Assembly: GCF_013407185.1 (NCBI RefSeq)
Contig: NZ_CP026995.1
Span: forward strand, 1,075,913 to 1,139,912
DNA from: Nitrosopumilus ureiphilus
GTDB taxonomy: Archaea; Thermoproteota; Nitrososphaeria; Nitrososphaerales; Nitrosopumilaceae
DNA: 64,000 nucleotides
Direction: 5' to 3'
Position numbers and translations under genes: made by a program. The number at the start of each line of letters is the position of its first letter. The first letter of the stretch is position 1. Below, piece after piece: positions 1 through 64,000 of this stretch. Under the pieces are notes generated by a model. The model had not been told where the DNA came from. It searched no databases and saw nothing but the letters and a program-made list of their open reading frames with translations.

Positions 1-233
1 ACATTTGATTCTGAATATAGATATAGAAAAGAAGGTAATTACATAATAACTCAATAAAATATCAGATCAAGGTTATTTTCATATCAACATTTTTAAAAAA
101 TATTGAATAATTAGGAATGATTCAGAAATGAATTTTGGTGGCTATTGTCAATTCGATGATTCTGAAGTCATCAAACACCATCTAATCAATAAATAGACGT
201 ATTTTTTAGATTTATAATCACATGGTGAGAAGA
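1..233. other. No gene seen at left edge
   Basis: AT-rich sequence with no convincing reading frame on either strand. Any gene cut by the left edge has left no recognisable part here. The stretch ends at the first hairpin of the mobile-element relic. Confidence 0.5.
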
Positions 234-482
234 CCACCGTACTTGTACGGTGGATGAATCGCAAACTAACCACATTCTCAAATATGAGTAAAGCCATACA
301 TTGTATAATGACATGTGGTACCGCAGGAACTGCGGGAACCATCAAATACAAAGGCCTGAGCTGTGAGAACAGCAGTTCCCGACCAAGGGATGTGAGAGCC
401 ACAACCACAAATGTCTGCGAAAGTAACTTTGAGGCTCGATGAAGCAGGAAGAGACCACCCAACTTGTTGGGTGGTAGTTCAC
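234..482 (+). mobile_element. IS200/IS605-type relic, copy 1 (tnpB 3' end plus right end)
   Basis: Bases ~309-482 match two other places in the window (39993-40272 on minus, 60214-60499 on plus). They share GTGGTACCGCAGGAAC, CTGCGAAAG, TTTGAGGCTCGATGAAGCAG and the end TGGTAGTTCAC. One frame ends NVCESNFEAR before a stop at the shared GATGA, as expected for the tail of a TnpB-like protein; the body of tnpB is absent. Two hairpins with the same loop bracket this copy: CCACCGT-ACTTGT-ACGGTGG at 234-253 and ACCACCCA-ACTTGT-TGGGTGGT at 454-475. Such subterminal hairpins are what IS200/IS605 transposases recognise, so this may be a small non-autonomous element. In intact elements this 3' region also gives the omegaRNA. 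Bases 483-676 show nothing beyond the upstream region of the next gene. IS family assignment is inference. Confidence 0.6.
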
Positions 483-676
483 TTAAACACCATCAAGCAT
501 TTAGAATTTCAATTAATAATGGATCCTACTTATGAGGAAATTCAACAAAATAAAAAATTGAAAATTACCACAATTAATGAATTAAAAAAGTAGAAGATGA
601 AATTCGATTAATTTTATCTAAAAAAAACTTCCTAAGCTACAATGAGTTTATCTGTCCCCTTAATTTTACAAAAATA

Positions 677-1528
677 ATGTTAGGTGAAATAGTATCAAAT
701 TTGATTCTAATAAAACAAGAGTTTGCAAAAAATTACAACGGCAGCGCTCACATTCAGGAGGTAATCCCTTCATCATCGTCTACTGAATTCCCAATAGATG
801 ACAATCATTTGAATTTACTTCATAATTTTGCAAAAAAAAATCCAATTTACTTTAATTCATTTGAACAAGAAATTGGAGGGGTATCATGCATTATTTATGA
901 AGGAGACATTAACGAATACTGGTTAAACAGCATCAAGCATGGTACAAGTTGTCAACCATTTTATCCAACATGGATAATGTCTGCATATGTAATGTCTTTT
1001 TTTGCAAAACAATTAGGCTATGTGGAATTGATAGATATTGGTTCAGGAGATGGCAGAATTGCTTTTTGTGGAAATATTTTAGGATTAATTTCACACAGCA
1101 TTGAAATTGATGATGTATTAGTAAAATTACAAGAGACTATCTGTAAATCAACAAATCAAAATTTTGATCCAACATGTGAAGATGCATTGGATTTTGATTA
1201 TTCCCAATTCAAATTAACCCATCCAATATTTTTCATTGGAGGTCTACCTCAAATGGGGGGTGATGTTTTAGCTACCAATATCATTGATAAAATTAACTCT
1301 ATCTCTGATCTAAAAAACAACACAGGTTTAGTATTTGCCGGCACACATTCCAAAAGACAACTGTCTGGCAATCTAAGGAATGGCGGATGGAGTACGCTTA
1401 TTGAAAAACATAATCTTGATGTGGTAGATACTGTTTCACTTCCAACTGTTTGGACCTTTGATCAAAAAATTGAAACTCCTTACATCTATACAAAATTCAA
1501 ACAACATGAAAAAAATAATTTCTGTTAA
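677..1528 (+). CDS. Putative class I SAM-dependent methyltransferase-like protein
   Basis: A 283-residue protein. The segment LIDIGSGDGRIAFCG near residue 120 fits motif I (glycine-rich SAM loop) of class I methyltransferases, and an acidic residue follows in SIEIDD at the expected end of strand beta-2. I cannot see a motif that fixes the substrate, so the target may be protein, RNA or a small molecule. The N-terminal ~90 residues are unassigned. The gene converges on the DUF35 gene and overlaps it by 32 bases. The ATG at 677 was chosen as the first start consistent with the conserved part. Confident as a gene, moderate for the fold. Confidence 0.7.
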   Translation: MLGEIVSNLILIKQEFAKNYNGSAHIQEVIPSSSSTEFPIDDNHLNLLHNFAKKNPIYFNSFEQEIGGVSCIIYEGDINEYWLNSIKHGTSCQPFYPTWIMSAYVMSFFAKQLGYVELIDIGSGDGRIAFCGNILGLISHSIEIDDVLVKLQETICKSTNQNFDPTCEDALDFDYSQFKLTHPIFFIGGLPQMGGDVLATNIIDKINSISDLKNNTGLVFAGTHSKRQLSGNLRNGGWSTLIEKHNLDVVDTVSLPTVWTFDQKIETPYIYTKFKQHEKNNFC

Positions 1529-1805
1529 TCAATCCACATTCTGAAATTTTTACCTTTTGACCAATCTTTGGCATTTTTAATATTTTTGCCATTACTCTAA
1601 TCTCTTTTTCAAATTCAACTAAGCAAAAATATGCATCACCTTGTCTTGAAAATTCAATAATTTTGCCTTCAATTACCTTCTTTTTTAGTAACACTTCTCC
1701 AAAACAATGATTACAAAATTCTGATGGTGGCCAAACAATTTTCATACATTCAGTACATTCAGGAATGTAAAAATCACCTTGAGATAATTCTGATTCGAAA
1801 TTCAT
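1497..1805 (-). CDS. DUF35 OB-fold zinc-ribbon protein, thiolase partner
   Basis: A 102-residue protein with an N-terminal zinc ribbon (CTECMKIVWPP...CNHC) followed by an OB-fold-like region (EGKIIEFSRQGDAYFCLVEF). This order is typical of DUF35/ChsH2-like proteins. In archaea they bind acyl-CoA and bridge thiolase-type enzymes in a complex. The start overlaps the thiolase stop by 4 bases (ATGA), implying translational coupling. Its 3' end runs 32 bases into the convergent methyltransferase-like gene. Confidence 0.85.
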   Translation of the reverse strand: MNFESELSQGDFYIPECTECMKIVWPPSEFCNHCFGEVLLKKKVIEGKIIEFSRQGDAYFCLVEFEKEIRVMAKILKMPKIGQKVKISECGLINRNYFFHVV

Positions 1806-2920
1806 TTTTCTAAAACCAACACTGTTGAGGATGTAGCAGCAGCAGACATATTGTGAACTAATCCTATATTGACATTGTCTACCTGTCGATTATTTGCTTT
1901 TGATTGTATTTGTTGAGTGATTTCAATAGTTTGAGCTATGCCAGTGGCTCCAAGAGGGTGTCCTGACCCAAGTAATCCCCCTCTCGGATTTATTTTAAAA
2001 TTATTTGTCTCATGTAGTTCTTTTATTGTATTGATACCATTCCCTAAATTAGAAAAGCCCAATGACTCTAATGCCATAGGCTCGCAAACAGAAAAAGCAT
2101 CATGAATTTCTGCAACATCAACATCTGTAATGGTTCGGTTTGCCATTTTTAATGCTGCATTCCCTGCTAATTTTGTAGATTCCATAGAGCTTAATGACAT
2201 ATTTTTAGTAAAACCTGCAGAAGTTGTTTTTTGACCAATTCCTGCAATCCACACTGGTTCATCCGTGTTTTTTCTAATCGTTGCTTCAGAAGCAAGGATA
2301 ATTGACGCGCTACCTGTACATGGTCTTGAGCAATCCAATAACCTGATATCTTCTGTTAATTTTTTAGAATTAACTACATCTTGTATTGAAAAAATTTTAT
2401 TTGATATTGCATTTGGATTTTCTTTAGCTTGTTTGTGATTTTTTACTGGTACTATTGCTAGATCTTCCTCCGAAATTGAGAATTCACGCTTGTATGATTT
2501 TGTAAAAATTGATGCCCAAAAAATTGGATGTTTGTATTCTCCTCTGGAATTGTCCCATTCTAAAATTTGTCCTGGGCTGTCATATCTTTCAGCCCCTGAA
2601 ATGAGGACCATATCTGCCAAACCGGATGCAATATATGAATATGCTGAAACTATTGAATTTGTGCCTGAATTACACAAGCTTTCAATCGAATGTGCAATTT
2701 TGGGCTGAATATCTATCATTTCTGATAAAACAGGAGATAGGTATTTTGAATTATTATTTGTAGAGACTAAAACTGCATCTATATCATTTCGATTAATTTG
2801 AGGATTGTTTTTGAAAAGATTTTTTGCAGATTTGAGTAAAATTGATTCTATTTTTTGATCCTCTTTTGTAAAAGGCGTTATCCCATATGCCATTATTCCA
2901 ACTTTTTTCATATCACTCAT
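1802..2920 (-). CDS. Thiolase family protein (SCPx/archaeal acetyl-CoA acetyltransferase type)
   Basis: Thiolase-fold enzyme, expected to make or cleave 3-ketoacyl-CoA. SLCNSGTNSIVSAYSYIASG holds the nucleophilic cysteine, VAEIHDAFSVCE is the SCPx-type motif, and NPRGGLLGSGHPLGATG is the C-terminal histidine loop. The usual second cysteine motif near the end (CxGG type) is not present; the sequence there reads VHNMSAAATSS. The MSDMKK start at 2920 is preferred: it overlaps the upstream gene by 8 bases and places the conserved KVGIMAYG strand at the N-terminus. Co-transcribed with the DUF35 partner and the flavin-type oxidoreductase. It could be a beta-ketothiolase of the hydroxypropionate/hydroxybutyrate cycle, but this is not shown. 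Confidence 0.85.
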   Translation of the reverse strand: MSDMKKVGIMAYGITPFTKEDQKIESILLKSAKNLFKNNPQINRNDIDAVLVSTNNNSKYLSPVLSEMIDIQPKIAHSIESLCNSGTNSIVSAYSYIASGLADMVLISGAERYDSPGQILEWDNSRGEYKHPIFWASIFTKSYKREFSISEEDLAIVPVKNHKQAKENPNAISNKIFSIQDVVNSKKLTEDIRLLDCSRPCTGSASIILASEATIRKNTDEPVWIAGIGQKTTSAGFTKNMSLSSMESTKLAGNAALKMANRTITDVDVAEIHDAFSVCEPMALESLGFSNLGNGINTIKELHETNNFKINPRGGLLGSGHPLGATGIAQTIEITQQIQSKANNRQVDNVNIGLVHNMSAAATSSTVLVLEK

Positions 2921-3878
2921 CCAGAAATGTTTTTTTGAATAAACTAAAAGATTCCGATACATTGCCTACTGGATTGAATTGAATTATCGGTAAATCTATA
3001 CCTGAATTTCTAAAGTTTGTAATTTGTTTTCTACATTCTTCAGATGTTCCAGCTATTGCAAGTGATTGTAACATTGAATCAGAAATAAATTCGTGATTTG
3101 ATTTGAAACCTGATTTTTTATATTCATCATATACAGCTTCTGTTTCATTTTTAAAACCATTTTTTGCTAAGAAATCTCTGTATATTTTACCGACAGACAC
3201 ATAAAATGCCAATGTTTTTTTTGCTCGTTTAATTGCATCATCTGAATCTTTTGTAACACTAGTAATTATTTGGCATGCAACATCTATTTTTTTATTTGAT
3301 TGCATTTTTGAAATGGTTTCTTTCATTTCATTTATTGGTCTTAAATAAAAAATCACGCCATCACCAGTAGTCCATGCTAAATCCACCATTTTTTGATTTA
3401 CAGCTGCTAAATAGATGGGAACTGATTCCCTTTTTGGTTTTATTAATAATGTAAAATTTTTCAAATTGAAAATTTTGCCTTTGTAATTTACTAACTTTCC
3501 AGATAAAACTAATCTGATAATATCTACATATTCCTTCATTCGTTGTAATGGCATTTCAAATTTACTCCCATGAAAATCCTCCACGATTGGCAAACTGCTT
3601 GTTCCAAGACCTAGAATTAGTCTTCCGTCAGATAGCATATCTACTGTTGCTGCTCCCATTGCAATAGTTGCAGGACTTCTTGAGTAGATGTTGATAATCG
3701 AGGATCCTATTTTTTGAGTATTTGTTCTATTTGAGACTGCACTGAGCATCGAGAAATTTTCCATACCCCATGTTTCAGGCACCCAAATGGTGTCTACATT
3801 AGTTTTTGAAAGAATTTCTGAGCATTTCAAAACATTGTTTATTGATAACAATGACCCCAGGCTGCACCCAATACGCAT
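2913..3878 (-). CDS. LLM-class (luciferase-like) F420/FMN-dependent oxidoreductase
   Basis: A 321-residue TIM-barrel-type protein of the luciferase-like monooxygenase superfamily. Visible marks are TIWVPETWG, SRSPATIAMGAATVDMLSDG, RLILGLGTS and LQRMKEYVDIIRLVLSG. Archaeal members include F420-dependent methylene-tetrahydromethanopterin reductase and related dehydrogenases. Ammonia-oxidising archaea make F420, so F420 is a reasonable cofactor, but the substrate cannot be read here. It is the first gene of the minus-strand operon with the thiolase and DUF35 protein, which suggests acyl-CoA or lipid-related chemistry. Confidence 0.85.
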   Translation of the reverse strand: MRIGCSLGSLLSINNVLKCSEILSKTNVDTIWVPETWGMENFSMLSAVSNRTNTQKIGSSIINIYSRSPATIAMGAATVDMLSDGRLILGLGTSSLPIVEDFHGSKFEMPLQRMKEYVDIIRLVLSGKLVNYKGKIFNLKNFTLLIKPKRESVPIYLAAVNQKMVDLAWTTGDGVIFYLRPINEMKETISKMQSNKKIDVACQIITSVTKDSDDAIKRAKKTLAFYVSVGKIYRDFLAKNGFKNETEAVYDEYKKSGFKSNHEFISDSMLQSLAIAGTSEECRKQITNFRNSGIDLPIIQFNPVGNVSESFSLFKKTFLDE

Positions 3879-4104
3879 GAAAAGACTATGTAAAATTGAT
3901 ATTCTAGTGTATCTGTTTCCGTGCTACTGGAACTCCTCGCTAATGCCTCTGGATGCTTCTTTAGGCGATATGGGATAGTTCTACTATGACATTCCTAGAG
4001 ACAACTAGGGGGTACCACCTCATCCACATGTTCAGTGTGCTCATTCCTTTGTGCACATACTATAGTACCATCTATTACATGATTACGAAATCCATTATTT
4101 CATG
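3879..4104. other. Intergenic stretch, less AT-rich, no gene seen
   Basis: Between two divergent operons. About 3900-4080 has clearly more G and C than its surroundings and no convincing gene. It may be a remnant that arrived with the toxin-antitoxin pair. No inverted-repeat ends were found. Confidence 0.4.
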
Positions 4105-4185
4105 AATAGGATGCTTTCGTTTATGTTATAATATCCTATTATATGGGAAATTATAATATATATCATAATATCCTAGAAAATAGGA
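4105..4185 (+). promoter_or_regulatory. Candidate operator array of the AbiE-type operon
   Basis: Four half-sites of one motif lie in the 95 bases before the antitoxin: AATAGGAT (4105-4112), ATCCTATT (4133-4140), ATCCTA (4170-4175) and AATAGGA (4179-4185). The longer word ATAATATCCTA occurs at 4128-4138 and 4165-4175, and TCCTA-GAAA-TAGGA forms a small palindrome. AbiEi antitoxins of known systems bind inverted repeats in their own promoter, so negative autoregulation is the likely use. The AT-rich stretch 4150-4170 also supplies TATA-like sequence. Confidence 0.6.
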
Positions 4186-4198
4186 GATTGTAGTATAA

Positions 4199-4834
4199 AT
4201 GAAAATAACTGATTTATTAACAAAAGCAAGAATTGAAAACAAAGAATTCTTGAAAGCCGAAGATCTTAGAAGATTTTGTAAGGGAACTAAATTCGATTAT
4301 AATTATGCAGTAAAATATCTTGTAGAACATAAATATCTAATTAGAATATTCAGGGGAATTTTTTATGTAAAATCCCATGAAGAAATAGCAACAAAACGAT
4401 TAAGCCACAATGTCTTAGAATTAATCTCTAAAGGATTAGAATTAAAAGGAATAAAAAATTGGTACTTTGGATTTCATACTGCACTAAAACTCAATAACCT
4501 CACACATGAATATTATACAACTGGAGATGTCATAAACGATTCAATCTCTAGACCCAAGTCAATGTTGATTGCAGATCATAAATTCAAATTTTATAAGCTT
4601 TCTCCAAAACTATTATCTTTTGGAATAACAAAAGAGAATAATATCAAATATTCCGATATTGAAAAAACTATTTTGGATTTTATCTATATCTGGAGTTACA
4701 ACGGAATATCAAACGAAAAAATATTGGCTGATGTATCTGAATGGACATCAAAAATTTCAGAAACACGTGTCAAAAAATATTCTATACGCTATCCTAATTC
4801 AACAAGAAAAATAATCAAGATGATATTGAAATGA
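4199..4834 (+). CDS. AbiEi-like antitoxin / winged-helix transcriptional regulator
   Basis: A 211-residue protein. The N-terminal ~60 residues resemble the winged helix of AbiEi-type antitoxins (EDLRRFCKGTKFDYNYAVKY then LVEHKYLIRIFRGIFYV, the typical 'L..G.l.ri.rG.Y' ending). The rest, with YFGFHTALKLNNL and YSDIEKTILDFIY, fits the AbiEi C-terminal antitoxin domain. It should repress its own promoter and oppose the next gene's nucleotidyltransferase. Stop and next start overlap as ATGA. Translation starts almost directly after AT-rich promoter sequence with no obvious Shine-Dalgarno, so the mRNA may be leaderless. Confidence 0.8.
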   Translation: MKITDLLTKARIENKEFLKAEDLRRFCKGTKFDYNYAVKYLVEHKYLIRIFRGIFYVKSHEEIATKRLSHNVLELISKGLELKGIKNWYFGFHTALKLNNLTHEYYTTGDVINDSISRPKSMLIADHKFKFYKLSPKLLSFGITKENNIKYSDIEKTILDFIYIWSYNGISNEKILADVSEWTSKISETRVKKYSIRYPNSTRKIIKMILK

Positions 4835-5940
4835 GAAAGAGTCAAGTTAATGAGATTTCAAGAATACTTAGAACATCTCAACAAACTATGATTGAAAAAG
4901 ATATGATAATACATGAAATACTACATGATTTATCCTCTGAAGCATTTTTTTCTCAAAATTTTATTTTCAAAGGTGGAACTTGTTTAGTTAAAACCTATAT
5001 TGGATATTACAGATTTTCTGAAGATATGGATTTTACATGGAAAAATCAGAAAGAATTCAGTGAATTATCTTCAAAAAAATTACGTACCAAGTTATCTGAA
5101 TTGATAGATAAAACAGGCAAAATATTTGAAACTATTTCTAAATCAAGAAATCTAGATTTCAAATGTGATAAAAGTGATGATAATTATGTTGAATTGGGAG
5201 GCAGCAATAAAATGTGCACCTTCAAACTGTGGTATGATTCTGAAATTTCTGACACAAAATCATTTCTAAAAGTCCAGATAAACTTTGTAGAGATCTTGCT
5301 GTATTCTATACAAGACCAAAAACTTCAAAGTTTAGGCACAAATGATGCCAAAATTAAAGATCTGTTTTCAGAAGGACATGAATATCTAAATGAAATAGAT
5401 TTCCCGACTTATGACATTCCTGAGATTCTGTGTGAAAAAATAAGGGCAATCTTAACACAAAAAGGCACAAAGGCTAGAGATTTTCTAGATGTTTATCAAA
5501 TCTGTAAAAAATTCAGAATCCAACTAGAAGACATTGAGTCTAATGCAAAGAAGAAGATAAAATTTTCTTTAGAAACATATGAAAAATATAAAGAAAATTT
5601 AAAACAAAAAGCAATAGAAATAGAAACAGGTAAACTATTTGAAATAGGGGAAGAAAACTATATTCTTCTAGAAAAAATCAATGAGCAAGAATTTTACTCC
5701 TTTAATAATGATTTAGCCAAATTCCTTAACGAAATTATTCCAAAAGAATATCACAGCATGTTGTACTTTTTATCAATAACAGCTGTATGTAGTGGCGGTG
5801 GGGGTGCAGACAAAGCTCCACATAAAGTAGAAATTACTAACTCAGGAGGAAAAAATTTTACAAATATTGATCTAACTAAAGAAAAATGCCCAAAATGTGG
5901 ATTAGTTGGAACAATGCAAGCAATGCCTGGATTTTACTAA
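4831..5940 (+). CDS. AbiEii-type nucleotidyltransferase toxin with C-terminal extension
   Basis: A 369-residue protein. FIFKGGTCLVKTYIGYYRFS then EDMDF (residues 45-68) carries the Gly-Gly and the two catalytic aspartates (D65, D67) of the AbiEii/MenT nucleotidyltransferase family. EILCEKIRAILTQKGTKARD then FLDVY is the second conserved block. Studied relatives transfer nucleotides to tRNA 3' ends, blocking translation. Relatives I know are nearer 300 residues. The last ~65 residues are extra: a Gly-rich run (CSGGGGADKAP), then a single CPKCG half-ribbon just before the stop. Coupled to the antitoxin by a 4-base overlap. Confidence 0.85.
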   Translation: MRKSQVNEISRILRTSQQTMIEKDMIIHEILHDLSSEAFFSQNFIFKGGTCLVKTYIGYYRFSEDMDFTWKNQKEFSELSSKKLRTKLSELIDKTGKIFETISKSRNLDFKCDKSDDNYVELGGSNKMCTFKLWYDSEISDTKSFLKVQINFVEILLYSIQDQKLQSLGTNDAKIKDLFSEGHEYLNEIDFPTYDIPEILCEKIRAILTQKGTKARDFLDVYQICKKFRIQLEDIESNAKKKIKFSLETYEKYKENLKQKAIEIETGKLFEIGEENYILLEKINEQEFYSFNNDLAKFLNEIIPKEYHSMLYFLSITAVCSGGGGADKAPHKVEITNSGGKNFTNIDLTKEKCPKCGLVGTMQAMPGFY

Positions 5941-6145
5941 AGACAAGTAATATTTTCAAAACAATAGAAAATTAGTTCATTTTAGCCATAATTTGTACTT
6001 TCAAAGCTCTTAGTTTGCACTTAAAATCAAAAAAATCAAAACCAGTTGAAGACTAAATTAATCATGAATGACCGCAAAATGTGGTATTTAGCGAGACTAG
6101 AATTAGTGGTACTTCTGTTTTAGTAATGAGTTAATTTTCATTGAG

Positions 6146-6328
6146 GTGGAGTATTATGAGATTAAAAAAAGATTGATGGTATTGACTGAACACGCCTTTG
6201 TTGAAAAAACCCCTCAAAAGTCGACATTTTGGAATGATGCTACAAAATATGCGTCAATTAGCAAAGATGAAGCATTTGTTGAAGAAGTAGCATACATGAT
6301 GGTTACACTCCATAGAACCGGAGCATAA
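6146..6328 (+). CDS. Small hypothetical protein
   Basis: A 60-residue frame from GTG at 6146, with soluble composition and no known motif. TFWNDATKYASISKDEAFVE suggests a folded helical miniprotein. There is no ATG in frame nearby, so the GTG start is uncertain. It converges on the sugar-nucleotidyltransferase gene, 9 bases away. No function can be given. Confidence 0.55.
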   Translation: MEYYEIKKRLMVLTEHAFVEKTPQKSTFWNDATKYASISKDEAFVEEVAYMMVTLHRTGA

Positions 6329-6337
6329 AATTATATC

Positions 6338-7006
6338 TTATTTTATTATTTTTTCTATTTCTAAAGAACACTCTTCCATATCTTTGAATGAATCAATTGA
6401 ATACCATTTCACATTTTTAAATTTGACAATGTTGAGTTTACCTTTTTTGGCATAGTCTGGAAAAACAGTTTTTTCAATATCGCCTTTACTGGGCAAATCT
6501 TTGAGAATTCCTTTTTCTAGATGATATATTCCCGCATTCATCCAACAATCAATAATTTCTTTTTTCTCTCTAAATTTTATTATTTTGTCATCTTTAGTTT
6601 CTAAAATTCCAAAATTAGTTCGTAGTTCAATTGATGCTATTGCATTTGATTTTTTTGCAAGTTCATTCAAATCTATATTTGTAATAGTATCCCCATTAAT
6701 TACAAAAAAAGATTTTTCATTGATCATTTTTCCTGCTTTTTTAATTGCACCACCAGTACCTAATGGTGATTTTTCAACTGAGAATTTTATTTTAGTTCCT
6801 ATTTTTTTTACATCCAGATGATTTTCAATAGTTTCTTGCTTGTATCCAGTACATACAATTATTTCATCAATTCCAAATTTTTTTAAATATTTAATTTGCC
6901 ATTCAATTATCGGGATGTTTCTTATTGGAACTAGAGGTTTTGGCACATAATCTGTTATTGGTCTTAGTCTTTTTCCCCGTCCTCCTGCCAAAATTATTGC
7001 TTTCAA
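6338..7006 (-). CDS. NDP-sugar pyrophosphorylase-like nucleotidyltransferase
   Basis: A 222-residue enzyme of the sugar-1-phosphate nucleotidyltransferase family. AIILAGGRGKRLRPITDYVP then KPLVPI at the N-terminus is the nucleotide-binding signature, FFVINGDTITNID carries the metal-binding GD, and SPLGTGGAIKKA is the sugar-binding loop. It would form an NDP-sugar from NTP and a sugar 1-phosphate for glycan or S-layer glycosylation. It lacks the C-terminal left-handed helix domain of longer members, so specificity (glucose, mannose or other) is open. Confidence 0.9.
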   Translation of the reverse strand: MKAIILAGGRGKRLRPITDYVPKPLVPIRNIPIIEWQIKYLKKFGIDEIIVCTGYKQETIENHLDVKKIGTKIKFSVEKSPLGTGGAIKKAGKMINEKSFFVINGDTITNIDLNELAKKSNAIASIELRTNFGILETKDDKIIKFREKKEIIDCWMNAGIYHLEKGILKDLPSKGDIEKTVFPDYAKKGKLNIVKFKNVKWYSIDSFKDMEECSLEIEKIIK

Positions 7007-7042
7007 TATTATTGGCTTATTTTTAGAGTATATGAAAATTCT

Positions 7043-7279
7043 CTATTTTGGTTTTTTAATTTCATCTGTTTTTACAACCTCTTCCATTTTCTTTGCAAAT
7101 TCATTGTAAATTTTTTCAAGATCTTTCAGAGATACATCTATTCCAAGCATTTTCATTGTTTTCTTCCAGGATTCGATGTATTTTTCATCATCCAAACCTT
7201 TTCCAAGGGTTTCTGCAATTGAGTGAACTCCTTCTGTTTTACCTAGTGCATAAATTGCAATTTCTCTATCTGTTGGCAT
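7043..7279 (-). CDS. Small conserved-looking helical protein
   Basis: A 78-residue, charged, helix-rich protein (REIAIYALGKTEGVHSIAET, LKDLEKIYNEFAKKMEEVV). No motif is recognised. It lies 4 bases beyond the stop of the zinc miniprotein at 7284-7409 on the same strand, so the two are probably co-transcribed. Confidence 0.65.
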   Translation of the reverse strand: MPTDREIAIYALGKTEGVHSIAETLGKGLDDEKYIESWKKTMKMLGIDVSLKDLEKIYNEFAKKMEEVVKTDEIKKPK

Positions 7280-7283
7280 TATC

Positions 7284-7409
7284 TTATTCCTTTTCTGTGA
7301 GATAGTAGTGTAATTCAGTATAACATTCTACGCAATACTCTTCAAAATCAGTATGATCACAATCATATACTTTTGGCACTTTATTATTGCATTTTGTACA
7401 AATGGCCAT
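7284..7409 (-). CDS. 41-residue zinc-ribbon miniprotein
   Basis: Reads MAICTKCNNKVPKVYDCDH at the start and has a second pair, YCVECYTELH. The two CxxC pairs about 22 residues apart form a complete zinc-ribbon. Start ATG at 7409, stop TAA at 7284. Position and spacing suggest an operon with the next minus-strand gene. A nucleic-acid or protein-binding role is typical for such ribbons but unproven here. Confidence 0.7.
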   Translation of the reverse strand: MAICTKCNNKVPKVYDCDHTDFEEYCVECYTELHYYLTEKE

Positions 7410-7416
7410 GGACAAA

Positions 7417-7803
7417 TTATGAAGAAAGTGATTTTTTTATCTTTATTCCGCCTAATGCAGTAATTATTGCACCAACTGCAATTAATCCGCCGCCTTCACC
7501 TGCCATTCTTGCAGTGTTTTCAGATTCACCTGCGCTGGCCATAGATACTGCACCGCCAATAATGATCAAAATACCTGTAATTATCAACATTATTCCTAAT
7601 CCCTTGAATGGTGGTTTCTTAGAAATGAAAAATGCAATAAATGATAAAATTATTGGAGGCATCCCAAATCCAATGCCTCGTGCCATAGCATCAAATGGTA
7701 AGAATCCATCACCAGCTCCGCCCCCTCCTACCATTACATCAGCACCATAAATTACTAAAAGAATAATTGAAATTCCGGATAATACATGTGGGACAGATAC
7801 CAT
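7417..7803 (-). CDS. Four-helix membrane protein, unknown function
   Basis: A 128-residue protein with about four hydrophobic segments (residues ~5-25, 45-62, 68-88, 103-122) and Gly-rich links (MVGGGGAGDG, AGEGGGL). It ends in a short basic tail. No catalytic motif. The small hydrophobic-Gly pattern resembles archaeal membrane proteins of unknown role. Confidence 0.7.
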   Translation of the reverse strand: MVSVPHVLSGISIILLVIYGADVMVGGGGAGDGFLPFDAMARGIGFGMPPIILSFIAFFISKKPPFKGLGIMLIITGILIIIGGAVSMASAGESENTARMAGEGGGLIAVGAIITALGGIKIKKSLSS

Positions 7804-7873
7804 GCTTGTCGTAATTTTTCATTAATTAATAAACCTATAATGATTGCATTGGCACTAGGTATTACTAGTAAAT

Positions 7874-9019
7874 TTATGACCGAGGTTTAACAATGACTTT
7901 TTCTTTTAGAGTCTCAAGTTTTTTTAGCAATTGATCTATTGTTTCTCCTTGTTTTGCAACTAAATTGAAATGACCTAATTTTCTTAATGGTTTTGAAATT
8001 TCTTTTCCATACATTTTCAAAAAAACATTTTCATCTGAGATATTTACTGGTGAGTATTTTCCTTCAAATGATACATCTCCCAAAATATTGTACATTATTG
8101 TAGGATGTATAAGTTCAGTATCTCCAAGATCAAGTCCTAAAATTGCTCGTAGATGTTGTTCGAATTGGGATGTTTTACTTGATTGCAATGTATGATGTCC
8201 TGAATTATGAACTCTGGGAGCAATCTCATTTATTACAACATCGTCATCTTGTGTTACAAACATCTCAATTCCAAAAATTCCTGCACCTCTCAGAACTTGC
8301 ATTGTTTTTTCAGCAATATGCTCTGCTTTTTTTGTAACTTCTTGGGATACTCTTGCTGGTGCAATAGTTTCACGTAAAATATTTTCTTCATGAATGTTTT
8401 CAACTAGAGGGTATGTTTTGATTTGTCCTTTAGTGTTTCTTGAAGCTATGACTGAAACTTCCATTTTAAATTGCATAAATTTCTCCAACAATAGTTTCTG
8501 TCCTTTAAAATAGTCAAATGCTTTTTCAATGTCTTTTTCTGAATTAATTTTAAAATTACCTCTTCCATCATAGGCATCTCTTCTTGCTTTGAGTAATGCC
8601 GGATATCCAAAATCTTGCAACCCATTTACTAAATCCTCCATAGCATCTATTTTTATAAATTCAGGAACTGGGATGTTATTTTCTTTCAAAAAAGATTTTT
8701 GTAAAAATTTGTCCTGAATAATTCTTAGTGTTTCAGGTGAGGGATTAACATCTGCATTTTTTTCTACAGACTTTAGCACTGTACTGTCCCCTGATTCAAT
8801 TTCATAAGTGATAATATCGGATTTATTAGCCAAATCAATAATGGCATTTTTATCTTTGAAATCGGCTACAATCTGTTCAGCACCTACTTGTGATGCAGGG
8901 CAATTCTCAGTAGGGTCTAAAACAATAATTTTTGATATGTGTTCTGGCATTTTTTTTGCTGCCTCCGTAATCATCATTCCAAGTTGTCCTCCACCAATAA
9001 TGCCGAGAATTTTTGCCAT
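7874..9019 (-). CDS. purK: N5-carboxyaminoimidazole ribonucleotide synthetase PurK
   Basis: ATP-grasp enzyme converting AIR, ATP and bicarbonate to N5-CAIR in purine synthesis. ILGIIGGGQLGMM at the N-terminus is the PurK signature. ARRDAYDGRGNF is the ATP-grasp loop, and VINEIAPRVHNSGHHTLQS is the strongly conserved metal/substrate region. The MAKILG start at 9019 is preferred over an upstream Met run, because the glycine loop normally lies within ten residues of the start. Divergent from purE across a 109-base shared promoter region. Confidence 0.93.
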   Translation of the reverse strand: MAKILGIIGGGQLGMMITEAAKKMPEHISKIIVLDPTENCPASQVGAEQIVADFKDKNAIIDLANKSDIITYEIESGDSTVLKSVEKNADVNPSPETLRIIQDKFLQKSFLKENNIPVPEFIKIDAMEDLVNGLQDFGYPALLKARRDAYDGRGNFKINSEKDIEKAFDYFKGQKLLLEKFMQFKMEVSVIASRNTKGQIKTYPLVENIHEENILRETIAPARVSQEVTKKAEHIAEKTMQVLRGAGIFGIEMFVTQDDDVVINEIAPRVHNSGHHTLQSSKTSQFEQHLRAILGLDLGDTELIHPTIMYNILGDVSFEGKYSPVNISDENVFLKMYGKEISKPLRKLGHFNLVAKQGETIDQLLKKLETLKEKVIVKPRS

Positions 9020-9128
9020 CACAACAATCATCAATCATCGATTAAAAATAGCTAATGTTGATTTGAACAATTTTGTTGGGGGTTTTCTAATAGTTATAGA
9101 TAATTACTCTCATGTTTTTTCTATTATT

Positions 9129-9704
9129 ATGACATATTCCAAAAAACCATTAGTTGGAATAATTATGGGATCTAGTTCAGACAGCCGAGTCATGCAAGGA
9201 GCATCAGAAATATTGGATCAATTTAAAATTAAACATGAAGATCAAATAGTTTCTGCACATCGTACTCCTTCGAGATTGGCAGAATATGCGCAGCATGCAG
9301 AAAAAATGGGATTTAGTGTAATTATTGCAGGTGCGGGAGGTGCCGCACATTTACCAGGAATGATTGCATCGCACACAGTAATTCCAGTGATTGGAGTTCC
9401 AATTCTAGTCTATAATGACAAACATCCGAAAAAAAATGACACTTCAAAATTTTCAGCATTTGGTGGATTAGATTCATTGTTGTCTATCACTGAAATGCCA
9501 TCAGGTTCTCCAGTTGTTGCAGTTGGAATAAACAAAGCTGGAAATGCTGCAATTTATGCAATGAAAATTATTGCTAATGAATTTCCAGAACTAAAAAAGA
9601 AGCTAGAACTACACAAATCCAATCAACATGACTCGGTCATTAAAGAATCTGAGCAATTAAAGAAAGAGGGGCTTTCTAAATTTGCCAAAAAAAAATTCAA
9701 ATGA
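9129..9704 (+). CDS. purE: N5-CAIR mutase PurE
   Basis: Class I PurE, 191 residues, converting N5-CAIR to CAIR. VGIIMGSSSDSRVMQGAS at the N-terminus is the phosphate-binding signature. SAHRTPSRLAEYA and IAGAGGAAHLPGMIASHT complete the active site. The ATG at 9129 (MTYSKK) is chosen because upstream codons overlap purK and are not PurE-like. A C-terminal basic extension of about 25 residues (KKEGLSKFAKKKFK) follows the usual end. Paired head to head with purK. Confidence 0.93.
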   Translation: MTYSKKPLVGIIMGSSSDSRVMQGASEILDQFKIKHEDQIVSAHRTPSRLAEYAQHAEKMGFSVIIAGAGGAAHLPGMIASHTVIPVIGVPILVYNDKHPKKNDTSKFSAFGGLDSLLSITEMPSGSPVVAVGINKAGNAAIYAMKIIANEFPELKKKLELHKSNQHDSVIKESEQLKKEGLSKFAKKKFK

Positions 9705-9706
9705 AA

Positions 9707-10915
9707 TTAAGTCATTAAAATAAATTGAATGTTCTTTTTCCTTAATGACTCTATTAACGAATCTGCTTGTGCTTGACCCTGTGTTTCTAGACTTAGTGTT
9801 ACTCCTGCTGAGCCTGCATTAACATTTGAACTGAGTCTGTCATGAACCACTTCAACAATATTTGCATTTGCAAGCGTTATTTCATCTACAATTTCCTTGA
9901 ACGCTCCTGGCCTATCTGGGAGTAATACGGATAATTTTAGTAATCTTCCCATTGCTGCCAATCCTTTGTCTACTATTTGACCTAAAAGATACATGTCTAC
10001 ATTCCCCCCTGCTAAAATTGCTACAACTTTCTTTCCCGGAGACGGTTTCTTTGAAATTAAATAGGCTAAACTTACAGCACCTGCAGGCTCTACAACAAAC
10101 TTCATACGCTCCATTAGCAGAAACATTGCTTTTGTAATTTCAGTATCATCTACAAGAACAATGTCATCTATTAGTTCTTTGATTATTCCAAAAGTTAACT
10201 GACCTGGAACTTTAACAGAAATTCCATCTGCAATAGTTCGTGCACCTCCACTTGCAGTAATTGAACCTTTTTTTAATGAATCATACATTGAAGGAAATGA
10301 TCTTGATTGAACGCCTATCACTTTGATGTCTGGGTTTTTTTCTTTTATTGCAATAAGAGTACCTGCAGCTAATCCGCCACCGCCTATTGGAACATAAACT
10401 TCATCAACATCAGGTAAATCTTCTAGAATCTCTAATCCTATCACACCTTGCGCCGCAATTATCTGAGGATCATCAAAAGCATGTATCATGGTAGCTCTTG
10501 TTTCTTTTGCTATCTCTTTTGCTTTGGCAGATGATTCGTCATAATTTGTTCCCTCCAAGATCACTTTTGCACCATATCCTTTTGTAGCAGATACTTTTGC
10601 AGGGGATGCATTTTTTGGCATTACAATAGTACATGGTATTTTTTCTAATGCTGATGCAAATGCAACACCTTGGGCATGGTTACCTGCTGATGCAGCAACA
10701 ACGCCGTATTTTTTCTCTTCAGATGATAATGATTGAATCTTGTAATATGCTCCACGAATTTTAAATGATCCAGTTTTTTGTCGAAATTCTGCTTTTAGAT
10801 AAACATCCGATTCTGTAAACTCACTAAACGTACTTGAATGTATTAGTGGGGTCTTTCTAATTTCATTACCTCGTAATGAATTTGCCTTTACAACTTCATC
10901 ATATGATGGATTCAT
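9707..10915 (-). CDS. ilvA: Threonine ammonia-lyase (threonine dehydratase)
   Basis: PLP enzyme of fold type II, 402 residues, deaminating threonine to 2-oxobutanoate for isoleucine synthesis. KAEFRQKTGSFKIRGAYYKI contains the PLP lysine, AASAGNHAQGVAFA is the substrate loop, and PIGGGGLAAGT binds the cofactor phosphate. Residues ~325-402 (LLPDRPGAFKEIVDEI) form an ACT domain, a usual site of allosteric control. Works upstream of ilvD at 43.9 kb. Converges on purE with 2 bases between. Confidence 0.92.
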   Translation of the reverse strand: MNPSYDEVVKANSLRGNEIRKTPLIHSSTFSEFTESDVYLKAEFRQKTGSFKIRGAYYKIQSLSSEEKKYGVVAASAGNHAQGVAFASALEKIPCTIVMPKNASPAKVSATKGYGAKVILEGTNYDESSAKAKEIAKETRATMIHAFDDPQIIAAQGVIGLEILEDLPDVDEVYVPIGGGGLAAGTLIAIKEKNPDIKVIGVQSRSFPSMYDSLKKGSITASGGARTIADGISVKVPGQLTFGIIKELIDDIVLVDDTEITKAMFLLMERMKFVVEPAGAVSLAYLISKKPSPGKKVVAILAGGNVDMYLLGQIVDKGLAAMGRLLKLSVLLPDRPGAFKEIVDEITLANANIVEVVHDRLSSNVNAGSAGVTLSLETQGQAQADSLIESLRKKNIQFILMT

Positions 10916-11037
10916 TGGAAATGTTGCTAATAAAATGCTGTATTTGACTTCTTCTATAGAAAAATTACAATTTTAGTCAAATTTCATGCCTAAATTTGCA
11001 GGAATGTCTAAATAGTTCAAAAATATGGTTCAAATTA

Positions 11038-11092
11038 TATCAAGGGATCGGAACTCCCCTTTGAGAAAATTCTCATTTTCCGGTTCCTTGAT
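11038..11092. other. Structured intergenic element or terminator
   Basis: Read on minus, ATCAAGG...CCTTGAT closes a stem that continues as AAC/GTT. Inside lies a second hairpin, GAGAA-TT-TTCTC. It directly follows the stop of the minus-strand gene ending at 11094 and precedes the ilvA start region. It may be a terminator or RNA-processing element, or a leader structure of ilvA. Confidence 0.4.
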
Positions 11093-11093
11093 C

Positions 11094-11942
11094 TTAATTT
11101 ATAATTTTTTCAAATTCGTCTAAACGTTTTAAAATATTTTTTTTAACTGGATCAGACATTTTTCTAGGATCAAACAATCCTTCCTTAATTTCATTTTTTA
11201 CAAATTCTAAATCAATTGTGCATAAACAACCTTCTTCACCTGAAACTAATCTTGCATCGTCTATCAAAACAGGACTTGTTTGATATGTTTCTATTAAAAG
11301 AGAATCTAATTCATTGAACAATTTTGTCTTTTTTTCTGATAATTCTTTAAAATCCACTCCTGCATCTTTTTCAATTTCAGCATATACCTTTTCTCTAAAC
11401 TCATCGTTTTCATAAAATACCTCAAATAATTTTTGATGATCAAAATCTTTGTAGCCCATTTCTTTTAATTTATTTAATACAAATTGATCACTATTATCTG
11501 AAAGTTCTCGTTCTTTATTTTTTGTCAAATCCACAATTTCTGCCAATTCTTTTTGACAATCAATTACCCTTTGATCTGGTTTGTAATATAATAAAACGTG
11601 AAATTGTATAGAGATATGTCCTGATATCAAATAACTACCTTCCATAATCTCAAATTTTGTAAAAATTCTTCTTAGATCCTCATTATTTGAAATCGATACA
11701 TCATGTACAGACCAATCTTTAAGTGAATCATTGATTTTTTGTAAATAACCCATCACTAGTTTAGGATCGAATGTTTTTTGTTCTGTAATGGTGGCATCTC
11801 CCAACATCACTTTTGTATCAATCATTTTTGTTAGATGAGTAATCTTTTCCAGGCATTTTTTTTGAATCCCTTCATTTTTTTGATTTAATAATTGAATGAA
11901 TTCATTGGGAGATCTTGTTCCTAAACGCACAAAAATTAACAA
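11094..11942 (-). CDS. Hypothetical soluble protein with coiled-coil segments
   Basis: A 282-residue acidic protein without a motif I recognise. Helical charged stretches (LAEIVDLTKNKERELSDNSD, FKELSEKKTKLFNELDSLL) suggest coiled coil in the middle. A C-terminal part, EEGCLCTIDLEFVKNEIKEG, holds two close cysteines. No signal peptide or membrane segment. Context gives no role. Confidence 0.7.
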   Translation of the reverse strand: MLIFVRLGTRSPNEFIQLLNQKNEGIQKKCLEKITHLTKMIDTKVMLGDATITEQKTFDPKLVMGYLQKINDSLKDWSVHDVSISNNEDLRRIFTKFEIMEGSYLISGHISIQFHVLLYYKPDQRVIDCQKELAEIVDLTKNKERELSDNSDQFVLNKLKEMGYKDFDHQKLFEVFYENDEFREKVYAEIEKDAGVDFKELSEKKTKLFNELDSLLIETYQTSPVLIDDARLVSGEEGCLCTIDLEFVKNEIKEGLFDPRKMSDPVKKNILKRLDEFEKIIN

Positions 11943-12001
11943 AATATTGCTCTCCTTAAACCTTCATCAATCTCTAAATATCCAAAATGGGTATTTTAGG
12001 C

Positions 12002-12124
12002 ATGGCTGAAACTCCTATCTCATGCATCCATTGTAATAAGCAAATTACTGAATATTATGATAAACTGTATAAGGGTATTAGAAACAAATGTCTAATCTAT
12101 GAGATTGATTTTCCTCTAGAGTGA
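12002..12124 (+). CDS. 40-residue protein with one CxxC pair
   Basis: Starts MAETPISCIHCNKQITEYYD and ends at TGA 12124, ten bases before the cyclase-domain gene on the same strand. One CIHC pair and a lone later cysteine could bind metal, perhaps as a dimer. The spacing suggests co-transcription with the cyclase gene. Confidence 0.5.
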   Translation: MAETPISCIHCNKQITEYYDKLYKGIRNKCLIYEIDFPLE

Positions 12125-12134
12125 TGATATTAAG

Positions 12135-12938
12135 ATGACTGAAAATATTGACAAAACCCAAGAATCCAATAAAACACCTGTACAAAATAATGATGTGGTA
12201 GATATGCTGCTAAGCAAAAACGAAGATCAAACAGTAGATTTTGAAACTATGATTTTAGAAACTCAAAAACGTGTATGGGGATCTCTCAAAAAAGGTTACG
12301 AGTATTCAGGAATGGCCGATGAGTCTGAAAAATTTCTAAGAAAAAATGTATTTGTAAAATTAGATATGGTTGTCGTGTATGTAGATTTGGTGGGCTCAAC
12401 TACTATGACCTTAGAAATGCCTGCTGAAAAAATTGCCATTATTGTCAGTTCATTCTCACAAGAGATGGCATCCGTTATCAGACACCATCAAGGGTATGTA
12501 TTGAAATTTGTAGGCGATGCAGTGATTGGGTATTTTGTTGCAGAAGGTAATTCATTATTGGCAGCGGATAATGCTGTAAATTGTGCAAAATCAATGATAT
12601 CTGTAATTCAAAAAGGGATCAATCCAATACTAAATCAATATGATTATCCAGACTTGATGGTGAAGATTGGAATCGATTTTGGACAAAACATTGTTGTAAG
12701 ATATGGTTCAGATGCAGAACATTCTCATGTAGACTTGATGGGGCCTGCTATGAATATTGCAGCAAAAATTCAAAACATGGCAAAACCTAATCAGATTTTA
12801 ATTGGAAGTGATGTGTATCAAAAATTACACCCTACATCTCAAAAACAATTCCTCGAAATCATTTGGAAGAATAATGAATGGCGATACAGATCAAGATTAA
12901 CTGGAGAGATTTACAAAGTGTATGAATTAAAAGGATAA
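12135..12938 (+). CDS. Class III adenylate/guanylate cyclase-domain protein
   Basis: A 267-residue cytosolic protein. Residues ~78-240 form a class III nucleotide cyclase domain: VVYVDLVGSTTMTLEMPAEK with metal aspartate D84, and LKFVGDAVIGYF with the second, D128. HVDLMGPAMNIAAKIQNMA matches the helix that normally carries the transition-state residues. The N-terminal ~75 residues have no membrane segment or known sensor domain. Both metal ligands are present, so activity is possible, but nucleotide choice (ATP or GTP) cannot be settled. Archaeal cAMP signalling is little understood. Confidence 0.85.
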   Translation: MTENIDKTQESNKTPVQNNDVVDMLLSKNEDQTVDFETMILETQKRVWGSLKKGYEYSGMADESEKFLRKNVFVKLDMVVVYVDLVGSTTMTLEMPAEKIAIIVSSFSQEMASVIRHHQGYVLKFVGDAVIGYFVAEGNSLLAADNAVNCAKSMISVIQKGINPILNQYDYPDLMVKIGIDFGQNIVVRYGSDAEHSHVDLMGPAMNIAAKIQNMAKPNQILIGSDVYQKLHPTSQKQFLEIIWKNNEWRYRSRLTGEIYKVYELKG

Positions 12939-12953
12939 ATTTGTCGATAGATT

Positions 12954-13100
12954 CTAAACAGTAAATTTGTCGGGACATTCAACATGTTCATAGTGATGCT
13001 CTGTAAATTTTTCTTGAACTACATAAATTACAATTTTATGTAGATCTTTTTCTTCGATGTCTTTTTTACATTTCAGACAAGTTTTTTTCGAATCAATCAT
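12954..13100 (-). CDS. 48-residue zinc-binding miniprotein
   Basis: MIDSKKTCLKCKKDIEEKD begins with a CLKC pair. EHHYEHVECPDKF supplies histidines and one more cysteine near the end, enough for a small metal site. Start ATG at 13100, stop TAG at 12954. It converges on the cyclase gene, leaving 15 bases. Function unknown. Confidence 0.55.
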   Translation of the reverse strand: MIDSKKTCLKCKKDIEEKDLHKIVIYVVQEKFTEHHYEHVECPDKFTV

Positions 13101-13205
13101 GCGTATAAGCGATCTAAATGTCGAATCTATAAGGATCAGCGATCAGCTCAATTTGAGCAAAAACGCCTGAGGTTTTACAAAACACTATATCAAACGCCTA
13201 AAGCA

Positions 13206-13616
13206 ATGCAGAAATATGGCAAATTTGAACCAATCATGTTGGATAATTTAGCAATAAAACACCTACAAGACCTTTATGGATTAAATCCAAATATTCCTCA
13301 CATGGCATTTCAATTTCCAAGATTGCCTCCAGGTCTTACAAATCCTATGTTCAAAATTTATGAAAATCCTATGAAAGAACAATTTTTAAAGAATGCCGGA
13401 ACAATAACCCAAAAACTTCAAGGATTCCAACAAATGTATCAACAACATGCAGCAGGATTGCTAACAATGAGTTCTGGAATAATTCCTCCAGGACACCCAC
13501 TATACACTAGACATAATTCTGTAGAAACACTTCAGAATGAAAATGACAAATTATTAAAAGAAAACTTGGAATTAAAGAAAAAATTAGATAAAGAATCAAA
13601 ACCTAAAAACCATTAA
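13206..13616 (+). CDS. Hypothetical protein with C-terminal coiled coil
   Basis: A 136-residue protein rich in Pro, Met and Gln in its first 90 residues (FPRLPPGLTNPMFKIYENPM), ending in a regular heptad stretch (VETLQNENDKLLKENLELKK). No membrane segment. It may be a scaffolding or assembly subunit. I considered a PhaE-like polymer-synthase partner because of the coiled coil, but nothing in the sequence shows that. TATA-like sequence lies about 25 bases upstream. Confidence 0.65.
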   Translation: MQKYGKFEPIMLDNLAIKHLQDLYGLNPNIPHMAFQFPRLPPGLTNPMFKIYENPMKEQFLKNAGTITQKLQGFQQMYQQHAAGLLTMSSGIIPPGHPLYTRHNSVETLQNENDKLLKENLELKKKLDKESKPKNH

Positions 13617-13686
13617 AAAAATAATTTATTTATTCTAAAATTTTTTCAGTAAGAATCCTTATTAGTTTCATAAATCAAGTCGCTTT

Positions 13687-14073
13687 ATGGTAAAAACTCC
13701 TGCTGACAAATGGAATGATACAGTAGTAAAATACAGGAAGCAATGTCAAAGCATTCTAAAATTATCCAATAGTATACGATATGTAGGAGTTGTTAACGCG
13801 TATGGTAGAACGTTAACGGGAATGCTCAAACCCAATCTAAAACCATTGTTAAAATCGGAACAAGTAAAGAATGAATTTTTCATCATATCTACATTAATGT
13901 CACTAAGAAAAGAGACTGTAAGTACAGTTGGAAAATTAGAACATGTAATTTTACAACATCAAAAAGTCACAATTGTAATATTGCAAAAAAACGATGTGAC
14001 ATTTTATGTTTCATTAGACAGAAAAGAAAAAGGCTTAGAAAAAATTCTTTCTTCGATTAAAAAGATAATCTGA
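13687..14073 (+). CDS. Roadblock/LC7-like protein (possibly DUF6659 type)
   Basis: A 128-residue protein with the alternating pattern of a roadblock/profilin-like fold: IRYVGVVNAYGRTLTGML near residue 35, VGKLEHVILQHQKVTIVI in the second half, and a final helix. A similar opening (HSIVTDTEGNILATSH) is seen in the gene at the right edge. In archaea such domains accompany small GTPases or act in two-component-like sensing. No GTPase gene is adjacent. Confidence 0.6.
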   Translation: MVKTPADKWNDTVVKYRKQCQSILKLSNSIRYVGVVNAYGRTLTGMLKPNLKPLLKSEQVKNEFFIISTLMSLRKETVSTVGKLEHVILQHQKVTIVILQKNDVTFYVSLDRKEKGLEKILSSIKKII

Positions 14074-14110
14074 TAGTTGTCTTTTAATAAGATTCAATGC
14101 TTTGGATAAT

Positions 14111-14443
14111 ATGAATAAATCTTTAGGAGATTATAATATAGAAAAATCTTCTTCACGTAACATTAGAAATATCGTATGGACAATGAAAAATCCAGTAAAT
14201 GCTGAAAAATCAAAAAATAAAAGAATAAATTCAGATAAAAAATTTCAAAATTCTTCCTTTACAAATATTATTTATGACTATAAACCAAAAATTAAATCAC
14301 ATGCTGAAAAAATTTTCAAAATTGAAAAAATTCACTTTGCTGAAAAATCAAAAAATAAAAGAATAAATTCAGATAAAAAATTTCAAAATTCTTCTGCATC
14401 AAATTGCAACATCAAACAGGGGTTCAAAAGACCTGGAAGATAA
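14111..14443 (+). CDS. Lys/Asn-rich protein with an internal duplicated segment
   Basis: A low-complexity frame of about 110 residues, very rich in Lys, Asn and Ser. AEKSKNKRINSDKKFQNSS occurs twice because of a 56-base exact duplication. A TTG at 14102 is an alternative start. It may be a real basic nucleic-acid-binding protein or a decaying gene. No motif is recognised. Confidence 0.4.
   Translation: MNKSLGDYNIEKSSSRNIRNIVWTMKNPVNAEKSKNKRINSDKKFQNSSFTNIIYDYKPKIKSHAEKIFKIEKIHFAEKSKNKRINSDKKFQNSSASNCNIKQGFKRPGR
14201..14394 (+). repeat. 56-base direct repeat, two copies
   Basis: Bases 14201-14256 and 14339-14394 are identical (GCTGAAAAATC...AAAATTCTTC). They are offset by 138 bases, a multiple of three, so the frame is kept. 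This is a recent tandem-type duplication inside the Lys/Asn-rich gene. Confidence 0.9.
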
Positions 14444-14525
14444 ACATCTCAAAATAAAATACGTTTAATTTGAAAATTCATGAAAAATAAAAGATTCAGA
14501 TTATTCTTTCTATTAAAAAGATAAC

Positions 14526-14939
14526 CTAGGAAGGTGTAAATCCGTGATATCCGCCTGTCTGCTGAGCCTTATCCTCAAAGTTTGGTTCAAACAATGAAAT
14601 CAGATAGTCATCAGGATCTAAAATTACTGCATTCTTTCCTGCATCTCTTTCTACAATGTCCCGATGAATTCTTACACCTTTCTCTTTTAATTCATCAATT
14701 GCAGATTTTACATCGCCAACAAGAAATCCTATTGTAATTCCATTATCAATGGAACTTCCAACATGTTGTGCCGTCAATGATGCTGGATGTAAACTCAACA
14801 TGGCTCCAGAAGTGCCCAAATCAACCCAGGACCTTCTTTGATTTTTGATTGGAAGTCCGATGAGTTCATGATAGAACTGTATGGATTTGTCTATATCTTT
14901 TACAGCCAATATGACATTTCCAACTTTTTTGATATTCAC
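14526..14939 (-). CDS. VOC-superfamily (glyoxalase/dioxygenase-like) protein
   Basis: A 137-residue protein with the paired beta-alpha-beta-beta-beta modules of the vicinal oxygen chelate superfamily: VGNVILAVKDIDKSIQFYHE then LIGLPI at the start, and KNAVILDPDDYLISLFEP near the end. Metal ligands would be His/Glu at module ends; E in LFEP is visible. Substrate unknown; glyoxalase I, methylmalonyl-CoA epimerase or a resistance-type protein are possible. Confidence 0.85.
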   Translation of the reverse strand: MNIKKVGNVILAVKDIDKSIQFYHELIGLPIKNQRRSWVDLGTSGAMLSLHPASLTAQHVGSSIDNGITIGFLVGDVKSAIDELKEKGVRIHRDIVERDAGKNAVILDPDDYLISLFEPNFEDKAQQTGGYHGFTPS

Positions 14940-14973
14940 AGATACCCTACCTCAAAGTTGTTTAAATCCATTG

Positions 14974-15192
14974 TCATTGAACTTCCACCATGGTTTCAGT
15001 CCTTTCAACCCCGCTAATTTTTTGAATAAGTGTAGCTACTTCTTTTATCTGGCCCAATTGCTCAACATCAATAATGGCAACTGCGTCAAATTGACCGCTT
15101 GTAGGAAATGAATCAGAAACTGATGGTATTTTTCTTAGTCTGGCAGCAATGAGTTTTTTGGGAGATTTTACCAAAATTATTGCCCTTACCAT
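14974..15192 (-). CDS. Stand-alone Lrp/AsnC ligand-binding (RAM) protein
   Basis: A 72-residue protein equal to one RAM domain (alpha-beta sandwich of Lrp/AsnC regulators) without the DNA-binding HTH. SGQFDAVAIIDVEQLGQIKE fits the conserved 'tG.yD....v' core, and VERTETMVEV the last strand. Such proteins can bind amino acids and form oligomers with full-length regulators. Overlaps the next RAM gene by 7 bases. Confidence 0.85.
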   Translation of the reverse strand: MVRAIILVKSPKKLIAARLRKIPSVSDSFPTSGQFDAVAIIDVEQLGQIKEVATLIQKISGVERTETMVEVQ

Positions 15193-15425
15193 CCTAGATT
15201 AACCTCCACTTCAATTAGGGTCTCAGTGGTAACAATGTCTTTTATTTTTTTAAAATCAATAACCATTCCATTAATTTCATCAATATTTCCTTGTAGAATT
15301 ACGCTAATGTCTGCCCTTCCTGTAACAACCATGATTTGTTTGATGATCTTCCGTTTTTTCTTTAATATTTGGACAACAGAATCAACCTTGCCTGGTTTTA
15401 CAGTAATTAGACATAATGCACGCAT
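15186..15425 (-). CDS. Second stand-alone RAM-domain protein
   Basis: A 79-residue paralogue of its neighbour: VVTGRADISVILQGNIDEIN holds the core, and IVTTETLIEVEV the final strand. No HTH is fused. The overlap with the downstream RAM gene points to co-translation, and the two may form a hetero-oligomer. Confidence 0.85.
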   Translation of the reverse strand: MRALCLITVKPGKVDSVVQILKKKRKIIKQIMVVTGRADISVILQGNIDEINGMVIDFKKIKDIVTTETLIEVEVNLGW

Positions 15426-15459
15426 ACTTAGTGTATGTTATAGGATCGGATAAAGATTC

Positions 15460-15747
15460 CTAGTCAAAGGCTTCTTGGGATCTTGCTTCTTCAAGATAGG
15501 CTCTTCTTTCTTCGTTTACCTTCTCTTGATCAATTTCAATATCATCATCTACTATGACAATTCCCATGTCACTGATTGGTTCTTCTTTTGATTTTTTACT
15601 CTTTGATTTTGTAGTTTTTGCTTTTGGTTTAGAAGTTTTTCCAGTTTTTGCTTTATCTGTTTTTAATTTTGTTGTTTTTGCTTTAGTGGTTGTTTTCTTT
15701 ACTGGTGCTTTTTTTGCGTCTTTTTTTACAGCCCTTTTTTCAGCCAT
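15460..15747 (-). CDS. Lys/Thr-rich tail protein, H1-like composition
   Basis: A 95-residue protein. The first ~60 residues are a basic Lys-Thr-Pro-Ala low-complexity tail (KKAPVKKTTTKAKTTKLKTD) like eukaryotic H1 tails. The last ~35 are acidic (IVIVDDDIEIDQEKVNEERR). The basic part could bind DNA or RNA. Not assignable to a family. Confidence 0.7.
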   Translation of the reverse strand: MAEKRAVKKDAKKAPVKKTTTKAKTTKLKTDKAKTGKTSKPKAKTTKSKSKKSKEEPISDMGIVIVDDDIEIDQEKVNEERRAYLEEARSQEAFD

Positions 15748-15893
15748 GAATGTCGAAAAACAAGAGTTTGCCTTGTTTTTAAAGATTTTGTATGATTGAA
15801 TAACTTTGAGAAAGGTTCATGAGATATGGTTGAAATTATTTTTGATATTACTCATTTTTAAAATGACAAAAAATAGTATATGGATTTAAAAGA

Positions 15894-15967
15894 TGCCAGG
15901 GGCGGGATTTGAACGCGCGACAGCCCGGTCTTCAGCCGAGTGCTCTCCCAGGCTGAGCTACCCTGGC
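15894..15967 (-). tRNA. tRNA-Phe (GAA)
   Basis: A full cloverleaf of 74 bases on minus: acceptor GCCAGGG/CCCTGGC, D arm GCTC/GAGC, anticodon loop CTGAAGA giving GAA, T loop TTCAAAT, discriminator A, no CCA encoded. The T stem GCGCG/CCCGC has a C-C mismatch at the 52:62 pair. No intron in the anticodon loop. Confidence 0.95.
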
Positions 15968-16010
15968 ACTGAGAAAAATGCAATCAATTGAGGAATTAAA
16001 GTTTGTCTTT

Positions 16011-16553
16011 TTAGATCTTCCAAAGAATGTCGTCTTTGCCTTTTCGTTTATTGATTAAACGACCTACTACAAAAAATAAATCCGATAATCGATTGAGATA
16101 TATCATACAATTTGAATTAATTTCATCTTTTTCACTTAATTGAACCACATGTGTTTCTGCTCTTCTTACAATTGTTCTTACATAATGTAATTGTGCAGCT
16201 GCGATATCGCCTCCAGGCAAGATAAAATTGGTTAAAGGTGAAAGTTCAGATTCAAATTTGTCAATTAAGGATTCTAAATTTTGGATCATGTCCAATGAAA
16301 CTCTGTTTTTCATATCATTTAGATTAGGATTTGAAAGATCCGCCCCTACTAGAAATAACTCATTTTGTATTTTTGTCAAAAGATCGATAATATCTCTGTC
16401 CAATGAATTTGTCAAGACAATCCCTAATGCAGCATTTGCCTCATCTATTGTTCCATATGCAATAATTCTAGGATGAGATTTTGATATCCTCAAGTTTCCT
16501 TGAACTCCTGTATTTCCATCATCTCCTGTCTTAGTATAAATTTTCAACAACAT
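16011..16553 (-). CDS. PduO-type cob(I)alamin adenosyltransferase
   Basis: A 180-residue enzyme transferring the adenosyl group of ATP to cob(I)alamin. YTKTGDDGNTGVQGN at the N-terminus is the ATP-binding signature, AYGTIDEANAALG follows, and YVRTIVRRAETHVVQL holds the conserved Arg/Glu helix; LNRLSDLFFVVGR closes the site. Thaumarchaeota need adenosylcobalamin for methylmalonyl-CoA mutase in carbon fixation. The CbtAB genes at 36-37 kb would supply cobalt. Confidence 0.93.
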   Translation of the reverse strand: MLLKIYTKTGDDGNTGVQGNLRISKSHPRIIAYGTIDEANAALGIVLTNSLDRDIIDLLTKIQNELFLVGADLSNPNLNDMKNRVSLDMIQNLESLIDKFESELSPLTNFILPGGDIAAAQLHYVRTIVRRAETHVVQLSEKDEINSNCMIYLNRLSDLFFVVGRLINKRKGKDDILWKI

Positions 16554-16631
16554 TTCATATTGGAATTAACTATTATGTTATTCGAACAATATGAAAATTC
16601 ATTAGGAGAAAATAACGTATAACATTATAAT

Positions 16632-17165
16632 ATGATGTTGGATTTTTTGAAAGCTGCTGCAAATCTCAAGAAAATTTCTAGACAGGGATGGATTGATAAA
16701 CTATCTTTGAATCATCCTGAATCTGTTGCAGATCATTCGTATTCAATGGCAATAATGAGCATGGTGATTTCTGATATGAGAAAATGTGATTCAGAAAAAA
16801 TACTCAAAATGGTTTTACTTCATGATTTGGCCGAAGCAAGAATTGGAGATTTAACTCCCAATCAATTAAGTGGAGAAAAAAAGAAAAAATTAGAAAACAA
16901 TGCATTTAATGAGATAATAGGAGATTTACCTGGAAATATCAAATCCCAATATTTACAAATCTGGAAAGAATATCAGGAAAACATTTCTGCAGAATCTAAA
17001 TTAGTACATCAAATTGATAGATTAGAGATGGCACTTCAAGCAAAAACATATCAAAAAGAAGGTCATTCACAAAAAAAACTTGAATCATTTTTTGAATCTG
17101 CAAAAAAAGATATAGATGATCCAAAATTAAAAGAATTATTTACAAAGATTATAGATGACAATTAG
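16632..17165 (+). CDS. HD-domain phosphohydrolase (YfbR/HDDC2-like)
   Basis: A 177-residue HD protein. NHPESVADHSYSMAIMS provides the first histidine and H-D-like ligands, VLLHDLAEARIGDLTP the central HD pair and following acid, and QIDRLEMALQAKTY the last aspartate. Arrangement and length match the HDDC2/YfbR group, whose studied members are 5'-deoxynucleotidases. Two adjacent ATGs (16632 and 16635) are both possible starts. Confidence 0.87.
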   Translation: MMLDFLKAAANLKKISRQGWIDKLSLNHPESVADHSYSMAIMSMVISDMRKCDSEKILKMVLLHDLAEARIGDLTPNQLSGEKKKKLENNAFNEIIGDLPGNIKSQYLQIWKEYQENISAESKLVHQIDRLEMALQAKTYQKEGHSQKKLESFFESAKKDIDDPKLKELFTKIIDDN

Positions 17166-17172
17166 ATAGAAA

Positions 17173-17397
17173 ATGTCTGAGAGAAGTAAAGATGAATTAA
17201 TTGAGGCACAAAAACAAGTAATAGGAGTTTTGTTTGAAGTGATTAAAAGATTACAAGCAAACAATGATCTTGATGAAGAGTATTTTCAAATAATATCAGA
17301 AGATAGTAAAAATAAAACTCGTCTTAATGAAATCATAGTTGAGAGAACAGAGAACGCAGAAATTGTTGGAAGATTATTAAAAGAATTAGAAATTTAA
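17173..17397 (+). CDS. Small helical hypothetical protein
   Basis: A 74-residue charged protein, probably all alpha (KDELIEAQKQVIGVLFEVIK). It starts 7 bases after the HD gene, so the two form an operon. Its stop overlaps the convergent gene by 4 bases. No motif. Confidence 0.65.
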   Translation: MSERSKDELIEAQKQVIGVLFEVIKRLQANNDLDEEYFQIISEDSKNKTRLNEIIVERTENAEIVGRLLKELEI

Positions 17398-17693
17398 TGC
17401 CCACAGTCACAATCATCATCAGAAATAATTCTTAGATGTGCGGTTTGTTGGTATTTATCTTGAATATAACTTGAAAGATTAACAATTCTGATCCTAGATT
17501 CTCGAGTATTCCAACTGCCTTCATTTTCAAACCAAAATTCAATTTCATCAATATTATATCTCTCGTTATTTTTAACAAGTTTTTGAAAAATAGATTTGAT
17601 CTCTCTAACATCGGATTCTGTTAATTTTGATTTGTCTTCAACCATTGTGGTAATTTCATTTAATTTTATGATGACATTATTTGTTAAAGGCAT
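17394..17693 (-). CDS. Small hypothetical protein with acidic Cys/His tail
   Basis: A 99-residue protein with a helical N-terminal part, a strand-rich middle (IDEIEFWFENEGSWNTRESR) and the end DDDCDCGH, which could bind a metal ion. Converges on the previous gene with a 4-base overlap. Function unknown. Confidence 0.65.
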   Translation of the reverse strand: MPLTNNVIIKLNEITTMVEDKSKLTESDVREIKSIFQKLVKNNERYNIDEIEFWFENEGSWNTRESRIRIVNLSSYIQDKYQQTAHLRIISDDDCDCGH

Positions 17694-17770
17694 GTTATCA
17701 AAAAAACTCGTATTCTATAACTATCTTTTGAGGAGAAATTGTTTTTATAACAAATCAATAATTTGAGAAC

Positions 17771-18118
17771 ATGCAATATTTTCAGGCCTTGAAATTAGGA
17801 CAAAAAAGAGTTGCTAAAGCAAGAGAATATCTTAATAAATTAACAGATGGTCGTGCAATGCCTGCATTAGCCTTGGCAGATACGAAATCAAATGTATGGC
17901 AACCTGTGGGTGAGGAAAATCTATATGCTTTTGTAGATGAATCTGCAGGGTTTGTTTTAACTGATAATAGCGGATACATACTTGCTTTGGTAGACAAAAC
18001 AGGTTCTTCCAAAACTATTGTTCAAGGAGTCACACAGCAACAAAAAGAAAATTTAGAAAAAGCATTCAAGGAAGACAATATCTCAAAATTTGAGGGCAAG
18101 GTAATTCTACCAGTATGA
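17771..18118 (+). CDS. Hypothetical protein, 115 residues
   Basis: A soluble alpha/beta protein: basic helix at the start (KLGQKRVAKAREYLNKLTDG), then a beta-rich part (VDESAGFVLTDNSGYILALV) that could be a small sensor-like fold. No catalytic motif. It precedes the LOR/SDH gene by 57 bases on the same strand and may share its promoter. Confidence 0.65.
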   Translation: MQYFQALKLGQKRVAKAREYLNKLTDGRAMPALALADTKSNVWQPVGEENLYAFVDESAGFVLTDNSGYILALVDKTGSSKTIVQGVTQQQKENLEKAFKEDNISKFEGKVILPV

Positions 18119-18175
18119 TCCATAGCCTTGAAAAAAAACGTAACCTTTAGTTATCATAATGTAGAGTAAAATAAA

Positions 18176-19408
18176 ATGAGTAAATTTTCTCAAGAAATTG
18201 AAGTTAGTGGGCATTTGATTGATTCTTCCATACTAACTAAGATCTTTGATAAAATTATGGACCTTCATGGGGAATTTCAAGTAGAAGAAATCAACATCGG
18301 TAAAAGAAAAAAAGATCAGTCGTATGCGAGATTACTTGTTAAAGGAAAAAATCAGAAACACCTGGATGATATTTTGGAAACAGTGTATAGAGAAGGAGCA
18401 GTATCAAAAATACAACAGGACATTACATTAAAAAAGTCACCAAAAAACTATGTTATGCCAGATAATTTTTACAGCACAACAAACAATCACACACAAGTTT
18501 TTTATAAAAAAAGATGGATTCAAGTTGAAAACATGATGATGGACAAGTGCATCGTTGTAAAACAAAACCGAGCATTTTGTGTGCCAGTTAGAGATGTAAG
18601 AAAAGGAGATCAGATAATTGTTGGAGAAAAAGGAATAAAAATCACTCCACCTGAACGTCCAAGAGAAGGGGTCAATGTTTTTGAATTCATGGGAAGCTCA
18701 AGTTCTAGCGAACGGCCAACACAACATATTGCAAAACAAGTTGCAGATGACATATTTAATACCAAAAAGAATGGGGGCAAGATTGTCATTGTTGGAGGTC
18801 CTGCAATAGTCCATACGGGTGCAGACGATGCAGTATCAGAATTAATTAGATCAGGCTATATCGACGGAGTATTAGCTGGAAACGCTCTTGCAGTTCATGA
18901 CATAGAGTATGCGACTTTGGGGACATCTTTGGGCATGAATGTTCATAATGCTACTTTGGCATATCATGGTCATAGAAATCACATGGCTGCAATTAATGCA
19001 GTTTTCAAAGCAGGCTCTATTGCAAACATGGTGAAAACCAAGAAACTGAAAAAAGGAATAATGTATGAATGCATAAAAAATAAAGTTCCATTTGTGTTGG
19101 CAGGATCAATCCGTGATGATGGCCCATTACCAGATGTAATTACGGATGTTGCTCAAGCACAAAGAGAATACAAAAAAATTGTAAAAGATGCAAGTATGGT
19201 GATCATGATTTCAACAATGCTTCACTCAATTGCAACTGGCAACATGCTTCCTGCAAATGTCAAAGTAATAGTGGTGGACATCAATCAGCCAACGGTTACA
19301 AAACTTATGGATAGAGGAACATGGCAAGCTTTAGGAATTGTTTCAGATGTTGGTGCATTTTTACCATTAGTGGCACAACAACTTAGAAAAAAGAAAAAAT
19401 CAAGGTAA
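18176..19408 (+). CDS. TIGR00300-family LOR/SDH (ornithine cyclodeaminase-like) protein
   Basis: A 410-residue protein. Residues 1-100 form the LOR/SDH N-terminal domain (EIEVSGHLIDSSILTKIFDK). Residues ~190-405 form a Rossmann-like deoxyhypusine-synthase-type domain (KIVIVGGPAIVHTGADDAVS, VLAGNALAVHDIEYATLGTS, VDINQPTVTKLMDRGT). Family members have been assigned ornithine cyclodeaminase activity (ornithine to proline) in methanogens, and the cyanobacterial fusion AgrE/ArgZ carries a related domain. This suggests proline synthesis here. Confidence 0.87.
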   Translation: MSKFSQEIEVSGHLIDSSILTKIFDKIMDLHGEFQVEEINIGKRKKDQSYARLLVKGKNQKHLDDILETVYREGAVSKIQQDITLKKSPKNYVMPDNFYSTTNNHTQVFYKKRWIQVENMMMDKCIVVKQNRAFCVPVRDVRKGDQIIVGEKGIKITPPERPREGVNVFEFMGSSSSSERPTQHIAKQVADDIFNTKKNGGKIVIVGGPAIVHTGADDAVSELIRSGYIDGVLAGNALAVHDIEYATLGTSLGMNVHNATLAYHGHRNHMAAINAVFKAGSIANMVKTKKLKKGIMYECIKNKVPFVLAGSIRDDGPLPDVITDVAQAQREYKKIVKDASMVIMISTMLHSIATGNMLPANVKVIVVDINQPTVTKLMDRGTWQALGIVSDVGAFLPLVAQQLRKKKKSR

Positions 19409-19480
19409 AAGTTTAAGATGCAGTAAATCAAGAAAATCAAATTAATTCAGCAGTACAAAAATTAATCGATAAAAAAAATC

Positions 19481-19777
19481 ATGCCTAAGGCAGAAGCATC
19501 ATCCATAGTTCAAGACACACAAAAACCAAGCAATAATTCAGAAATTGCAGAGATTTCACTTGCAATAACAGGATTAGAATATTATTGAGCAGTAATTGAA
19601 TAAAGAAAAAAGCAGATACTAATTTAAGGTAAATTTTAATTAACAAGGACACCATTAGAAAAAAAATTCATTCAGCCAATCATTGAAACAAATTCCAAAG
19701 AAATTTTACAAACAAGATTAGTTAAGAGAGAAATTACTTTGGAAGAATATAAAGAATTAAAATCTAAACTAGATTAA
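19481..19777 (+). pseudogene. Broken SHOCT-domain protein gene
   Basis: 19481-19588 reads MPKAEASSIVQDTQKPSNNS and stops at TGA in the middle of a conserved-looking sequence. Further on, without a start codon and after further stops, KEILQTRLVKREITLEEYKE then LKSKLD (ending at 19777) is a typical C-terminal SHOCT motif. The parts look like one gene cut by stops and a frame change. The 3' end overlaps the end of the aminotransferase gene by 4 bases. Confidence 0.55.
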
Positions 19778-21132
19778 CTTGGAGTCATCATTGAATTTTT
19801 TTGAGTTTGTGAAAGATTCAAAGATGTTTTTTTAACATTTTCGAAAAATTTGGTGATCATCTCAATTCCTGCAACAACTTTAGGTGCATTATTTTTTACA
19901 AATTCTAATTTCTCGGAAGCAGATTTTGGTTTGTTATTAAGATAATTTTGATAAACTTTAGAACCGTCATAATCAACATATGCAATTCTTGCACTAAAAT
20001 CTGTTCTTTCTAAAACAAGACTATCGCCACCCACAATTGCAGTATGATATGGATGAACAATTAATGATTCAGACAATTTTTGAGATGTAAAAATTTCGGA
20101 TTTCTGTAAATCGGTTGCATAGTGATTAAAATCAGCTAAAAGATAAAATGTTGCATTAGGTTTTGTAGCTATTACTCCTTCGATTGATGATAATGCATTG
20201 TATGTGTATTCGCCCATGATTTGATGAATGTTGCGAGTTACCTCAAAATACTCTTCTATGTCTTTACTTATTTCAAATCCTGCTATTGCAGCATGCTGAA
20301 TTGGAGTTGAAACTGCGGTGTATTCTGTGGCAAGAATCTTTTTGAATTGTGTTTTAAGGTCTACTGCATGTTGTGGAAAAACCACATAACCTAAACGATA
20401 TCCACCTGCAGCGTGTGATTTTGATAAACCATTTGTCACAAATGTACCTTCAGGATAAATTTTTCCCATACTAACAAATTTTGAAAAATCATATGTTGTT
20501 TGTGCATAAATTTCATCAGAAATAACTGTGATATTTTGTTCTCTGCACACGTCCGAAATTTCTTCTAGCTCTAATTTGTCATAAAGTAATCCCGTAGGAT
20601 TATTTGGATTATTAAGAATCAGAATCTTTTGTCTATCATGCAATCGTAATGCTAATCGTCTTAAATTATTTGGAGATATTTTTTTGTTTGAACGAGTTGG
20701 CAGCATATGATAATTTTTCTTTAAAAATCTTATTTGAGGCAGATAACCTAACCATGCAGGCGTTGGCAAAATTACAGTTCCATGTAAAATCTCCAACAGA
20801 TTAAAGATCAACGCTTTTGTTCCAGGCCCGACATGAATTCTTTCAGGAGACACATCCATTCCAAAATAATGTTTGTTGTATTTTGATATGGCATTACGTA
20901 ATTCTGGAATTCCAGAAATGGGGGCATATGCTCCCTTGTCAGCATTTTTAACGAGTGCTTCTTGAATTAGTTTAGGTACTGGAAATGGTGATTGACCAAA
21001 TGCAAAACCATAAAATCCAAAATTGCACTCAGGATGAGGGCAATCTGAATGAAATTCTTGTAAAAACGTGTTTAATTTGAGATTCTCAGGCATCTCAATG
21101 TCCTCTATCTGCTGATCAACTACAAATTTCAT
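19774..21132 (-). CDS. PLP-dependent aminotransferase, class I/II
   Basis: Fold-type I aminotransferase, 452 residues. NNPNNPTGLLYDKLELEEIS, VISDEIYAQTTYDFSKF and GLSKSHAAGGYRLGYVVFP carry the cofactor Asn, Asp/Tyr and the Schiff-base lysine in SKSHA. The order fits aspartate/aromatic-type aminotransferases, with an extra ~40-residue C-terminal tail (KTSLNLSQTQKNSMMTPS at the end). The amino-acid substrate cannot be fixed. Confidence 0.9.
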   Translation of the reverse strand: MKFVVDQQIEDIEMPENLKLNTFLQEFHSDCPHPECNFGFYGFAFGQSPFPVPKLIQEALVKNADKGAYAPISGIPELRNAISKYNKHYFGMDVSPERIHVGPGTKALIFNLLEILHGTVILPTPAWLGYLPQIRFLKKNYHMLPTRSNKKISPNNLRRLALRLHDRQKILILNNPNNPTGLLYDKLELEEISDVCREQNITVISDEIYAQTTYDFSKFVSMGKIYPEGTFVTNGLSKSHAAGGYRLGYVVFPQHAVDLKTQFKKILATEYTAVSTPIQHAAIAGFEISKDIEEYFEVTRNIHQIMGEYTYNALSSIEGVIATKPNATFYLLADFNHYATDLQKSEIFTSQKLSESLIVHPYHTAIVGGDSLVLERTDFSARIAYVDYDGSKVYQNYLNNKPKSASEKLEFVKNNAPKVVAGIEMITKFFENVKKTSLNLSQTQKNSMMTPS

Positions 21133-21202
21133 TAATTTTCCTCATCAGAATCAGATTTAGATACAAAGCGTGAAATAGTAAATATCAACAAGTGAGATTT
21201 TA

Positions 21203-23128
21203 TCAACCTATTTTTGGAATTTCATCTAATACATCAGGATTTTCAAGGGACGATAAATCTCCAAGTTCATGTCCCAATAATTTTGATTTCAATAAACGAC
21301 GCATTATTTTTCCTGTTCTAGTTTTTGGCAAATCCGATATCTGAAAGACAAATTTTGGTTTTGCAACTTTGCCAATTTTTTCAGATACATAGTTTGAAAT
21401 TTCTAATTCTAACCCTGTTTTAGATTTATTGTCTGCAACAAAAAAGATCACAATTGCTTCGCCTGTTATTTCATCAGGAATGGCAATAGAGGCAGCATCA
21501 GATATTTTTTTGTTTGAAATTACAGTTTGTTCAATTTCAGCAGTACTCATCCTATGGCCAGATATGTTGATCACATCATCAGTTCTGCCACGCATATACC
21601 ACAAATTATCTTCATCAACAAAGACATAATCACCATGAAACCAGATATTTTCAAATCGGGACCAATATGTTTTAACATATCTGGCATCATCATTTAACAA
21701 TCCTCGAGTCATTGCAGGCCATGGTGATTTTATAACTAAATATCCATTTTGTTTTCTTACAGAGTTCCCATCATCATCAAAGACATCAAGATTCATCCCA
21801 GGAACAGGAATTCCGACACTGGATGGTTTTAATTTCATTCCAGGAAATACAGACAACATTGCACCGCCAATTTCTGTTCCTCCGGACAAATTCATTATGG
21901 GGATTTTTTTATTACCAACTTTTTCAAATAGCCACCACCATGAATCTTCATCAAGAGGTTCACCGGTGGTTGGAATATTCTTGATTTTATCTAACGAATA
22001 TGATTTTAGAGGTTCTGCATTATTTTTCTTAAACAATCGTACTGCAGTTGGCGATATTCCAAAAATAGATACCTTGTAATCAGATAACATTTTCCAGATT
22101 CTATCAGATGTTGGAAAATCCAATGCACCATCATAAATCACAGCACTAGCACCCATAATCAATAGCCCATAGACATTCCACACCTGTCCAGTAATCCAAC
22201 CGATATCTGCCGGCCAAAGTATGATATCATTTTCATGCGTATCTATGAGATATGCTGCTTGATGTCCTGCAAAAACTGAAAATCCTCCATGGCTATGAAT
22301 GACCCCTTTAGGATTACCCGTAGTTCCCGAGGTATAGAGGATAAACAATGGGTCTTCTGAATCCATTATTTCTGTTTCACATAAATCATCCTGAGAAGAC
22401 ATGATATCTTCAAATGGAATTATATTTTTAGATTCTGGGTGTTCATCGATTCCCTTGTATGACACAAGTATTGTTTTTTCAACATTGGTATTTTTTATCG
22501 CAGTTTCCATAATCTCTTTTTGAGAAATTGGTTTTCCTTTTCGATAAAACCCATCTGAGATAAATATGATTTTTGCTTTACAATCCTGTAGACGTACATG
22601 TAATGATTGAGAACTATATCCCGAGAAAATAGTAGTTTGAATTGCCCCAATCTTCGATGCAGCAAGAATTGCCAATATTGCTTCCTCAATCATTGGAAGA
22701 TAAATTGCAATTACATCGCCTTTTTTTACCCCAAGTGATTTTAGAGCATTTGCAAGTTTTGATACTTTGGAATCTAATTCAGAATATGAAATTTGGGATG
22801 TATATCCATCTTCAGATACAAAATAATATGCAATTTTTTGTGGATTTTGTTTTGCAAATTTTTCTACCGAGGATTTGTAAATGTTTGTCTTACCGTTTAC
22901 GAACCATTTTGACCATGCAATACCTTTTGAAACATCTAATGTTTTTGTATATGGTTCATCCCAAACTATTCCAATGTCTTGATCAACTGATTCCCAAAAC
23001 CATTCTAAATTATTTTTTGCCTTTTGAGACAATTCTTCTAATGAAGATATCTCATGCTTTTGCATGAATTGAAAAATATTTGATTCTTTGATTTGCTTTT
23101 CACTTGGAATAAATTCAAAATTAGACAA
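21203..23128 (-). CDS. AMP-forming acyl-CoA (acetyl/propionyl-type) synthetase
   Basis: ANL-superfamily enzyme, 641 residues, in the acetyl-CoA synthetase class. FILYTSGTTGNPKGVIHSHG is the P-loop, GDIGWITGQVW-type text (PADIGWITGQVWNVYGLL) is the Acs-type region, GRTDDVINISGHRMSTAEIE is the hinge, and LPKTRTGKIMRRLLK has the catalytic, acetylatable lysine. It activates a short-chain acid via an acyl-AMP. In thaumarchaea the 3HP and 4HB activating enzymes characterised in Nitrosopumilus are ADP-forming, so this is a different enzyme, perhaps for acetate or propionate salvage. Confidence 0.9.
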   Translation of the reverse strand: MSNFEFIPSEKQIKESNIFQFMQKHEISSLEELSQKAKNNLEWFWESVDQDIGIVWDEPYTKTLDVSKGIAWSKWFVNGKTNIYKSSVEKFAKQNPQKIAYYFVSEDGYTSQISYSELDSKVSKLANALKSLGVKKGDVIAIYLPMIEEAILAILAASKIGAIQTTIFSGYSSQSLHVRLQDCKAKIIFISDGFYRKGKPISQKEIMETAIKNTNVEKTILVSYKGIDEHPESKNIIPFEDIMSSQDDLCETEIMDSEDPLFILYTSGTTGNPKGVIHSHGGFSVFAGHQAAYLIDTHENDIILWPADIGWITGQVWNVYGLLIMGASAVIYDGALDFPTSDRIWKMLSDYKVSIFGISPTAVRLFKKNNAEPLKSYSLDKIKNIPTTGEPLDEDSWWWLFEKVGNKKIPIMNLSGGTEIGGAMLSVFPGMKLKPSSVGIPVPGMNLDVFDDDGNSVRKQNGYLVIKSPWPAMTRGLLNDDARYVKTYWSRFENIWFHGDYVFVDEDNLWYMRGRTDDVINISGHRMSTAEIEQTVISNKKISDAASIAIPDEITGEAIVIFFVADNKSKTGLELEISNYVSEKIGKVAKPKFVFQISDLPKTRTGKIMRRLLKSKLLGHELGDLSSLENPDVLDEIPKIG

Positions 23129-23173
23129 TATTCAATTTTTAGAGACCTAAAGAGTGTAAAAAGATTTTTAGAT

Positions 23174-23437
23174 TTACGATATGTCTATTCCCAAACGTCG
23201 AGCACATGCAATTGCTGATTTTCCAACATCTTCAGTAATTCCGGCTTTTAGAAATTTTTCTGTCCAATTAGTTTCAGCCTTCATGGTGTTTTCAAAGTAG
23301 TATTCTCTCAAAATCACGCCTATTTGTTGATCTAATCTACGCCTAGTAACATCATTCATGCCTTGCTGAAGAACAGATGCATCTGAATTTGCAAGAATTT
23401 TGATAAATTCAATATCCTCTAAAGATAGTTTAGTCAT
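23174..23437 (-). CDS. Hypothetical protein downstream of gatB
   Basis: An 87-residue helical protein (DIEFIKILANSDASVLQQGM, GKSAIACARRLGID). Its start overlaps the gatB stop by 4 bases, so it is translated with the amidotransferase operon. No motif. It may be a stray passenger or assist tRNA amidation. Confidence 0.7.
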   Translation of the reverse strand: MTKLSLEDIEFIKILANSDASVLQQGMNDVTRRRLDQQIGVILREYYFENTMKAETNWTEKFLKAGITEDVGKSAIACARRLGIDIS

Positions 23438-24843
23438 GGAACATCAATTTGTTTTTTCAACAAATCCAACGTTAACGCAGGGTCTGCTTTTCCTTTTGTT
23501 TTTTGCATAACTTTTCCTACCAAATAGTTGATCGTTTGAGGATTGGTTTTTGCTTGTTCCACTGCCTGCGGCTCCTCAGAAATTACTTGTTGTATAATTC
23601 CAGATAATTCTGAAGCATCAGAGACATTTCCTAGATCTAATTCTGAAATAATTGTGGATAGTTCTTTTCCAGTTTTTACAATTTCATATAATGCATTTTT
23701 AGAAGAACTTCTAGAAATTTTTCCAGATTGAATAGACTCAGATAATTCTCTCAAATGAGTTGCAGTAAGTTTTGATGATTCACGTTTCTCTCTCGTGTCA
23801 ACTAGTCCCATTAAATCAGTGGTGATGATATTTGCAATTTCTTTAGCAGTTTTTTCAGTATGAGATTCTTCAAATAAATCCGAATAGAATTTATCAGATG
23901 ACAATACATCTGCGACTTGAGATGGAATGTTGTATTTGGAAACGTATCTTTCTTTTTTAGAGCTTATGCTTTCAGGCATTTCTGATTTTAATTGTTCTTG
24001 AATTTGAGGATCAATCTTGATCCAGGGAATATCTCCTTCCAAAAAGTAACGATAATCAAGTTCTTCTTCTTTAGAACGTGCGGAGACAGTAATTTTTCGC
24101 TTATCATCCCAATGACGTGTTTCTTGAATTATGGGAATGTTGCGAGAACTCAAACTCTCTTGTCTAGTTATTTCAAAATGCACAGCTTTTTCTAAATCAT
24201 GAAAAGAACCAATATTTTTAATTTCAACTTTTTTACCTCCTTTAATTGAAACATTAGCATCCGCCCTCATTGCACCCTCTAAACTAGGATCTGCAACACC
24301 CAAATTTTCTAGTAAATCTGATAAAATATTTAGAAAATCTCGTACTTCTTTTGGAGTCTCAAAATCAGGCTCAGTGACAATTTCGACTAATGGTGTGCCT
24401 GCACGATTGTAATCTACCAGAGTGATTTGATTTTTTGATGAACTTCCTTCGTAAATCAGCCTACCGGGATCCTCTTCTAATTGGATTCTTGTAATTCTAA
24501 TTTTTTTATCTCCAACCATGATGGAACCCGGACCTCCAACACTAGTATCTCCATAAATGTTAAGTTGTGTTATTTGGAAGTTTTTTGGAAGATCAGGATA
24601 AAAATAATTTTTTCGAAAAAAAGCAATTTTTTCAGGAGTAGAACAATTTAGTGCCATGGCAATGATTGTAGCTTTTTTCACAGCTTCTTTATTCAATCTG
24701 GGTAAACTTCCAGGCAATCCAATACAAATAGGACAAATGTTTTCATTGATTTCAAACTCCCTATAGTTTGCCTTGCATGAACAAAATAACTTACTTTGTA
24801 AATTTGTTAATTGGCAGTGAATTTCTAAACCAATCATGGTCAT
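23434..24843 (-). CDS. gatB: Asp/Glu-tRNA amidotransferase subunit B
   Basis: A 469-residue GatB. MIGLEIHCQLTNLQSKLFCS at the start is the signature. Zinc cysteines are in SCKANY and CPICIGLPGSLPRLN. VDYNRAGTPLVEIVTEPDF and DANVSIKGG belong to the kinase domain that activates the acyl-tRNA, and the C-terminal YqeY-like tail ends near ADPALTLDLLKKQID. Gene order GatC-GatA-GatB with 4-base overlaps (ATGA). With a nondiscriminating AspRS it makes Asn-tRNA(Asn). Confidence 0.95.
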   Translation of the reverse strand: MTMIGLEIHCQLTNLQSKLFCSCKANYREFEINENICPICIGLPGSLPRLNKEAVKKATIIAMALNCSTPEKIAFFRKNYFYPDLPKNFQITQLNIYGDTSVGGPGSIMVGDKKIRITRIQLEEDPGRLIYEGSSSKNQITLVDYNRAGTPLVEIVTEPDFETPKEVRDFLNILSDLLENLGVADPSLEGAMRADANVSIKGGKKVEIKNIGSFHDLEKAVHFEITRQESLSSRNIPIIQETRHWDDKRKITVSARSKEEELDYRYFLEGDIPWIKIDPQIQEQLKSEMPESISSKKERYVSKYNIPSQVADVLSSDKFYSDLFEESHTEKTAKEIANIITTDLMGLVDTREKRESSKLTATHLRELSESIQSGKISRSSSKNALYEIVKTGKELSTIISELDLGNVSDASELSGIIQQVISEEPQAVEQAKTNPQTINYLVGKVMQKTKGKADPALTLDLLKKQIDVP

Positions 24844-26285
24844 AGTGGTACCTCAGGTAAACTGACAGTTTGTTCTAAAGCATAAGCTGCTCTAAGTAAT
24901 AGTTTGTCCTGTTTTGAATCTGCAAGAAGTTGGATTCCAATTGGCAATCCATGTGAATATGAGAAAGGTATTGAGATTGCAGGCTTTCCTGTAAGATTTG
25001 CAGTTACAGTATTAATGTCAACTAGGAATAAAGAAACAGGATCATTAATTTTTTCGCCTAACTTGAATGGAAGTACTGGTACTGTTGGTGCAATTAATAG
25101 ATCAAATTTCTTAAATGCCTCATTAACTTCTTTTGTAAGTTTACTTTTCACTTTTAATGCCTTTAGAAAATATTTTCCTGCATGACCTGCAGATGGAACA
25201 AATCCACCAAGTATCATTCTTCTTGTAACCTCTGGACCAAAATTACGTCTTGCTTTTGAGATGTAAGAATTAAACTCATATCCTTCAACTGGAAAATCAT
25301 AACCATATCTTAGATTATCATATCTTGCAAGATTACTTCCAGCTTCTGTTGCAGTAATGGTATAGTATGCTGCTACAGAATATTTCACCATGTCCAGCGA
25401 TACCTCTTCACAAATTGCCCCCAAACCTTCAAGTTTTGATATGGCATCTTTTGTCGCACTCAATACTGCTGGGTCTATTCCTTCCCCCATCATTTCCTTA
25501 ATAATGCCTATTTTCTTCCCTTCAATTCCTAAATCTATGCCTGAAAGATAATCTTCATTGTTGTTATCTATTGTAGTGTTATCATTTGGATCTATTCCTG
25601 AAATTAGATTTAGCATAAATGCCGTGTCTTTTACCGTTCTAGTAAGTGGACCAATTTGCTCAATACTATTGGCATATGAAATCAAGCCAAATCTACTAAT
25701 CAAACCATACGTTGGTTTGTATCCTACAGTTGAGCAAAAACTTGCAGGATTTCTAACCGAACCACCAGTATCAGAACCAAGGGAAGCCACACATTCAAAA
25801 GCACTAACAGAAACTGCACTACCGCCTGAAGAACCACCTGGAACATATTCCGCATTCCATGGATTTTTACTTGGACCATATGCACTAAATTCCGTGGTAA
25901 GGCCCATTGCAAATTCATCCATGTTTACTTTTCCAACAAATATTGCATCTTGTATTTTCAATTTTTTGATAACTGTTGCGTCATAGGGCGCAATAAAGTC
26001 TTCAAGCATCTTTGATGCACACGTAGTCTTACTTCCTTTGATGCATAAATTATCTTTAATTGATATGGGCATTCCAAAACAATCACCAACCTTTTCACCA
26101 GATTTTATTTTTTTATCAATTTCTTTTGCTTGATCAACTGCCAGTTCATTTACGGATAAAAAAGCATGTAGTTTCTCATCAACATTTTTAATTTGCTCAA
26201 TAGTTTTTGCAACAAAATCTTCAGCAGAAATATTTCCATTTTTTACTTCTTGTATATAATCAAGAGCTGAGATTTTTAGATTCAT
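24840..26285 (-). CDS. gatA: Asp/Glu-tRNA amidotransferase subunit A
   Basis: Amidase-signature enzyme, 481 residues, freeing ammonia from glutamine. GMPISIKDNLCIKG holds the catalytic Lys, PGGSSGGSAVSVSAFECVAS the cis-Ser, and GSDTGGSVRNPASF the nucleophilic Ser. The complete Ser-cisSer-Lys triad indicates an active amidase. Overlaps gatB and gatC by 4 bases each. Confidence 0.95.
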   Translation of the reverse strand: MNLKISALDYIQEVKNGNISAEDFVAKTIEQIKNVDEKLHAFLSVNELAVDQAKEIDKKIKSGEKVGDCFGMPISIKDNLCIKGSKTTCASKMLEDFIAPYDATVIKKLKIQDAIFVGKVNMDEFAMGLTTEFSAYGPSKNPWNAEYVPGGSSGGSAVSVSAFECVASLGSDTGGSVRNPASFCSTVGYKPTYGLISRFGLISYANSIEQIGPLTRTVKDTAFMLNLISGIDPNDNTTIDNNNEDYLSGIDLGIEGKKIGIIKEMMGEGIDPAVLSATKDAISKLEGLGAICEEVSLDMVKYSVAAYYTITATEAGSNLARYDNLRYGYDFPVEGYEFNSYISKARRNFGPEVTRRMILGGFVPSAGHAGKYFLKALKVKSKLTKEVNEAFKKFDLLIAPTVPVLPFKLGEKINDPVSLFLVDINTVTANLTGKPAISIPFSYSHGLPIGIQLLADSKQDKLLLRAAYALEQTVSLPEVPL

Positions 26286-26551
26286 GAAGACATCTTTGGT
26301 GCACGAACATATGTTCCCTTGTAGTGTTTTAATTTTTCAATTAGTTTTTCAGTAAATGGAATATATTCATCATCTCGTAAATTTAAAATTGAAATTTCTT
26401 GCATGGAAATTTCCTCAGATTCAACGCCTGCAGAATCTAAAATGTCAAAATAATCAATCATCGTATGAACTTTCTCAACATATTCTTTATGATCATCAAT
26501 ATCTATTTTCATTAATTTTGAAACATGTTCTATTTCTTCTTCAGTAACCAT
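26282..26551 (-). CDS. gatC: Asp/Glu-tRNA amidotransferase subunit C
   Basis: An 89-residue GatC, the small belt subunit that wraps the A/B interface. EEEIEHVSKLMKIDIDDHKE at the start and a C-terminal LRDDEYIP stretch fit the family. It starts 9 bases after aspS and overlaps gatA, completing the operon. Confidence 0.9.
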   Translation of the reverse strand: MVTEEEIEHVSKLMKIDIDDHKEYVEKVHTMIDYFDILDSAGVESEEISMQEISILNLRDDEYIPFTEKLIEKLKHYKGTYVRAPKMSS

Positions 26552-26560
26552 TCAATACAC

Positions 26561-27871
26561 CTACGGTGTTAATCTGTCAACATCTCTTGGATAAAATGTT
26601 ACATCTCGAATATTTTCTGTGCCTGTAAGTGCCATAATTAACCGCTCAAGACCGATTCCACAACCAGCGTGAGGAGGCACACCATAATCAAATGCTCCCA
26701 GATGGTATTCAAAGGCATCAGTATTCATTCCCTTATTCTTCATTCTTTCAGCTAGTTCATCACGTTTTTCAATTCTTGTACTACCTGATGATAATTCCAA
26801 ATCTCCAAACATTAAATCAAAAGATTCAGAAACTTTGGGGTTGGATTTACTGTTCTTCACATAGAAGGGTTTTGGTGCAAGGGGCCAATCTTTGATAAAA
26901 TAGAATCCTTCAAGACCTATTTTCTTCAAATTAGAGGGATATAGATCATCGCCCCATTCTGTTTTTGCACCTGCTTTTTGCATTTTGTCAACTAATTCAT
27001 CATAAGAATATCTTGGAATTACTCCAGGGATGGATGGTGTTGTAAATCCCACATCAGAATTACTTTCAACATAATTATTCACAGTCTGAATTGAAATCTT
27101 TATGATTTCTTCAATCCTATTCATCACATCATTGTAATCAACAAATGCCTCTTCCAAATCAATAGATATTGCCTCTGCAAGATGTCGATTAGTTCTAGAG
27201 GGTTCTGCTCTAAAAATCGGAGCAATCTCGAATACTTTTTCAAAGCTCATAGTTAATTGTTCTTTATACAATTGGGGACTCTGAGCTAAAAATGCTTCTT
27301 TGTTATAGTAAAATATTGGAAATAGTGCAGCACCACCTTCAGTAGCTGTTGCAATCATTTTAGGAGTATTGATTTCAATGAATTTTTGATTAGCAAAATA
27401 ATCTCTAATTGATTCTAAAACTAGACTCCTAGTTTTGAAAATATGTTGCAGTGTACTTCGTCTAAGATCAATTGGCCTTACTTCAAGTCTAGTATCAATA
27501 TTTTTGACGGTTTTTGCAGTTGGCTCAAAAGGTGGAATTTTTTCAACATTTGAGAACACTCTAAGTTCTGTAGGAATTATTTCAAACCCACTAGGTGCTT
27601 TTTCTGAAGATTTAACCTTTCCAGTAATGGCAACAGAAGAATGTGCTTTTAGTGAAGAGATAGTTTCACGTATTTCATCAGGACAATCTCCTTTTTTGGC
27701 CACTATTGAAATATCTCCATTTTTGTCACGAATAGTTGCAAAACTGATATTCCCATGACCACGAATTGTCAAAACCCACCCCATTATGGTAACTTGTTTG
27801 CCATCCATGGAGGAAGTAATTTCATCAGAATAATGAGATCTACGTAAATTTCCTAATTCAGTTTCTATCAT
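26561..27871 (-). CDS. aspS: Archaeal-type aspartyl-tRNA synthetase, probably nondiscriminating
   Basis: Class II synthetase, 436 residues. The N-terminal OB-fold anticodon domain contains TIMGWVLTIRGHGNISFATI then RD. Motif 2 is in IFRAEPSRTNRHLAEAISID and motif 3 in GIGLERLIMALTG. Position at the head of a gatCAB operon implies that it charges both tRNA(Asp) and tRNA(Asn), with the latter amidated by GatCAB. The discriminating residue itself was not tested. Confidence 0.95.
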   Translation of the reverse strand: MIETELGNLRRSHYSDEITSSMDGKQVTIMGWVLTIRGHGNISFATIRDKNGDISIVAKKGDCPDEIRETISSLKAHSSVAITGKVKSSEKAPSGFEIIPTELRVFSNVEKIPPFEPTAKTVKNIDTRLEVRPIDLRRSTLQHIFKTRSLVLESIRDYFANQKFIEINTPKMIATATEGGAALFPIFYYNKEAFLAQSPQLYKEQLTMSFEKVFEIAPIFRAEPSRTNRHLAEAISIDLEEAFVDYNDVMNRIEEIIKISIQTVNNYVESNSDVGFTTPSIPGVIPRYSYDELVDKMQKAGAKTEWGDDLYPSNLKKIGLEGFYFIKDWPLAPKPFYVKNSKSNPKVSESFDLMFGDLELSSGSTRIEKRDELAERMKNKGMNTDAFEYHLGAFDYGVPPHAGCGIGLERLIMALTGTENIRDVTFYPRDVDRLTP

Positions 27872-27974
27872 AATTTACTTTATTGCATATTTGATGGTGT
27901 AATTAATTTTTACACCAAAAAATCAATAATTTTCATAATGCTTATAGCCGGTAGGAATTCCACATCAAAATAAG

Positions 27975-28160
27975 ATGAATATTCTAATGGGACTCGTTAT
28001 TGCAATGTTTATCATTACTGCAGCATATGTTGGATATCACGCAATGCAGCAACCAGTAGAAGAGGCGGAGGGTTATAACATAGAATTAGAATTACTAAAT
28101 GAAAATACAGGAATAATTCAAACACTCCAAAATACCGTAATTTTCAAAGTAGTCATCTAA
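27975..28160 (+). CDS. Small single-pass membrane protein
   Basis: A 61-residue protein: hydrophobic helix at residues 1-24 (GLVIAMFIITAAYVGYHAM) then a short acidic outer tail. It is divergent from aspS, 103 bases apart. Plausible as a real miniprotein, no known role. Confidence 0.55.
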   Translation: MNILMGLVIAMFIITAAYVGYHAMQQPVEEAEGYNIELELLNENTGIIQTLQNTVIFKVVI

Positions 28161-28211
28161 TTTCTTTTAAATTAGATTTACATTAAATTACCATTATTCT
28201 CCTAGAAGGTT

Positions 28212-28421
28212 ATGCCATTAAATGACAAAGAAAAAATGGTTGCAATTATTTCAAATGGAATTGCTGTTTTTTCACTTTTACAAGAAAGGGACAGTCTTCC
28301 TAAAAATACAACCATGTATGATTTCATTCTAAAAGTAATTCCAGAAAACATCAAGACAGAATTGAGCATTGAACTAATAGACGAGGTGTTCCAATATGTC
28401 ACATCCGCACATAGTTCATAA
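28212..28421 (+). CDS. Small hypothetical protein upstream of purP
   Basis: A 69-residue soluble protein (EKMVAIISNGIAVFSLLQER, PENIKTELSIELIDEVFQYV). Its 3' end overlaps the purP start by 26 bases, so the two are co-transcribed. No motif. Confidence 0.7.
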   Translation: MPLNDKEKMVAIISNGIAVFSLLQERDSLPKNTTMYDFILKVIPENIKTELSIELIDEVFQYVTSAHSS

Positions 28422-29475
28422 GGTACAAAATATTATTGTTAACATCGTAATGACAGCCATAGCAACACTAGGATCTCACTGTGCTTTACAAGTGCTCAAA
28501 GGTGCCAAAGATGAAGGCATGAAAACTATCCTTGTTTGTGAAAAGAAGCGAGAAAAACTGTATCGAAGATTCCCATTTATCGATGAATTAATTCTGGTAG
28601 ACTCTTTTAAAGAGATTTTAGAGCAGAAATGTCAATCAATTTTGGAAGAAAATCAAGCTGTCTTGATACCACACGGTACGTTAATTGCACAAATGAGTTC
28701 TGAGGAAATTGAATCTATCAAAACTCCTGTGTTTGGAAACAAATGGATTCTGAGATGGGAATCAGACAGGGAAATGAAAGAAAAACTGATGGTAGAAGCA
28801 AAACTTCCAGTACCAAAACCAGTAACAGATCCTAAAGACATTAACAAATTAGTGATTGTCAAAAGACAAGGTGCTGCAGGTGGAAAAGGGTACTTTATGG
28901 CAGCAAATGAAGAAGATTACAATACAAAAAGAAATCAATTGATTGCAGATGGAGTCATTTCAAAGGATGAAGCACTTTACATTCAAGAATATGCAGCAGG
29001 TGTGCTGGCATATTTGCAATTCTTTTACTCTCCATTAAAAGAAGAGTTGGAGTTTTTTGGTGTTGATCAAAGACATGAATCAGACATCGAAGGTATTGCT
29101 AGAATTCCCTCAGAACAACAATTAAAATCAAACAAAGTTCCATCGTTCAACGTAATCGGTAATAGCCCTCTGGTTTTAAGAGAATCACTTTTAGAGGAGG
29201 TTTACAACATGGGAGAAAATTTTGTAGAGGCATCAAAGAGAATGGTGTCACCTGGAATGAATGGCCCATTTTGTATAGAGGGTGTTTATAATGAAAATGC
29301 AAAATTCACATCTTTTGAGTTTTCAGCAAGAATTGTTGCAGGAACCAATATCTACATGGATGGTTCGCCATATTACTCATTACTGTTTAATGAGTCTATG
29401 AGTATGGGGAAAAGAATTGCCCGTGAAATAAAGATGGCATTAGCAAACAATCAGTTAGAAAAAATTACTACCTAA
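28396..29475 (+). CDS. purP: Formate-dependent FAICAR synthetase PurP
   Basis: ATP-grasp enzyme, 359 residues, making FAICAR from AICAR, formate and ATP, an archaeal replacement for the bacterial PurH step. IATLGSHCALQVLKGAKDEG at the N-terminus, VKRQGAAGGKGYFMA as the ATP-grasp loop, and PFCIEGVYNENAKFTSFEFS then ARIVAGTNIYMDGSPYY are family marks. The start at MSHPHIV gives the usual N-terminal extent. Works with purK/purE in the same window but is not in an operon with them. Confidence 0.93.
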   Translation: MSHPHIVHKVQNIIVNIVMTAIATLGSHCALQVLKGAKDEGMKTILVCEKKREKLYRRFPFIDELILVDSFKEILEQKCQSILEENQAVLIPHGTLIAQMSSEEIESIKTPVFGNKWILRWESDREMKEKLMVEAKLPVPKPVTDPKDINKLVIVKRQGAAGGKGYFMAANEEDYNTKRNQLIADGVISKDEALYIQEYAAGVLAYLQFFYSPLKEELEFFGVDQRHESDIEGIARIPSEQQLKSNKVPSFNVIGNSPLVLRESLLEEVYNMGENFVEASKRMVSPGMNGPFCIEGVYNENAKFTSFEFSARIVAGTNIYMDGSPYYSLLFNESMSMGKRIAREIKMALANNQLEKITT

Positions 29476-29509
29476 ACTGTTCAAGTTTTAAAAAAATCCT
29501 CAAGAACAC

Positions 29510-31636
29510 TCACAGTTCTATCAATACTGCAGCTTTCTCAGACTCTTCTAACTCTAACCTGACACCATCCAAAATATGTGAAGGTGAAGTAAGACTAGAG
29601 TAGTCCACTAATTTCAGATCATTGAGGAGGTACACTTGAGGTGCAATGTCGGAATGTCGAGATTCTAAGAATTCATCTAATTCTTCTAATACAGAAATCT
29701 TTCCACCTTGGAAAATTTTTCCGTTTTTTATAGAAAGTTTCAGTTTGCCATACCTATCTAAAACTAAAATATGATGTTGATTTTTTTTGCTAAATAATTT
29801 CTTGACTTCTATATGTCCTGTAAATACAAAATAATGATCAGTTTCATAGCTTAAATCAATCAGATCTACTGAAAGATCAATAATTTCACTAGCTCGTTTT
29901 TTGGCATCTTCTAATGTAAAAATATTCTTGGATGTTTCAACACTGTCCAATTCAACATTTCCAACGGCGGTTACACGTAATAGTGATTTTTCTGAAATGT
30001 ATTTGCTATCGATAACAATAGATTCTGGTACTGCGCCTTTGTCAACTAACATAGCATGTATTTTTTTATGAACTAGAGAAATTCTTTCAGGAGTTGGTTC
30101 AATCATAGTTTGTTCTATTTCCTCTTGAAGCATTGAAGATGCAACACCTATAGAAGAAATTACTTCGGCATGTTCTGCAAGTTCATATTTTATTCCTAAT
30201 TGTTTTGCAACAAAAGGAACTAGTACTGAAGCACCACCGCCACCCCCGATTAATTTAGTGGTTGAAGAATTCATTTTGAATTCTTTTAAAATATTACTAA
30301 TAGTTTTTGTAATTTCAAATGATGCAGTTTGAATAATAGACATCGCAATTTCATGGTAAGATACACCAACATGTTCTGCAAGTATCTTCAAAGCAATTTT
30401 TGCAGATTCTTGATTAGCATGAGAATAATCACCTTCTTCAATCATTCCTAAGGCATTGGCTGCACACGTGTTAGTAATTGCATATGTACCTTGATTACAC
30501 TCTATAGCAACATATTCTGCCTTATCATGTGGTTTTGGTTTTACCAAAATGATTTTTCCTGTTTTGATATCCTTAGGATCTGCAAAACATGAATATTTCA
30601 AACCAGCAATATGGGCACTTCTAGGACCAACATGAGATATTCTGTTTTTGTCCAAACCAACCATGCTTCCTCCTGCAACTCCTAAAATTCTGACATCCAT
30701 TGAACGAATACATGTAGGATGATCCTTCACAGTGACATATCGAATTTCAGGTTTACCATTTTTTATAATGCATATGTTAGTACTAGTTCCTCCAACTTCA
30801 ACAAAAATTCCATTTGTTATTTTAAGATGTAAAAGTGCACCTGCAACACTAGCGGCAGGTCCTGAAAGAACAGTAAGAATTGGCTTTCTCTTAAAGGTGT
30901 TCATACTGGAAACTCCTCCATCCCCCTTCATTATCATTAATGGTGCAGTAACTCCTGTTTTACGTATTGCATCTTCCACATAATTTGCTACTTGGAATGT
31001 TTTAGGTAAAACACTTGCATTAATTGCAGCAGTTAATGTTCGAATTTCTAATCCATAGATACCAGAAATCTCATGAGATGCAGTAGAAGGAAGATTTTGT
31101 TTAGTCGATCTATTCATGACAAATAATTCATTTGATGGATCATCTACACCAAATGCTTCTGTTGCAACAATTACTTTTGCTCCTTTATCCTTTAAACGTG
31201 AAATTGCTTCTTCGACTTCTTCTTCAGTAATTAAATGAGATGTATCTAGGAATTCATATACAGTTTTGATATCTTGATTAGTGTTGATTGAGGAATCTTG
31301 CAAATTAGTTCGTTTTATCACATCTTTTTTAGAAGGGCCCACACCCATGGCTATAATTCCCACTTTTGATGTATCAGATTCTAGTAATGCATTAATTGCT
31401 TGTGTAGTGCTGTGTGAAATTAATTCAATTTCATCAATATGAATTCCTGTATCTGCAAGAAGTTTTGTTAATGCAGAAACAATGCCTTCAGAGACTCCTT
31501 TTTCAGAAACATGTGTTGTCGGAACAGTTGATTTCCCCAAAATATTTCCGGTTTTTGCATCAATTGCAACTGCTTTGGTAAATGTTCCGCCTACATCAAT
31601 TCCCACTCTAATTCTTTTTTTAGGTATCACTAGCAA
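29510..31636 (-). CDS. Hydantoinase/oxoprolinase subunit A-like protein (HyuA)
   Basis: A 708-residue HyuA-type protein with the ASKHA ATPase fold. RVGIDVGGTFTKAVAID is the phosphate-1 loop, ISHSTTQAINALLESD the next conserved block, and GVAGGSMVGLD plus IGGGGGASVLVPFVA further glycine loops. HyuA works with HyuB in ATP-dependent opening of hydantoin or 5-oxoproline rings or in acetone carboxylase-type complexes; no hyuB lies beside it. Its start overlaps the FTR1 gene end by 17 bases. Confidence 0.85.
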   Translation of the reverse strand: MLVIPKKRIRVGIDVGGTFTKAVAIDAKTGNILGKSTVPTTHVSEKGVSEGIVSALTKLLADTGIHIDEIELISHSTTQAINALLESDTSKVGIIAMGVGPSKKDVIKRTNLQDSSINTNQDIKTVYEFLDTSHLITEEEVEEAISRLKDKGAKVIVATEAFGVDDPSNELFVMNRSTKQNLPSTASHEISGIYGLEIRTLTAAINASVLPKTFQVANYVEDAIRKTGVTAPLMIMKGDGGVSSMNTFKRKPILTVLSGPAASVAGALLHLKITNGIFVEVGGTSTNICIIKNGKPEIRYVTVKDHPTCIRSMDVRILGVAGGSMVGLDKNRISHVGPRSAHIAGLKYSCFADPKDIKTGKIILVKPKPHDKAEYVAIECNQGTYAITNTCAANALGMIEEGDYSHANQESAKIALKILAEHVGVSYHEIAMSIIQTASFEITKTISNILKEFKMNSSTTKLIGGGGGASVLVPFVAKQLGIKYELAEHAEVISSIGVASSMLQEEIEQTMIEPTPERISLVHKKIHAMLVDKGAVPESIVIDSKYISEKSLLRVTAVGNVELDSVETSKNIFTLEDAKKRASEIIDLSVDLIDLSYETDHYFVFTGHIEVKKLFSKKNQHHILVLDRYGKLKLSIKNGKIFQGGKISVLEELDEFLESRHSDIAPQVYLLNDLKLVDYSSLTSPSHILDGVRLELEESEKAAVLIEL

Positions 31637-33845
31637 TCCCTCTAGATTTTCTCATAGAAGCCAATTGATTTTCTTTTCTAGGTCTCATTATCAAGACATA
31701 TGTTGATGCAACTAAATAAATCCCAAACAAGATTATCTGGGCAACTATTGTTTCAAGTGTAGGATAAATGCCTGTCATTGCTGCCAAGTTGATATCCAAT
31801 CTTGGAATTATTCCAATTAGTCCTGTATATGGAATAATTTCAATAATTTGTAATTCACGAATTGCATTACCTAAAAATGCAATTGAAAGATATGCGCCTA
31901 CGCCCATAGTCAATCCAAATAATGCTCGTAATGGCAGTTTTTTGCCTAATTTTTTCATTATGAAATAAAGAACAAGTAAAGAAGCAATTCCTAAAACAAA
32001 TCCTAGTCCGACATAAACCTCCATGTATTTTGCAAATCCAGACATTGCTTGATAGAATAGGACAGTTTCAAACCCCTCTCTGTACACAGTAAAGAAAGAC
32101 AACATGACAAAAACCATAACGCTTCCAGTAGTAGTTGCTTGCCAAACTTTTGCTTTTACAAATTCCATCCATCTTTTATGTTCAATTTTATTCAGAACCC
32201 AGAAACTGACATAAAACAAAACAGCGGTCGCAGATAATGCTGCTATTGCCTCAATTAATTCTCTATTAACGCCTGAAATATCAATAATATATGAAGCAAT
32301 TACCCAAGTAACAGCTGTTGCACCAATTGCTGCCAGAATTCCATAATAGATGTATTTTTTGTATTGAGTATTTCGGGATGCCTCAAGGTATGTGACAATT
32401 GCGCCTAAAATCAGAACAGATTCTAAACCTTCTCTGAATATAATTGCAAATGAGGATGTGAAAGCAATTGAAGGGGCCAAAGTACCTGTCCCACTTACAA
32501 TTCTCTCAGATTCATCAAGATTTCTTTTAATTGCAATAGTTAATTCTTGAATTTGTTCATAATCTGCTTGTTGTTTTATAGAATTTCGAAGTTCAGCAAA
32601 TTGAAATTCTACTTCTAAAGTAAAATCAGGATCAATAGCACGTAATGGAATTTCAACAAATTCATAGCTATCAAGATAAGCGGTTCTTGCGGATGTATAT
32701 GCTGATTCATAGTCTCCATTTTCATATTGAATTAGTAATACTTCCAAAGTATCTCGAATGAAATCTATTTCATTTCTTACTCCTGTTTTTGCATCTTCGG
32801 AGGCATCACCCATTTCTTTCAAATTTTTATCAGAAAACGCATTAGCTTCAATTGTCAATTCAAAGATATCAGAGTCAGACACTTTTTGTTCGGCCAATTC
32901 AAGATCAGGTAAAATGGATTTTTCTATAAAGAGGATAATCCTATCTGAATCTTGTTTATTTTTTATCATCTGACGAAGTTCCTCCCTCATATCAATTTCT
33001 AATTTATAAAGAAGTTCTGAATCAACTACTTCGATGTCGGCTTCTAGATATTCAAAATTTTCTAAATATGCTTCTATGGCAAGCTCTTCAGCTCTTTGAT
33101 AATCACCACCATTCAATGATATTACTAGTTCATCATAGAGTTCATGAATTGTTTGATAAATATTCTGTTTGTCATAAACTACTGTCTCAGTACCATTAAG
33201 ATCTCTATTAATTGCGGTGATGAGAGTTCCTATAGAAACAAAATCATCTTTATTTTCTAATTTCCATTTTAGTTCATCAAGAAATGATTTCACCTCCAAA
33301 CTTAATCGGTCATTATAATTAGTTAATTCAAACAAATCGGATGAATGATTTACTAGAATGGTAGAAAGTGAATACGATGAATCATTATTATCAATATATG
33401 CAATTTGATATTGTTCGTCAACTATTGTTAATAGTTTAGAAACAACTTTACCAATATTTGGATTTTGTGGATTATAATCTTCTACCAGATCTTGCAAATT
33501 AGAAATATCTTGTAGCAAAATAGTTTGTTCAGTTTTTCCAATTTGGCTATGCATGTCTAATAGTATTACATGGATTTCATCAGTAAGTTCAGAATCATAT
33601 TCTCTTAGATAAGACAAACTATGGGGGAAAATCTCTGAAACAATTTTTGAAATATTCTTGGCATTATCGATATTTCCATCTGTTATGTTTTGTTCAATCA
33701 AGGAAACTGAAACCGACAAAAACTCTTTTATGAAAAGTACTTCGGTATCAACATCCGAAGTTTCTGCAAATATTGGCAAATTAGGCACTGACGATGACAC
33801 TAAAATCATAAAAAATATGATCCTAAAATGCCCACTGGAGATCAA
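31620..33845 (-). CDS. FTR1-family iron permease with long extracellular domain
   Basis: A 741-residue membrane protein. A signal peptide (FFMILVSSSVPNLPIFAE) is followed by ~430 extracellular, acidic, helical residues. The C-terminal ~280 residues have seven or so membrane segments with both REGLE motifs of FTR1/EfeU permeases (FREGLESV near 470, YREGFETV near 587), which bind ferric iron. The extracellular part has two copies of a motif (AYLENFEYLEADIEVVDSEL near 250; AYLDSYEFVE near 380) shared with the next gene's protein. High-affinity iron uptake is the likely role. Confidence 0.88.
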   Translation of the reverse strand: MISSGHFRIIFFMILVSSSVPNLPIFAETSDVDTEVLFIKEFLSVSVSLIEQNITDGNIDNAKNISKIVSEIFPHSLSYLREYDSELTDEIHVILLDMHSQIGKTEQTILLQDISNLQDLVEDYNPQNPNIGKVVSKLLTIVDEQYQIAYIDNNDSSYSLSTILVNHSSDLFELTNYNDRLSLEVKSFLDELKWKLENKDDFVSIGTLITAINRDLNGTETVVYDKQNIYQTIHELYDELVISLNGGDYQRAEELAIEAYLENFEYLEADIEVVDSELLYKLEIDMREELRQMIKNKQDSDRIILFIEKSILPDLELAEQKVSDSDIFELTIEANAFSDKNLKEMGDASEDAKTGVRNEIDFIRDTLEVLLIQYENGDYESAYTSARTAYLDSYEFVEIPLRAIDPDFTLEVEFQFAELRNSIKQQADYEQIQELTIAIKRNLDESERIVSGTGTLAPSIAFTSSFAIIFREGLESVLILGAIVTYLEASRNTQYKKYIYYGILAAIGATAVTWVIASYIIDISGVNRELIEAIAALSATAVLFYVSFWVLNKIEHKRWMEFVKAKVWQATTTGSVMVFVMLSFFTVYREGFETVLFYQAMSGFAKYMEVYVGLGFVLGIASLLVLYFIMKKLGKKLPLRALFGLTMGVGAYLSIAFLGNAIRELQIIEIIPYTGLIGIIPRLDINLAAMTGIYPTLETIVAQIILFGIYLVASTYVLIMRPRKENQLASMRKSRGIASDT

Positions 33846-33902
33846 TGTAAGAAATCTCTTAACTCAACTTATAAACCAGATTTTCATTCTAAAGGTATAG
33901 AA

Positions 33903-35462
33903 TCAGGGTATTTTGATTATTGAAAGATTAAGTTTTTTTGAAAATATAACGACAGTGGTAATGGATACCAGTAAAACAAGCAGTGTAATTGTACCAAATT
34001 CTGGAACAATTTTTTCAGCGATAGTTAAATCTTCAAGAATCATATCTACATGAGCATTTACATCTTCAGAAGGCGCCCCAGTCCTGATCATCTCTCTTAA
34101 TTCTTCCCTTAGATCATGTTCAATTTTTTCCATTAATTCAGGATCATGATATCCTAGATCACCCTCAATGAATTCATAATTATCAAGATATGCAGTAGTT
34201 GCAAATTGTAATGCCATATCATTATGTCCTAAAGCATAATGTTCCTTGACATCATTTAACAAATCTTTAATTTTTGCTACATATTCTAAAGAAGTGATTT
34301 CCTCAACACCACCATACAATTCAGCTAATTGTGCAACATTATTTTGAGACTTGGCAACAAGGATGCCAATTTCAGATGGATTTCCTTTAGAATCAATAAT
34401 GGATTTTATTTGGTTTAGATTATTCTTCAAAGCCTCAGTATCGGTATTTGAGATTTCATTGAAAGAATCATAATGAGTCTCAAATAAGGTGATTGCTTTA
34501 TTCAAAAATACAAGGGTCTCATCATATTCCTCCTGATTAATTATTTTTCCACCATCAACAGCATCAGCATATTCTTCATCTACAAGATTCAATCTATCCC
34601 TGATTGCAGATAATGCCAACCCCACACTAGAAAGATCTTGTCCTTCATATTCTCTTACAATTAATTCAACCCCTTCAGTAATCTGAACAAGCTTATTTTT
34701 CATTTCAAGGATGCTAGTCTCACTCGATGTAGTTGCAACAGATTCTTCCATTTCATGCAATAATTCTGATGCAGTTTCTTCACCTAATTTTTCAATTACA
34801 GATGGGTGTAGTGTTCTATAATAGTATAATCCCTCATAGGTGAATTTTTTAGCACTGGCAACATCTTCTTTCTCTAGTGCACCAACTGCTTCTTCCAGCT
34901 CTTCAACTATTTTTAATTTAAAAATTCCCAACAATTCATTTCGTATTACATCTCCATACTCTTCAATTTCATCAGCATCAGCAGTGATCTCTTCAATGGC
35001 ATGATTAGTTACAAATGATTCTTTTTCAGATATTTTGAATTTTTTTTCCATTACAGAATACCAATTCAAAAGTTGTTCTGAATTTTGTGTTTTTATGGAT
35101 TGATCAATTTTCAAATATGCTATAGTGTAAATGGTCTTATCTACAATTTGTCGGTTTAATTCAGCCATAGAAACATCACCAGAATTGAGATTAGAAATAA
35201 TATCTGAAAATGCATTTTCAATCAAAGTGTTGCTTGCAGGATCTGATTCTAATGCGGCTTGTTTGAAATTATTTTCATATATTGACTTTGCTTGATTTAC
35301 TTTATCTAGTGCATCGTTAATCTGAGATGATTTTTCAGCATCAGAAAGTAATGACTTGATTGATGCCCATTCTTCACCCAATGTAAATGAATAACCTGGA
35401 GGAATTCCAGAAATCAATAAACTAATCACGGCTATTCCCAAAATAATTTTTAAGTTATTCAC
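33903..35462 (-). CDS. Secreted protein with PEFG-type C-terminal sorting signal
   Basis: A 519-residue exported protein: signal peptide (IILGAIV-like hydrophobic start, ISLLISGIPPGYSF), an acidic helical body, and a C-terminal VPEFGTITLLVLLVSIT segment followed by basic residues. This is the PEFG-CTERM tripartite signal of thaumarchaeal archaeosortase substrates. Near residues 411-459, AYLDNYEFIEGDLGYHDPEL and DLREELREMI match the repeats in the adjacent FTR1 protein; a weaker copy is near 195-240. It may act as the extracellular metal-delivery partner of the permease. Same strand, 57 bases apart. Confidence 0.85.
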   Translation of the reverse strand: MNNLKIILGIAVISLLISGIPPGYSFTLGEEWASIKSLLSDAEKSSQINDALDKVNQAKSIYENNFKQAALESDPASNTLIENAFSDIISNLNSGDVSMAELNRQIVDKTIYTIAYLKIDQSIKTQNSEQLLNWYSVMEKKFKISEKESFVTNHAIEEITADADEIEEYGDVIRNELLGIFKLKIVEELEEAVGALEKEDVASAKKFTYEGLYYYRTLHPSVIEKLGEETASELLHEMEESVATTSSETSILEMKNKLVQITEGVELIVREYEGQDLSSVGLALSAIRDRLNLVDEEYADAVDGGKIINQEEYDETLVFLNKAITLFETHYDSFNEISNTDTEALKNNLNQIKSIIDSKGNPSEIGILVAKSQNNVAQLAELYGGVEEITSLEYVAKIKDLLNDVKEHYALGHNDMALQFATTAYLDNYEFIEGDLGYHDPELMEKIEHDLREELREMIRTGAPSEDVNAHVDMILEDLTIAEKIVPEFGTITLLVLLVSITTVVIFSKKLNLSIIKIP

Positions 35463-35534
35463 ACCTCTTCAAAAGATGATTATGTATTAGAACTATTATT
35501 AGATTCCATTATCTTATTCTAAATCGTTAGAACA

Positions 35535-35885
35535 TTAATCATTAGTGTTTTTGTTAGGATATAAATTCAAAACAGGTTCAAGTTCAGTCAACGTGATTTC
35601 AACTTTTCCAATACGACTTTTGTATTGTTTTATTTTTTTGCCCTCTCCAGATATTATGAATTGATCAACTTCAATTAGGGCAAGATCCTCCAAGTTAGAA
35701 AGTGTTTTGTATACTGTAGATAGTGATATGCTTAATTCTTTAGAAAGTTGAGTTGCATCTTTTGGAGTATCTTTAACAGAAAACAATACTGCTCGTGTAC
35801 AAACATTACTAAGAGATTCAATAATTTTTTGAGTTATGTCAAATTCAGATAATTGAATGATGTTAGGTTTTGACATTAAACCCAC
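35535..35885 (-). CDS. Winged-helix transcriptional regulator (ArsR-like)
   Basis: A 116-residue wHTH protein. TQLSKELSISLSTVYKTLSN is the recognition helix region and EDLALIEVDQFIISGEGKKI the wing. A start at MSKPNI (35876) is possible. Head-to-tail with a close paralogue, abutting it without a gap. Both lie between FTR1 and CbtAB genes, so metal-responsive control is likely, though no obvious metal-site Cys pair is seen. Confidence 0.85.
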   Translation of the reverse strand: MGLMSKPNIIQLSEFDITQKIIESLSNVCTRAVLFSVKDTPKDATQLSKELSISLSTVYKTLSNLEDLALIEVDQFIISGEGKKIKQYKSRIGKVEITLTELEPVLNLYPNKNTND

Positions 35886-36215
35886 TCAGTTTGAGACTAA
35901 TGTAAGTGTAGGCTCAGGTTTTCTAATAGAGATATCTGCTTTACTTATTCTGCTTCGGTAAACTTTGTATTTTCTACCTTTATCAGATAACAGCCATTTT
36001 TCAACTTCAATTAATGTAAGCTCTTCAAGATCTCCTAATTTTTTGTAAACGGAGCTAAGAGGAATTTTGAGTTTAACGGAAAGTTCTGCAGCTGTATTGC
36101 CTTTTTTAATTATGGAAAACAAAATTGCTCTAGATTCAGAATCTGCCAACGCTTCAATTACTTTTTGAGTAATATCATATTTTTTCAATTGTGGCAAAGT
36201 TATTCTTCTTGACAT
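35886..36215 (-). CDS. Winged-helix transcriptional regulator, paralogue
   Basis: A 109-residue paralogue of the next gene: YDITQKVIEALADSESRAIL, AELSVKLKIPLSSVYKKLGD and EELTLIEVEKWLLSDKGRKY line up throughout. A tandem duplication is the simplest origin. It may regulate the cbtBA genes just upstream on the same strand and the FTR1 block downstream; dimers or heterodimers are possible. Confidence 0.85.
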   Translation of the reverse strand: MSRRITLPQLKKYDITQKVIEALADSESRAILFSIIKKGNTAAELSVKLKIPLSSVYKKLGDLEELTLIEVEKWLLSDKGRKYKVYRSRISKADISIRKPEPTLTLVSN

Positions 36216-36286
36216 GCAAATATCAAAAATTATTTTCAGGTATTTAAACGAGATGTTTCCGTTCTCATTCTAAAGAATTAGAACAT

Positions 36287-37018
36287 TCAATTATAATGAG
36301 GTGTTGTTTCTTTATGAGATTCAAATCGATTCCACAAGAATCCAAGAATGACACCTATTGATACCCAAAATGAAGTAACACCCAGTGCAGACATCAATCT
36401 AAACTCATTAACCAGACTCATGGAGGCAGTAATTTCATCTGGATTTTCTGGCATTACAAAAAAAACCGCAGAAATGAAAACAGCGTAACCAATTAAAGAT
36501 ACAAGTTTTTTCTTGTTTTGAAATTTCTTTGACAATTTGTAAAAAACAACTGCACCAATTCCAGATATTGCTATAAAAGAAAGATACAGAATTGCTCTTA
36601 TCACTACAGTTTCACTGTCACCCACCGTAGGTGGATTTGCAGGATATTTGAGAAATGGAATTATGTAAATAGTAAACCACATAACTCCAGCTAATACTAG
36701 TGCCTTTTTGCGGTCATTATTTCCAGGCAATGAATTTCGAGATAATGCAAATACAATTCCAAATAATGCACCTACAGATATTCCCAGAATCACTCCAGCA
36801 AGTATCTGCCCACTTTTTTGCCAAACTCGATACCCTTCATATTCTACCCAAAATTCTGGCGTATCTTCCTCATCGCCAGTTGCAAAAAGATTTTGATTTT
36901 CAATTCCGATGGCTTGATCAAGATAGGGTTCAACAATTGCAAAATTAACTGTTCCGTGAATGAATCCTGCAAAAGCCCCAGAAATTAATACGATTATAAT
37001 AAAAAGAGATGTTTTCAT
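36287..37018 (-). CDS. cbtA: Cobalt transporter subunit CbtA
   Basis: A 243-residue membrane protein with about six segments. FAGFIHGTVNFAIVEPYLDQ near the start and WQKSGQILAGVILGISVGAL match CbtA, and YPANPPTVGD is the conserved loop. It forms the cobalt uptake channel with CbtB, supplying cobalamin synthesis. Bacterial cbtAB are often under a B12 riboswitch; none was seen here, and the adjacent regulators may serve instead. Confidence 0.88.
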   Translation of the reverse strand: MKTSLFIIIVLISGAFAGFIHGTVNFAIVEPYLDQAIGIENQNLFATGDEEDTPEFWVEYEGYRVWQKSGQILAGVILGISVGALFGIVFALSRNSLPGNNDRKKALVLAGVMWFTIYIIPFLKYPANPPTVGDSETVVIRAILYLSFIAISGIGAVVFYKLSKKFQNKKKLVSLIGYAVFISAVFFVMPENPDEITASMSLVNEFRLMSALGVTSFWVSIGVILGFLWNRFESHKETTPHYN

Positions 37019-37030
37019 GAAAATGAACTC

Positions 37031-37246
37031 CTAGTGACAAGGAAAACCTGCTGCATGCCTCATATCATGAGTGAGTTCATGGATGTAAAGATCAGTAAAG
37101 GCTTGATCACCATAAACTAAACTAAAGATGTGTCCTTGATCAAATCCTACAACAAATAATCCTGCTGCAAAGATTATAGCTAGCGCAACTATTGCTAGTT
37201 TTGAAATACCAGTCTTGGACACATTAATTTGTCTTGATTCAGACAT
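37031..37246 (-). CDS. cbtB: Cobalt transporter subunit CbtB
   Basis: A 71-residue protein with one membrane helix (LAIVALAIIFAAGLFVVGFD) and the His-rich CbtB tail IHELTHDMRHAAGFPCH, which should bind cobalt on the outer side. It precedes cbtA by 12 bases in one operon. Confidence 0.9.
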   Translation of the reverse strand: MSESRQINVSKTGISKLAIVALAIIFAAGLFVVGFDQGHIFSLVYGDQAFTDLYIHELTHDMRHAAGFPCH

Positions 37247-37321
37247 GAATCAAAGCAACATCTGAATCTATTTAAGCACTTGGATAATTTGTCCAATTTA
37301 TAAATAATTTAGACTAGATAT

Positions 37322-37966
37322 TTGATCAGAAAAGATTTGAAAAAAAATATTCAAATTTTACAAAACATCGTTTCAAGGAAAGGATCAAGTAAAGTTCTAA
37401 CATTTAGCATACCACATGTATTCAAAGCACTTCAGTTATTATCAAAAGAGAAATTTGTCAGCAGGGCAACATTTGCAAAAGAGATTCATTTAGGTGAAGG
37501 TGCAGTTAAAACCCTAATTTCACATCTAAAGGAAGCAAAAATGATAGAGACTACAAAATCAGGAAGCTTCCTTACGGAGAAAGGTGAAAAGATATCTAAA
37601 CAAATTCAACAGGTCATTCCAAATGAATGTAAAATTAAAAAATGCGATTTAGTTATCGGGAAAAATAATCATGCAATAATTCTAAAAAACTATGATTTTT
37701 CAATTAAATCGGGTTTAGAGCAAAGAGATTATGCTGTTTTGTATGGTTCCTCAGGATGTACAACAATTTTGTTTAAGGAGAACAGATTTGTTTTTCCTGG
37801 AGACAATAGAGATTGTTTTAGAAAAGATGAAAAAACGAAAAAACACATTTTAGAAAATCTGGCCCCAGAAGAAGGAGACGTAATAATTATTTCATCATCA
37901 GACGATCCTTTTGTTGCAGAAATTTCTGCAAAGAATTCTGCATTGTGGACTTTGGCTACGAATTAG
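37322..37966 (+). CDS. wHTH plus DUF4443-like regulatory protein
   Basis: A 214-residue protein starting at TTG 37322. Residues ~25-85 form a winged helix (VSRATFAKEIHLGEGAVKTL, KMIETTKSGSFLTEKGEKIS). The rest resembles a DUF4443 domain (YAVLYGSSGCTTILFKENRF then VFPGD, DVIIISSSDDPFVAE). Divergent from cbtBA across ~75 bases, so it may bind that shared promoter. Ligand unknown. Confidence 0.75.
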   Translation: MIRKDLKKNIQILQNIVSRKGSSKVLTFSIPHVFKALQLLSKEKFVSRATFAKEIHLGEGAVKTLISHLKEAKMIETTKSGSFLTEKGEKISKQIQQVIPNECKIKKCDLVIGKNNHAIILKNYDFSIKSGLEQRDYAVLYGSSGCTTILFKENRFVFPGDNRDCFRKDEKTKKHILENLAPEEGDVIIISSSDDPFVAEISAKNSALWTLATN

Positions 37967-38001
37967 CGAAGATATTTAGTTGCAGAAATGTTTCTCAAAA
38001 T

Positions 38002-38646
38002 ATGACAAAACTCTATCTGTTAGCAATTCCTGTAATTATAGGAATTATCACAGGAATGTTAATGGTATTTTTTCCTGAAACTGAAAACGATTCAAAATTA
38101 TTCACAATTTCAAAATTGATCAATAATGGCTCACCAATAATGGGGGAATCCAATGCACCAATAACAATTTTAGAATGGGGTGATTATCAATGTACTTTTT
38201 GTTACAAATTTCATGAAAATACATTAGGTATTATCAATGAAGATTTTATCAAAACAGGCAAAGTAAAACTAGTTTTCAAAGATTTTCCACTAAATGGTCC
38301 TGATTCATTTTTAGCTGCAGAGGCAGCATATTGTGCAAATGATCAAGGAAAATATTGGATGTACCATGATGAGTTGTATAAAAATTGGGGTGGAGAAAGA
38401 ACAGGATGGATTACAAGAGAATCTCTTGATAAATTTGCGGTTTCAACCAATTTAGATGTAAAAGAATTTAACAAATGTCTAGATGATGAAAAATACCAAG
38501 AAAAAGTCATTGCTCTGCACGAATTTGGAAAAGAGATAGGGATTGATGCAACACCATCATTTTTGGTATTCAATGATCAAAAAATAATCAAAATTAGAGG
38601 GAATCAACCACTCGAAGTATTTCTAAAAACATTTGATGAATTATAA
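38002..38646 (+). CDS. DsbA-like membrane-anchored thiol oxidoreductase
   Basis: A 214-residue protein with an N-terminal anchor (KLYLLAIPVIIGIITGMLMV) and an extracellular thioredoxin-fold domain: ILEWGDYQCTFCYKFHENT with the redox CTFC, and IDATPSFLVFNDQKI with the cis-Pro. It would form disulfides in exported proteins, many of which here are Cys-rich. The ATG at 38002 is preferred; an upstream in-frame start overlaps the previous gene and adds non-conserved residues. Confidence 0.9.
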   Translation: MTKLYLLAIPVIIGIITGMLMVFFPETENDSKLFTISKLINNGSPIMGESNAPITILEWGDYQCTFCYKFHENTLGIINEDFIKTGKVKLVFKDFPLNGPDSFLAAEAAYCANDQGKYWMYHDELYKNWGGERTGWITRESLDKFAVSTNLDVKEFNKCLDDEKYQEKVIALHEFGKEIGIDATPSFLVFNDQKIIKIRGNQPLEVFLKTFDEL

Positions 38647-38711
38647 TTTGGAAAAAAAGTCAGAATGAATACAATCAAAATTAATATTCGCATGATCTGG
38701 AGTAAGCACGA

Positions 38712-39989
38712 ATGAAGAAAATTGACGTAGAAAAACAAGATTCAGTTAAACTCTATAAAATTAGAAAAACATTAGAAGAATTATCAAAAAAATCTGGAAG
38801 AGGAACTGAACTAATTACAGTATACATTCCTAAAGGAAAGCAACTTCACGAAATTATTGGCTCGCTTCAGCAAGAGCAAGGAACTGCTGATAATATCAAA
38901 TCAGATCTTACAAGATCACACGTAGTTGATTCGTTAGGTAAAGTTGTTCAGAGATTAAAAATGTACAAAAAAACACCAGAAAAAGGATTAGTAGTTTTTT
39001 GTGGAGCGTTACCGCCAGAAGGCGGAGGTCCACTAGGAAGTGAAGTTGTGACAGTCTGGGAGATTGAACCACCAAAAGATCTGAATCAGTATTTGTATCG
39101 ATGTGATGATCATTTTCATGTAGATATCCTAAAGGACATGCTAAAAGATGACAATCTAATCGGATTCTTGGCAATTGATGCAAAAGATGCGGGGTGGGGA
39201 TTGTTGCACGGAGACAAAATAGAAGTTTTAGCTCAAACAGGCTCAGGAGTTGCAGGAAAGCACAGACAAGGAGGACAGTCTGCAAAAAGATTTCAAAAAC
39301 TCAGAGAGATGGAACTAACATATTATTTTAACAGAGTTGCTGAAACTACTAGAGAATACTTCATTGATATTTATCCAATCAAAGGATTGGTAATTTCAGG
39401 CCCAGGTCCAACAAAAGAGGATTTCATTAATGGAAACTATCTTGAATACAGATTACAAAACATGATCATCAACACAATCGATGCATCATATTCAGGGGCC
39501 GAAGGAATTAGAGAAGCTTTTGCAAAATCATCAGACATTCTAGGGGACTTTAGGATGGTAGAAGAAAAAAGATTAGTAGAAGATTTGTTTAGAGAGATAA
39601 ACACAAATTCAGGAAAAGGATCATATGGATTACAAGAAGTAGTAGAATATCTAAAAAACAATGTTGTTAAGGTTGTACTAATTACAGATAACACGAATTT
39701 GCACAGAGTGGAAGGGAGATGTAAAAGATGTAAACACTTTCAAGAAGAAATTGTGGAAAGACCACAAGTCATTCCTAAAAAAACAGAATTTGCAAATAAT
39801 CCTTGTCCAGGATGTAATGCGATGGAAGTAGAAGTAAACGAACAAGACATTGTAGATTACCTAGAATTGTTGGCTGCAAAGACGGGTTCTCAGTTAGAAG
39901 TTATTTCAGGAAGTGCAGAACATGGCAATATGCTTGCAAGTTTGGGAAAAATTGGTGCAATTTTGAGATATAATCCAGGTCACGGTTAA
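38712..39989 (+). CDS. prf1: Peptide chain release factor aRF1
   Basis: A 425-residue archaeal/eukaryotic class-1 release factor. NIKS at residues 61-64 reads stop codons, GKHRQGGQSAKRF has the GGQ (187-189) that triggers peptidyl-tRNA hydrolysis, and the C-terminal domain has a zinc ribbon (CKRCKHF...CPGCNAM). The gene is complete; an IS605-type relic begins only 3 bases after its stop. Confidence 0.96.
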   Translation: MKKIDVEKQDSVKLYKIRKTLEELSKKSGRGTELITVYIPKGKQLHEIIGSLQQEQGTADNIKSDLTRSHVVDSLGKVVQRLKMYKKTPEKGLVVFCGALPPEGGGPLGSEVVTVWEIEPPKDLNQYLYRCDDHFHVDILKDMLKDDNLIGFLAIDAKDAGWGLLHGDKIEVLAQTGSGVAGKHRQGGQSAKRFQKLREMELTYYFNRVAETTREYFIDIYPIKGLVISGPGPTKEDFINGNYLEYRLQNMIINTIDASYSGAEGIREAFAKSSDILGDFRMVEEKRLVEDLFREINTNSGKGSYGLQEVVEYLKNNVVKVVLITDNTNLHRVEGRCKRCKHFQEEIVERPQVIPKKTEFANNPCPGCNAMEVEVNEQDIVDYLELLAAKTGSQLEVISGSAEHGNMLASLGKIGAILRYNPGHG

Positions 39990-39992
39990 CTA

Positions 39993-40272
39993 GTGAACTA
40001 CCACTCGTTAAAGCATCGTGGCTTCTTCCTGCTTCATCGAGCCTCAAAGTTGCTTTCGCAGACGTTTGTGGCTCTCGCATCCCTTGGTCGGGGATTGTCT
40101 TTTCAGACTCAGGCGTTTGTATTTTGATGATTCCCACAGTTCCTGTGGTATCATATGTCATTGGTTTTCTTACACGCATATTGTATTTGGATATTTGATT
40201 GTGTTTTGCTTTGAGTTGTGGCGTGTTCGCTTTCATTCCAACCCTGAAGGGTTTGGGTTTTCCCGCCCACAT
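39993..40272 (-). mobile_element. IS200/IS605-type relic, copy 2
   Basis: 280 bases matching copy 3 over the full length and copy 1 over its 3' part. Read on minus it begins ATGTGGGCGGGAAAACCC, has a hairpin AACCC-TTCA-GGGTT, passes TnpB-tail-like codons (GTVGIIKIQTPESEK), and ends in CCAC...GTGG and TAGTTCAC. It sits between convergent aRF1 and HIT genes, next to both. Only the last part of a tnpB and its right end are present. Confidence 0.65.
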
Positions 40273-40676
40273 TCCATAAAACTACGAATATTTTTTGAAA
40301 GCTCAACAAGTTCACTTTCGCTTGAAATTTGTCGTTTAGTCCAAACTGTCCCTTTGTTATTATATCTTGGAATAATGTGTATGTGAACATGAGGAATAAT
40401 CTGTTTTGCAGCCCTACCATTATTTTGACCTAGACTAAATGCATCAGCACCTGTTGCTTTTAAAATAGCATTTGCAATTTTTGGAACAAGTGAAAAGATT
40501 TTTCCCACATCTTCTGAATCCATATCAGTAATTCTTTCATGATGAGTTCTAGGAATAATCAAACTATGACCTATATCAATTGGATATTTATCTAAAAACG
40601 CAATATGAGAATCATCTTCATAGAGTAAATGTCCATCTCTTTTTCCATTCAAGATGTCACAAAAAATACAACCCAT
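40233..40676 (-). CDS. HIT-family nucleotide hydrolase/transferase
   Basis: A 147-residue HIT protein. CIFCDILNG at the start and HVHIHIIP (from residue 96), the catalytic histidine triad, are complete. Members cleave nucleotide phosphoramidates or dinucleoside polyphosphates. The last ~13 residues (ECGRENPNPSGLE) are encoded inside the mobile-element relic, so the original C-terminus was replaced. The start MGCIF at 40676 is preferred to one four codons upstream. Confidence 0.88.
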   Translation of the reverse strand: MGCIFCDILNGKRDGHLLYEDDSHIAFLDKYPIDIGHSLIIPRTHHERITDMDSEDVGKIFSLVPKIANAILKATGADAFSLGQNNGRAAKQIIPHVHIHIIPRYNNKGTVWTKRQISSESELVELSKNIRSFMECGRENPNPSGLE

Positions 40677-40688
40677 AATGATCAGCAT

Positions 40689-41019
40689 TTTGTGATTTTA
40701 TTTATTGTTTTTATCGAATGGAATCTATGTAGATTGAGCATAGTTTGGTTCTCATAAGGTAGATTTTACAATTTAATGTTAAACCGCACACACATTATTG
40801 ATAAGGATAATCAAAAATAACACGTATCGCCTGAATGTGAGAAAAACATGCCACCCCTGTTAATAAAGACCCTTGAGGGAACTTGTCAAGTTAGTTCAAG
40901 GCCCTTAATTTAAGTTCGAGTTACGACCTTGCAGGCAACATAAGATAATTATTTACATTTTATATCAAAAACATTAAATTATTTAAATAATAATTAATTA
41001 TCTTGATATAGAATAAGAG
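40689..41019. other. Divergent intergenic region with a nested hairpin
   Basis: No gene seen. At 40871-40901, CCTTGA...TCAAGG encloses AACT-TGTCA-AGTT, a nested perfect stem. TTTAAATAA near 40982 is a TATA candidate for the following operon. The region also holds the HIT promoter on minus. Confidence 0.45.
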
Positions 41020-41979
41020 ATGATGAAAATGACCAAACTAATCATGACCGAAAGTGAAATCAAATGTATGAGCACTATAAGCACAGAGGGAGTCACTACC
41101 ACAATCTATCTTGCAGATAAAACCAAGATCTTAGCACCTATGATAGGCAAGACTTTGGCATCACTTGAAGAAAAAGGATTTGTCAACATATCCAGATCAG
41201 GAAAGACAAAGAAAATAGCATTATCCGATTCAAAACACGCCCTCCTCTTCAGAGACATGTCATTAGAATTCAAACACATAAAATTTGAAAAGTATCTGTC
41301 TGGTTCTGTTTTAGAGGTTCTATCAGCAATTGGTTTTTTGAAACTTGCAACAATAAAAGAAATTCACCAAAACTGCAACGTATCAGAACCATCTGCTGCA
41401 AGAACCATATCAAAATTAAGAAAACTAGGGGTCGTACAGAAGAGAGAGGAAGGATACAGTATTTCTCAGAGATTTGAAAGATTGAAAGACTTTGTGATAG
41501 AATTCAGACACTATATGAATACAAAGTCTGCAAAGAATTTCAGCAAGGACTATGTGATACTATGGGAGCAAAACGACGTGTTCATAATAGAAAGTAGCAC
41601 AAAAAAAGGAGATGAGGGAAACTTTCATCTAACTGGCCCTTCAGTTTTTGGAAAATTTGGAATAAAATTATTCATGACATCATCATATCATTATCATTCT
41701 CCAAGAGAAAAACAGAGAGGGCTTGAAAAATCCATAATACACACATTCTTGATACCATTGTCGCAAAGAGTAGTTTTGCCTGTTTTGCTTGTTTGGAAGA
41801 AGAATGAGAAAAAAATGAATAAAAAGTATCTGTATAACACAGCAGAAAAATATGGAACAAAGAATCGTATAGATGAAGTATACAAGTATTTTGAAACTAA
41901 AGGAGCATACAAGCCAGAGTATTTTCCAACATGGAAAGAGTTTGCATCTAAAGCCAAAGAATATGGATTAAGAGTATGA
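41020..41979 (+). CDS. Two-winged-helix regulator, putative antitoxin partner
   Basis: A 319-residue protein. A first wHTH-like part lies at residues ~15-75 (ILAPMIGKTLASLEEKGFVN) and a second at ~95-150 (LATIKEIHQNCNVSEPSAAR then TISKLRKLGVVQ). The C-terminal ~150 residues are unassigned. It ends in an ATGA overlap with a nucleotidyltransferase gene. The order regulator-then-NTase copies the AbiEi-AbiEii plan, suggesting an antitoxin/repressor, but sequence kinship to AbiEi is not evident. Confidence 0.7.
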   Translation: MMKMTKLIMTESEIKCMSTISTEGVTTTIYLADKTKILAPMIGKTLASLEEKGFVNISRSGKTKKIALSDSKHALLFRDMSLEFKHIKFEKYLSGSVLEVLSAIGFLKLATIKEIHQNCNVSEPSAARTISKLRKLGVVQKREEGYSISQRFERLKDFVIEFRHYMNTKSAKNFSKDYVILWEQNDVFIIESSTKKGDEGNFHLTGPSVFGKFGIKLFMTSSYHYHSPREKQRGLEKSIIHTFLIPLSQRVVLPVLLVWKKNEKKMNKKYLYNTAEKYGTKNRIDEVYKYFETKGAYKPEYFPTWKEFASKAKEYGLRV

Positions 41980-42812
41980 GTGATAGAAACAGATTCGGTG
42001 AAGAAGAGCTTGTAGATGCGTTAGATAGCATAGGATCAAAACTTGCAAAGAAAGCAAGAGTCAACATGATAGGAGGCTGCTCCATGACATTCCGTGGTAC
42101 TAAAGCAGCTACCAAGGACATAGACATTGTTGTCAAATCAACCGACGAGGTAAAAACACTGGTCAAAGCAATGAAGGCGGTAGGATTTGAGAATGTCAAG
42201 GACATTGGAAGTGATTACAGAAGTCTTGGTGCCTGGATGGTAATGGAGCGTCCTGACGGGATGCGGTTTGACATTTTCGACAGGATAGTATGCAATGCCT
42301 TGGAGATAAGCGACACCATGGAATCAAGGGCTGAGTTTTACAAGGAATTTGGAAATCTTAAGGTCTATCTTATGTCACCGGAAGACATCCTTCTTTTCAA
42401 GGGAATTACAGAAAGGCTAGATGATCTTGAGGACATGAGAATATTGGCAGAAGGTGGAATAGACTGGAAGACAGTGGAAAGTGAGTGTTTTTCTCAAAAG
42501 CAAGCAGGAAGATGGGCAGATGCTCTTGCAAGTAAGTTATTGGAATTAAAGTCAGAATACGGCATTGATTCACCCATCATAAAGACAATGGCAGAGCACG
42601 GCAACGTCTACGTTCTTGAGGTTGCATTCTCAAAAGTAATCGGAGAGAAAGAAATGACAACAGATGAAATCATAGAAGAAGTGAAGAAAAAGTACAACTA
42701 TTCGGCGTCTTGGACAAGAAAACAATTGAAAGTACTTGAAGAGAGAAATTTTGTGACAAGAAAAATAATCGGAAAACCCCACCTATATTCAATAAACAAG
42801 AAAGGTAACTAG
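41976..42812 (+). CDS. MNT-like nucleotidyltransferase (DUF6036-like), putative toxin
   Basis: A 278-residue protein. MIGGCSMTFRGTKAATKDID (residues 31-50) shows the Gly-Gly-x-Ser and the D48-x-D50 metal pair of pol-beta-type minimal nucleotidyltransferases; RFDIFDRIV may provide the third aspartate. SPEDILLFKGITERLDDLED is a conserved helix in DUF6036-type proteins. The C-terminal ~60 residues form a wHTH (YSASWTRKQLKVLEERNFVT), so it may bind DNA itself. Base and codon use are more GC-rich than neighbours, hinting at transfer. Confidence 0.75.
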   Translation: MSDRNRFGEEELVDALDSIGSKLAKKARVNMIGGCSMTFRGTKAATKDIDIVVKSTDEVKTLVKAMKAVGFENVKDIGSDYRSLGAWMVMERPDGMRFDIFDRIVCNALEISDTMESRAEFYKEFGNLKVYLMSPEDILLFKGITERLDDLEDMRILAEGGIDWKTVESECFSQKQAGRWADALASKLLELKSEYGIDSPIIKTMAEHGNVYVLEVAFSKVIGEKEMTTDEIIEEVKKKYNYSASWTRKQLKVLEERNFVTRKIIGKPHLYSINKKGN

Positions 42813-42998
42813 CATTCGATTTTGTTAATTTTCTTCTAGAAAGGAGATTGATGACTTTAGTTTATCAAGAAATTCAGCGTTGGAATTTGAAACTCTAGCC
42901 AGCAGGAGAAGCTTTCAGTTCCATTTTCAAAGATACACGTATGGCCTTCCCTGTCTTCGAATGATTAATTAGGGCAATTTTCAAACGCAAAACATCCT

Positions 42999-43595
42999 AT
43001 GGGTCGAAAAGAAAGAAGAGAGCGTGAACAAAAACGAGACAATTACGCTACTAGGCATTCAGCAGAAAAAAGAAAACAGACGCTCATTGCAGTTGGAGTG
43101 TTATCTGTTATTGCAGTTATTGTAGGATATGCCGGATGGATATTTGTCAATATGACAGACAACGTACCAGGCGGTCCAGAAAATGCAGGTGCATTAGGCA
43201 GTGAACATGCACATGCAGGAATTATTGTTTCGATTTTTGGTGATGAATTTGATTTTTCAGCTCCTGCTTATCAAATAAAATCAAGTTGGATTCATTTTGA
43301 AGGAAGAGATGGGACTACAATCCACAAACATGCAACAGGAGTGACATTAGGATATCTATTTGACACGCTATCTCTAGGTCTAGATGATCAATGCTTTGTA
43401 TTCCAAGATGGAAGAAGTTTCTGTACGAATGAGGATTACAAACTAGTATTCTACGTAAACGGAGAACAACTGCCAGATATTAGAGATCTTGAAATCCAAG
43501 AAGACGACAAAATTCTAATCGCATATGGTGCTGAGACCCCTGAAGAAATAGATGCGCTTTTGCTAAAATTAGAAAACAGAGAATTAGCCAAGTAG
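42999..43595 (+). CDS. Membrane-anchored extracytoplasmic protein
   Basis: A 198-residue protein: very basic N-terminus (GRKERREREQKRD), one membrane helix (TLIAVGVLSVIAVIVGYAGW), then an outer domain with His-rich and Cys residues (GSEHAHAGI, HKHATGV, DDQCFVF...SFCTNED). The two cysteines probably form a disulfide; the histidines could bind metal. LVFYVNGEQLPDIRDLEIQE looks like a small beta-grasp edge. Function unknown. Confidence 0.75.
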   Translation: MGRKERREREQKRDNYATRHSAEKRKQTLIAVGVLSVIAVIVGYAGWIFVNMTDNVPGGPENAGALGSEHAHAGIIVSIFGDEFDFSAPAYQIKSSWIHFEGRDGTTIHKHATGVTLGYLFDTLSLGLDDQCFVFQDGRSFCTNEDYKLVFYVNGEQLPDIRDLEIQEDDKILIAYGAETPEEIDALLLKLENRELAK

Positions 43596-43605
43596 ATCTT
43601 TCGGA

Positions 43606-43797
43606 TTATTCTTTTGTTGTAAATTGAGCCATTTTATCAAAGAACATGTAATATCCACATTTAGTACAACGCAATACAGTGAGTTCGGTTGTAAGAAATT
43701 CCTTATCTTCAAATCGCCCACTTAATTTTACATTTTCTCCGGCTATTGCTGCTTTGTTACTTTTACAAACGGGGCATTCTAATGCTTTTTGTTCCAC
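43606..43797 (-). CDS. Zinc-ribbon protein
   Basis: A 63-residue protein with [15 protein letters not shown] and [14 protein letters not shown], two CxxC knuckles about 36 residues apart. Typical of archaeal stand-alone ribbons related to transcription or RNA-binding proteins. Divergent from ilvD. Confidence 0.8.
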
Positions 43798-43896
43798 AAA
43801 TTTCTCAAAAACGTTTACAATTTAAACTCAATGAAATTTTTTCAATTAATATTCTCAACAAAGTCTAAATTATGCCAATGGTGGTTTTTACATATC

Positions 43897-45570
43897 ATGG
43901 AAATTTCTAGCAAAAATGTCGTAGAAGGAACTGCTCGAGCACCCCAAAGAGCAATGTACAAAGCTATGGGACTAAATGATGATGATTTATCTAAACAATT
44001 TATCGGTGTGTGTCATACAGGAAACGAAGCAACACCATGTAACATCCATCTTCCAAGATTAGCTCTGAAAGCAAAAGAAGGTGTAACAGCTGCAGGTGCA
44101 ACACCTAGAGAATTTTCAACCATTGCAGTTAGTGATGGAATTGCAATGGGTCATGAAGGAATGAAATCATCACTGGTATCACGTGAAGTTATTGCAGATT
44201 CAATTGAATTGATGGTCAGAGCACATCAATATGATGCACTAGTGGGAATTGCAGGATGTGATAAAAGTTTGCCTGGTACAATGATGGCAATGGCCAGACT
44301 AAATGTTCCATCCGTATTTGTTTATGGAGGAACTATCATGCCAGGAATGCTTGACGGACAGGAACTAACAATAGTTGATGTGTATGAGGCAGTTGGCGCA
44401 TATGACTCTGGACAATTATCTCTTGAATCACTAAAAAATATTGAAAACACAGCATGTCCAAATTCTGGCTCTTGTGGAGGAATGTTTACTGCAAATACAA
44501 TGGCATCAATTTCTGAAGCAATAGGACTTGCATTACCTGGAAGTGCCAGTCCACCTGCAGAAGATAATAGACGAGACAAGATGGTGTACGACACGGGAGT
44601 TGCATGTGCAAAATTGTTAGAGATGAATATTAGACCTAAAGAGATTTTGAGTTTTGAAGCATTTGAAAATGCGATAACTATGTTGAATTCTGTTGGTGGA
44701 TCAACTAATGGAATTTTACATTTGCTTGCACTTGCAAATGAAGTAAATATTGATTTGACATATGATGATTTTGAGAGAATAAGAAAGAAAACACCTCATT
44801 TAGCAGACATGAAGCCTGGAGGAAATTATGTAATGAATTCACTTGACAAGATTGGTGGAATTCCATTTGTATTAAAAAAACTGCTTGCAAAAGGATTGTT
44901 AAATGAAAATTGCATGACAGTTACAGGAAAAACAATCAAAGAAAATCTTATGTCAATTACGATTCCGGATGTAGAACAACATATTGTCAGATCCGTTGAA
45001 AATCCACTTCATCAAGTAGGAACTGCAGTAGTTCTCAAAGGAAGCCTAGCTCCAGATGGAGCAGTAATCAAAACTGCCGGAGTAGAGATGACAAAATTCA
45101 CTGGAAAGGCACGTGTCTTTGATAGAGAAGAATATGCATTTGATGCCGTTGCAAAAGGCGAAATAGATGAAGGGCAAGTAGTGGTAATCAGATATGAAGG
45201 GCCTAAAGGAGGTCCAGGAATGAGGGAGATGTTGGCAACAACTGCAGCACTTGTGGGACAAGGATTAGGCAAAAAAGTTGCAATGGTAACTGATGGACGA
45301 TTTTCTGGAGGAACCCGTGGATTCATGGTGGGACATGTTGCACCAGAAGCATATGTTGGCGGTCCAATTGCCCTAGTAAAAAATGATGATGAAATTACAA
45401 TAGATACAGAAACCAACATAATTGATCTTCATATATCACAAGAAGAGCTGGAAGCTAGAAGAAAGCAATGGAATAAACCTGCACCAAACTATACCTATGG
45501 AGCACTTGCCAAATACGCATCATTGGTAGGCTCTGCAGCACAAGGTGCAATTACAAAGCCAATTCTGTAA
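43897..45570 (+). CDS. ilvD: Dihydroxy-acid dehydratase
   Basis: A 557-residue Fe-S enzyme of valine, leucine and isoleucine synthesis. [20 protein letters not shown] and [20 protein letters not shown]-type text ([18 protein letters not shown]) carry cluster cysteines; [20 protein letters not shown] is the C-terminal signature. The ATG at 43897 (MEISSKN) gives the family's normal length; an upstream extension of 36 residues is not conserved-looking. Works after ilvA (9.7 kb). Confidence 0.95.
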
Positions 45571-45588
45571 AACATCTATCTAATAAAA

Positions 45589-46143
45589 TTAAATTTCTTG
45601 TTCTAGTTTATTCCAATCAATTTTCTTTTGTTGTTCAACATAGATTTTTAATAATACTGTCCATGCTTTTTGAAAGTCTAATGAAAATTTCTTAAATCCA
45701 GATGCACTTGCCAACGAAATTTTGTTTTTTGGATTATATCTTACTTCGTCTAAAGAAATACAATGGGTAGTGTCATTTCTTACTTCAAATAATCGTGACA
45801 TCACTCTAGTAAATTCAGGGCCGAAGACTTTCCAATCCAGAAATGTTCGAATTTTTCTATTAATTGGAACTAAATTTAACAAGTAAAGAAGTTCAGTGCT
45901 ATCACTTTGATTAGAATATCTTATTATTCTTAATCGGATTATTTCATCAAATAAAAAAGCCATTTTTGAGAATGCAGATAAAACACTGTCTCTGTTTTTT
46001 GATATTATTAATTTTGAATCAAACCCCTTTTTGATTAAACCGTCATTTAGAAAATAATGCTTGTCCTTGTCAATAACATATAGTCTGATATTTGGAGATA
46101 TTTTTTTTCTCTTGATACTAGCAATGTATTTTGGGAGGCTCAT
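45589..46143 (-). CDS. HEPN-like protein
   Basis: A 184-residue protein, mostly alpha-helical in the middle (KMAFLFDEIIRLRIIRYSNQ). FEVRNDTTHCIS contains RNDTTH (residues 122-127), a good fit to the Rx4-6H motif of HEPN ribonucleases, where the Arg is usually followed by a polar residue. HEPN proteins are often toxins or defence RNases paired with a nucleotidyltransferase; the nearest (41976-42812) is not adjacent. Assignment rests on the motif and helical context. Start MSLPKY chosen over an upstream Met. Confidence 0.55.
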   Translation of the reverse strand: MSLPKYIASIKRKKISPNIRLYVIDKDKHYFLNDGLIKKGFDSKLIISKNRDSVLSAFSKMAFLFDEIIRLRIIRYSNQSDSTELLYLLNLVPINRKIRTFLDWKVFGPEFTRVMSRLFEVRNDTTHCISLDEVRYNPKNKISLASASGFKKFSLDFQKAWTVLLKIYVEQQKKIDWNKLEQEI

Positions 46144-46518
46144 GAACCAAAGATAAAACAATAATCAATTAAGGATTTTGAAGATTTTCAGAAAAGTAAT
46201 GATCAATTTGTTCACAAGGTTTATAGATCAGCGATCAACAATTATTCATAGAGACAACAGGAAAGAAAAATAACATTATGCTATAAAATTACTATTGTCT
46301 ACGATAGATAGATATCTTCATGTAGTTATTTGATGACAGAAAAAGATTTTTTTATCCATCAAAGAATTATTTTGAATTCCCACGGTCCTTCTAAAATAGC
46401 AAATCTATGATTAGAAGAAGACATAGTTCTCATATTTGGAGGAGTTGGCAAAAATTGCAGAGTCCATTAGTTTTCAAGAGCATGAATAGTTGAATCTATC
46501 ATAATCCACACATCATAG
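46144..46518. other. Intergenic stretch, no gene seen
   Basis: Nearly 400 bases with only short broken frames. It contains the promoter of the HEPN-like gene and the approach to the hairpin behind the Cdc48-N gene. No RNA gene recognised. Confidence 0.4.
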
Positions 46519-46540
46519 TTCAAACTTGTATGGGTTTGAA
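46519..46540 (-). terminator. TTCAAA-family palindrome behind Cdc48-N gene
   Basis: TTCAAAC-TTGTATGG-GTTTGAA, 4 bases beyond the stop of the minus-strand gene. One of several related palindromes placed at gene 3' ends in this region. It could act in termination or mRNA 3'-end formation; other uses are possible. Confidence 0.5.
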
Positions 46541-46544
46541 TTGA

Positions 46545-47216
46545 TCATGGTTTTCCTAGATCTTTTTTGTTTTTCAGTTCTTTGTAAAATCTATTCATTC
46601 TTGAAATCAAATCATCAAATTCTTCCTTATCCAAGTCTTCTAATCTCCAAAACTGATGTAGTATGAATTGTCTTTTGGCACTAATGTCTCCCTCCTCTGG
46701 AAACGATATCTTACTCTCCTGTATGTGAAATATTGTTTTCTGAGTTACTATTACTGCCTCCATATTGTCATCAATACATGGAATAACACTAGCTACTTGA
46801 AATGTCAACCTTCCTCCAAAGTATGGTACCATGATATTTTGCTGCAAAATAAGCGGAACACTTTCCAAAGCATCGGCAAGATAATCTTCATTAATTGCTG
46901 GGATGGATTCGGTTGGAATCACAGTTATTGTCTCTGCCTTTGCTGTCTTAATTTTTCGAAGAAACACCTGATTTCCAATTTCAGTTTTACAGTTGTTTCG
47001 AATAAGACCATCAAATCGTATTATCTTTTTATTCTCATCTGCAGGATATAGTGGTGCACATTTTGCAACTGCCTTTTGTTTTCCTGAAATTTCAATAATA
47101 TCTCCGATTGTAATGGACATAGTATCCATAGTGTTTTGATCTATTCTTGCAATCCCTCTTCCTATGTCTCTAGTATACGCCTCTAATACTTTGAAATCCA
47201 AGTCATTATTTTTCAT
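46545..47216 (-). CDS. Orphan Cdc48 N-terminal-domain protein
   Basis: A 223-residue protein equal to the N-terminal part of Cdc48/VCP without any AAA ATPase. YTRDIGRGIARIDQNTMDTM, GDIIEISGKQKAVAKCAPLY and NCKTEIGNQVFLRKIK form the double-psi beta-barrel; VPYFGGRLTFQVASVIPC and EAVIVTQKTIFHI form the second subdomain. It ends in a charged helix. It could compete for or deliver Cdc48 adaptor proteins and substrates. A second, more distant copy is at 50924. Confidence 0.85.
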   Translation of the reverse strand: MKNNDLDFKVLEAYTRDIGRGIARIDQNTMDTMSITIGDIIEISGKQKAVAKCAPLYPADENKKIIRFDGLIRNNCKTEIGNQVFLRKIKTAKAETITVIPTESIPAINEDYLADALESVPLILQQNIMVPYFGGRLTFQVASVIPCIDDNMEAVIVTQKTIFHIQESKISFPEEGDISAKRQFILHQFWRLEDLDKEEFDDLISRMNRFYKELKNKKDLGKP

Positions 47217-47250
47217 TTTCTAACTAAAAGTCATACCTGATATTCATAAG

Positions 47251-47292
47251 TGGTTCTAATCTTTTGTAGCGAATCCATACAGATTTGAACCA
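47251..47292 (-). promoter_or_regulatory. Conserved upstream element with stem, copy A
   Basis: Read on minus, CTGTATGGATTCGCTAC and ATTAGAACCACT resemble 49465-49496 (CTGTATAGATTCACTAC, ATTAGAACACT). Both lie 30-70 bases before minus-strand starts (47216, 49432). The ends also pair (TGGTTC/GAACCA). Likely a shared promoter or operator. Confidence 0.45.
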
Positions 47293-47307
47293 GTACTGTA
47301 TATAGAT

Positions 47308-47622
47308 TTATTGAAATGTACATGAAATGTGAATCAAACCCATATCCAAACAAACTGAATCACCAGTTTCAGTTATCTTAGATTCACATTCGGGTGTAAC
47401 ATCCCATGAAATTTTAGTACCCCCAACACGTTCACAAATATCAAAAATACCATCACAATAATTTCCATTCTCATTCCATTGACCACCATTCATTTTACAA
47501 ACTATGTCTGCATCAACTTGAGGATATGAAAAATAATTCATCCATAAATCAGGAATTGCGATAACAAGTAAGAGAGAGAAAATTATGAACATACTCAAGA
47601 TAATCAAAAGCCTAGTTTTCAT
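47308..47622 (-). CDS. Small secreted Cys-rich protein
   Basis: A 104-residue exported protein with an N-terminal hydrophobic segment (LLIILSMFIIFSLLLVIAI) and an outer part with about seven cysteines: CKMNGGQWNENGNYCDGIFD then IC, and VCLDMGLIHISCTF. The same layout ends the 329-residue protein at 48443. Disulfides are likely. Confidence 0.75.
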   Translation of the reverse strand: MKTRLLIILSMFIIFSLLLVIAIPDLWMNYFSYPQVDADIVCKMNGGQWNENGNYCDGIFDICERVGGTKISWDVTPECESKITETGDSVCLDMGLIHISCTFQ

Positions 47623-47755
47623 TTATTTTCCCAATACCATTTTTGTTCATAATGTTCTTTTTTGGAGGATGTGTTTTCATAAAGTGTTTCTGTAATCTAA
47701 TCTCAGTATCAAATGTCATAGTATATTTTTCACATTTGAAAGATTTAGTTTTCAT
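47612..47755 (-). CDS. 47-residue degenerate C2H2-finger-like protein
   Basis: FKCEKYTMTFDTEIRLQKHF then MKTH has the spacing of a C2H2 zinc finger, but the second Cys is Tyr. ATG at 47755, TAG at 47612. Its end overlaps the next minus-strand gene start by 11 bases, favouring co-translation. Confidence 0.5.
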   Translation of the reverse strand: MKTKSFKCEKYTMTFDTEIRLQKHFMKTHPPKKNIMNKNGIGKINEN

Positions 47756-47772
47756 ATTTTTCCCCAATTACA

Positions 47773-48453
47773 TCACTGAAGCGATTCAGTCACTAAGATC
47801 AATTCGTCTAATGGCAAAGTTGTTTTAAGCATATAGGAAACTCCAGATTCATCATTGAATTTAATTTTAGTTTCTGTAGAAGTAGATGTTTGAATGGAGG
47901 TTCCATCTGGAAAATCTACGATTTGTATGCCACAATCAGGGCAGGAATCAACTGCGTATGCCAACATTCCATTAATTCTTATCAATTGTGGATTTAGGGA
48001 AGGATTGTTTTCCATTACATCATCATATGTTTCCTGAATCCTCTGTTCTGCGGTACCAAGAGTTTCAAATTTTTCTTCTCCAACAAGATTTCTTTCATCG
48101 GTTTGAAGAATGAAAATTGCACCATCCTCAATGTACATATGCATTTTTCCTATCCACTTATCAGATACATCCTTGTTGTGAATTAGGATGTAAGATTCGT
48201 ATGGCATGCCAGACATTGAACATTTGATCGAATAGCCTTCAGGCAAGTAAGCAGGTACTTTGAAAAATGGTGCTATGTCTTTGCTCTGATCTAATGTCAT
48301 GCAGCTTCGATTAATTTCTGAATTAGATTCAATATCATACCTAAAAGTATCATTAGAGTTTGAATAAAATAAGCGAGATTGTTCTAACAGAAACGGAAAT
48401 GACATTGCCAAGCCAATAATTATTGGAATTAAAATCAAAAGCCTAGTTTTCAT
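47773..48453 (-). CDS. Exported protein with DUF4367-like C-terminus
   Basis: A 226-residue protein, N-terminal membrane segment (LILIPIIIGLAMSFPFLLEQ), outer alpha/beta domain. YMLKTTLPLDELILVTESLQ at the end resembles the C-terminal repeat of DUF4367-type proteins. VDSCPDCGIQI gives a CxxC pair. The first 20 coding bases are the same as those of the gene starting at 47622 (ATGAAAACTAGGCTTTTGAT). Starts within the end of the upstream secreted-protein gene. Confidence 0.7.
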   Translation of the reverse strand: MKTRLLILIPIIIGLAMSFPFLLEQSRLFYSNSNDTFRYDIESNSEINRSCMTLDQSKDIAPFFKVPAYLPEGYSIKCSMSGMPYESYILIHNKDVSDKWIGKMHMYIEDGAIFILQTDERNLVGEEKFETLGTAEQRIQETYDDVMENNPSLNPQLIRINGMLAYAVDSCPDCGIQIVDFPDGTSIQTSTSTETKIKFNDESGVSYMLKTTLPLDELILVTESLQ

Positions 48454-49432
48454 ATTCAAACACACATGCTAACCTGTAAACTCCACGATCAAGACACAAT
48501 CCAGTACAAGGCAGGAAAATATTCATCGCAACAGATACTCCGTTTACATCTTGACACATTTCCCAAATACCTTCACAATCGTGATAAGTATAATTCCAAA
48601 CACCACCGTTTGATTCACACTTGTTTACAAATATTTTATCATCAAGCATTGCATTCAAATCAATTTGTTGAAAACCTAAGGGTTCTGCAGTTCTGTAAAT
48701 TGGTATGAGTGTAGAGTTTTTAGGCAATATAATTCCTGCACTAGGATATACTTTCCACCCATAATGTTTTCCTCTTTTAAATCCATTTCCAAAGACTATT
48801 TCTTCAAGAGAATAACACTGATCAAACAATTCTTCATTTACAGAATTACAGTAAAGATCATCAGTGTTACGTACTAGTCTCAAAGAATTCCAATCATCTG
48901 TTGACTTCCAAAGTTTTTTTGTTTCAGATTCAGCAGTCCATCCTCTGTTGATTAATTTTAAAATGGTTTGTTCTTTTACACAAGCAGAAGAACCATCATA
49001 TTTTTGGATTAATAACAAGTTACTGTTGCACATTACATCATATGATTCAAGTCCCAAATTGATTTGTTTCAATGGAGCAATTATTTTGGTACTGTTTGAT
49101 TTCATCAATCCTAATGGAGTTACTTCATCATGGATACTTGTTCTAAATGCTTTTACTGTAAATGATTCTGCAGTATCCCACAATATTCCTTGTCTGGTAA
49201 CGTTAAGAGAAAAATATCCAGTTTGATTTGTAATTAGTTGCGAAACAAATATTGGCTTATCCAATTCATTTTTTATCAATATTGAAATTCTTTGATCATC
49301 TTTGTAGTTCAGGATAGTTCCTGAAATGATTAAATTAATATCATTTTGAGTCTGAATTTCAATTGGAATCTCTTCTGCAAATACAATTCCTGTAAACCCG
49401 ATTAGAATTAAGAGGATTGCAAAATATTTCAT
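48443..49432 (-). CDS. Secreted protein, beta-rich domain plus Cys module
   Basis: A 329-residue protein with a clear signal peptide (FAILLILIGFTGIVFAEEI). The first ~110 mature residues look like an immunoglobulin-like fold (GYFSLNVTRQGILWDTAESF). The last ~60 carry the Cys module CESNGGVWNYTYHDCEGIWE...CLDRGVYRLACVF, also in the protein at 47308. Probably cell-surface. Confidence 0.75.
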   Translation of the reverse strand: MKYFAILLILIGFTGIVFAEEIPIEIQTQNDINLIISGTILNYKDDQRISILIKNELDKPIFVSQLITNQTGYFSLNVTRQGILWDTAESFTVKAFRTSIHDEVTPLGLMKSNSTKIIAPLKQINLGLESYDVMCNSNLLLIQKYDGSSACVKEQTILKLINRGWTAESETKKLWKSTDDWNSLRLVRNTDDLYCNSVNEELFDQCYSLEEIVFGNGFKRGKHYGWKVYPSAGIILPKNSTLIPIYRTAEPLGFQQIDLNAMLDDKIFVNKCESNGGVWNYTYHDCEGIWEMCQDVNGVSVAMNIFLPCTGLCLDRGVYRLACVFEYEN

Positions 49433-49464
49433 AATACAACTAGAGAAATTATAGGAAACTCATA

Positions 49465-49496
49465 GTGTTCTAATGATTAGTAGTGAATCTATACAG
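49465..49496 (-). promoter_or_regulatory. Conserved upstream element, copy B
   Basis: Matches copy A at 47251-47282, with spacing kept over ~30 bases. It lies 33-64 bases upstream of the 49432 start. A third partial match, GAATCACTACTAATTTGTAC, is at about 62116-62135 on plus. Confidence 0.45.
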
Positions 49497-49531
49497 GTCC
49501 ACCCTCTTAATCGGACAGATTTGTGGTTGAT

Positions 49532-49681
49532 TCAGAGAAGATATGCTAGAACAAATCCCCCAATTCCTATCGCAACACTTGCAATTCCTATTGCACATGT
49601 CTTCTTTTCACAGGAACATGGTTCTGTATCTGATTGCTCTGTGCTGTCTTTGAGTATGTTTTCATTTATCATTTGGCTCAT
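49532..49681 (-). CDS. 49-residue tail-anchored miniprotein
   Basis: A hydrophilic N-terminal half with three cysteines (EPCSCEKKTC) and a C-terminal helix (AIGIASVAIGIGGFVLAYLL). ATG at 49681, TGA at 49532. Probably cytosolic head with membrane tail; the cysteines could bind metal. The stretch 49682-49773 holds only the promoter of the next gene. Confidence 0.55.
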   Translation of the reverse strand: MSQMINENILKDSTEQSDTEPCSCEKKTCAIGIASVAIGIGGFVLAYLL

Positions 49682-49773
49682 ATCATTTGGTTGTAATGTT
49701 TTGTAAATAAGAATTTGCTACAATCAGGATTGAACCAAAGGTTATAAGCAAATCCGACTAAACCACATAATCC

Positions 49774-50394
49774 ATGAACACGGACAAAAAAATTACAGAC
49801 AGACAAACTCATGCCGAATATACAAAAAACAGAGTGCAGATTTTTCCAACAGACGATGACAGATTAAAACTTTTAGGTGAAATTTTTAGCAATGAATCAA
49901 GCAGAAAAATTTTGACTCTTCTATTAGAAAGAGAATTGACCATAATGAATATCTCAAAAGTATCAGGACTTTCACCCAATCTGGTTATCCATCACTTAAA
50001 GAAAATGATTGATTCAGACATTGTCATCATAACAAAAGAATCCAAAAACAGCAGAGGTCGTCCTTTGAGGTCTTATCGTGCAAAGCCTGCCATAGTTATT
50101 CTATCAAAAGATGCAGCAAATCGTGCTATCAAAAGCAAGTCATTGCAACACATACTAGGTAAAATTACCAGATTTGCATCTGTTGTATTGGCAGGAGTGT
50201 TCACTTGGATTCTTGCAAGCTCATCGAATCACACACTTGATTCTGCATTCAAGTACCCGCGTCCTACGCTACCTCCATACATGACTCCAATAGAACCACA
50301 GTCAGGAGATTTTGTTTTTGCAGTTGTAATGACAGCAAGTGTAATAGTTGCAGGACTTGTGATTCCTTACATCATTAAACAAATCAGAAAATGA
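49774..50394 (+). CDS. Membrane-bound HTH transcriptional regulator
   Basis: A 206-residue protein: N-terminal wHTH (RKILTLLLERELTIMNISKV, SGLSPNLVIHHLKKMIDSD, wing with SRGRPLRSYRA) and two C-terminal membrane helices (ASVVLAGVFTWILASS; FAVVMTASVIVAGLVIPYII) with a short outer Pro-rich loop between. One-component regulator tied to the membrane, so it may sense an outside signal. Confidence 0.8.
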   Translation: MNTDKKITDRQTHAEYTKNRVQIFPTDDDRLKLLGEIFSNESSRKILTLLLERELTIMNISKVSGLSPNLVIHHLKKMIDSDIVIITKESKNSRGRPLRSYRAKPAIVILSKDAANRAIKSKSLQHILGKITRFASVVLAGVFTWILASSSNHTLDSAFKYPRPTLPPYMTPIEPQSGDFVFAVVMTASVIVAGLVIPYIIKQIRK

Positions 50395-50402
50395 AAACTA
50401 GA

Positions 50403-50426
50403 GTTCAAACTCACACAGGTTTGAAC
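50403..50426 (+). terminator. TTCAAA-family palindrome
   Basis: GTTCAAAC-TCACACAG-GTTTGAAC, a perfect 8-bp stem 8 bases after the stop of the membrane HTH gene. Confidence 0.55.
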
Positions 50427-50502
50427 TGTATTGTACTAAATCTAATAGTTTCATAAAACATAGATGAACTTATGAATACAGTATTAGGGACTTAGTCAAA
50501 CA

Positions 50503-50796
50503 ATGAATAATAAAATAAAAAAAATTGGTTGTTCTGTAGGTATTAGCCTTCACTTATTTTTATTGAACACTATTTTTATGGTTGGAGAAGGGATTCTTTT
50601 CGGTATCAGATACTTTGATGAGGTAATTCGAACATTTACTGGAATTGAGATTATTATTTCAATAGCCTCTATGATTTTGATTTTCAAAGATAAACAAATT
50701 GGATTTATCTTATTGGCAATATCTATTTTAAGCACATACATCATTCAATTTGGACATCGTATGCTTTGGTGGCCATGTGAATATTGCAGATTATAA
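50503..50796 (+). CDS. Small membrane protein
   Basis: A 97-residue protein with three hydrophobic segments (CSVGISLHLFLLNTIFMVG; IEIIISIASMILIF; GFILLAISILSTYIIQFG) and the end WWPCEYC, a CxxC pair at the membrane face. The stop is directly followed by a family palindrome. Confidence 0.65.
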   Translation: MNNKIKKIGCSVGISLHLFLLNTIFMVGEGILFGIRYFDEVIRTFTGIEIIISIASMILIFKDKQIGFILLAISILSTYIIQFGHRMLWWPCEYCRL

Positions 50797-50820
50797 GTTC
50801 AAATCCTAATAGGTTTGAAC
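50797..50820 (+). terminator. TTCAAA-family palindrome
   Basis: GTTCAAA-t-CCT-AAT-AGG-TTTGAAC, starting on the base after the TAA. Arms are complete, with one bulged T. Confidence 0.55.
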
Positions 50821-50923
50821 TTCGTACTCTTACTATGATTACGAATAATAAATAAAAAAATTCGGATCTTACTGAACTATTTAGAGAAACCCATAAAAAC
50901 AAAACCCCTTCCACTTTCAATAA

Positions 50924-52132
50924 ATGGAAGAAAAAGATAATTCGATTATTTTTAGATCATATGGCTTTGAAAATGATGACCGGTGTAAAACCATTGTAAA
51001 AATTGAATCAGATTACATGGATAGATTGGGAATTAAAGAAGGCGATATTGTTAAGGTTACAGGTAAAGATAGTGCCATGGCATTTTGTTTTTCATTAAAC
51101 CAAGAAGAACTTGAAAAAGCAGAATCACAAGATCTTCCAATAGAGTATTTGAATCCAGACCATGAGGAGATTGAATACCCACGAGTCATCATGAGCAGTC
51201 CCGTACACTGTAATGCATGTCCATCAGGACGATTAAGATTAATAAAATTGGAAAAACTCTCTACTAGTGATTTCAAAAACCAAATTCCAGAGGCCAATAT
51301 TGTTACATTTGGAACAATGAAATTTGCAGAAAATGCAATGCCAGGATATAAAGACAATATTGATTTTTCATCCTTGTTTGGACAAATAGTAAAAAAACAA
51401 GAAAGAGTCAACACATCATTTTTCCCTGACTTTGCACAAAAACACCAACGAACTTCTAGAGGTGGACGTTCCCATCCTCCAAATTTTTCATCCATAATTA
51501 TTAATGTAAAACCAGAAGACCATAATTTTTGGCTTGTCACAAAAAATACAAAATTTGAATTTCAAGACATTCCCATGGATGAGTTTAAAGGTAAAGCAAC
51601 CAAACCTGAGGCTTTATCTTTTCTTAAGACAATTCCAATTCCACACAAGTTCCATGTACTGGATACTGAAATTGTTTTCACATCCTTAGAAGTTTTTGAA
51701 AATACCATGAAGCTTCGATGGTATTCCTTTCAAAGAATAAAGCTACCAGAAAATATTTTTTCAAATCCTTCAAAGGCAAATGAGATAACCATGCAGATGA
51801 GTCACGAGTCAGCTGAATTAACAATTGAAATTAGAGATGATCTTGGAAATGTCTATGCAGATGGACTTTCTATTGGGGGTGGAGGAAGTAGTGGTCCTGA
51901 TCCTACTACAAATGAAATGATTTTGGATCATTCGGGAGAATATAGATTCCACTCAACACTGAATCCTAAAGCAAAAGAGATTTCAATTATTGTAAAAGAG
52001 ATAATGTGGATAAAAAGAAATCGTAGAGATATGCCAACTCCTACGACTCCTCCAAATATGGGACAAATGACTGAGTCTCACCCTACACTCTCAGTATTAG
52101 AGGGCCCATGGGAATTCAAAATTATTCTTTGA
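50924..52132 (+). CDS. Cdc48 N-domain-like protein with long C-terminal part
   Basis: A 402-residue protein. Residues ~15-110 resemble a double-psi barrel of the Cdc48-N type (VKIESDYMDRLGIKEGDIVK, VTGKDSAMAF), more diverged than the one at 46545. VHCNACPSGRLRLIKLEKL has a CxxC. The rest (~290 residues) is beta-rich and contains GGGGSSGPDPTTNE and PTTPPNMGQM. No ATPase motifs. Function unknown; adaptor-type roles are possible. Confidence 0.65.
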   Translation: MEEKDNSIIFRSYGFENDDRCKTIVKIESDYMDRLGIKEGDIVKVTGKDSAMAFCFSLNQEELEKAESQDLPIEYLNPDHEEIEYPRVIMSSPVHCNACPSGRLRLIKLEKLSTSDFKNQIPEANIVTFGTMKFAENAMPGYKDNIDFSSLFGQIVKKQERVNTSFFPDFAQKHQRTSRGGRSHPPNFSSIIINVKPEDHNFWLVTKNTKFEFQDIPMDEFKGKATKPEALSFLKTIPIPHKFHVLDTEIVFTSLEVFENTMKLRWYSFQRIKLPENIFSNPSKANEITMQMSHESAELTIEIRDDLGNVYADGLSIGGGGSSGPDPTTNEMILDHSGEYRFHSTLNPKAKEISIIVKEIMWIKRNRRDMPTPTTPPNMGQMTESHPTLSVLEGPWEFKIIL

Positions 52133-52202
52133 TAATTTAGATGGGATAAATTCCAAAATCAGGCGTTCTGTATTTTCATAATCTTCTATAATATTATGAG
52201 GC

Positions 52203-52221
52203 TCAAATCCTAATGGGTTTG
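52203..52221 (+). terminator. TTCAAA-family palindrome
   Basis: TCAAA-t-CC-TAAT-GGG-TTTGA, about 70 bases behind the 50924 gene. The core AAATCCTAATGGG also occurs in the copies at 50801 and 52693 with one or two changes. Confidence 0.45.
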
Positions 52222-52298
52222 AACTGTGCAAATTCATATTCATCAACCATACGAAACTACTGATTTCTATTGTTAAATACAATAAATCACAATATTTT

Positions 52299-52649
52299 AT
52301 GATGTATTTTTGGTTTGATTGGATAAAGCCCGAGTTTAAATTAATCGAATCAAATCCGATAGACCGCAAAAAGGAAATTGAAAAGATAAAAAATCTTAGA
52401 AAAATAATGATGGTTACCGCAATACCGCTTTGGATTTTTTCTGCGGCTTTACTAATACCTGTTTTAATGGATTATTATAGATTAGATGAACCTACGTCTG
52501 TAGATTTTCAAAATAACTATTTTGTAATTGGAATGATTTCAGGATGTCTTGGAATTGTTGTCATGATGATTGGTATCACTCGGTTATTTACAATACAGCA
52601 AACTTTGTATATGGATTATTCTGTACAAAAGCAGCCACAATTATCCTAG
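52299..52649 (+). CDS. Two-helix membrane protein
   Basis: A 116-residue protein: cytosolic charged N-terminus (NPIDRKKEIEKIKNLRK), two membrane helices (MMVTAIPLWIFSAALLIPVL; FVIGMISGCLGIVVMMIGIT). No motif. Followed by a family palindrome. Confidence 0.65.
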   Translation: MMYFWFDWIKPEFKLIESNPIDRKKEIEKIKNLRKIMMVTAIPLWIFSAALLIPVLMDYYRLDEPTSVDFQNNYFVIGMISGCLGIVVMMIGITRLFTIQQTLYMDYSVQKQPQLS

Positions 52650-52691
52650 ACCACATACTGTTGGATAGTAAAGGGTCTACACAGTATAATT

Positions 52692-52709
52692 CAAATCCTA
52701 ATGGATTTG
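52692..52709 (+). terminator. TTCAAA-family palindrome
   Basis: CAAATCC-TAAT-GGATTTG, a perfect 7-bp stem with a 4-base loop, about 42 bases after the stop at 52649. Confidence 0.5.
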
Positions 52710-52761
52710 GTGTAGTTGATTTTTACGGGTTTGAACTTTAGTATTTACATCCAAGTCATTC

Positions 52762-52941
52762 TTACCGTAATGGAATCATCTGCTTCTCAGATTCACATTG
52801 AAGGAACATTTGAGTACCAATGATTTGTACACCAGTACATGTTGTTTCAATGTTACCAACAAATACTCCTTTGAATCTATCGCGTGAAATATCTAGTTTG
52901 TAATGAATACTGCAAGAAACTTTTTTGCATACTTCAGTCCA
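52762..52941 (-). pseudogene. Remnant of a Cys-containing secreted-type protein
   Basis: An open frame of 59 codons (VCKKVSCSIHYKLDISRD, TTCTGVQIIGTQMFLQCES) without a start codon. It follows the helicase stop directly and happens to be in the same frame. Five cysteines and beta pattern recall the secreted proteins at 47-49 kb. A decayed or truncated gene is likelier than read-through. Confidence 0.45.
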
Positions 52942-54627
52942 CTACAGGTTTTCTATCCCTAAAACATCATAGTATGCCTTTGGAATCATCTGCTGACCTT
53001 TAAAAAGAACATTGTTTATAGCAGTATCTAAAACGTAAGTTTTTGCCCAATCATCATCACTTCTAATTGAACGCCCAAATCCTTGCAATATCTTTATGAG
53101 AGTTTGAGATGTATACCATAAAGGAAATTTATTCATTTTTGCCCTAGTTCTCTTTTCAGTATAGTTTGGATAAGGCACCTTTGCAATGATTTGGAATCTT
53201 GATAAATCATCCTTTAGATCAACTCCCTCCCAAAGTGATGACGACAACAATACGCCGGTGGGATCAGTGGCATGCTCTGAAATTATATCATCCTGTGATT
53301 TTCCATCCTTGTTTCTGCTATGACAAATTCTAATTCTTGAAGAATTTTTTGGGGAAAGGTGTTGAAGAATTTTTCGACATCTCGGAATAGAGGATGTCAA
53401 TATTAAACCTCGCTCATTTGAATGTTCACCTAAAATCCTATCTATTGTTTTGATTACTTCAAGTTCATCCTCATCAGTAGACCCATAACTTAATCGGCGA
53501 ACATTAAGAAGATCGATTTTTCTATTTTCGATTGGAAATGGTGATTTTTCAGTATCTACAAGTGCAACGTCATCTTTTTCTAATCCCATATTTTCACAAA
53601 AACTGGATTTGTCAATTGTGGCAGACATGAATAACTGATAATCTGTTTCAAAGAATTCATTAGCAAATTTTGAAACATCTATAGGTCTTACCGATATAGT
53701 TCTGAAATTTCCATTAAAATCTTTAACAGGATCATTTACAACAAAGTTATTTTTATCAGACATGATGTCTATTTTTGCTTGAGCAGATCTATTATAACGC
53801 CTTTCCAATCCACTTATCAATTCATAGTCGGGTTCTTTTTGAAATACAGAACTTTCTTTGATATCTTTTATTTTCTTGGCATAAGAATATGCCATATCAT
53901 CAGTTAATTTGATCACAGAGTCCAAATCTGTAAAATCATACTTTTCAGAATTTAGATTACACTCATCAACTTGCCCACTGAAAATATCAAATCCAACAAA
54001 CTGAATTATTTGATCCTCAATTTTATGTGCCTCATCAAATACAGTAACCTTTCTATCAAGATAATCTTCAAAAAGTTTTTTGTTAAATTTCATAATTGTA
54101 AAAAATGCATGATAATTCCACAAAGAATGCTTTGATGTTAGCGCATCATATTTTTGTAAATAATAGTGACAAGATTGAGAATCCTGAGTTTTTTCTTCAA
54201 CTTGTTTTATTGTAGGCTTGTATTTGCATACACTAACTACCTCTTTTCCGTTTTTGTTAATCCTCTCCTGACACACTCCTTTATCACATGACAGACCCCA
54301 TCGCATAGCCTTCCTATCATTATCAACTTTCTCTGCATCCATTAATTTGAGACATGGGAAATTTTGTTTTCCTTTTACAGGTTTTAGAAACGGGATATCT
54401 TTGATGTATTGATCTTGAAGATGTTTTGATGCAGTAACAGTAAAAGAGCTATCAAAATAACTTGAAACAGTGGCCCCTACAAGAGATTTGCCTACACCTG
54501 TAGGTGCGCACAAAATAATTTTTTTATAGCCAGATTTCAGATTCTCTTCAATTTTTGAAATGATCTCTTTTTGAATTTCACGTGGAGTAAACTGTGTAGG
54601 AAATTTTTCTAAAAGAGACAGGATCAA
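52942..54627 (-). CDS. XPD/DinG-like superfamily 2 DNA helicase
   Basis: A 561-residue helicase. APTGVGKS (41-48) is Walker A, VFDEAHKIEDQ (DEAH 198-201) Walker B. Cysteines near 92, 114, 119, 134 and 153 lie between them, as in the Fe-S domain of XPD/DinG helicases. LSSSLWEGVDLKDD and QGFGRSIRSDDDW are motifs V and VI. 5'-3' unwinding in repair or replication stress is the family role. It is shorter than typical XPD and may be a paralogue rather than the main XPD. Confidence 0.9.
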   Translation of the reverse strand: MILSLLEKFPTQFTPREIQKEIISKIEENLKSGYKKIILCAPTGVGKSLVGATVSSYFDSSFTVTASKHLQDQYIKDIPFLKPVKGKQNFPCLKLMDAEKVDNDRKAMRWGLSCDKGVCQERINKNGKEVVSVCKYKPTIKQVEEKTQDSQSCHYYLQKYDALTSKHSLWNYHAFFTIMKFNKKLFEDYLDRKVTVFDEAHKIEDQIIQFVGFDIFSGQVDECNLNSEKYDFTDLDSVIKLTDDMAYSYAKKIKDIKESSVFQKEPDYELISGLERRYNRSAQAKIDIMSDKNNFVVNDPVKDFNGNFRTISVRPIDVSKFANEFFETDYQLFMSATIDKSSFCENMGLEKDDVALVDTEKSPFPIENRKIDLLNVRRLSYGSTDEDELEVIKTIDRILGEHSNERGLILTSSIPRCRKILQHLSPKNSSRIRICHSRNKDGKSQDDIISEHATDPTGVLLSSSLWEGVDLKDDLSRFQIIAKVPYPNYTEKRTRAKMNKFPLWYTSQTLIKILQGFGRSIRSDDDWAKTYVLDTAINNVLFKGQQMIPKAYYDVLGIENL

Positions 54628-54720
54628 ATCTATTTTTTCTCAATATTAAAAGCATGAAGGTTCTTGTAATATCCTAGTTTTAGTAATCTAGTTTAATATC
54701 TAGTAAAACTATCTCATGTC

Positions 54721-55038
54721 ATGGAGTTATTAGAGGATAAAATGAGAGTTTGGCTTGAAAGTGCTAAATTTGTAAAACCAAATTCAGGAGTATATGTTCT
54801 CTACAACAGAAGTAAAGAGCCAATATACATTGGGGAAACTGACAATTTAGAGCAAACATTTACAAAATATGTTGATACTGATTTTGAAGGAAATGAATGC
54901 AAGCAAAAAACACAGTCATACCAGAGAGTATTTACAGAGAATCCCAAAGAATTCCAACTGAAATTAATGGAAGATTTCAAAAATGAAACAGGCAAATTTC
55001 CTTCATGTAATTCTGAGATTCAGTTAGAAACACATTGA
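54721..55038 (+). CDS. GIY-YIG-like domain protein
   Basis: A 105-residue protein. SGVYVLYNRSKEPIYIGETD then NL has the 'GVY...YIG' pair of GIY-YIG nucleases at normal spacing. The expected Arg helix and Glu metal ligand are not clear (an ETGKFPSCNSEI segment lies near the end), so it may be inactive or diverged. Divergent from the helicase gene. Confidence 0.65.
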   Translation: MELLEDKMRVWLESAKFVKPNSGVYVLYNRSKEPIYIGETDNLEQTFTKYVDTDFEGNECKQKTQSYQRVFTENPKEFQLKLMEDFKNETGKFPSCNSEIQLETH

Positions 55039-55100
55039 CAATGTGCACTGCATTGCACTGAAGTCCTAGTTGATTAATATGAAAACTGTAAAAATTCGGT

Positions 55101-55343
55101 ATGTCTAATGCAATGATTTACGTAGGAATTGCTGTTGGTGTTGTAGCAATGGCAGGTGCTATTGCATACGGTACTGCTAACCAGCAAAATTATATTCCAG
55201 AAGATGCAGTCTTGTCTCAAGCAGCAGAGCAAGGCCTACTACCAAAAACAGGAGCTTTGGGGGCTGATTTGAATAAGGAAAAATGGCATGAAGATCCATT
55301 TGGTGACCTTGCACAAAAAATTAAAGAACAAAACGGAAGATAA
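55101..55343 (+). CDS. Small single-pass membrane protein
   Basis: An 80-residue protein with one N-terminal helix (MIYVGIAVGVVAMAGAIAYG) and a soluble tail (EKWHEDPFGDLAQKIKEQNG). Could be a subunit of a membrane complex. No family recognised. Confidence 0.65.
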   Translation: MSNAMIYVGIAVGVVAMAGAIAYGTANQQNYIPEDAVLSQAAEQGLLPKTGALGADLNKEKWHEDPFGDLAQKIKEQNGR

Positions 55344-55501
55344 TCTAATTTAGATTATTTCCTTTTTATTTAATTTTAAAACATCATTCTAGAATCAACT
55401 ATATTTCAAATATGCAAAATATGAGAGATTTTTCATTTTTTAGGAATGGTTCTATTCAATTTTAGAGAAAACAATTAATTCAAGATTGATCAATTATTGT
55501 A

Positions 55502-55633
55502 ATGCATCAATGTTATTATTGCGAACAATTATTCGAATCAAAAGAACAGCTATACGAGCATGTTGAAGTTCATTCAGATATTGAACGAAATAAAGAAATC
55601 ATGGAAAGAAAAAAGAAAGCAGAGAAAAAATAA
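55502..55633 (+). CDS. 43-residue C2H2 zinc-finger miniprotein
   Basis: HQCYYCEQLFESKEQLYEHV then EVH is a full C2H2 finger: C-x2-C-x12-H-x3-H with the normal hydrophobic Phe and Leu. A basic helical tail (ERNKEIMERKKKAEKK) follows. Suited to nucleic-acid binding. Confidence 0.75.
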   Translation: MHQCYYCEQLFESKEQLYEHVEVHSDIERNKEIMERKKKAEKK

Positions 55634-55721
55634 TTGTTCAAGCCTAAAGTAAAAAAAATAGAGTAAAGGTCAGAATTTATCCAATTCATGGGCAGATATA
55701 ATTATTTTAATTTCATTCAAT

Positions 55722-55982
55722 ATGGATTGGATAGAAATGATATTGAAAAAATCATGTGATAGAACACTCACTAAAGGTGAAGTCCTACACAGTTTATTTC
55801 ATATGATAGAGGTAAATGAAAATACATTAAACCAAATTCAAACAGATGGCAGAGATTTTGGTCCGGAATTAGAAGAATTAAAACAAACAGAAATTAGAGA
55901 TTTGGATTTTCATCTGAAATATTATCGAAGTTTAGTAAATTACATTAATTCCATACCCGAAAATAAAATTTTTGAAAGATAA
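55722..55982 (+). CDS. Small hypothetical protein
   Basis: An 86-residue, mostly helical, soluble protein (KGEVLHSLFHMIEVNENTLN). No motif. Converges on the following small minus-strand gene with 2 bases between. Confidence 0.65.
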   Translation: MDWIEMILKKSCDRTLTKGEVLHSLFHMIEVNENTLNQIQTDGRDFGPELEELKQTEIRDLDFHLKYYRSLVNYINSIPENKIFER

Positions 55983-55984
55983 AC

Positions 55985-56128
55985 CTAGTAATCCCATGAA
56001 ACTGTATAAGAAACAAAGGTTTTAGGCATAGATTTTTTCTTTTGAATTCCCCATTCATCAGGAGTATGTCCTGAATTTAGTTCAGATAATTCACTCCAAT
56101 TGAATTTAGGCAATTTTGCAGTATCCAT
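55985..56128 (-). CDS. 47-residue hypothetical protein
   Basis: KFNWSELSELNSGHTPDEWG then a basic middle and FVSYTVSWDY. ATG at 56126-56128, TAG at 55985. A WSEL-type, Trp-rich miniprotein without a known family; base use is gene-like. Confidence 0.5.
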   Translation of the reverse strand: MDTAKLPKFNWSELSELNSGHTPDEWGIQKKKSMPKTFVSYTVSWDY

Positions 56129-56183
56129 TAATTATAATTGAAAAAGGATGTTAATAATAATGAAGTTTGCAGTGCATGGCAAT

Positions 56184-56720
56184 TTAAAATCTTAATTTAT
56201 CAAACATTAGATTGTATTTTAGTTGTTTCTCAACATTTTGACCAAATTCTGTTTGAGCGTCATATTCTTCACGCCGTTTATCCAAAATCTTCTCTAATTT
56301 TTCAACTTCTTCTGCAATCATTCTTCCGGAATCTTCTTTTGCAAATTGTTTTTGCTGGTCTTCATTTTGACCTCTCGTAGGAAAACATTTACCATAAAAT
56401 GCATTCTGTAAATTATGAATATTTTCACGTTTTACTAATTCTGCTAGATCAAAATGGCCTTGTTCATGTTTTAATAAATTCTCTGTATTTTGTGAAATTC
56501 TAAACCAAGAGAGACAAGGAAAGAATTCTACAGAAAGACGAATATCTTCAATTAGAAACAATATTTGATCATCAATTTTTTCAGAATTAATTGTCCATGT
56601 AAATCGATATTTTATTACACTGTGAGAATCTTCAAATGCTGCAGGATTAGATTCTGCTTTAAAATCAGACCACTTGAGAAATGTCTTATGTGCCCAAACA
56701 ACAACATCACTTTCACTCAC
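56184..56720 (-). CDS. DUF922-like putative metalloprotease
   Basis: A 178-residue protein. LLKHEQGHFDLAELV has the HExxH zinc motif (HEQGH), preceded by a beta-rich half starting WAHKTFLKWSDFKAES. The order matches DUF922-type proteins. Two cysteines near CFPTRGQ and SCLSW-like text (FPCLSWF). No signal peptide seen. Substrate unknown. Confidence 0.7.
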   Translation of the reverse strand: MSESDVVVWAHKTFLKWSDFKAESNPAAFEDSHSVIKYRFTWTINSEKIDDQILFLIEDIRLSVEFFPCLSWFRISQNTENLLKHEQGHFDLAELVKRENIHNLQNAFYGKCFPTRGQNEDQQKQFAKEDSGRMIAEEVEKLEKILDKRREEYDAQTEFGQNVEKQLKYNLMFDKLRF

Positions 56721-56804
56721 AATATACCACTTTCATCTGAGGATAAAATTATTGAGATTTTTGCTTATAATATAATAATAAAATTAAACGATCATAAAAT
56801 AGCG

Positions 56805-57008
56805 TCAAATTCGCTTCCCATCACGCCCGCTGAATTTACCAAATGGCTGGGATGCATCAAAGCCAAACCAAGAATACCCATCATTCTCCAAAGATTTGTG
56901 AAATTTTTGATGATCAATTAATTCTGAATCACCCCAATTTCCCGCATGAATAAACTCACAATTCTCAAATTTGTGATTTTTTTGGACTCCCTTGCATTTG
57001 ATGATCAA
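56805..57008 (-). CDS. Small hypothetical protein
   Basis: A 67-residue frame with a natural composition (KFENCEFIHAGNWGDSELID, GYSWFGFDASQPFGKFSGRD). The aromatic-Gly rich end suggests a folded beta protein. No motif. Confidence 0.6.
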   Translation of the reverse strand: MIIKCKGVQKNHKFENCEFIHAGNWGDSELIDHQKFHKSLENDGYSWFGFDASQPFGKFSGRDGKRI

Positions 57009-57454
57009 CTAATTATAGATAGATTCCAAGACTGAAAAATTTATTGTTAAAGAAAAATGTTTGACAGCAAACGAATTCTAGGGGCATGGTCGATTAAGAC
57101 AACATAGGAATACCGCCAAACAGATAACTCGATATACAATAGGTGTAGAAGACTAAAAGAAACAGTACGTGCAGTTTGAACACCCTCATGCCTGATGTGG
57201 TATAATCAGTAAATACAGGCTCAATTTTTGAAAAAATGTAAATTAGATCATTTTTTCAACCCATTTTGATTAAAATTCAAGACATGTTTTATTTTAAGAA
57301 TTTTTGAGGATTAAGATTATTAGAAATAATGAAAGCAAGATGGTTGCTTGTTTGACATCTAACCGTAACTCCCAAAGAGTCGATGCAAAAGGATTTCAAA
57401 CATGCTTGCTTTCATATTCTAAACTATTAATTTTAGAAGAATTTAGCATAATCG
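57009..57454. other. Long intergenic stretch with an inverted repeat
   Basis: No protein gene seen. 57329-57339 (ATGAAAGCAAG) and 57405-57415 (CTTGCTTTCAT) are perfectly complementary; inside, TTGTTTG and CAAACATG can extend pairing. The ~87-base span could be a structured RNA. Confidence 0.45.
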
Positions 57455-57532
57455 ATGAATACTAGATTTTACATCACTATGGGCATCTCAGTTGCAGCTT
57501 TGGCAGTGGGATTTATTTTATTATTTGGATAA
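57455..57532 (+). CDS. 25-residue membrane peptide
   Basis: NTRFYITMGISVAALAVGFI then LLFG: almost entirely one membrane helix after a short polar start. It converges on the protease gene with no gap. May be a genuine tiny membrane protein; too short to be sure. Confidence 0.35.
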   Translation: MNTRFYITMGISVAALAVGFILLFG

Positions 57533-58435
57533 TTATTGTGAGATTTTGAAGTTAGGATTGCATCCTAATTGATTAACAATTTCATTTACTTTGTCAATTA
57601 GATTGTTTTGTTGTTTGATAATGTCATTTATTTTATCAGTTTTTCCTTTTAAATTCTCAAATAATGTTGTAGCAGTTCGGTATTCGACTGATGACAGGGT
57701 TTTATCTTCATAGTATTGATATTCTTTAAGATGTTTATCATATAGTAATTTTTCATCAGATAATTTCTTGCCAAGTGATTCAATTTCATTTCTCATTTCT
57801 TTTTCTTGTTCTAGTAATAGTTTCTGACCAATGTATAGTTCTTCAAATCTTTGAGGAATCCCATATCCTCTATTATCAAATGAATTTTGAGGAGACTCGT
57901 ATGAGTACATCAAATGGCCCGTTTCATTTGTGTGTCCTAGTTTTAATGCATGGCCAATTTCATGCATCAAAATATTTGCAACCATATTCTCATCATTTTG
58001 AATAAAATCATCATTGCAATCAACAGCACCAACTGAGATATTCAACACACAGTGACTTAGAATTCCAAATAAAACAGAATTACAAGTTGCAAGCCCAGTA
58101 TGTGTAGGAGAGGAATATTCTTGCCATTTTATCTCAATATTGGAGTTTTCTGATTCAACAAATTTCAATTGAGGGTTATTAGACTCCCATGTGGCAATTG
58201 CTTTTTCTAATGCATTAATTGGAATTTCTTTGTCGGGAATCTCAGGTACAGACTGGAATGAATAAGAAATGATCTGATTTTCATTTGAAACCAAAACATT
58301 GGGAATTTGCCAGATATTTTCAACTGTAGGTGTTAATTTGACAGAGTTATTTGCTGTGCCAAATGGTAAAATATCAGCGTACCATGTATATCCAATCATG
58401 CCTATAATTACAAGAATTGCAAAAATTCCTTTCAA
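57533..58435 (-). CDS. Matrixin-like zinc metalloprotease
   Basis: A 300-residue exported protein: N-terminal helix (IFAILVIIGMIGYTWYADIL), protease domain with ILMHEIGHALKLGHTNET, i.e. HExxHxxGxxH, and LMYSYES as the Met-turn. The C-terminal ~100 residues are coiled coil (KLLLEQEKEMRNEIESLGKK). Acts outside the membrane on unknown proteins. Confidence 0.87.
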   Translation of the reverse strand: MKGIFAILVIIGMIGYTWYADILPFGTANNSVKLTPTVENIWQIPNVLVSNENQIISYSFQSVPEIPDKEIPINALEKAIATWESNNPQLKFVESENSNIEIKWQEYSSPTHTGLATCNSVLFGILSHCVLNISVGAVDCNDDFIQNDENMVANILMHEIGHALKLGHTNETGHLMYSYESPQNSFDNRGYGIPQRFEELYIGQKLLLEQEKEMRNEIESLGKKLSDEKLLYDKHLKEYQYYEDKTLSSVEYRTATTLFENLKGKTDKINDIIKQQNNLIDKVNEIVNQLGCNPNFKISQ

Positions 58436-58573
58436 TAACTAGGCAAGAATCATATCAATACCTAAGACTTTCTATGGAGAAATCAGTAAATTCAAAGATT
58501 GAAATTTTTGATTGTATGAATCAATTTTCATATACTTTTTTTATTTTAAGTATACTTTCAAATCAAAAACATT

Positions 58574-58635
58574 GCCACAGATAAGCTGGGATGTTGGTAA
58601 TCCGATACGACATTGATTACCAAGTCATCTGTGGC
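58574..58635 (-). terminator. Long two-stem hairpin, terminator or small RNA
   Basis: GCCACAGAT (58574-58582) pairs with ATCTGTGGC (58627-58635). Inside, TTGGTAATC (58594-58602) pairs with GATTACCAA (58615-58623). Each stem is 9 perfect pairs, with an 11/3-base internal loop. On minus it lies 9 bases after the stop of the next gene and is followed by TGTTTTTG, so a terminator is plausible. Confidence 0.6.
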
Positions 58636-58644
58636 CAAAAAATT

Positions 58645-58899
58645 TCAATTGTGATGAGAATTAGAGACATAATTTTCAATTTCATCTTTTGAATACAACC
58701 CTGTGTTAGAATTTACTAATTTTGAGATATTTTGAAATGCAGGACATTGATTATCGATACTAAAAAGTTCCTCGCAGTTAGGACATTGTATTACCACATG
58801 ATTTCCCCAATCACATTCAATATCATCAATTATTTCAAAAGCGACCACATCATTACAAGTACATTGCAATTTGTTTTTGAATTTATCAACCAGATTCAC
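58645..58899 (-). CDS. Cys-rich zinc protein
   Basis: An 84-residue protein with LQCTCNDVV and IQCPNCEELFSIDNQCP, enough Cys for a zinc ribbon. Ends in a His-containing tail (NSHHN). Divergent from the next Cys-rich gene. Confidence 0.7.
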   Translation of the reverse strand: MNLVDKFKNKLQCTCNDVVAFEIIDDIECDWGNHVVIQCPNCEELFSIDNQCPAFQNISKLVNSNTGLYSKDEIENYVSNSHHN

Positions 58900-58961
58900 A
58901 GAAATTCTCCAGAAAAATCAAATATAATTTATTAATAATCAAATAAAGAGAAAATTTGTAA

Positions 58962-59165
58962 TTGACTGAATGTCCCACATGTAAACTTTTGATGGAATCT
59001 CACTCCACATCAGAATTAATGGAATGCTGTATGAAACAAGTTGGAGACGAATTTGATGAAGAACAAACAGGAAATTGCCTAAATTGCAAACATGGTATAA
59101 AAAAGCATACAGACAAAGAACTTGCCGAATGCACACTAGAATACCTCAAATCAGGGATTAGGTAG
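58962..59165 (+). CDS. Cys-rich zinc-ribbon-like protein
   Basis: A 67-residue protein with two similar halves: ECPTCKLLMESHSTSELMEC and NCLNCKHGIKKHTDKELAEC. The two repeats (CxxC...H(S/T)..EL.EC) suggest internal duplication and two metal sites. Starts at TTG 58962; no ATG fits. Confidence 0.7.
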   Translation: MTECPTCKLLMESHSTSELMECCMKQVGDEFDEEQTGNCLNCKHGIKKHTDKELAECTLEYLKSGIR

Positions 59166-59207
59166 TTTAAGATAGGAATAAACATCAGAATAATAAAAAA
59201 AGATTCA

Positions 59208-59798
59208 TTGGATCAGAGAACAAGAAAATTAATTGGAGAGTTTTCACCCATGTGGACTAACAAACAAGTATGGGAATTTGAGCAGGTAAATGAAAATCTA
59301 AGATTTGATGTTGTTTATGCCGAACCAGGAAATTATGGTGCAAAATCATGGAAATCAAAATTAGCATTTACTGATTCTGAGATCAGGGATGTAACTGTTC
59401 AAACTTTTGATAATTTGATAGATAGAAACGAATTATGGATAGCAAACAAAGCCCAAGGAAGGCTTGAAAATCAATACATCCCATATCTCATGGCAGTAAT
59501 GGTAGATATTATGATAGAAGAAGAAATTTGTCTAAATTTTAGAATTGAAGACAGTTGCTTGGTAGTTTCAATAGATTCCAATGCAGATGTGATTGACTGC
59601 AAAGAATTCTTTGAGGAATTTTATCATCTAGCAACAGGTTTCAATTATAATGTAGATACAGGAATTCCTGATGATGAGACAGAAGCTGAAATCTACCTTA
59701 CACGACTACAAGAAGAATTTGATTATAAAATGAAAGAGCGTTTAGGTGACAAATATTTGCCAGGGAATAATGATCCAGATACGATCAACGCCAAATGA
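59208..59798 (+). CDS. Hypothetical protein, 196 residues
   Basis: Soluble acidic protein from a TTG start. LIGEFSPMWTNKQVWEFEQV opens it, then an alpha/beta body and a C-terminal helix. No motif. It lies in a row of plus-strand genes from 58962 to 60170. Confidence 0.65.
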   Translation: MDQRTRKLIGEFSPMWTNKQVWEFEQVNENLRFDVVYAEPGNYGAKSWKSKLAFTDSEIRDVTVQTFDNLIDRNELWIANKAQGRLENQYIPYLMAVMVDIMIEEEICLNFRIEDSCLVVSIDSNADVIDCKEFFEEFYHLATGFNYNVDTGIPDDETEAEIYLTRLQEEFDYKMKERLGDKYLPGNNDPDTINAK

Positions 59799-59831
59799 TT
59801 ACTAAAATACTAGAAAATACTGGAAAAAATA

Positions 59832-60170
59832 TTGTCTGAAAGAAGACCATTTAGAAGATTCAAAAAAGAACCATCATTAACAACAGAACAAAAAATAGAA
59901 CAATTCATTTTAAGAAATTCAAAGAATGGTTATTTTACCAAAGTTTCAACAATTCCTTACAAATTTGAAATTTCAGAAGATACTGCATGGAATATTGTTG
60001 GGGAATTACTATCAAGTGGCTCACTAGAATCAATCCATGATGAATTTACAGGTGAGATGAAGTTGTGTGAAACTGGAAAAATTTATCTGATTATGGATTT
60101 GGAAAAAAGAAGAAGAAAAGAAAAATACAGGACTGTAAAAAAGAAAAAGCCAATTTCAAAAAAGAAATGA
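59832..60170 (+). CDS. Basic wHTH-like protein
   Basis: A 112-residue protein from a TTG start. A wHTH-like core (FTKVSTIPYKFEISEDTAWN, IVGELLSSGSLESI) is flanked by Arg/Lys-rich ends (RRPFRRFKKE; RRRKEKYRTVKKKKPISKKK), suggesting nucleic-acid binding. The mobile-element relic starts 43 bases later. Confidence 0.65.
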   Translation: MSERRPFRRFKKEPSLTTEQKIEQFILRNSKNGYFTKVSTIPYKFEISEDTAWNIVGELLSSGSLESIHDEFTGEMKLCETGKIYLIMDLEKRRRKEKYRTVKKKKPISKKK

Positions 60171-60213
60171 AAATTTAAGAATTATCCACATAACAAACTC
60201 TTAATTTTATACA

Positions 60214-60499
60214 ATGTGGGCGGGAAAACCCAAACCCTTCAGGATTGGGATAAGAGCGAACACACCACAACTCAAAGCAAAACACAATCAAATATTCAAA
60301 TACAATATGCGTGTAAGAAAACCAATGATATGTGGTACCGCAGGAACTGTGGGAACCATCAAAATACAAACGCCTGAATCTGAAAAGATAGACCCCGACA
60401 CAGGGTTGGGAGAGCCACAACCACAAATGTCTGCGAAAGCAACTTTGAGGCTCGATGAAGCAGGAAGAAGCCACGATGCTTTAGCGAGTGGTAGTTCAC
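60214..60499 (+). mobile_element. IS200/IS605-type relic, copy 3
   Basis: 286 bases matching copy 2 end to end, from ATGTGGGCGGG to TAGTTCAC. It codes TnpB-tail-like CGTAGTVGTIKIQTPESEK with no upstream tnpB. Right-end stem CCAC...GTGG includes an inner GC-TTTA-GC. The base after the shared end is followed by unrelated sequence (ACAATGCAGG). Confidence 0.65.
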
Positions 60500-60521
60500 A
60501 CAATGCAGGATTAGACTAACC

Positions 60522-60737
60522 ATGGATAATGATGAAAATCTTCCTGTGCAATGTCACCCAATAATTAAAGCAAAAAAGGAAAAGAAAATGAAACAATGTA
60601 AACTATGCGGAACTCCATTTGGTAAAGAACCCACCAATGAAGAACTAGAAAGCCATTGGAAGAAACATCACAGTTGGCATTGGGAATACAATAAAGAAAA
60701 AACACCAGAAGATGCATTATTAAAAAAACGAGATTAA
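60522..60737 (+). CDS. C2H2-like zinc-finger protein
   Basis: A 71-residue protein. QCKLCGTPFGKEPTNEELES then HWKKHHSWHW supplies CxxC and a His cluster with finger-like spacing. The start at MKQCKLC (60588) is an alternative. Basic C-terminus. Close behind the relic, so its 5' end may have been altered. Confidence 0.65.
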   Translation: MDNDENLPVQCHPIIKAKKEKKMKQCKLCGTPFGKEPTNEELESHWKKHHSWHWEYNKEKTPEDALLKKRD

Positions 60738-60947
60738 AGACGTCTTGGAATAGTGATCGTTTATAGCATGCCTAGACCACTATACGAAGGCGTCAATATT
60801 ATCTCATGCTCAAGATATAAAAGAAATTTGAAGAAGTTTTCAAACATTTGTTTAATTCAAATCAAAAAATAAAACTAATTTTCAAAAATCAAGTCAAGGG
60901 ATTTATCAATTTTTGAGCAATATAGTTATCATAAGAGGGCAGTTATT

Positions 60948-61064
60948 TTGAGAGAAGATTTTGCAGAATACGAAAAATGTCCATCATGCAATCAAGCGTT
61001 GATTTATTATGATTGTAATTGCCTATTTTGTGGAAAGTGCAAATGTGAGATAAAACCGCTATAA
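60948..61064 (+). CDS. 38-residue Cys-rich miniprotein
   Basis: Starts at TTG: REDFAEYEKCPSCNQALIYY, then DCNCLFCGKCKCEI. Seven cysteines in three close groups suggest two zinc sites. Stop TAA at 61062. Confidence 0.55.
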   Translation: MREDFAEYEKCPSCNQALIYYDCNCLFCGKCKCEIKPL

Positions 61065-61197
61065 CTCACATCCAATCTTATTTTTGTAGAATTTTGAAAA
61101 ACAGCATAGATTATGCCTGAGTAAAAATTAATTTTAAGCTAAAAACTGTGAAAAAATTTACTCTGAATCAGTAATAGTTACTATGAAAATATAGGAC

Positions 61198-61431
61198 ATG
61201 TCAGTAATAGAGGCATATGATATCAAAGCACGAAAAAAAGTATCAATGAAAAACCCACAACCATATCTTATGAAGAATGGCTCATGGGCACTCAAAGGAA
61301 CTAGCGCTGAGACTGGAATCAATTTGTTCAAAATTGTTGGAAGAGAAAAACCATCAATAGCCCAATCAAGATTTGAAACGTTCAAAAATTTGTTTACAAA
61401 CAGACAATGTGAATGTGGAAAAATGTGCTAG
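61198..61431 (+). CDS. Small protein with C-terminal Cys cluster
   Basis: A 77-residue protein. Beta-like N-terminus (SVIEAYDIKARKKVSMKNPQ, GSWALKGTSAETGINLFKIV) and end QCECGKMC. Possibly nucleic-acid binding; not assignable. Confidence 0.65.
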   Translation: MSVIEAYDIKARKKVSMKNPQPYLMKNGSWALKGTSAETGINLFKIVGREKPSIAQSRFETFKNLFTNRQCECGKMC

Positions 61432-61540
61432 TTGAGTTTTTTATGTGTGTCATTAGTTATTGATCGTCATTGGCACAGAATACAGGTACAGAAAGTAGCC
61501 TACAAATAAAATTCGAAAGCATTAATTTGATAATTTTCAG

Positions 61541-62023
61541 ATGAAAAACATGTCTTTTGATATTGATTGGTACAGAAATTTCTATGGAATTTCGTGGGCA
61601 TATGAAAAAGACAGACTAGTAGTTTCAACAGTATTTGAGGATAAAAAAGAGGCCATGCTAATTGCCAAAGAAGTGGAAGATTGGAGTGACAAATTTACCA
61701 GACTAACAATAATTGAAAAAGATGATGACGAGTTTGCCATTTGCTGCTATGAGGATCCTCAGATTTCAAAAAGCATTACACATGTAGGACTCTTTAGAAC
61801 AGGAATGAGGCAAAGTGGAGGATATGAGCAAGCAAAGCCAATGATTGAAGAAAAATCCCCCTTACTGCAAATTGCCTATGCTGCAGATGTCAGAGATATG
61901 AACACATATGAGCAAATTTCGAGGTTAGTCCCAATGAGAAAATGTAGAATAATTTCTGAAAAAGAATTAAAAAAACAAGAATACTTTTACGAAAAAACTG
62001 CCAGTTTACAAAATCAAGATTAA
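61541..62023 (+). CDS. Hypothetical protein, 160 residues
   Basis: Soluble protein (DIDWYRNFYGISWAYEKDRL, FTRLTIIEKDDDEFAICCYE). No known motif. Ends 3 bases before a strong hairpin. Confidence 0.65.
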   Translation: MKNMSFDIDWYRNFYGISWAYEKDRLVVSTVFEDKKEAMLIAKEVEDWSDKFTRLTIIEKDDDEFAICCYEDPQISKSITHVGLFRTGMRQSGGYEQAKPMIEEKSPLLQIAYAADVRDMNTYEQISRLVPMRKCRIISEKELKKQEYFYEKTASLQNQD

Positions 62024-62026
62024 GAA

Positions 62027-62070
62027 GATGGTGAGATTCAAAACTCAATAGATTTGAATGTCTCACCATC
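62027..62070 (+). terminator. Long hairpin behind the 61541 gene
   Basis: GATGGTGAGA/TCTCACCATC outside and TTCAAA/TTTGAA inside, with only a 2-base bulge: 16 pairs. The inner part belongs to the TTCAAA palindrome family. Strongest member in the window. Confidence 0.65.
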
Positions 62071-62190
62071 TATGGTCGGGTATTAAAAATAATGTATTTC
62101 AGATATAAAGAATCACTACTAATTTGTACATAGTATTGATACTGATAAATCATTCATCTGTGTTAAATAGAAAATATACAATCCCATAGT

Positions 62191-62262
62191 ATGCAAGATA
62201 ACAATAACCAATCATCATGGGAAGAAGCAATTGGAATCTCCTGGCTCATTTCAGACGATTGA
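62191..62262 (+). CDS. Possible 23-residue peptide
   Basis: QDNNNQSSWEEAIGISWLIS then DD. It lies within an otherwise empty stretch (62071-62403) that ends in a terminator-like hairpin, so the transcript could instead be a non-coding RNA. Confidence 0.25.
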   Translation: MQDNNNQSSWEEAIGISWLISDD

Positions 62263-62330
62263 AATGTCAAGAATGATTTCCACATGCAGTTCTAACTGTT
62301 GGTGTAAGCAAAAATCAGTAGTTGATGAAG

Positions 62331-62351
62331 GACTTTAGAACGTCTAAAGTC
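62331..62351 (+). terminator. Intrinsic-terminator-like hairpin
   Basis: GACTTTAGA-ACG-TCTAAAGTC, 9 perfect pairs with a 3-base loop, followed by GTATTTTT. No annotated plus-strand gene ends just before it. Confidence 0.6.
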
Positions 62352-62403
62352 GTATTTTTCATTCATAAAATTCATAAAGTAATTTTTTAAGAAAATTGTA
62401 GTA

Positions 62404-63444
62404 TTGTCATCAAAATTCATCATAATTATTCTAATAATTGCCTTGTTTGGAACAATTTTACAGACATGGGGCGGCAGTTGGGACATTACCAGTCATCAAT
62501 TAGGTGATCCTGAGACATTTTTCACACCACCTCATGGAGTATTATACTCCGGAGTTGGGATAGGATTGATTTCAGCCATTATTGCAGCATTTATTCTATT
62601 AAAAAATAAAGAATTGAGAAAGGAATCATTTGCACTAGGATTAAAACTTGTGATTCTTGGAAGTTTATTTCAGATAACAGCAGGGCCTGGTGATTATTAC
62701 TGGCATGAAATGTTTGGAACAGACGGATTACTTAGCCCCACACACTTGACGCTAATTACTGGAATCTTAATTCAAACTGTTGGGGTGGTTATTGGATTGG
62801 CAAGGTTAATTCCATTTAACTTCAAAGTAGTAAAACCAGCATTAATTTTGGCATTTGGAGTTTTATGGTTTATCACAATTGGATTTATTTTTCAATTCAC
62901 ATTACCAATATCAACAGGAGACACATTAGATTTAGATCCTGACCCATATGCGGCAGCAATTATTGCTGCAAGTACAATGCCTTTCTTCAGTGTATTGATT
63001 TTTTGGACTTCTGCCAAATCATTGAGAATGTTTGGAGGTGCAACTTTAGTAACTGCAGTATTCATCACTCTAAATGTTACATCAAACATCATCCCTACAG
63101 AATTTCTTTGGATATATCTTCCATGGTTTGCATTACCAATGATTTTTGCAATTGTGGCAGATGCAATCATTTCTAACAGAATCAAAATTAGAAAATATGG
63201 GGAGAGCATTGCAGGAGCACTTGTAGGATCAGTCTTTCTTATTTTCAGCATGCCATTAATTGGTATGGCATATATCCAATTTTACATATTTAGCGGAGTT
63301 TCAGGATATAATCTACTACCAGAATTTTCTGAAACACTTGGGATTATTTTGGGAGTGATGAGTATCCCTGGCGCAATGATGGGATGGATATCGGTAAGAA
63401 TTGCTAAAAAGAAAATCTCAATTCCAGTAGAATCGGGGATTTGA
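62404..63444 (+). CDS. Multi-pass membrane protein with conserved-looking histidines
   Basis: A 346-residue protein from a TTG start, with about nine membrane helices. Between helices lie WDITSHQLGDPETFFTPPHG, GDYYWHEMFG and LLSPTHLTL, histidines at membrane faces that could bind a metal or heme. Family not recognised. Thaumarchaea have many membrane metalloproteins of unknown role. Confidence 0.75.
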   Translation: MSSKFIIIILIIALFGTILQTWGGSWDITSHQLGDPETFFTPPHGVLYSGVGIGLISAIIAAFILLKNKELRKESFALGLKLVILGSLFQITAGPGDYYWHEMFGTDGLLSPTHLTLITGILIQTVGVVIGLARLIPFNFKVVKPALILAFGVLWFITIGFIFQFTLPISTGDTLDLDPDPYAAAIIAASTMPFFSVLIFWTSAKSLRMFGGATLVTAVFITLNVTSNIIPTEFLWIYLPWFALPMIFAIVADAIISNRIKIRKYGESIAGALVGSVFLIFSMPLIGMAYIQFYIFSGVSGYNLLPEFSETLGIILGVMSIPGAMMGWISVRIAKKKISIPVESGI

Positions 63445-63480
63445 AGACACCCATAAATTTGAGATTGTGATATATCCAGT

Positions 63481-63636
63481 ATGCATTGTGATGATAAAAG
63501 AACCTTGTATGTTTTAAAAAAAGAAATAGAAAAAAAGTGGAACGAGTTGAAAGATTCGGAATTTAAGGATGAAACACTACTAAAGAATCTCAATGAGGCA
63601 TTCTTAGACTATTTTGAATATAAAAATCAAGGATAA
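63481..63636 (+). CDS. 51-residue hypothetical protein
   Basis: A charged helical protein (KKEIEKKWNELKDSEFKDET). ATG at 63481, TAA ending at 63636. It follows the membrane protein by 36 bases and precedes the next gene by 43. Confidence 0.5.
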   Translation: MHCDDKRTLYVLKKEIEKKWNELKDSEFKDETLLKNLNEAFLDYFEYKNQG

Positions 63637-63679
63637 GATTATCAGAATGACTTAAGTAATATTTTGAGTTATAATTGAC

Positions 63680-64000
63680 ATGAATTTTGAAAATCTCTTA
63701 AAGAGAATAATGGATTCAGATATCAACATCAGACACAGTATAGTTACTGATACGGAAGGAAACATACTTGCTACGAGCCATAGAGACGGGATTACAAATT
63801 TTCTATCTCAAGAGGAAACTGAAGCATCATTGAAAAGAGCAGCAGCGGCATGGAAGGGTAGGAAAGCATTGAGTCCAAAAATTGGAAAGGGACAGTATGC
63901 AGTAGCAGCATTTGAAAAGATTACTAGAATGACTTTTCCACTAGGGGAAGAGAATTTGATTTTTGTCAGCATGGGCTCTGATTCAGTAAGAACAGATGTT
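63680..64000 (+). CDS. Roadblock/LC7-like protein, cut by the right edge
   Basis: 107 codons are visible and open at the edge. NIRHSIVTDTEGNILATSHR, KIGKGQYAVAAFEKIT and GEENLIFVSMGSDS follow the roadblock/profilin-like beta pattern. Similar in style to the protein at 13687. The C-terminus is outside the window. Confidence 0.65.
   Translation, partial: MNFENLLKRIMDSDINIRHSIVTDTEGNILATSHRDGITNFLSQEETEASLKRAAAAWKGRKALSPKIGKGQYAVAAFEKITRMTFPLGEENLIFVSMGSDSVRTDV

Follow-up and report, generated by a model that had tools for sequence, protein, structure and literature searches.

An FTR1-family permease and a PEFG-CTERM surface protein of Nitrosopumilus ureiphilus share helical modules and may form a co-regulated metal-uptake cassette

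The window analysed here is a stretch of 64,000 nucleotides from Nitrosopumilus ureiphilus (NZ_CP026995.1, positions 1,075,913 to 1,139,912). It contains a permease gene, a surface-protein gene and an ATPase gene, together with two small regulator-like genes and three copies of a palindromic sequence, at the following positions.

29510..31636, reverse strand: orphan HyuA-type (hydantoinase/oxoprolinase family) ATPase, with PF01968 and PF05378
31620..33845, reverse strand: FTR1-family permease, 741 aa, whose N-terminal region is long and extracytoplasmic (PF03239, REXXE motifs, AF2 model)
31623..32480, reverse strand: FTR1 permease domain, residues 456-741, two REXXE motifs
32496..32759, reverse strand: FTR1 outer module 4, residues 363-450, AYLDSYEFVE...FAELRNSI, adjoining the permease domain
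32880..33149, reverse strand: FTR1 outer module 3, residues 233-322, AYLENFEYLE...DMREELRQMI
33195..33455, reverse strand: FTR1 outer module 2, residues 131-217, degenerate (AF2 model; weak HMM match at 181-223)
33480..33755, reverse strand: FTR1 outer module 1, residues 31-122, degenerate (AF2 helical bundle; aligned to the surface-protein family)
33887..33902, no strand assigned: operator TTCTA-N6-TAGAA upstream of FTR1, directly before the TATA-like TTTATAAG
33903..35462, reverse strand: PEFG-CTERM surface protein, 519 aa, with signal peptide, helical modules and PEFG tail
33924..34010, reverse strand: PEFG-CTERM sorting signal, residues 485-513 (TIGR04296, E = 4e-10)
34005..34271, reverse strand: the clear shared module of the PEFG protein, residues 398-486, AYLDNYEFIE...DLREELREMI
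35517..35532, no strand assigned: operator upstream of the PEFG gene
35535..35885, reverse strand: wHTH2, small winged-helix protein, 116 aa, resembling wHTH1; candidate regulator
35886..36215, reverse strand: wHTH1, small winged-helix protein, 109 aa, TrmB/ArsR/Sta1-like; candidate regulator
36268..36283, no strand assigned: operator preceding the two wHTH genes, 19 nt ahead of TTTAAATA

An alternative ATG start of FTR1 lies at codon 13. A gene for a CbtA cobalt-type transporter is located next door to the cassette.

The permease scored 55.8 bits against PF03239, above the Pfam gathering cut-off of 25.3, and both REXXE motifs (R471-E472-G-L-E475 and R589-E590-G-F-E593) were invariant among 28 homologues. 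It stayed below the EfeU cut-offs of NF041756 and TIGR00145 (68.7 versus 255 and 110.5 versus 303.8 bits, respectively). In the AF2 model, whose permease half is of low confidence, the outer region of about 430 residues consisted of four tandem four-helix modules of about 90 residues each. Other FTR1/OFeT permeases (PF03239; yeast Ftr1p and bacterial FTR1) likewise have two REXXE motifs and a multi-helix membrane domain, but this four-module outer domain sets the present protein apart from them. Two long bacterial EfeU proteins, from Priestia and Pantoea, were examined for the same module and gave no significant match.

The original prediction proposed that an AYL-type motif, followed by an acidic helix with REELR(E/Q)MI, occurs in both proteins and at least twice in the permease. 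The AYL motif was indeed present twice in FTR1, as AYLENFEYLE (residues 259-268) and AYLDSYEFVE (389-398), whereas the exact REELR(E/Q)MI was found only once, in the DMREELRQMI that follows the first copy; the second is followed by the diverged FAELRNSI. In the PEFG protein, AYLDNYEFIE (424-433) precedes DLREELREMI. It had also been suggested that a sorted surface protein carries the permease's own module. This was borne out, and the resemblance extended over about three tandem modules rather than one motif. BLASTP aligned the two proteins across 236 residues with E = 2e-13, with a second match at 9e-9, and when the profile of the surface-protein family was compared with that of the FTR1 outer domain, 285 columns aligned (Prob 100%, E = 6.5e-43). 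Residues ~138-490 of the PEFG protein were co-linear with residues ~40-324 of FTR1. The peptide pattern occurred in 240 stretches among 257 billion genome bases, and 215 of these encode true relatives. Judging from these comparisons, the shared repeat is not due to chance. In the module tree, FTR1 module 3 joined the surface-protein modules, and module 4 formed a clade of its own, apart from them.

As four-helix bundles the modules are unremarkable and match many unrelated structures. A Y-E-x-x-E segment with a third invariant Glu was found in all 37 modules first collected; in the PEFG module, E430, E433, E448 and R452 were invariant in 30 homologues, and the three glutamates correspond to E265, E268 and E283 of FTR1. 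The outer domains contain 20-21% Asp plus Glu, with a pI of 4.2-4.4, few His or Met and no Cys. The expectation of acidic clusters in the repeats was thus upheld, with three invariant glutamates. The surface protein scored 39.2 bits against TIGR04296 (cut-off 25), which suggests a location at the cell surface, in or under the S-layer. Single-module proteins are also present elsewhere in the genome, and surface proteins of other lineages join the module to CFI-box, WING-49 or PEFP-type C-terminal domains.

Among 150 Nitrosopumilaceae genomes, a stand-alone module protein accompanied FTR1 in 44 of 46 genomes and was present in only 2 of 104 without it (p = 5.5e-33, in counts that ignore shared ancestry). 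The exceptions were two genomes with the stand-alone protein and no FTR1 (G137, G143) and two in which the modules were confined to FTR1 itself (G144, G158). Because of this co-occurrence, we regard FTR1 and the PEFG protein as a functional pair on sequence grounds. Their genes adjoin in Nitrosopumilus, Nitrosarchaeum and other marine thaumarchaeal lineages. At most Nitrososphaera FTR1 loci no adjacent surface gene was seen, and Nitrososphaeraceae also carry stand-alone modules, often away from FTR1. Among relatives the surface gene may lie upstream, downstream or divergently, and the operator is still common to both genes.

This operator, the palindrome TTCTA-N6-TAGAA, lies just upstream of FTR1, of the PEFG gene and of the two-gene wHTH pair, and is kept there in relatives. 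Across genomes it preceded 12 of 23 FTR1 genes, 19 of 50 surface genes and 9 of 19 wHTH1 genes. It was rare at other genes (5/425) and was not found upstream of HyuA genes (0/25) or CbtA (0/13). The three window copies fall inside 2.4 kb, and a pattern search found just nine more in 2.17 Mb. Within the genus, the flanked form was far commoner than a reversed control. A broad pattern allowing 2 mismatches showed no excess in the window over shuffled sequence; the strict palindrome alone is informative. No operator was found at roughly half of the FTR1 starts examined, in part because of distant taxa or start codons that were miscalled. At the level of sequence, the predicted co-regulation of the two genes is supported by the conserved operator common to both. 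The wHTH genes are conserved beside the cassette and gave weak HTH matches below cut-offs; they encode candidate regulators of it.

The first 17 nt of the HyuA-type gene are also the last 17 nt of FTR1, and the ATPase is probably translationally coupled to the permease. The protein exceeded the cut-offs of PF01968 (190 bits) and PF05378 (85 bits) and fell far below every equivalog cut-off. Its gene was present in 10 of 10 genomes with module-type FTR1 and in none of 51 without, a distribution exactly that of module-type FTR1. HyuA subunits of hydantoinase, 5-oxoprolinase and acetophenone carboxylase likewise contain PF01968 and PF05378. Unlike them, this protein has no HyuB and is coupled to a permease; HyuB (PF02538) was found neither in the window's genome nor in any of 36 genomes of the same genus. 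The original prediction had not included the overlapping ATPase gene, the operators or the phnDCE-like alternative described below.

Taken together, we propose, with a probability of about 0.6, that these genes form a co-regulated, EfeUO-like cassette of ammonia-oxidising archaea (AOA) for the capture and import of a metal, probably iron. The PEFG-sorted protein, built of FTR1-type outer modules, would sit in or under the S-layer and capture metal ions at its acidic Y-E-x-x-E sites. The ions, most likely iron, would be handed to the matching modules of FTR1, as in the relay of the original prediction, and cross the membrane via its two REXXE motifs. The orphan HyuA-type ATPase may act on the cytoplasmic side. 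Via the operators just upstream of the TATA boxes, the units could be switched by the wHTH pair or by some other regulator. We infer iron from the FTR1 family only.

The closest known parallel is the bacterial ferrous uptake system EfeUOB/EfeUO-M, in which EfeU belongs to the FTR1 family and EfeO/EfeM is an M75 periplasmic protein. EfeUO and the cassette have in common an FTR1-family permease, a dedicated extracytoplasmic all-helical protein and a Y-E-x-x-E segment; in EfeM, Glu90 and Glu93 of Site IV lie within YYESVE. The M75 fold comprises two four-helix bundles, and the PEFG protein tandem helical bundles. The best PDB sequence-profile match of the surface family was EfeM (7q1g, E 0.041), in which the YYESVE segment aligned to a degenerate PEFG module. 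The other matches of the modules to solved structures were due to chance or to designed proteins, except for a weak one to the alginate-binding, EfeO-like Algp7 (E 0.65). Foldseek gave probabilities of 0.97 for EfeM, at E 0.2, and 0.94 for EfeO, amid many unrelated bundles. With the FTR1 model, EfeM and EfeO were not among the Foldseek matches listed. Nor were they among the best 50 VIA-align matches listed, which we judged uninformative because they are helical bundles of a generic kind, such as cytochrome b562 fusions and sensors. We do not claim EfeO membership, because a profile-profile comparison with a 13-row M75 alignment was not significant (Prob < 8%). PF09375 (M75 imelysin-like) had no match at gathering score in the window's genome; its best match in 61 genomes lay below the cut-off inside the PEFG protein of genome G002 (E 0.0019). 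The HxxE and GEEDRY signatures were absent from the conserved columns of 30 surface proteins. Unlike EfeUO, the cassette has modules fused to the permease as well, an archaeal sorting tail on its surface protein and a HyuA-type ATPase as conserved partner.

The modules might instead be structural or docking elements, acidic bundles that bind each other or the S-layer and no metal. Generic four-helix bundles in long tandem arrays would suit such a role, as would the single-module proteins and the joining to other C-terminal domains elsewhere. We consider this unlikely, since a Y-E-x-x-E segment with a third Glu in 37 of 37 modules exceeds the needs of a spacer, and the stand-alone protein is almost missing from FTR1-less genomes. 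Less probable still is a metal system dedicated to copper or to a divalent metal other than iron. Iron specificity is not a given among FTR1-family permeases, the accessible part of one survey describes FTR1 in AOA without a coupled Fet3-type partner (PMC9723733), and the dependence of AOA on copper is known (PMC7785015). The adjoining CbtA gene would fit as well, but it lacked the operator in 13 of 13 cases; all putative module ligands are carboxylates, the lack of Cys and the scarcity of His and Met are unlike typical copper sites, and both REXXE motifs are kept. That the two proteins are mere neighbours, with a domain from an old duplication and now unrelated jobs, is very improbable: the modules are old and often lie away from FTR1 in Nitrososphaeraceae, and related genomes are not independent samples, but the 44/46 versus 2/104 co-occurrence and an operator common to both genes despite differing gene order argue against it.

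Ammonia-oxidising archaea are among the sea's most abundant cells. Their iron uptake is poorly understood, and the proposed metal-uptake cassette points to a dedicated candidate system. The accessible parts of two AOA metal surveys (PMC6776035, PMC9723733) report that N. maritimus lacks any gene that would mark a known system for inorganic iron uptake, and record FTR1 without the usual oxidase partner in some AOA. The components linked to that FTR1, namely the conserved surface protein, the ATPase and the operator, would be concrete candidates for iron uptake in some of these archaea. In most FTR1-less Nitrosopumilus inspected, a phnDCE-like ABC transporter occupied the same regulated slot. 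This gives reason to doubt its "phosphonate" label, and the swap at the operator makes it an iron-import candidate for FTR1-less archaea. We suggest, tentatively and with considerable doubt, a previously undescribed type of archaeal iron acquisition, in which an S-layer-anchored copy of the outer domain, FTR1 and an orphan HyuA-type ATPase are served by a dedicated operator, and the same regulator and slot control the phnDCE-like transporter in most FTR1-less Nitrosopumilus inspected. If so, that transporter would be the missing specific importer of iron or another metal in N. maritimus-like archaea, and not a phosphonate importer. The accessible text of the same surveys (PMC6776035, PMC9723733) already records FTR1 without a Fet3 partner in AOA, Ca. 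Nitrosopelagicus brevis among them. It makes no mention of a surface protein paired with FTR1, an operator, a HyuA-type gene or a phnDCE-like replacement. At the Nitrosopelagicus loci we found HyuA and a module-bearing surface protein with the operator upstream.

The FTR1-family permease and the PEFG-CTERM surface protein of the window form a real pair, encoded in a cassette on the single 2.17-Mb contig that makes up the genome. Its closest relatives with names are Nitrosopumilus, Nitrosarchaeum and further ammonia-oxidising Nitrososphaerota. The genes lie on the minus strand in the transcription order CbtA, wHTH1, wHTH2, PEFG protein, FTR1 and HyuA-type gene.

37018-36287, minus strand: CbtA
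36268-36283: operator TTCTA-N6-TAGAA, 69 nt upstream of the start of the wHTH pair
36215-35886, minus strand: wHTH1, a small winged-helix gene
35885-35535, minus strand: wHTH2, a small winged-helix gene
35517-35532: operator TTCTA-N6-TAGAA, 71 nt upstream of the PEFG gene start
35462-33903, minus strand: PEFG protein (TIGR04296, 39.2 bits; cut-off 25)
33887-33902: operator TTCTA-N6-TAGAA, 58 nt upstream of the FTR1 start
33845-31620, minus strand: FTR1 (PF03239, 55.8 bits; cut-off 25.3)
31636-29510, minus strand: orphan HyuA-type ATPase gene, its start overlapping the FTR1 stop by 17 nt

FTR1 carries both REXXE motifs (REGLE and REGFE). The original prediction that it shares a repeat with the PEFG protein, present at least twice in the permease, was borne out. 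BLASTP of the PEFG protein against FTR1 gave E = 2e-13 over 236 residues, with a second match at 9e-9. A module HMM built from three obvious copies was applied across related loci of ammonia-oxidising archaea (AOA): each full FTR1 examined had two clear modules and weaker ones, and every surface protein had one clear module or more. The consensus, A..(A)YL[DE]..[YF]E..E, a short loop and then E...RE.LR..I, includes an Ala at column 20, a Tyr and three Glu that were invariant across the 37 modules first collected. The HH-suite alignment of the surface proteins (n=30) with the outer part of FTR1 (n=28) covered 285 columns (Prob 100%, E = 6.5e-43), which makes PEFG residues ~138-490 co-linear with FTR1 ~40-324. 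AlphaFold2 folded FTR1 31-122, 131-217, 226-324 and 350-451 into four consecutive helical bundles (pLDDT mostly 78-94 in the ectodomain, low in the permease), and such bundles also appeared in the PEFG model (pLDDT 79.5, pTM 0.55). A tree built from 150 modules placed FTR1 module 4, the one nearest the permease, in a single clade (100/100) and module 3 among the surface modules, in agreement with the co-linearity. The FTR1 of another genome, G043 (L078:5646-8462), has modules at residues 276-361 and 386-471 that are identical in sequence, a recent tandem duplication.

The expected co-occurrence of permease and surface protein also held. In counts compiled from listed matches and match numbers per genome, eight of 37 same-genus genomes had FTR1 with a module protein, none had FTR1 alone and one, 81% complete, had a module protein alone (p = 2e-7), while a module protein outside FTR1 was found in 44 of 46 FTR1-bearing vs 2 of 104 other Nitrosopumilaceae genomes (150 genomes, each at least 85% complete; p = 5.5e-33); these p-values are descriptive, since related genomes are not independent. 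The place of the surface gene varied (upstream, downstream or divergent), yet it remained with FTR1.

The outer domains were very acidic (20-21% D+E, pI 4.2-4.4), with no Cys and few His or Met; with the three invariant Glu, this matches the acidic repeats first proposed. In the modelled structures, the YExxE segment lay on one helix and the third Glu on the next, the two running antiparallel with a short loop between them (414-439 and 441-461 in the PEFG protein), and from this geometry E433 should be close to E448. EfeM works with an FTR1-family permease, and its Site IV comprises Glu90/Glu93/Glu97 (PMC9174327), placed in segment YYESVEPIAELF with the residue numbering matched by eye. EfeM was the best natural PDB match of a nine-sequence surface profile (E 0.041), and YYESVEPIAELF aligned to a degenerate PEFG module, not to the clear one. 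The profile of M75, the EfeO/EfeM imelysin-like family (PF09375), matched only the PEFG protein of G002 better than E 0.01 within the genus. Foldseek gave probabilities of 0.97 for EfeM and 0.94 for EfeO, but with E ~0.2-0.5, and four-helix bundles give false likenesses. These weak signals agree in direction, none being significant alone, and direct profile-profile comparison with M75 failed; the system is therefore described as like EfeUO, not as EfeO. The cassette would most likely work like this bacterial precedent, the likeness being an FTR1-family permease working with an extracytoplasmic partner (EfeM).

Co-regulation of the permease and surface genes, also anticipated, is suggested at the sequence level by their common palindromic operator. 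Within ~200 nt upstream in related loci, it preceded 12 of 23 FTR1 genes, 19 of 50 surface genes (distant taxa included), 9 of 19 wHTH1 and 4 of 5 PhnD genes, and 5 of 425 other genes; over that distance none was found for HyuA (0/25), wHTH2 (0/15) or CbtA (0/13). The whole genome holds 12 sites vs 7 for the reversed control; three fall within 2.4 kb at the cassette, and the other nine are mostly inside genes. The flanked form ATTCTA-N6-TAGAAT typically occurs 1-5 times per genome in 60 same-genus genomes, its control almost never; many of these sites lie inside one conserved gene, so not all are regulatory. Read directly from the sequences, the operator end typically lies 11-12 nt before TTTAAATA in FTR1 promoters of the genus and about 19 nt before it in wHTH1 promoters. 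This location upstream of TATA would fit an activator, and the wHTH proteins may be the regulators acting there. A one-mismatch near-palindrome, TTCTAATCCTTTAGAG, lies at window 4426-4441, far from the cassette.

The HyuA-type gene was present in all ten genomes with a module-type FTR1 (eight of the same genus, plus G043 and G046) and in 0 of 51 others among 61 genomes, a match with a chance of 1e-11 if genomes were independent. It was absent from six genomes with a short, high-scoring FTR1 (E 1e-53 or better). Where both genes are intact, FTR1 and HyuA overlap in nearly all loci, the overlap being 4-25 nt. No HyuB gene was found in the window's genome or any same-genus genome searched, and the HyuA-type gene is therefore not part of an ordinary hydantoinase/oxoprolinase pair.

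In FTR1-less Nitrosopumilus, the loci read had the order CbtA-wHTH1-wHTH2-[operator]-phnD, with a phnDCE-like ABC transporter in the FTR1/PEFG slot.

L089:3654-6368: phnD, phnC and phnE read
L091:4391-5488: phnD read
L086:2572-3570: phnD read

L089, read through, continued phnD-phnC-phnE and then a PurP-like gene in the opposite direction. Among same-genus genomes, 23 of the 29 without FTR1 had a PhnD-like gene, against only 2 of the 8 with FTR1 (p = 0.008). In the loci read, phnD follows the wHTH pair and operator seen at the cassette; a single regulated site thus holds either the FTR1 cassette or an ABC importer. A weak Transferrin match of the slot PhnD makes a metal role possible.

Earlier studies record FTR1 without a Fet3-type partner in some marine AOA, and find that N. 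maritimus lacks the known genes for inorganic iron uptake (PMC6776035, PMC9723733). FTR1-based metal uptake is itself a known kind of system; for the surface partner, operator, HyuA-type partner and slot swap, no description was found in the literature covered, which lay outside subscription sources.

The surface proteins varied at their C-termini: those of Nitrosopumilus and Nitrosarchaeum have PEFG tails, those of Nitrosotenuis and some Nitrososphaera PEFP-like tails, and those of Nitrosopelagicus a CFI-box domain. A second module protein of the window's genome, away from FTR1 (L072:5963-6790; G000:C1 about 1655962-1656789), combines one module with a CFI-box-CTERM domain, as in the Nitrosopelagicus partners. 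Most surface partners (L064, L065, L066, L105, L108 and others) have an extra conserved His/Glu-rich N-terminal segment, LEETLGHFWA.E.NLDD.N.ELAL.HATHPIAELY, which is absent from the window's PEFG protein. The module protein at L109:4263-5510 bears a WING-49 domain in place of the PEFG tail and includes a stretch rich in His, Met and Cys, GCCGMHMRGHHGMHHSPHM. L141, a record titled Gammaproteobacteria bacterium BBSC-SA02, encodes a module protein of the AOA type, and its module clusters with those of archaea; the contig is probably archaeal and the assembly mislabelled or mixed.
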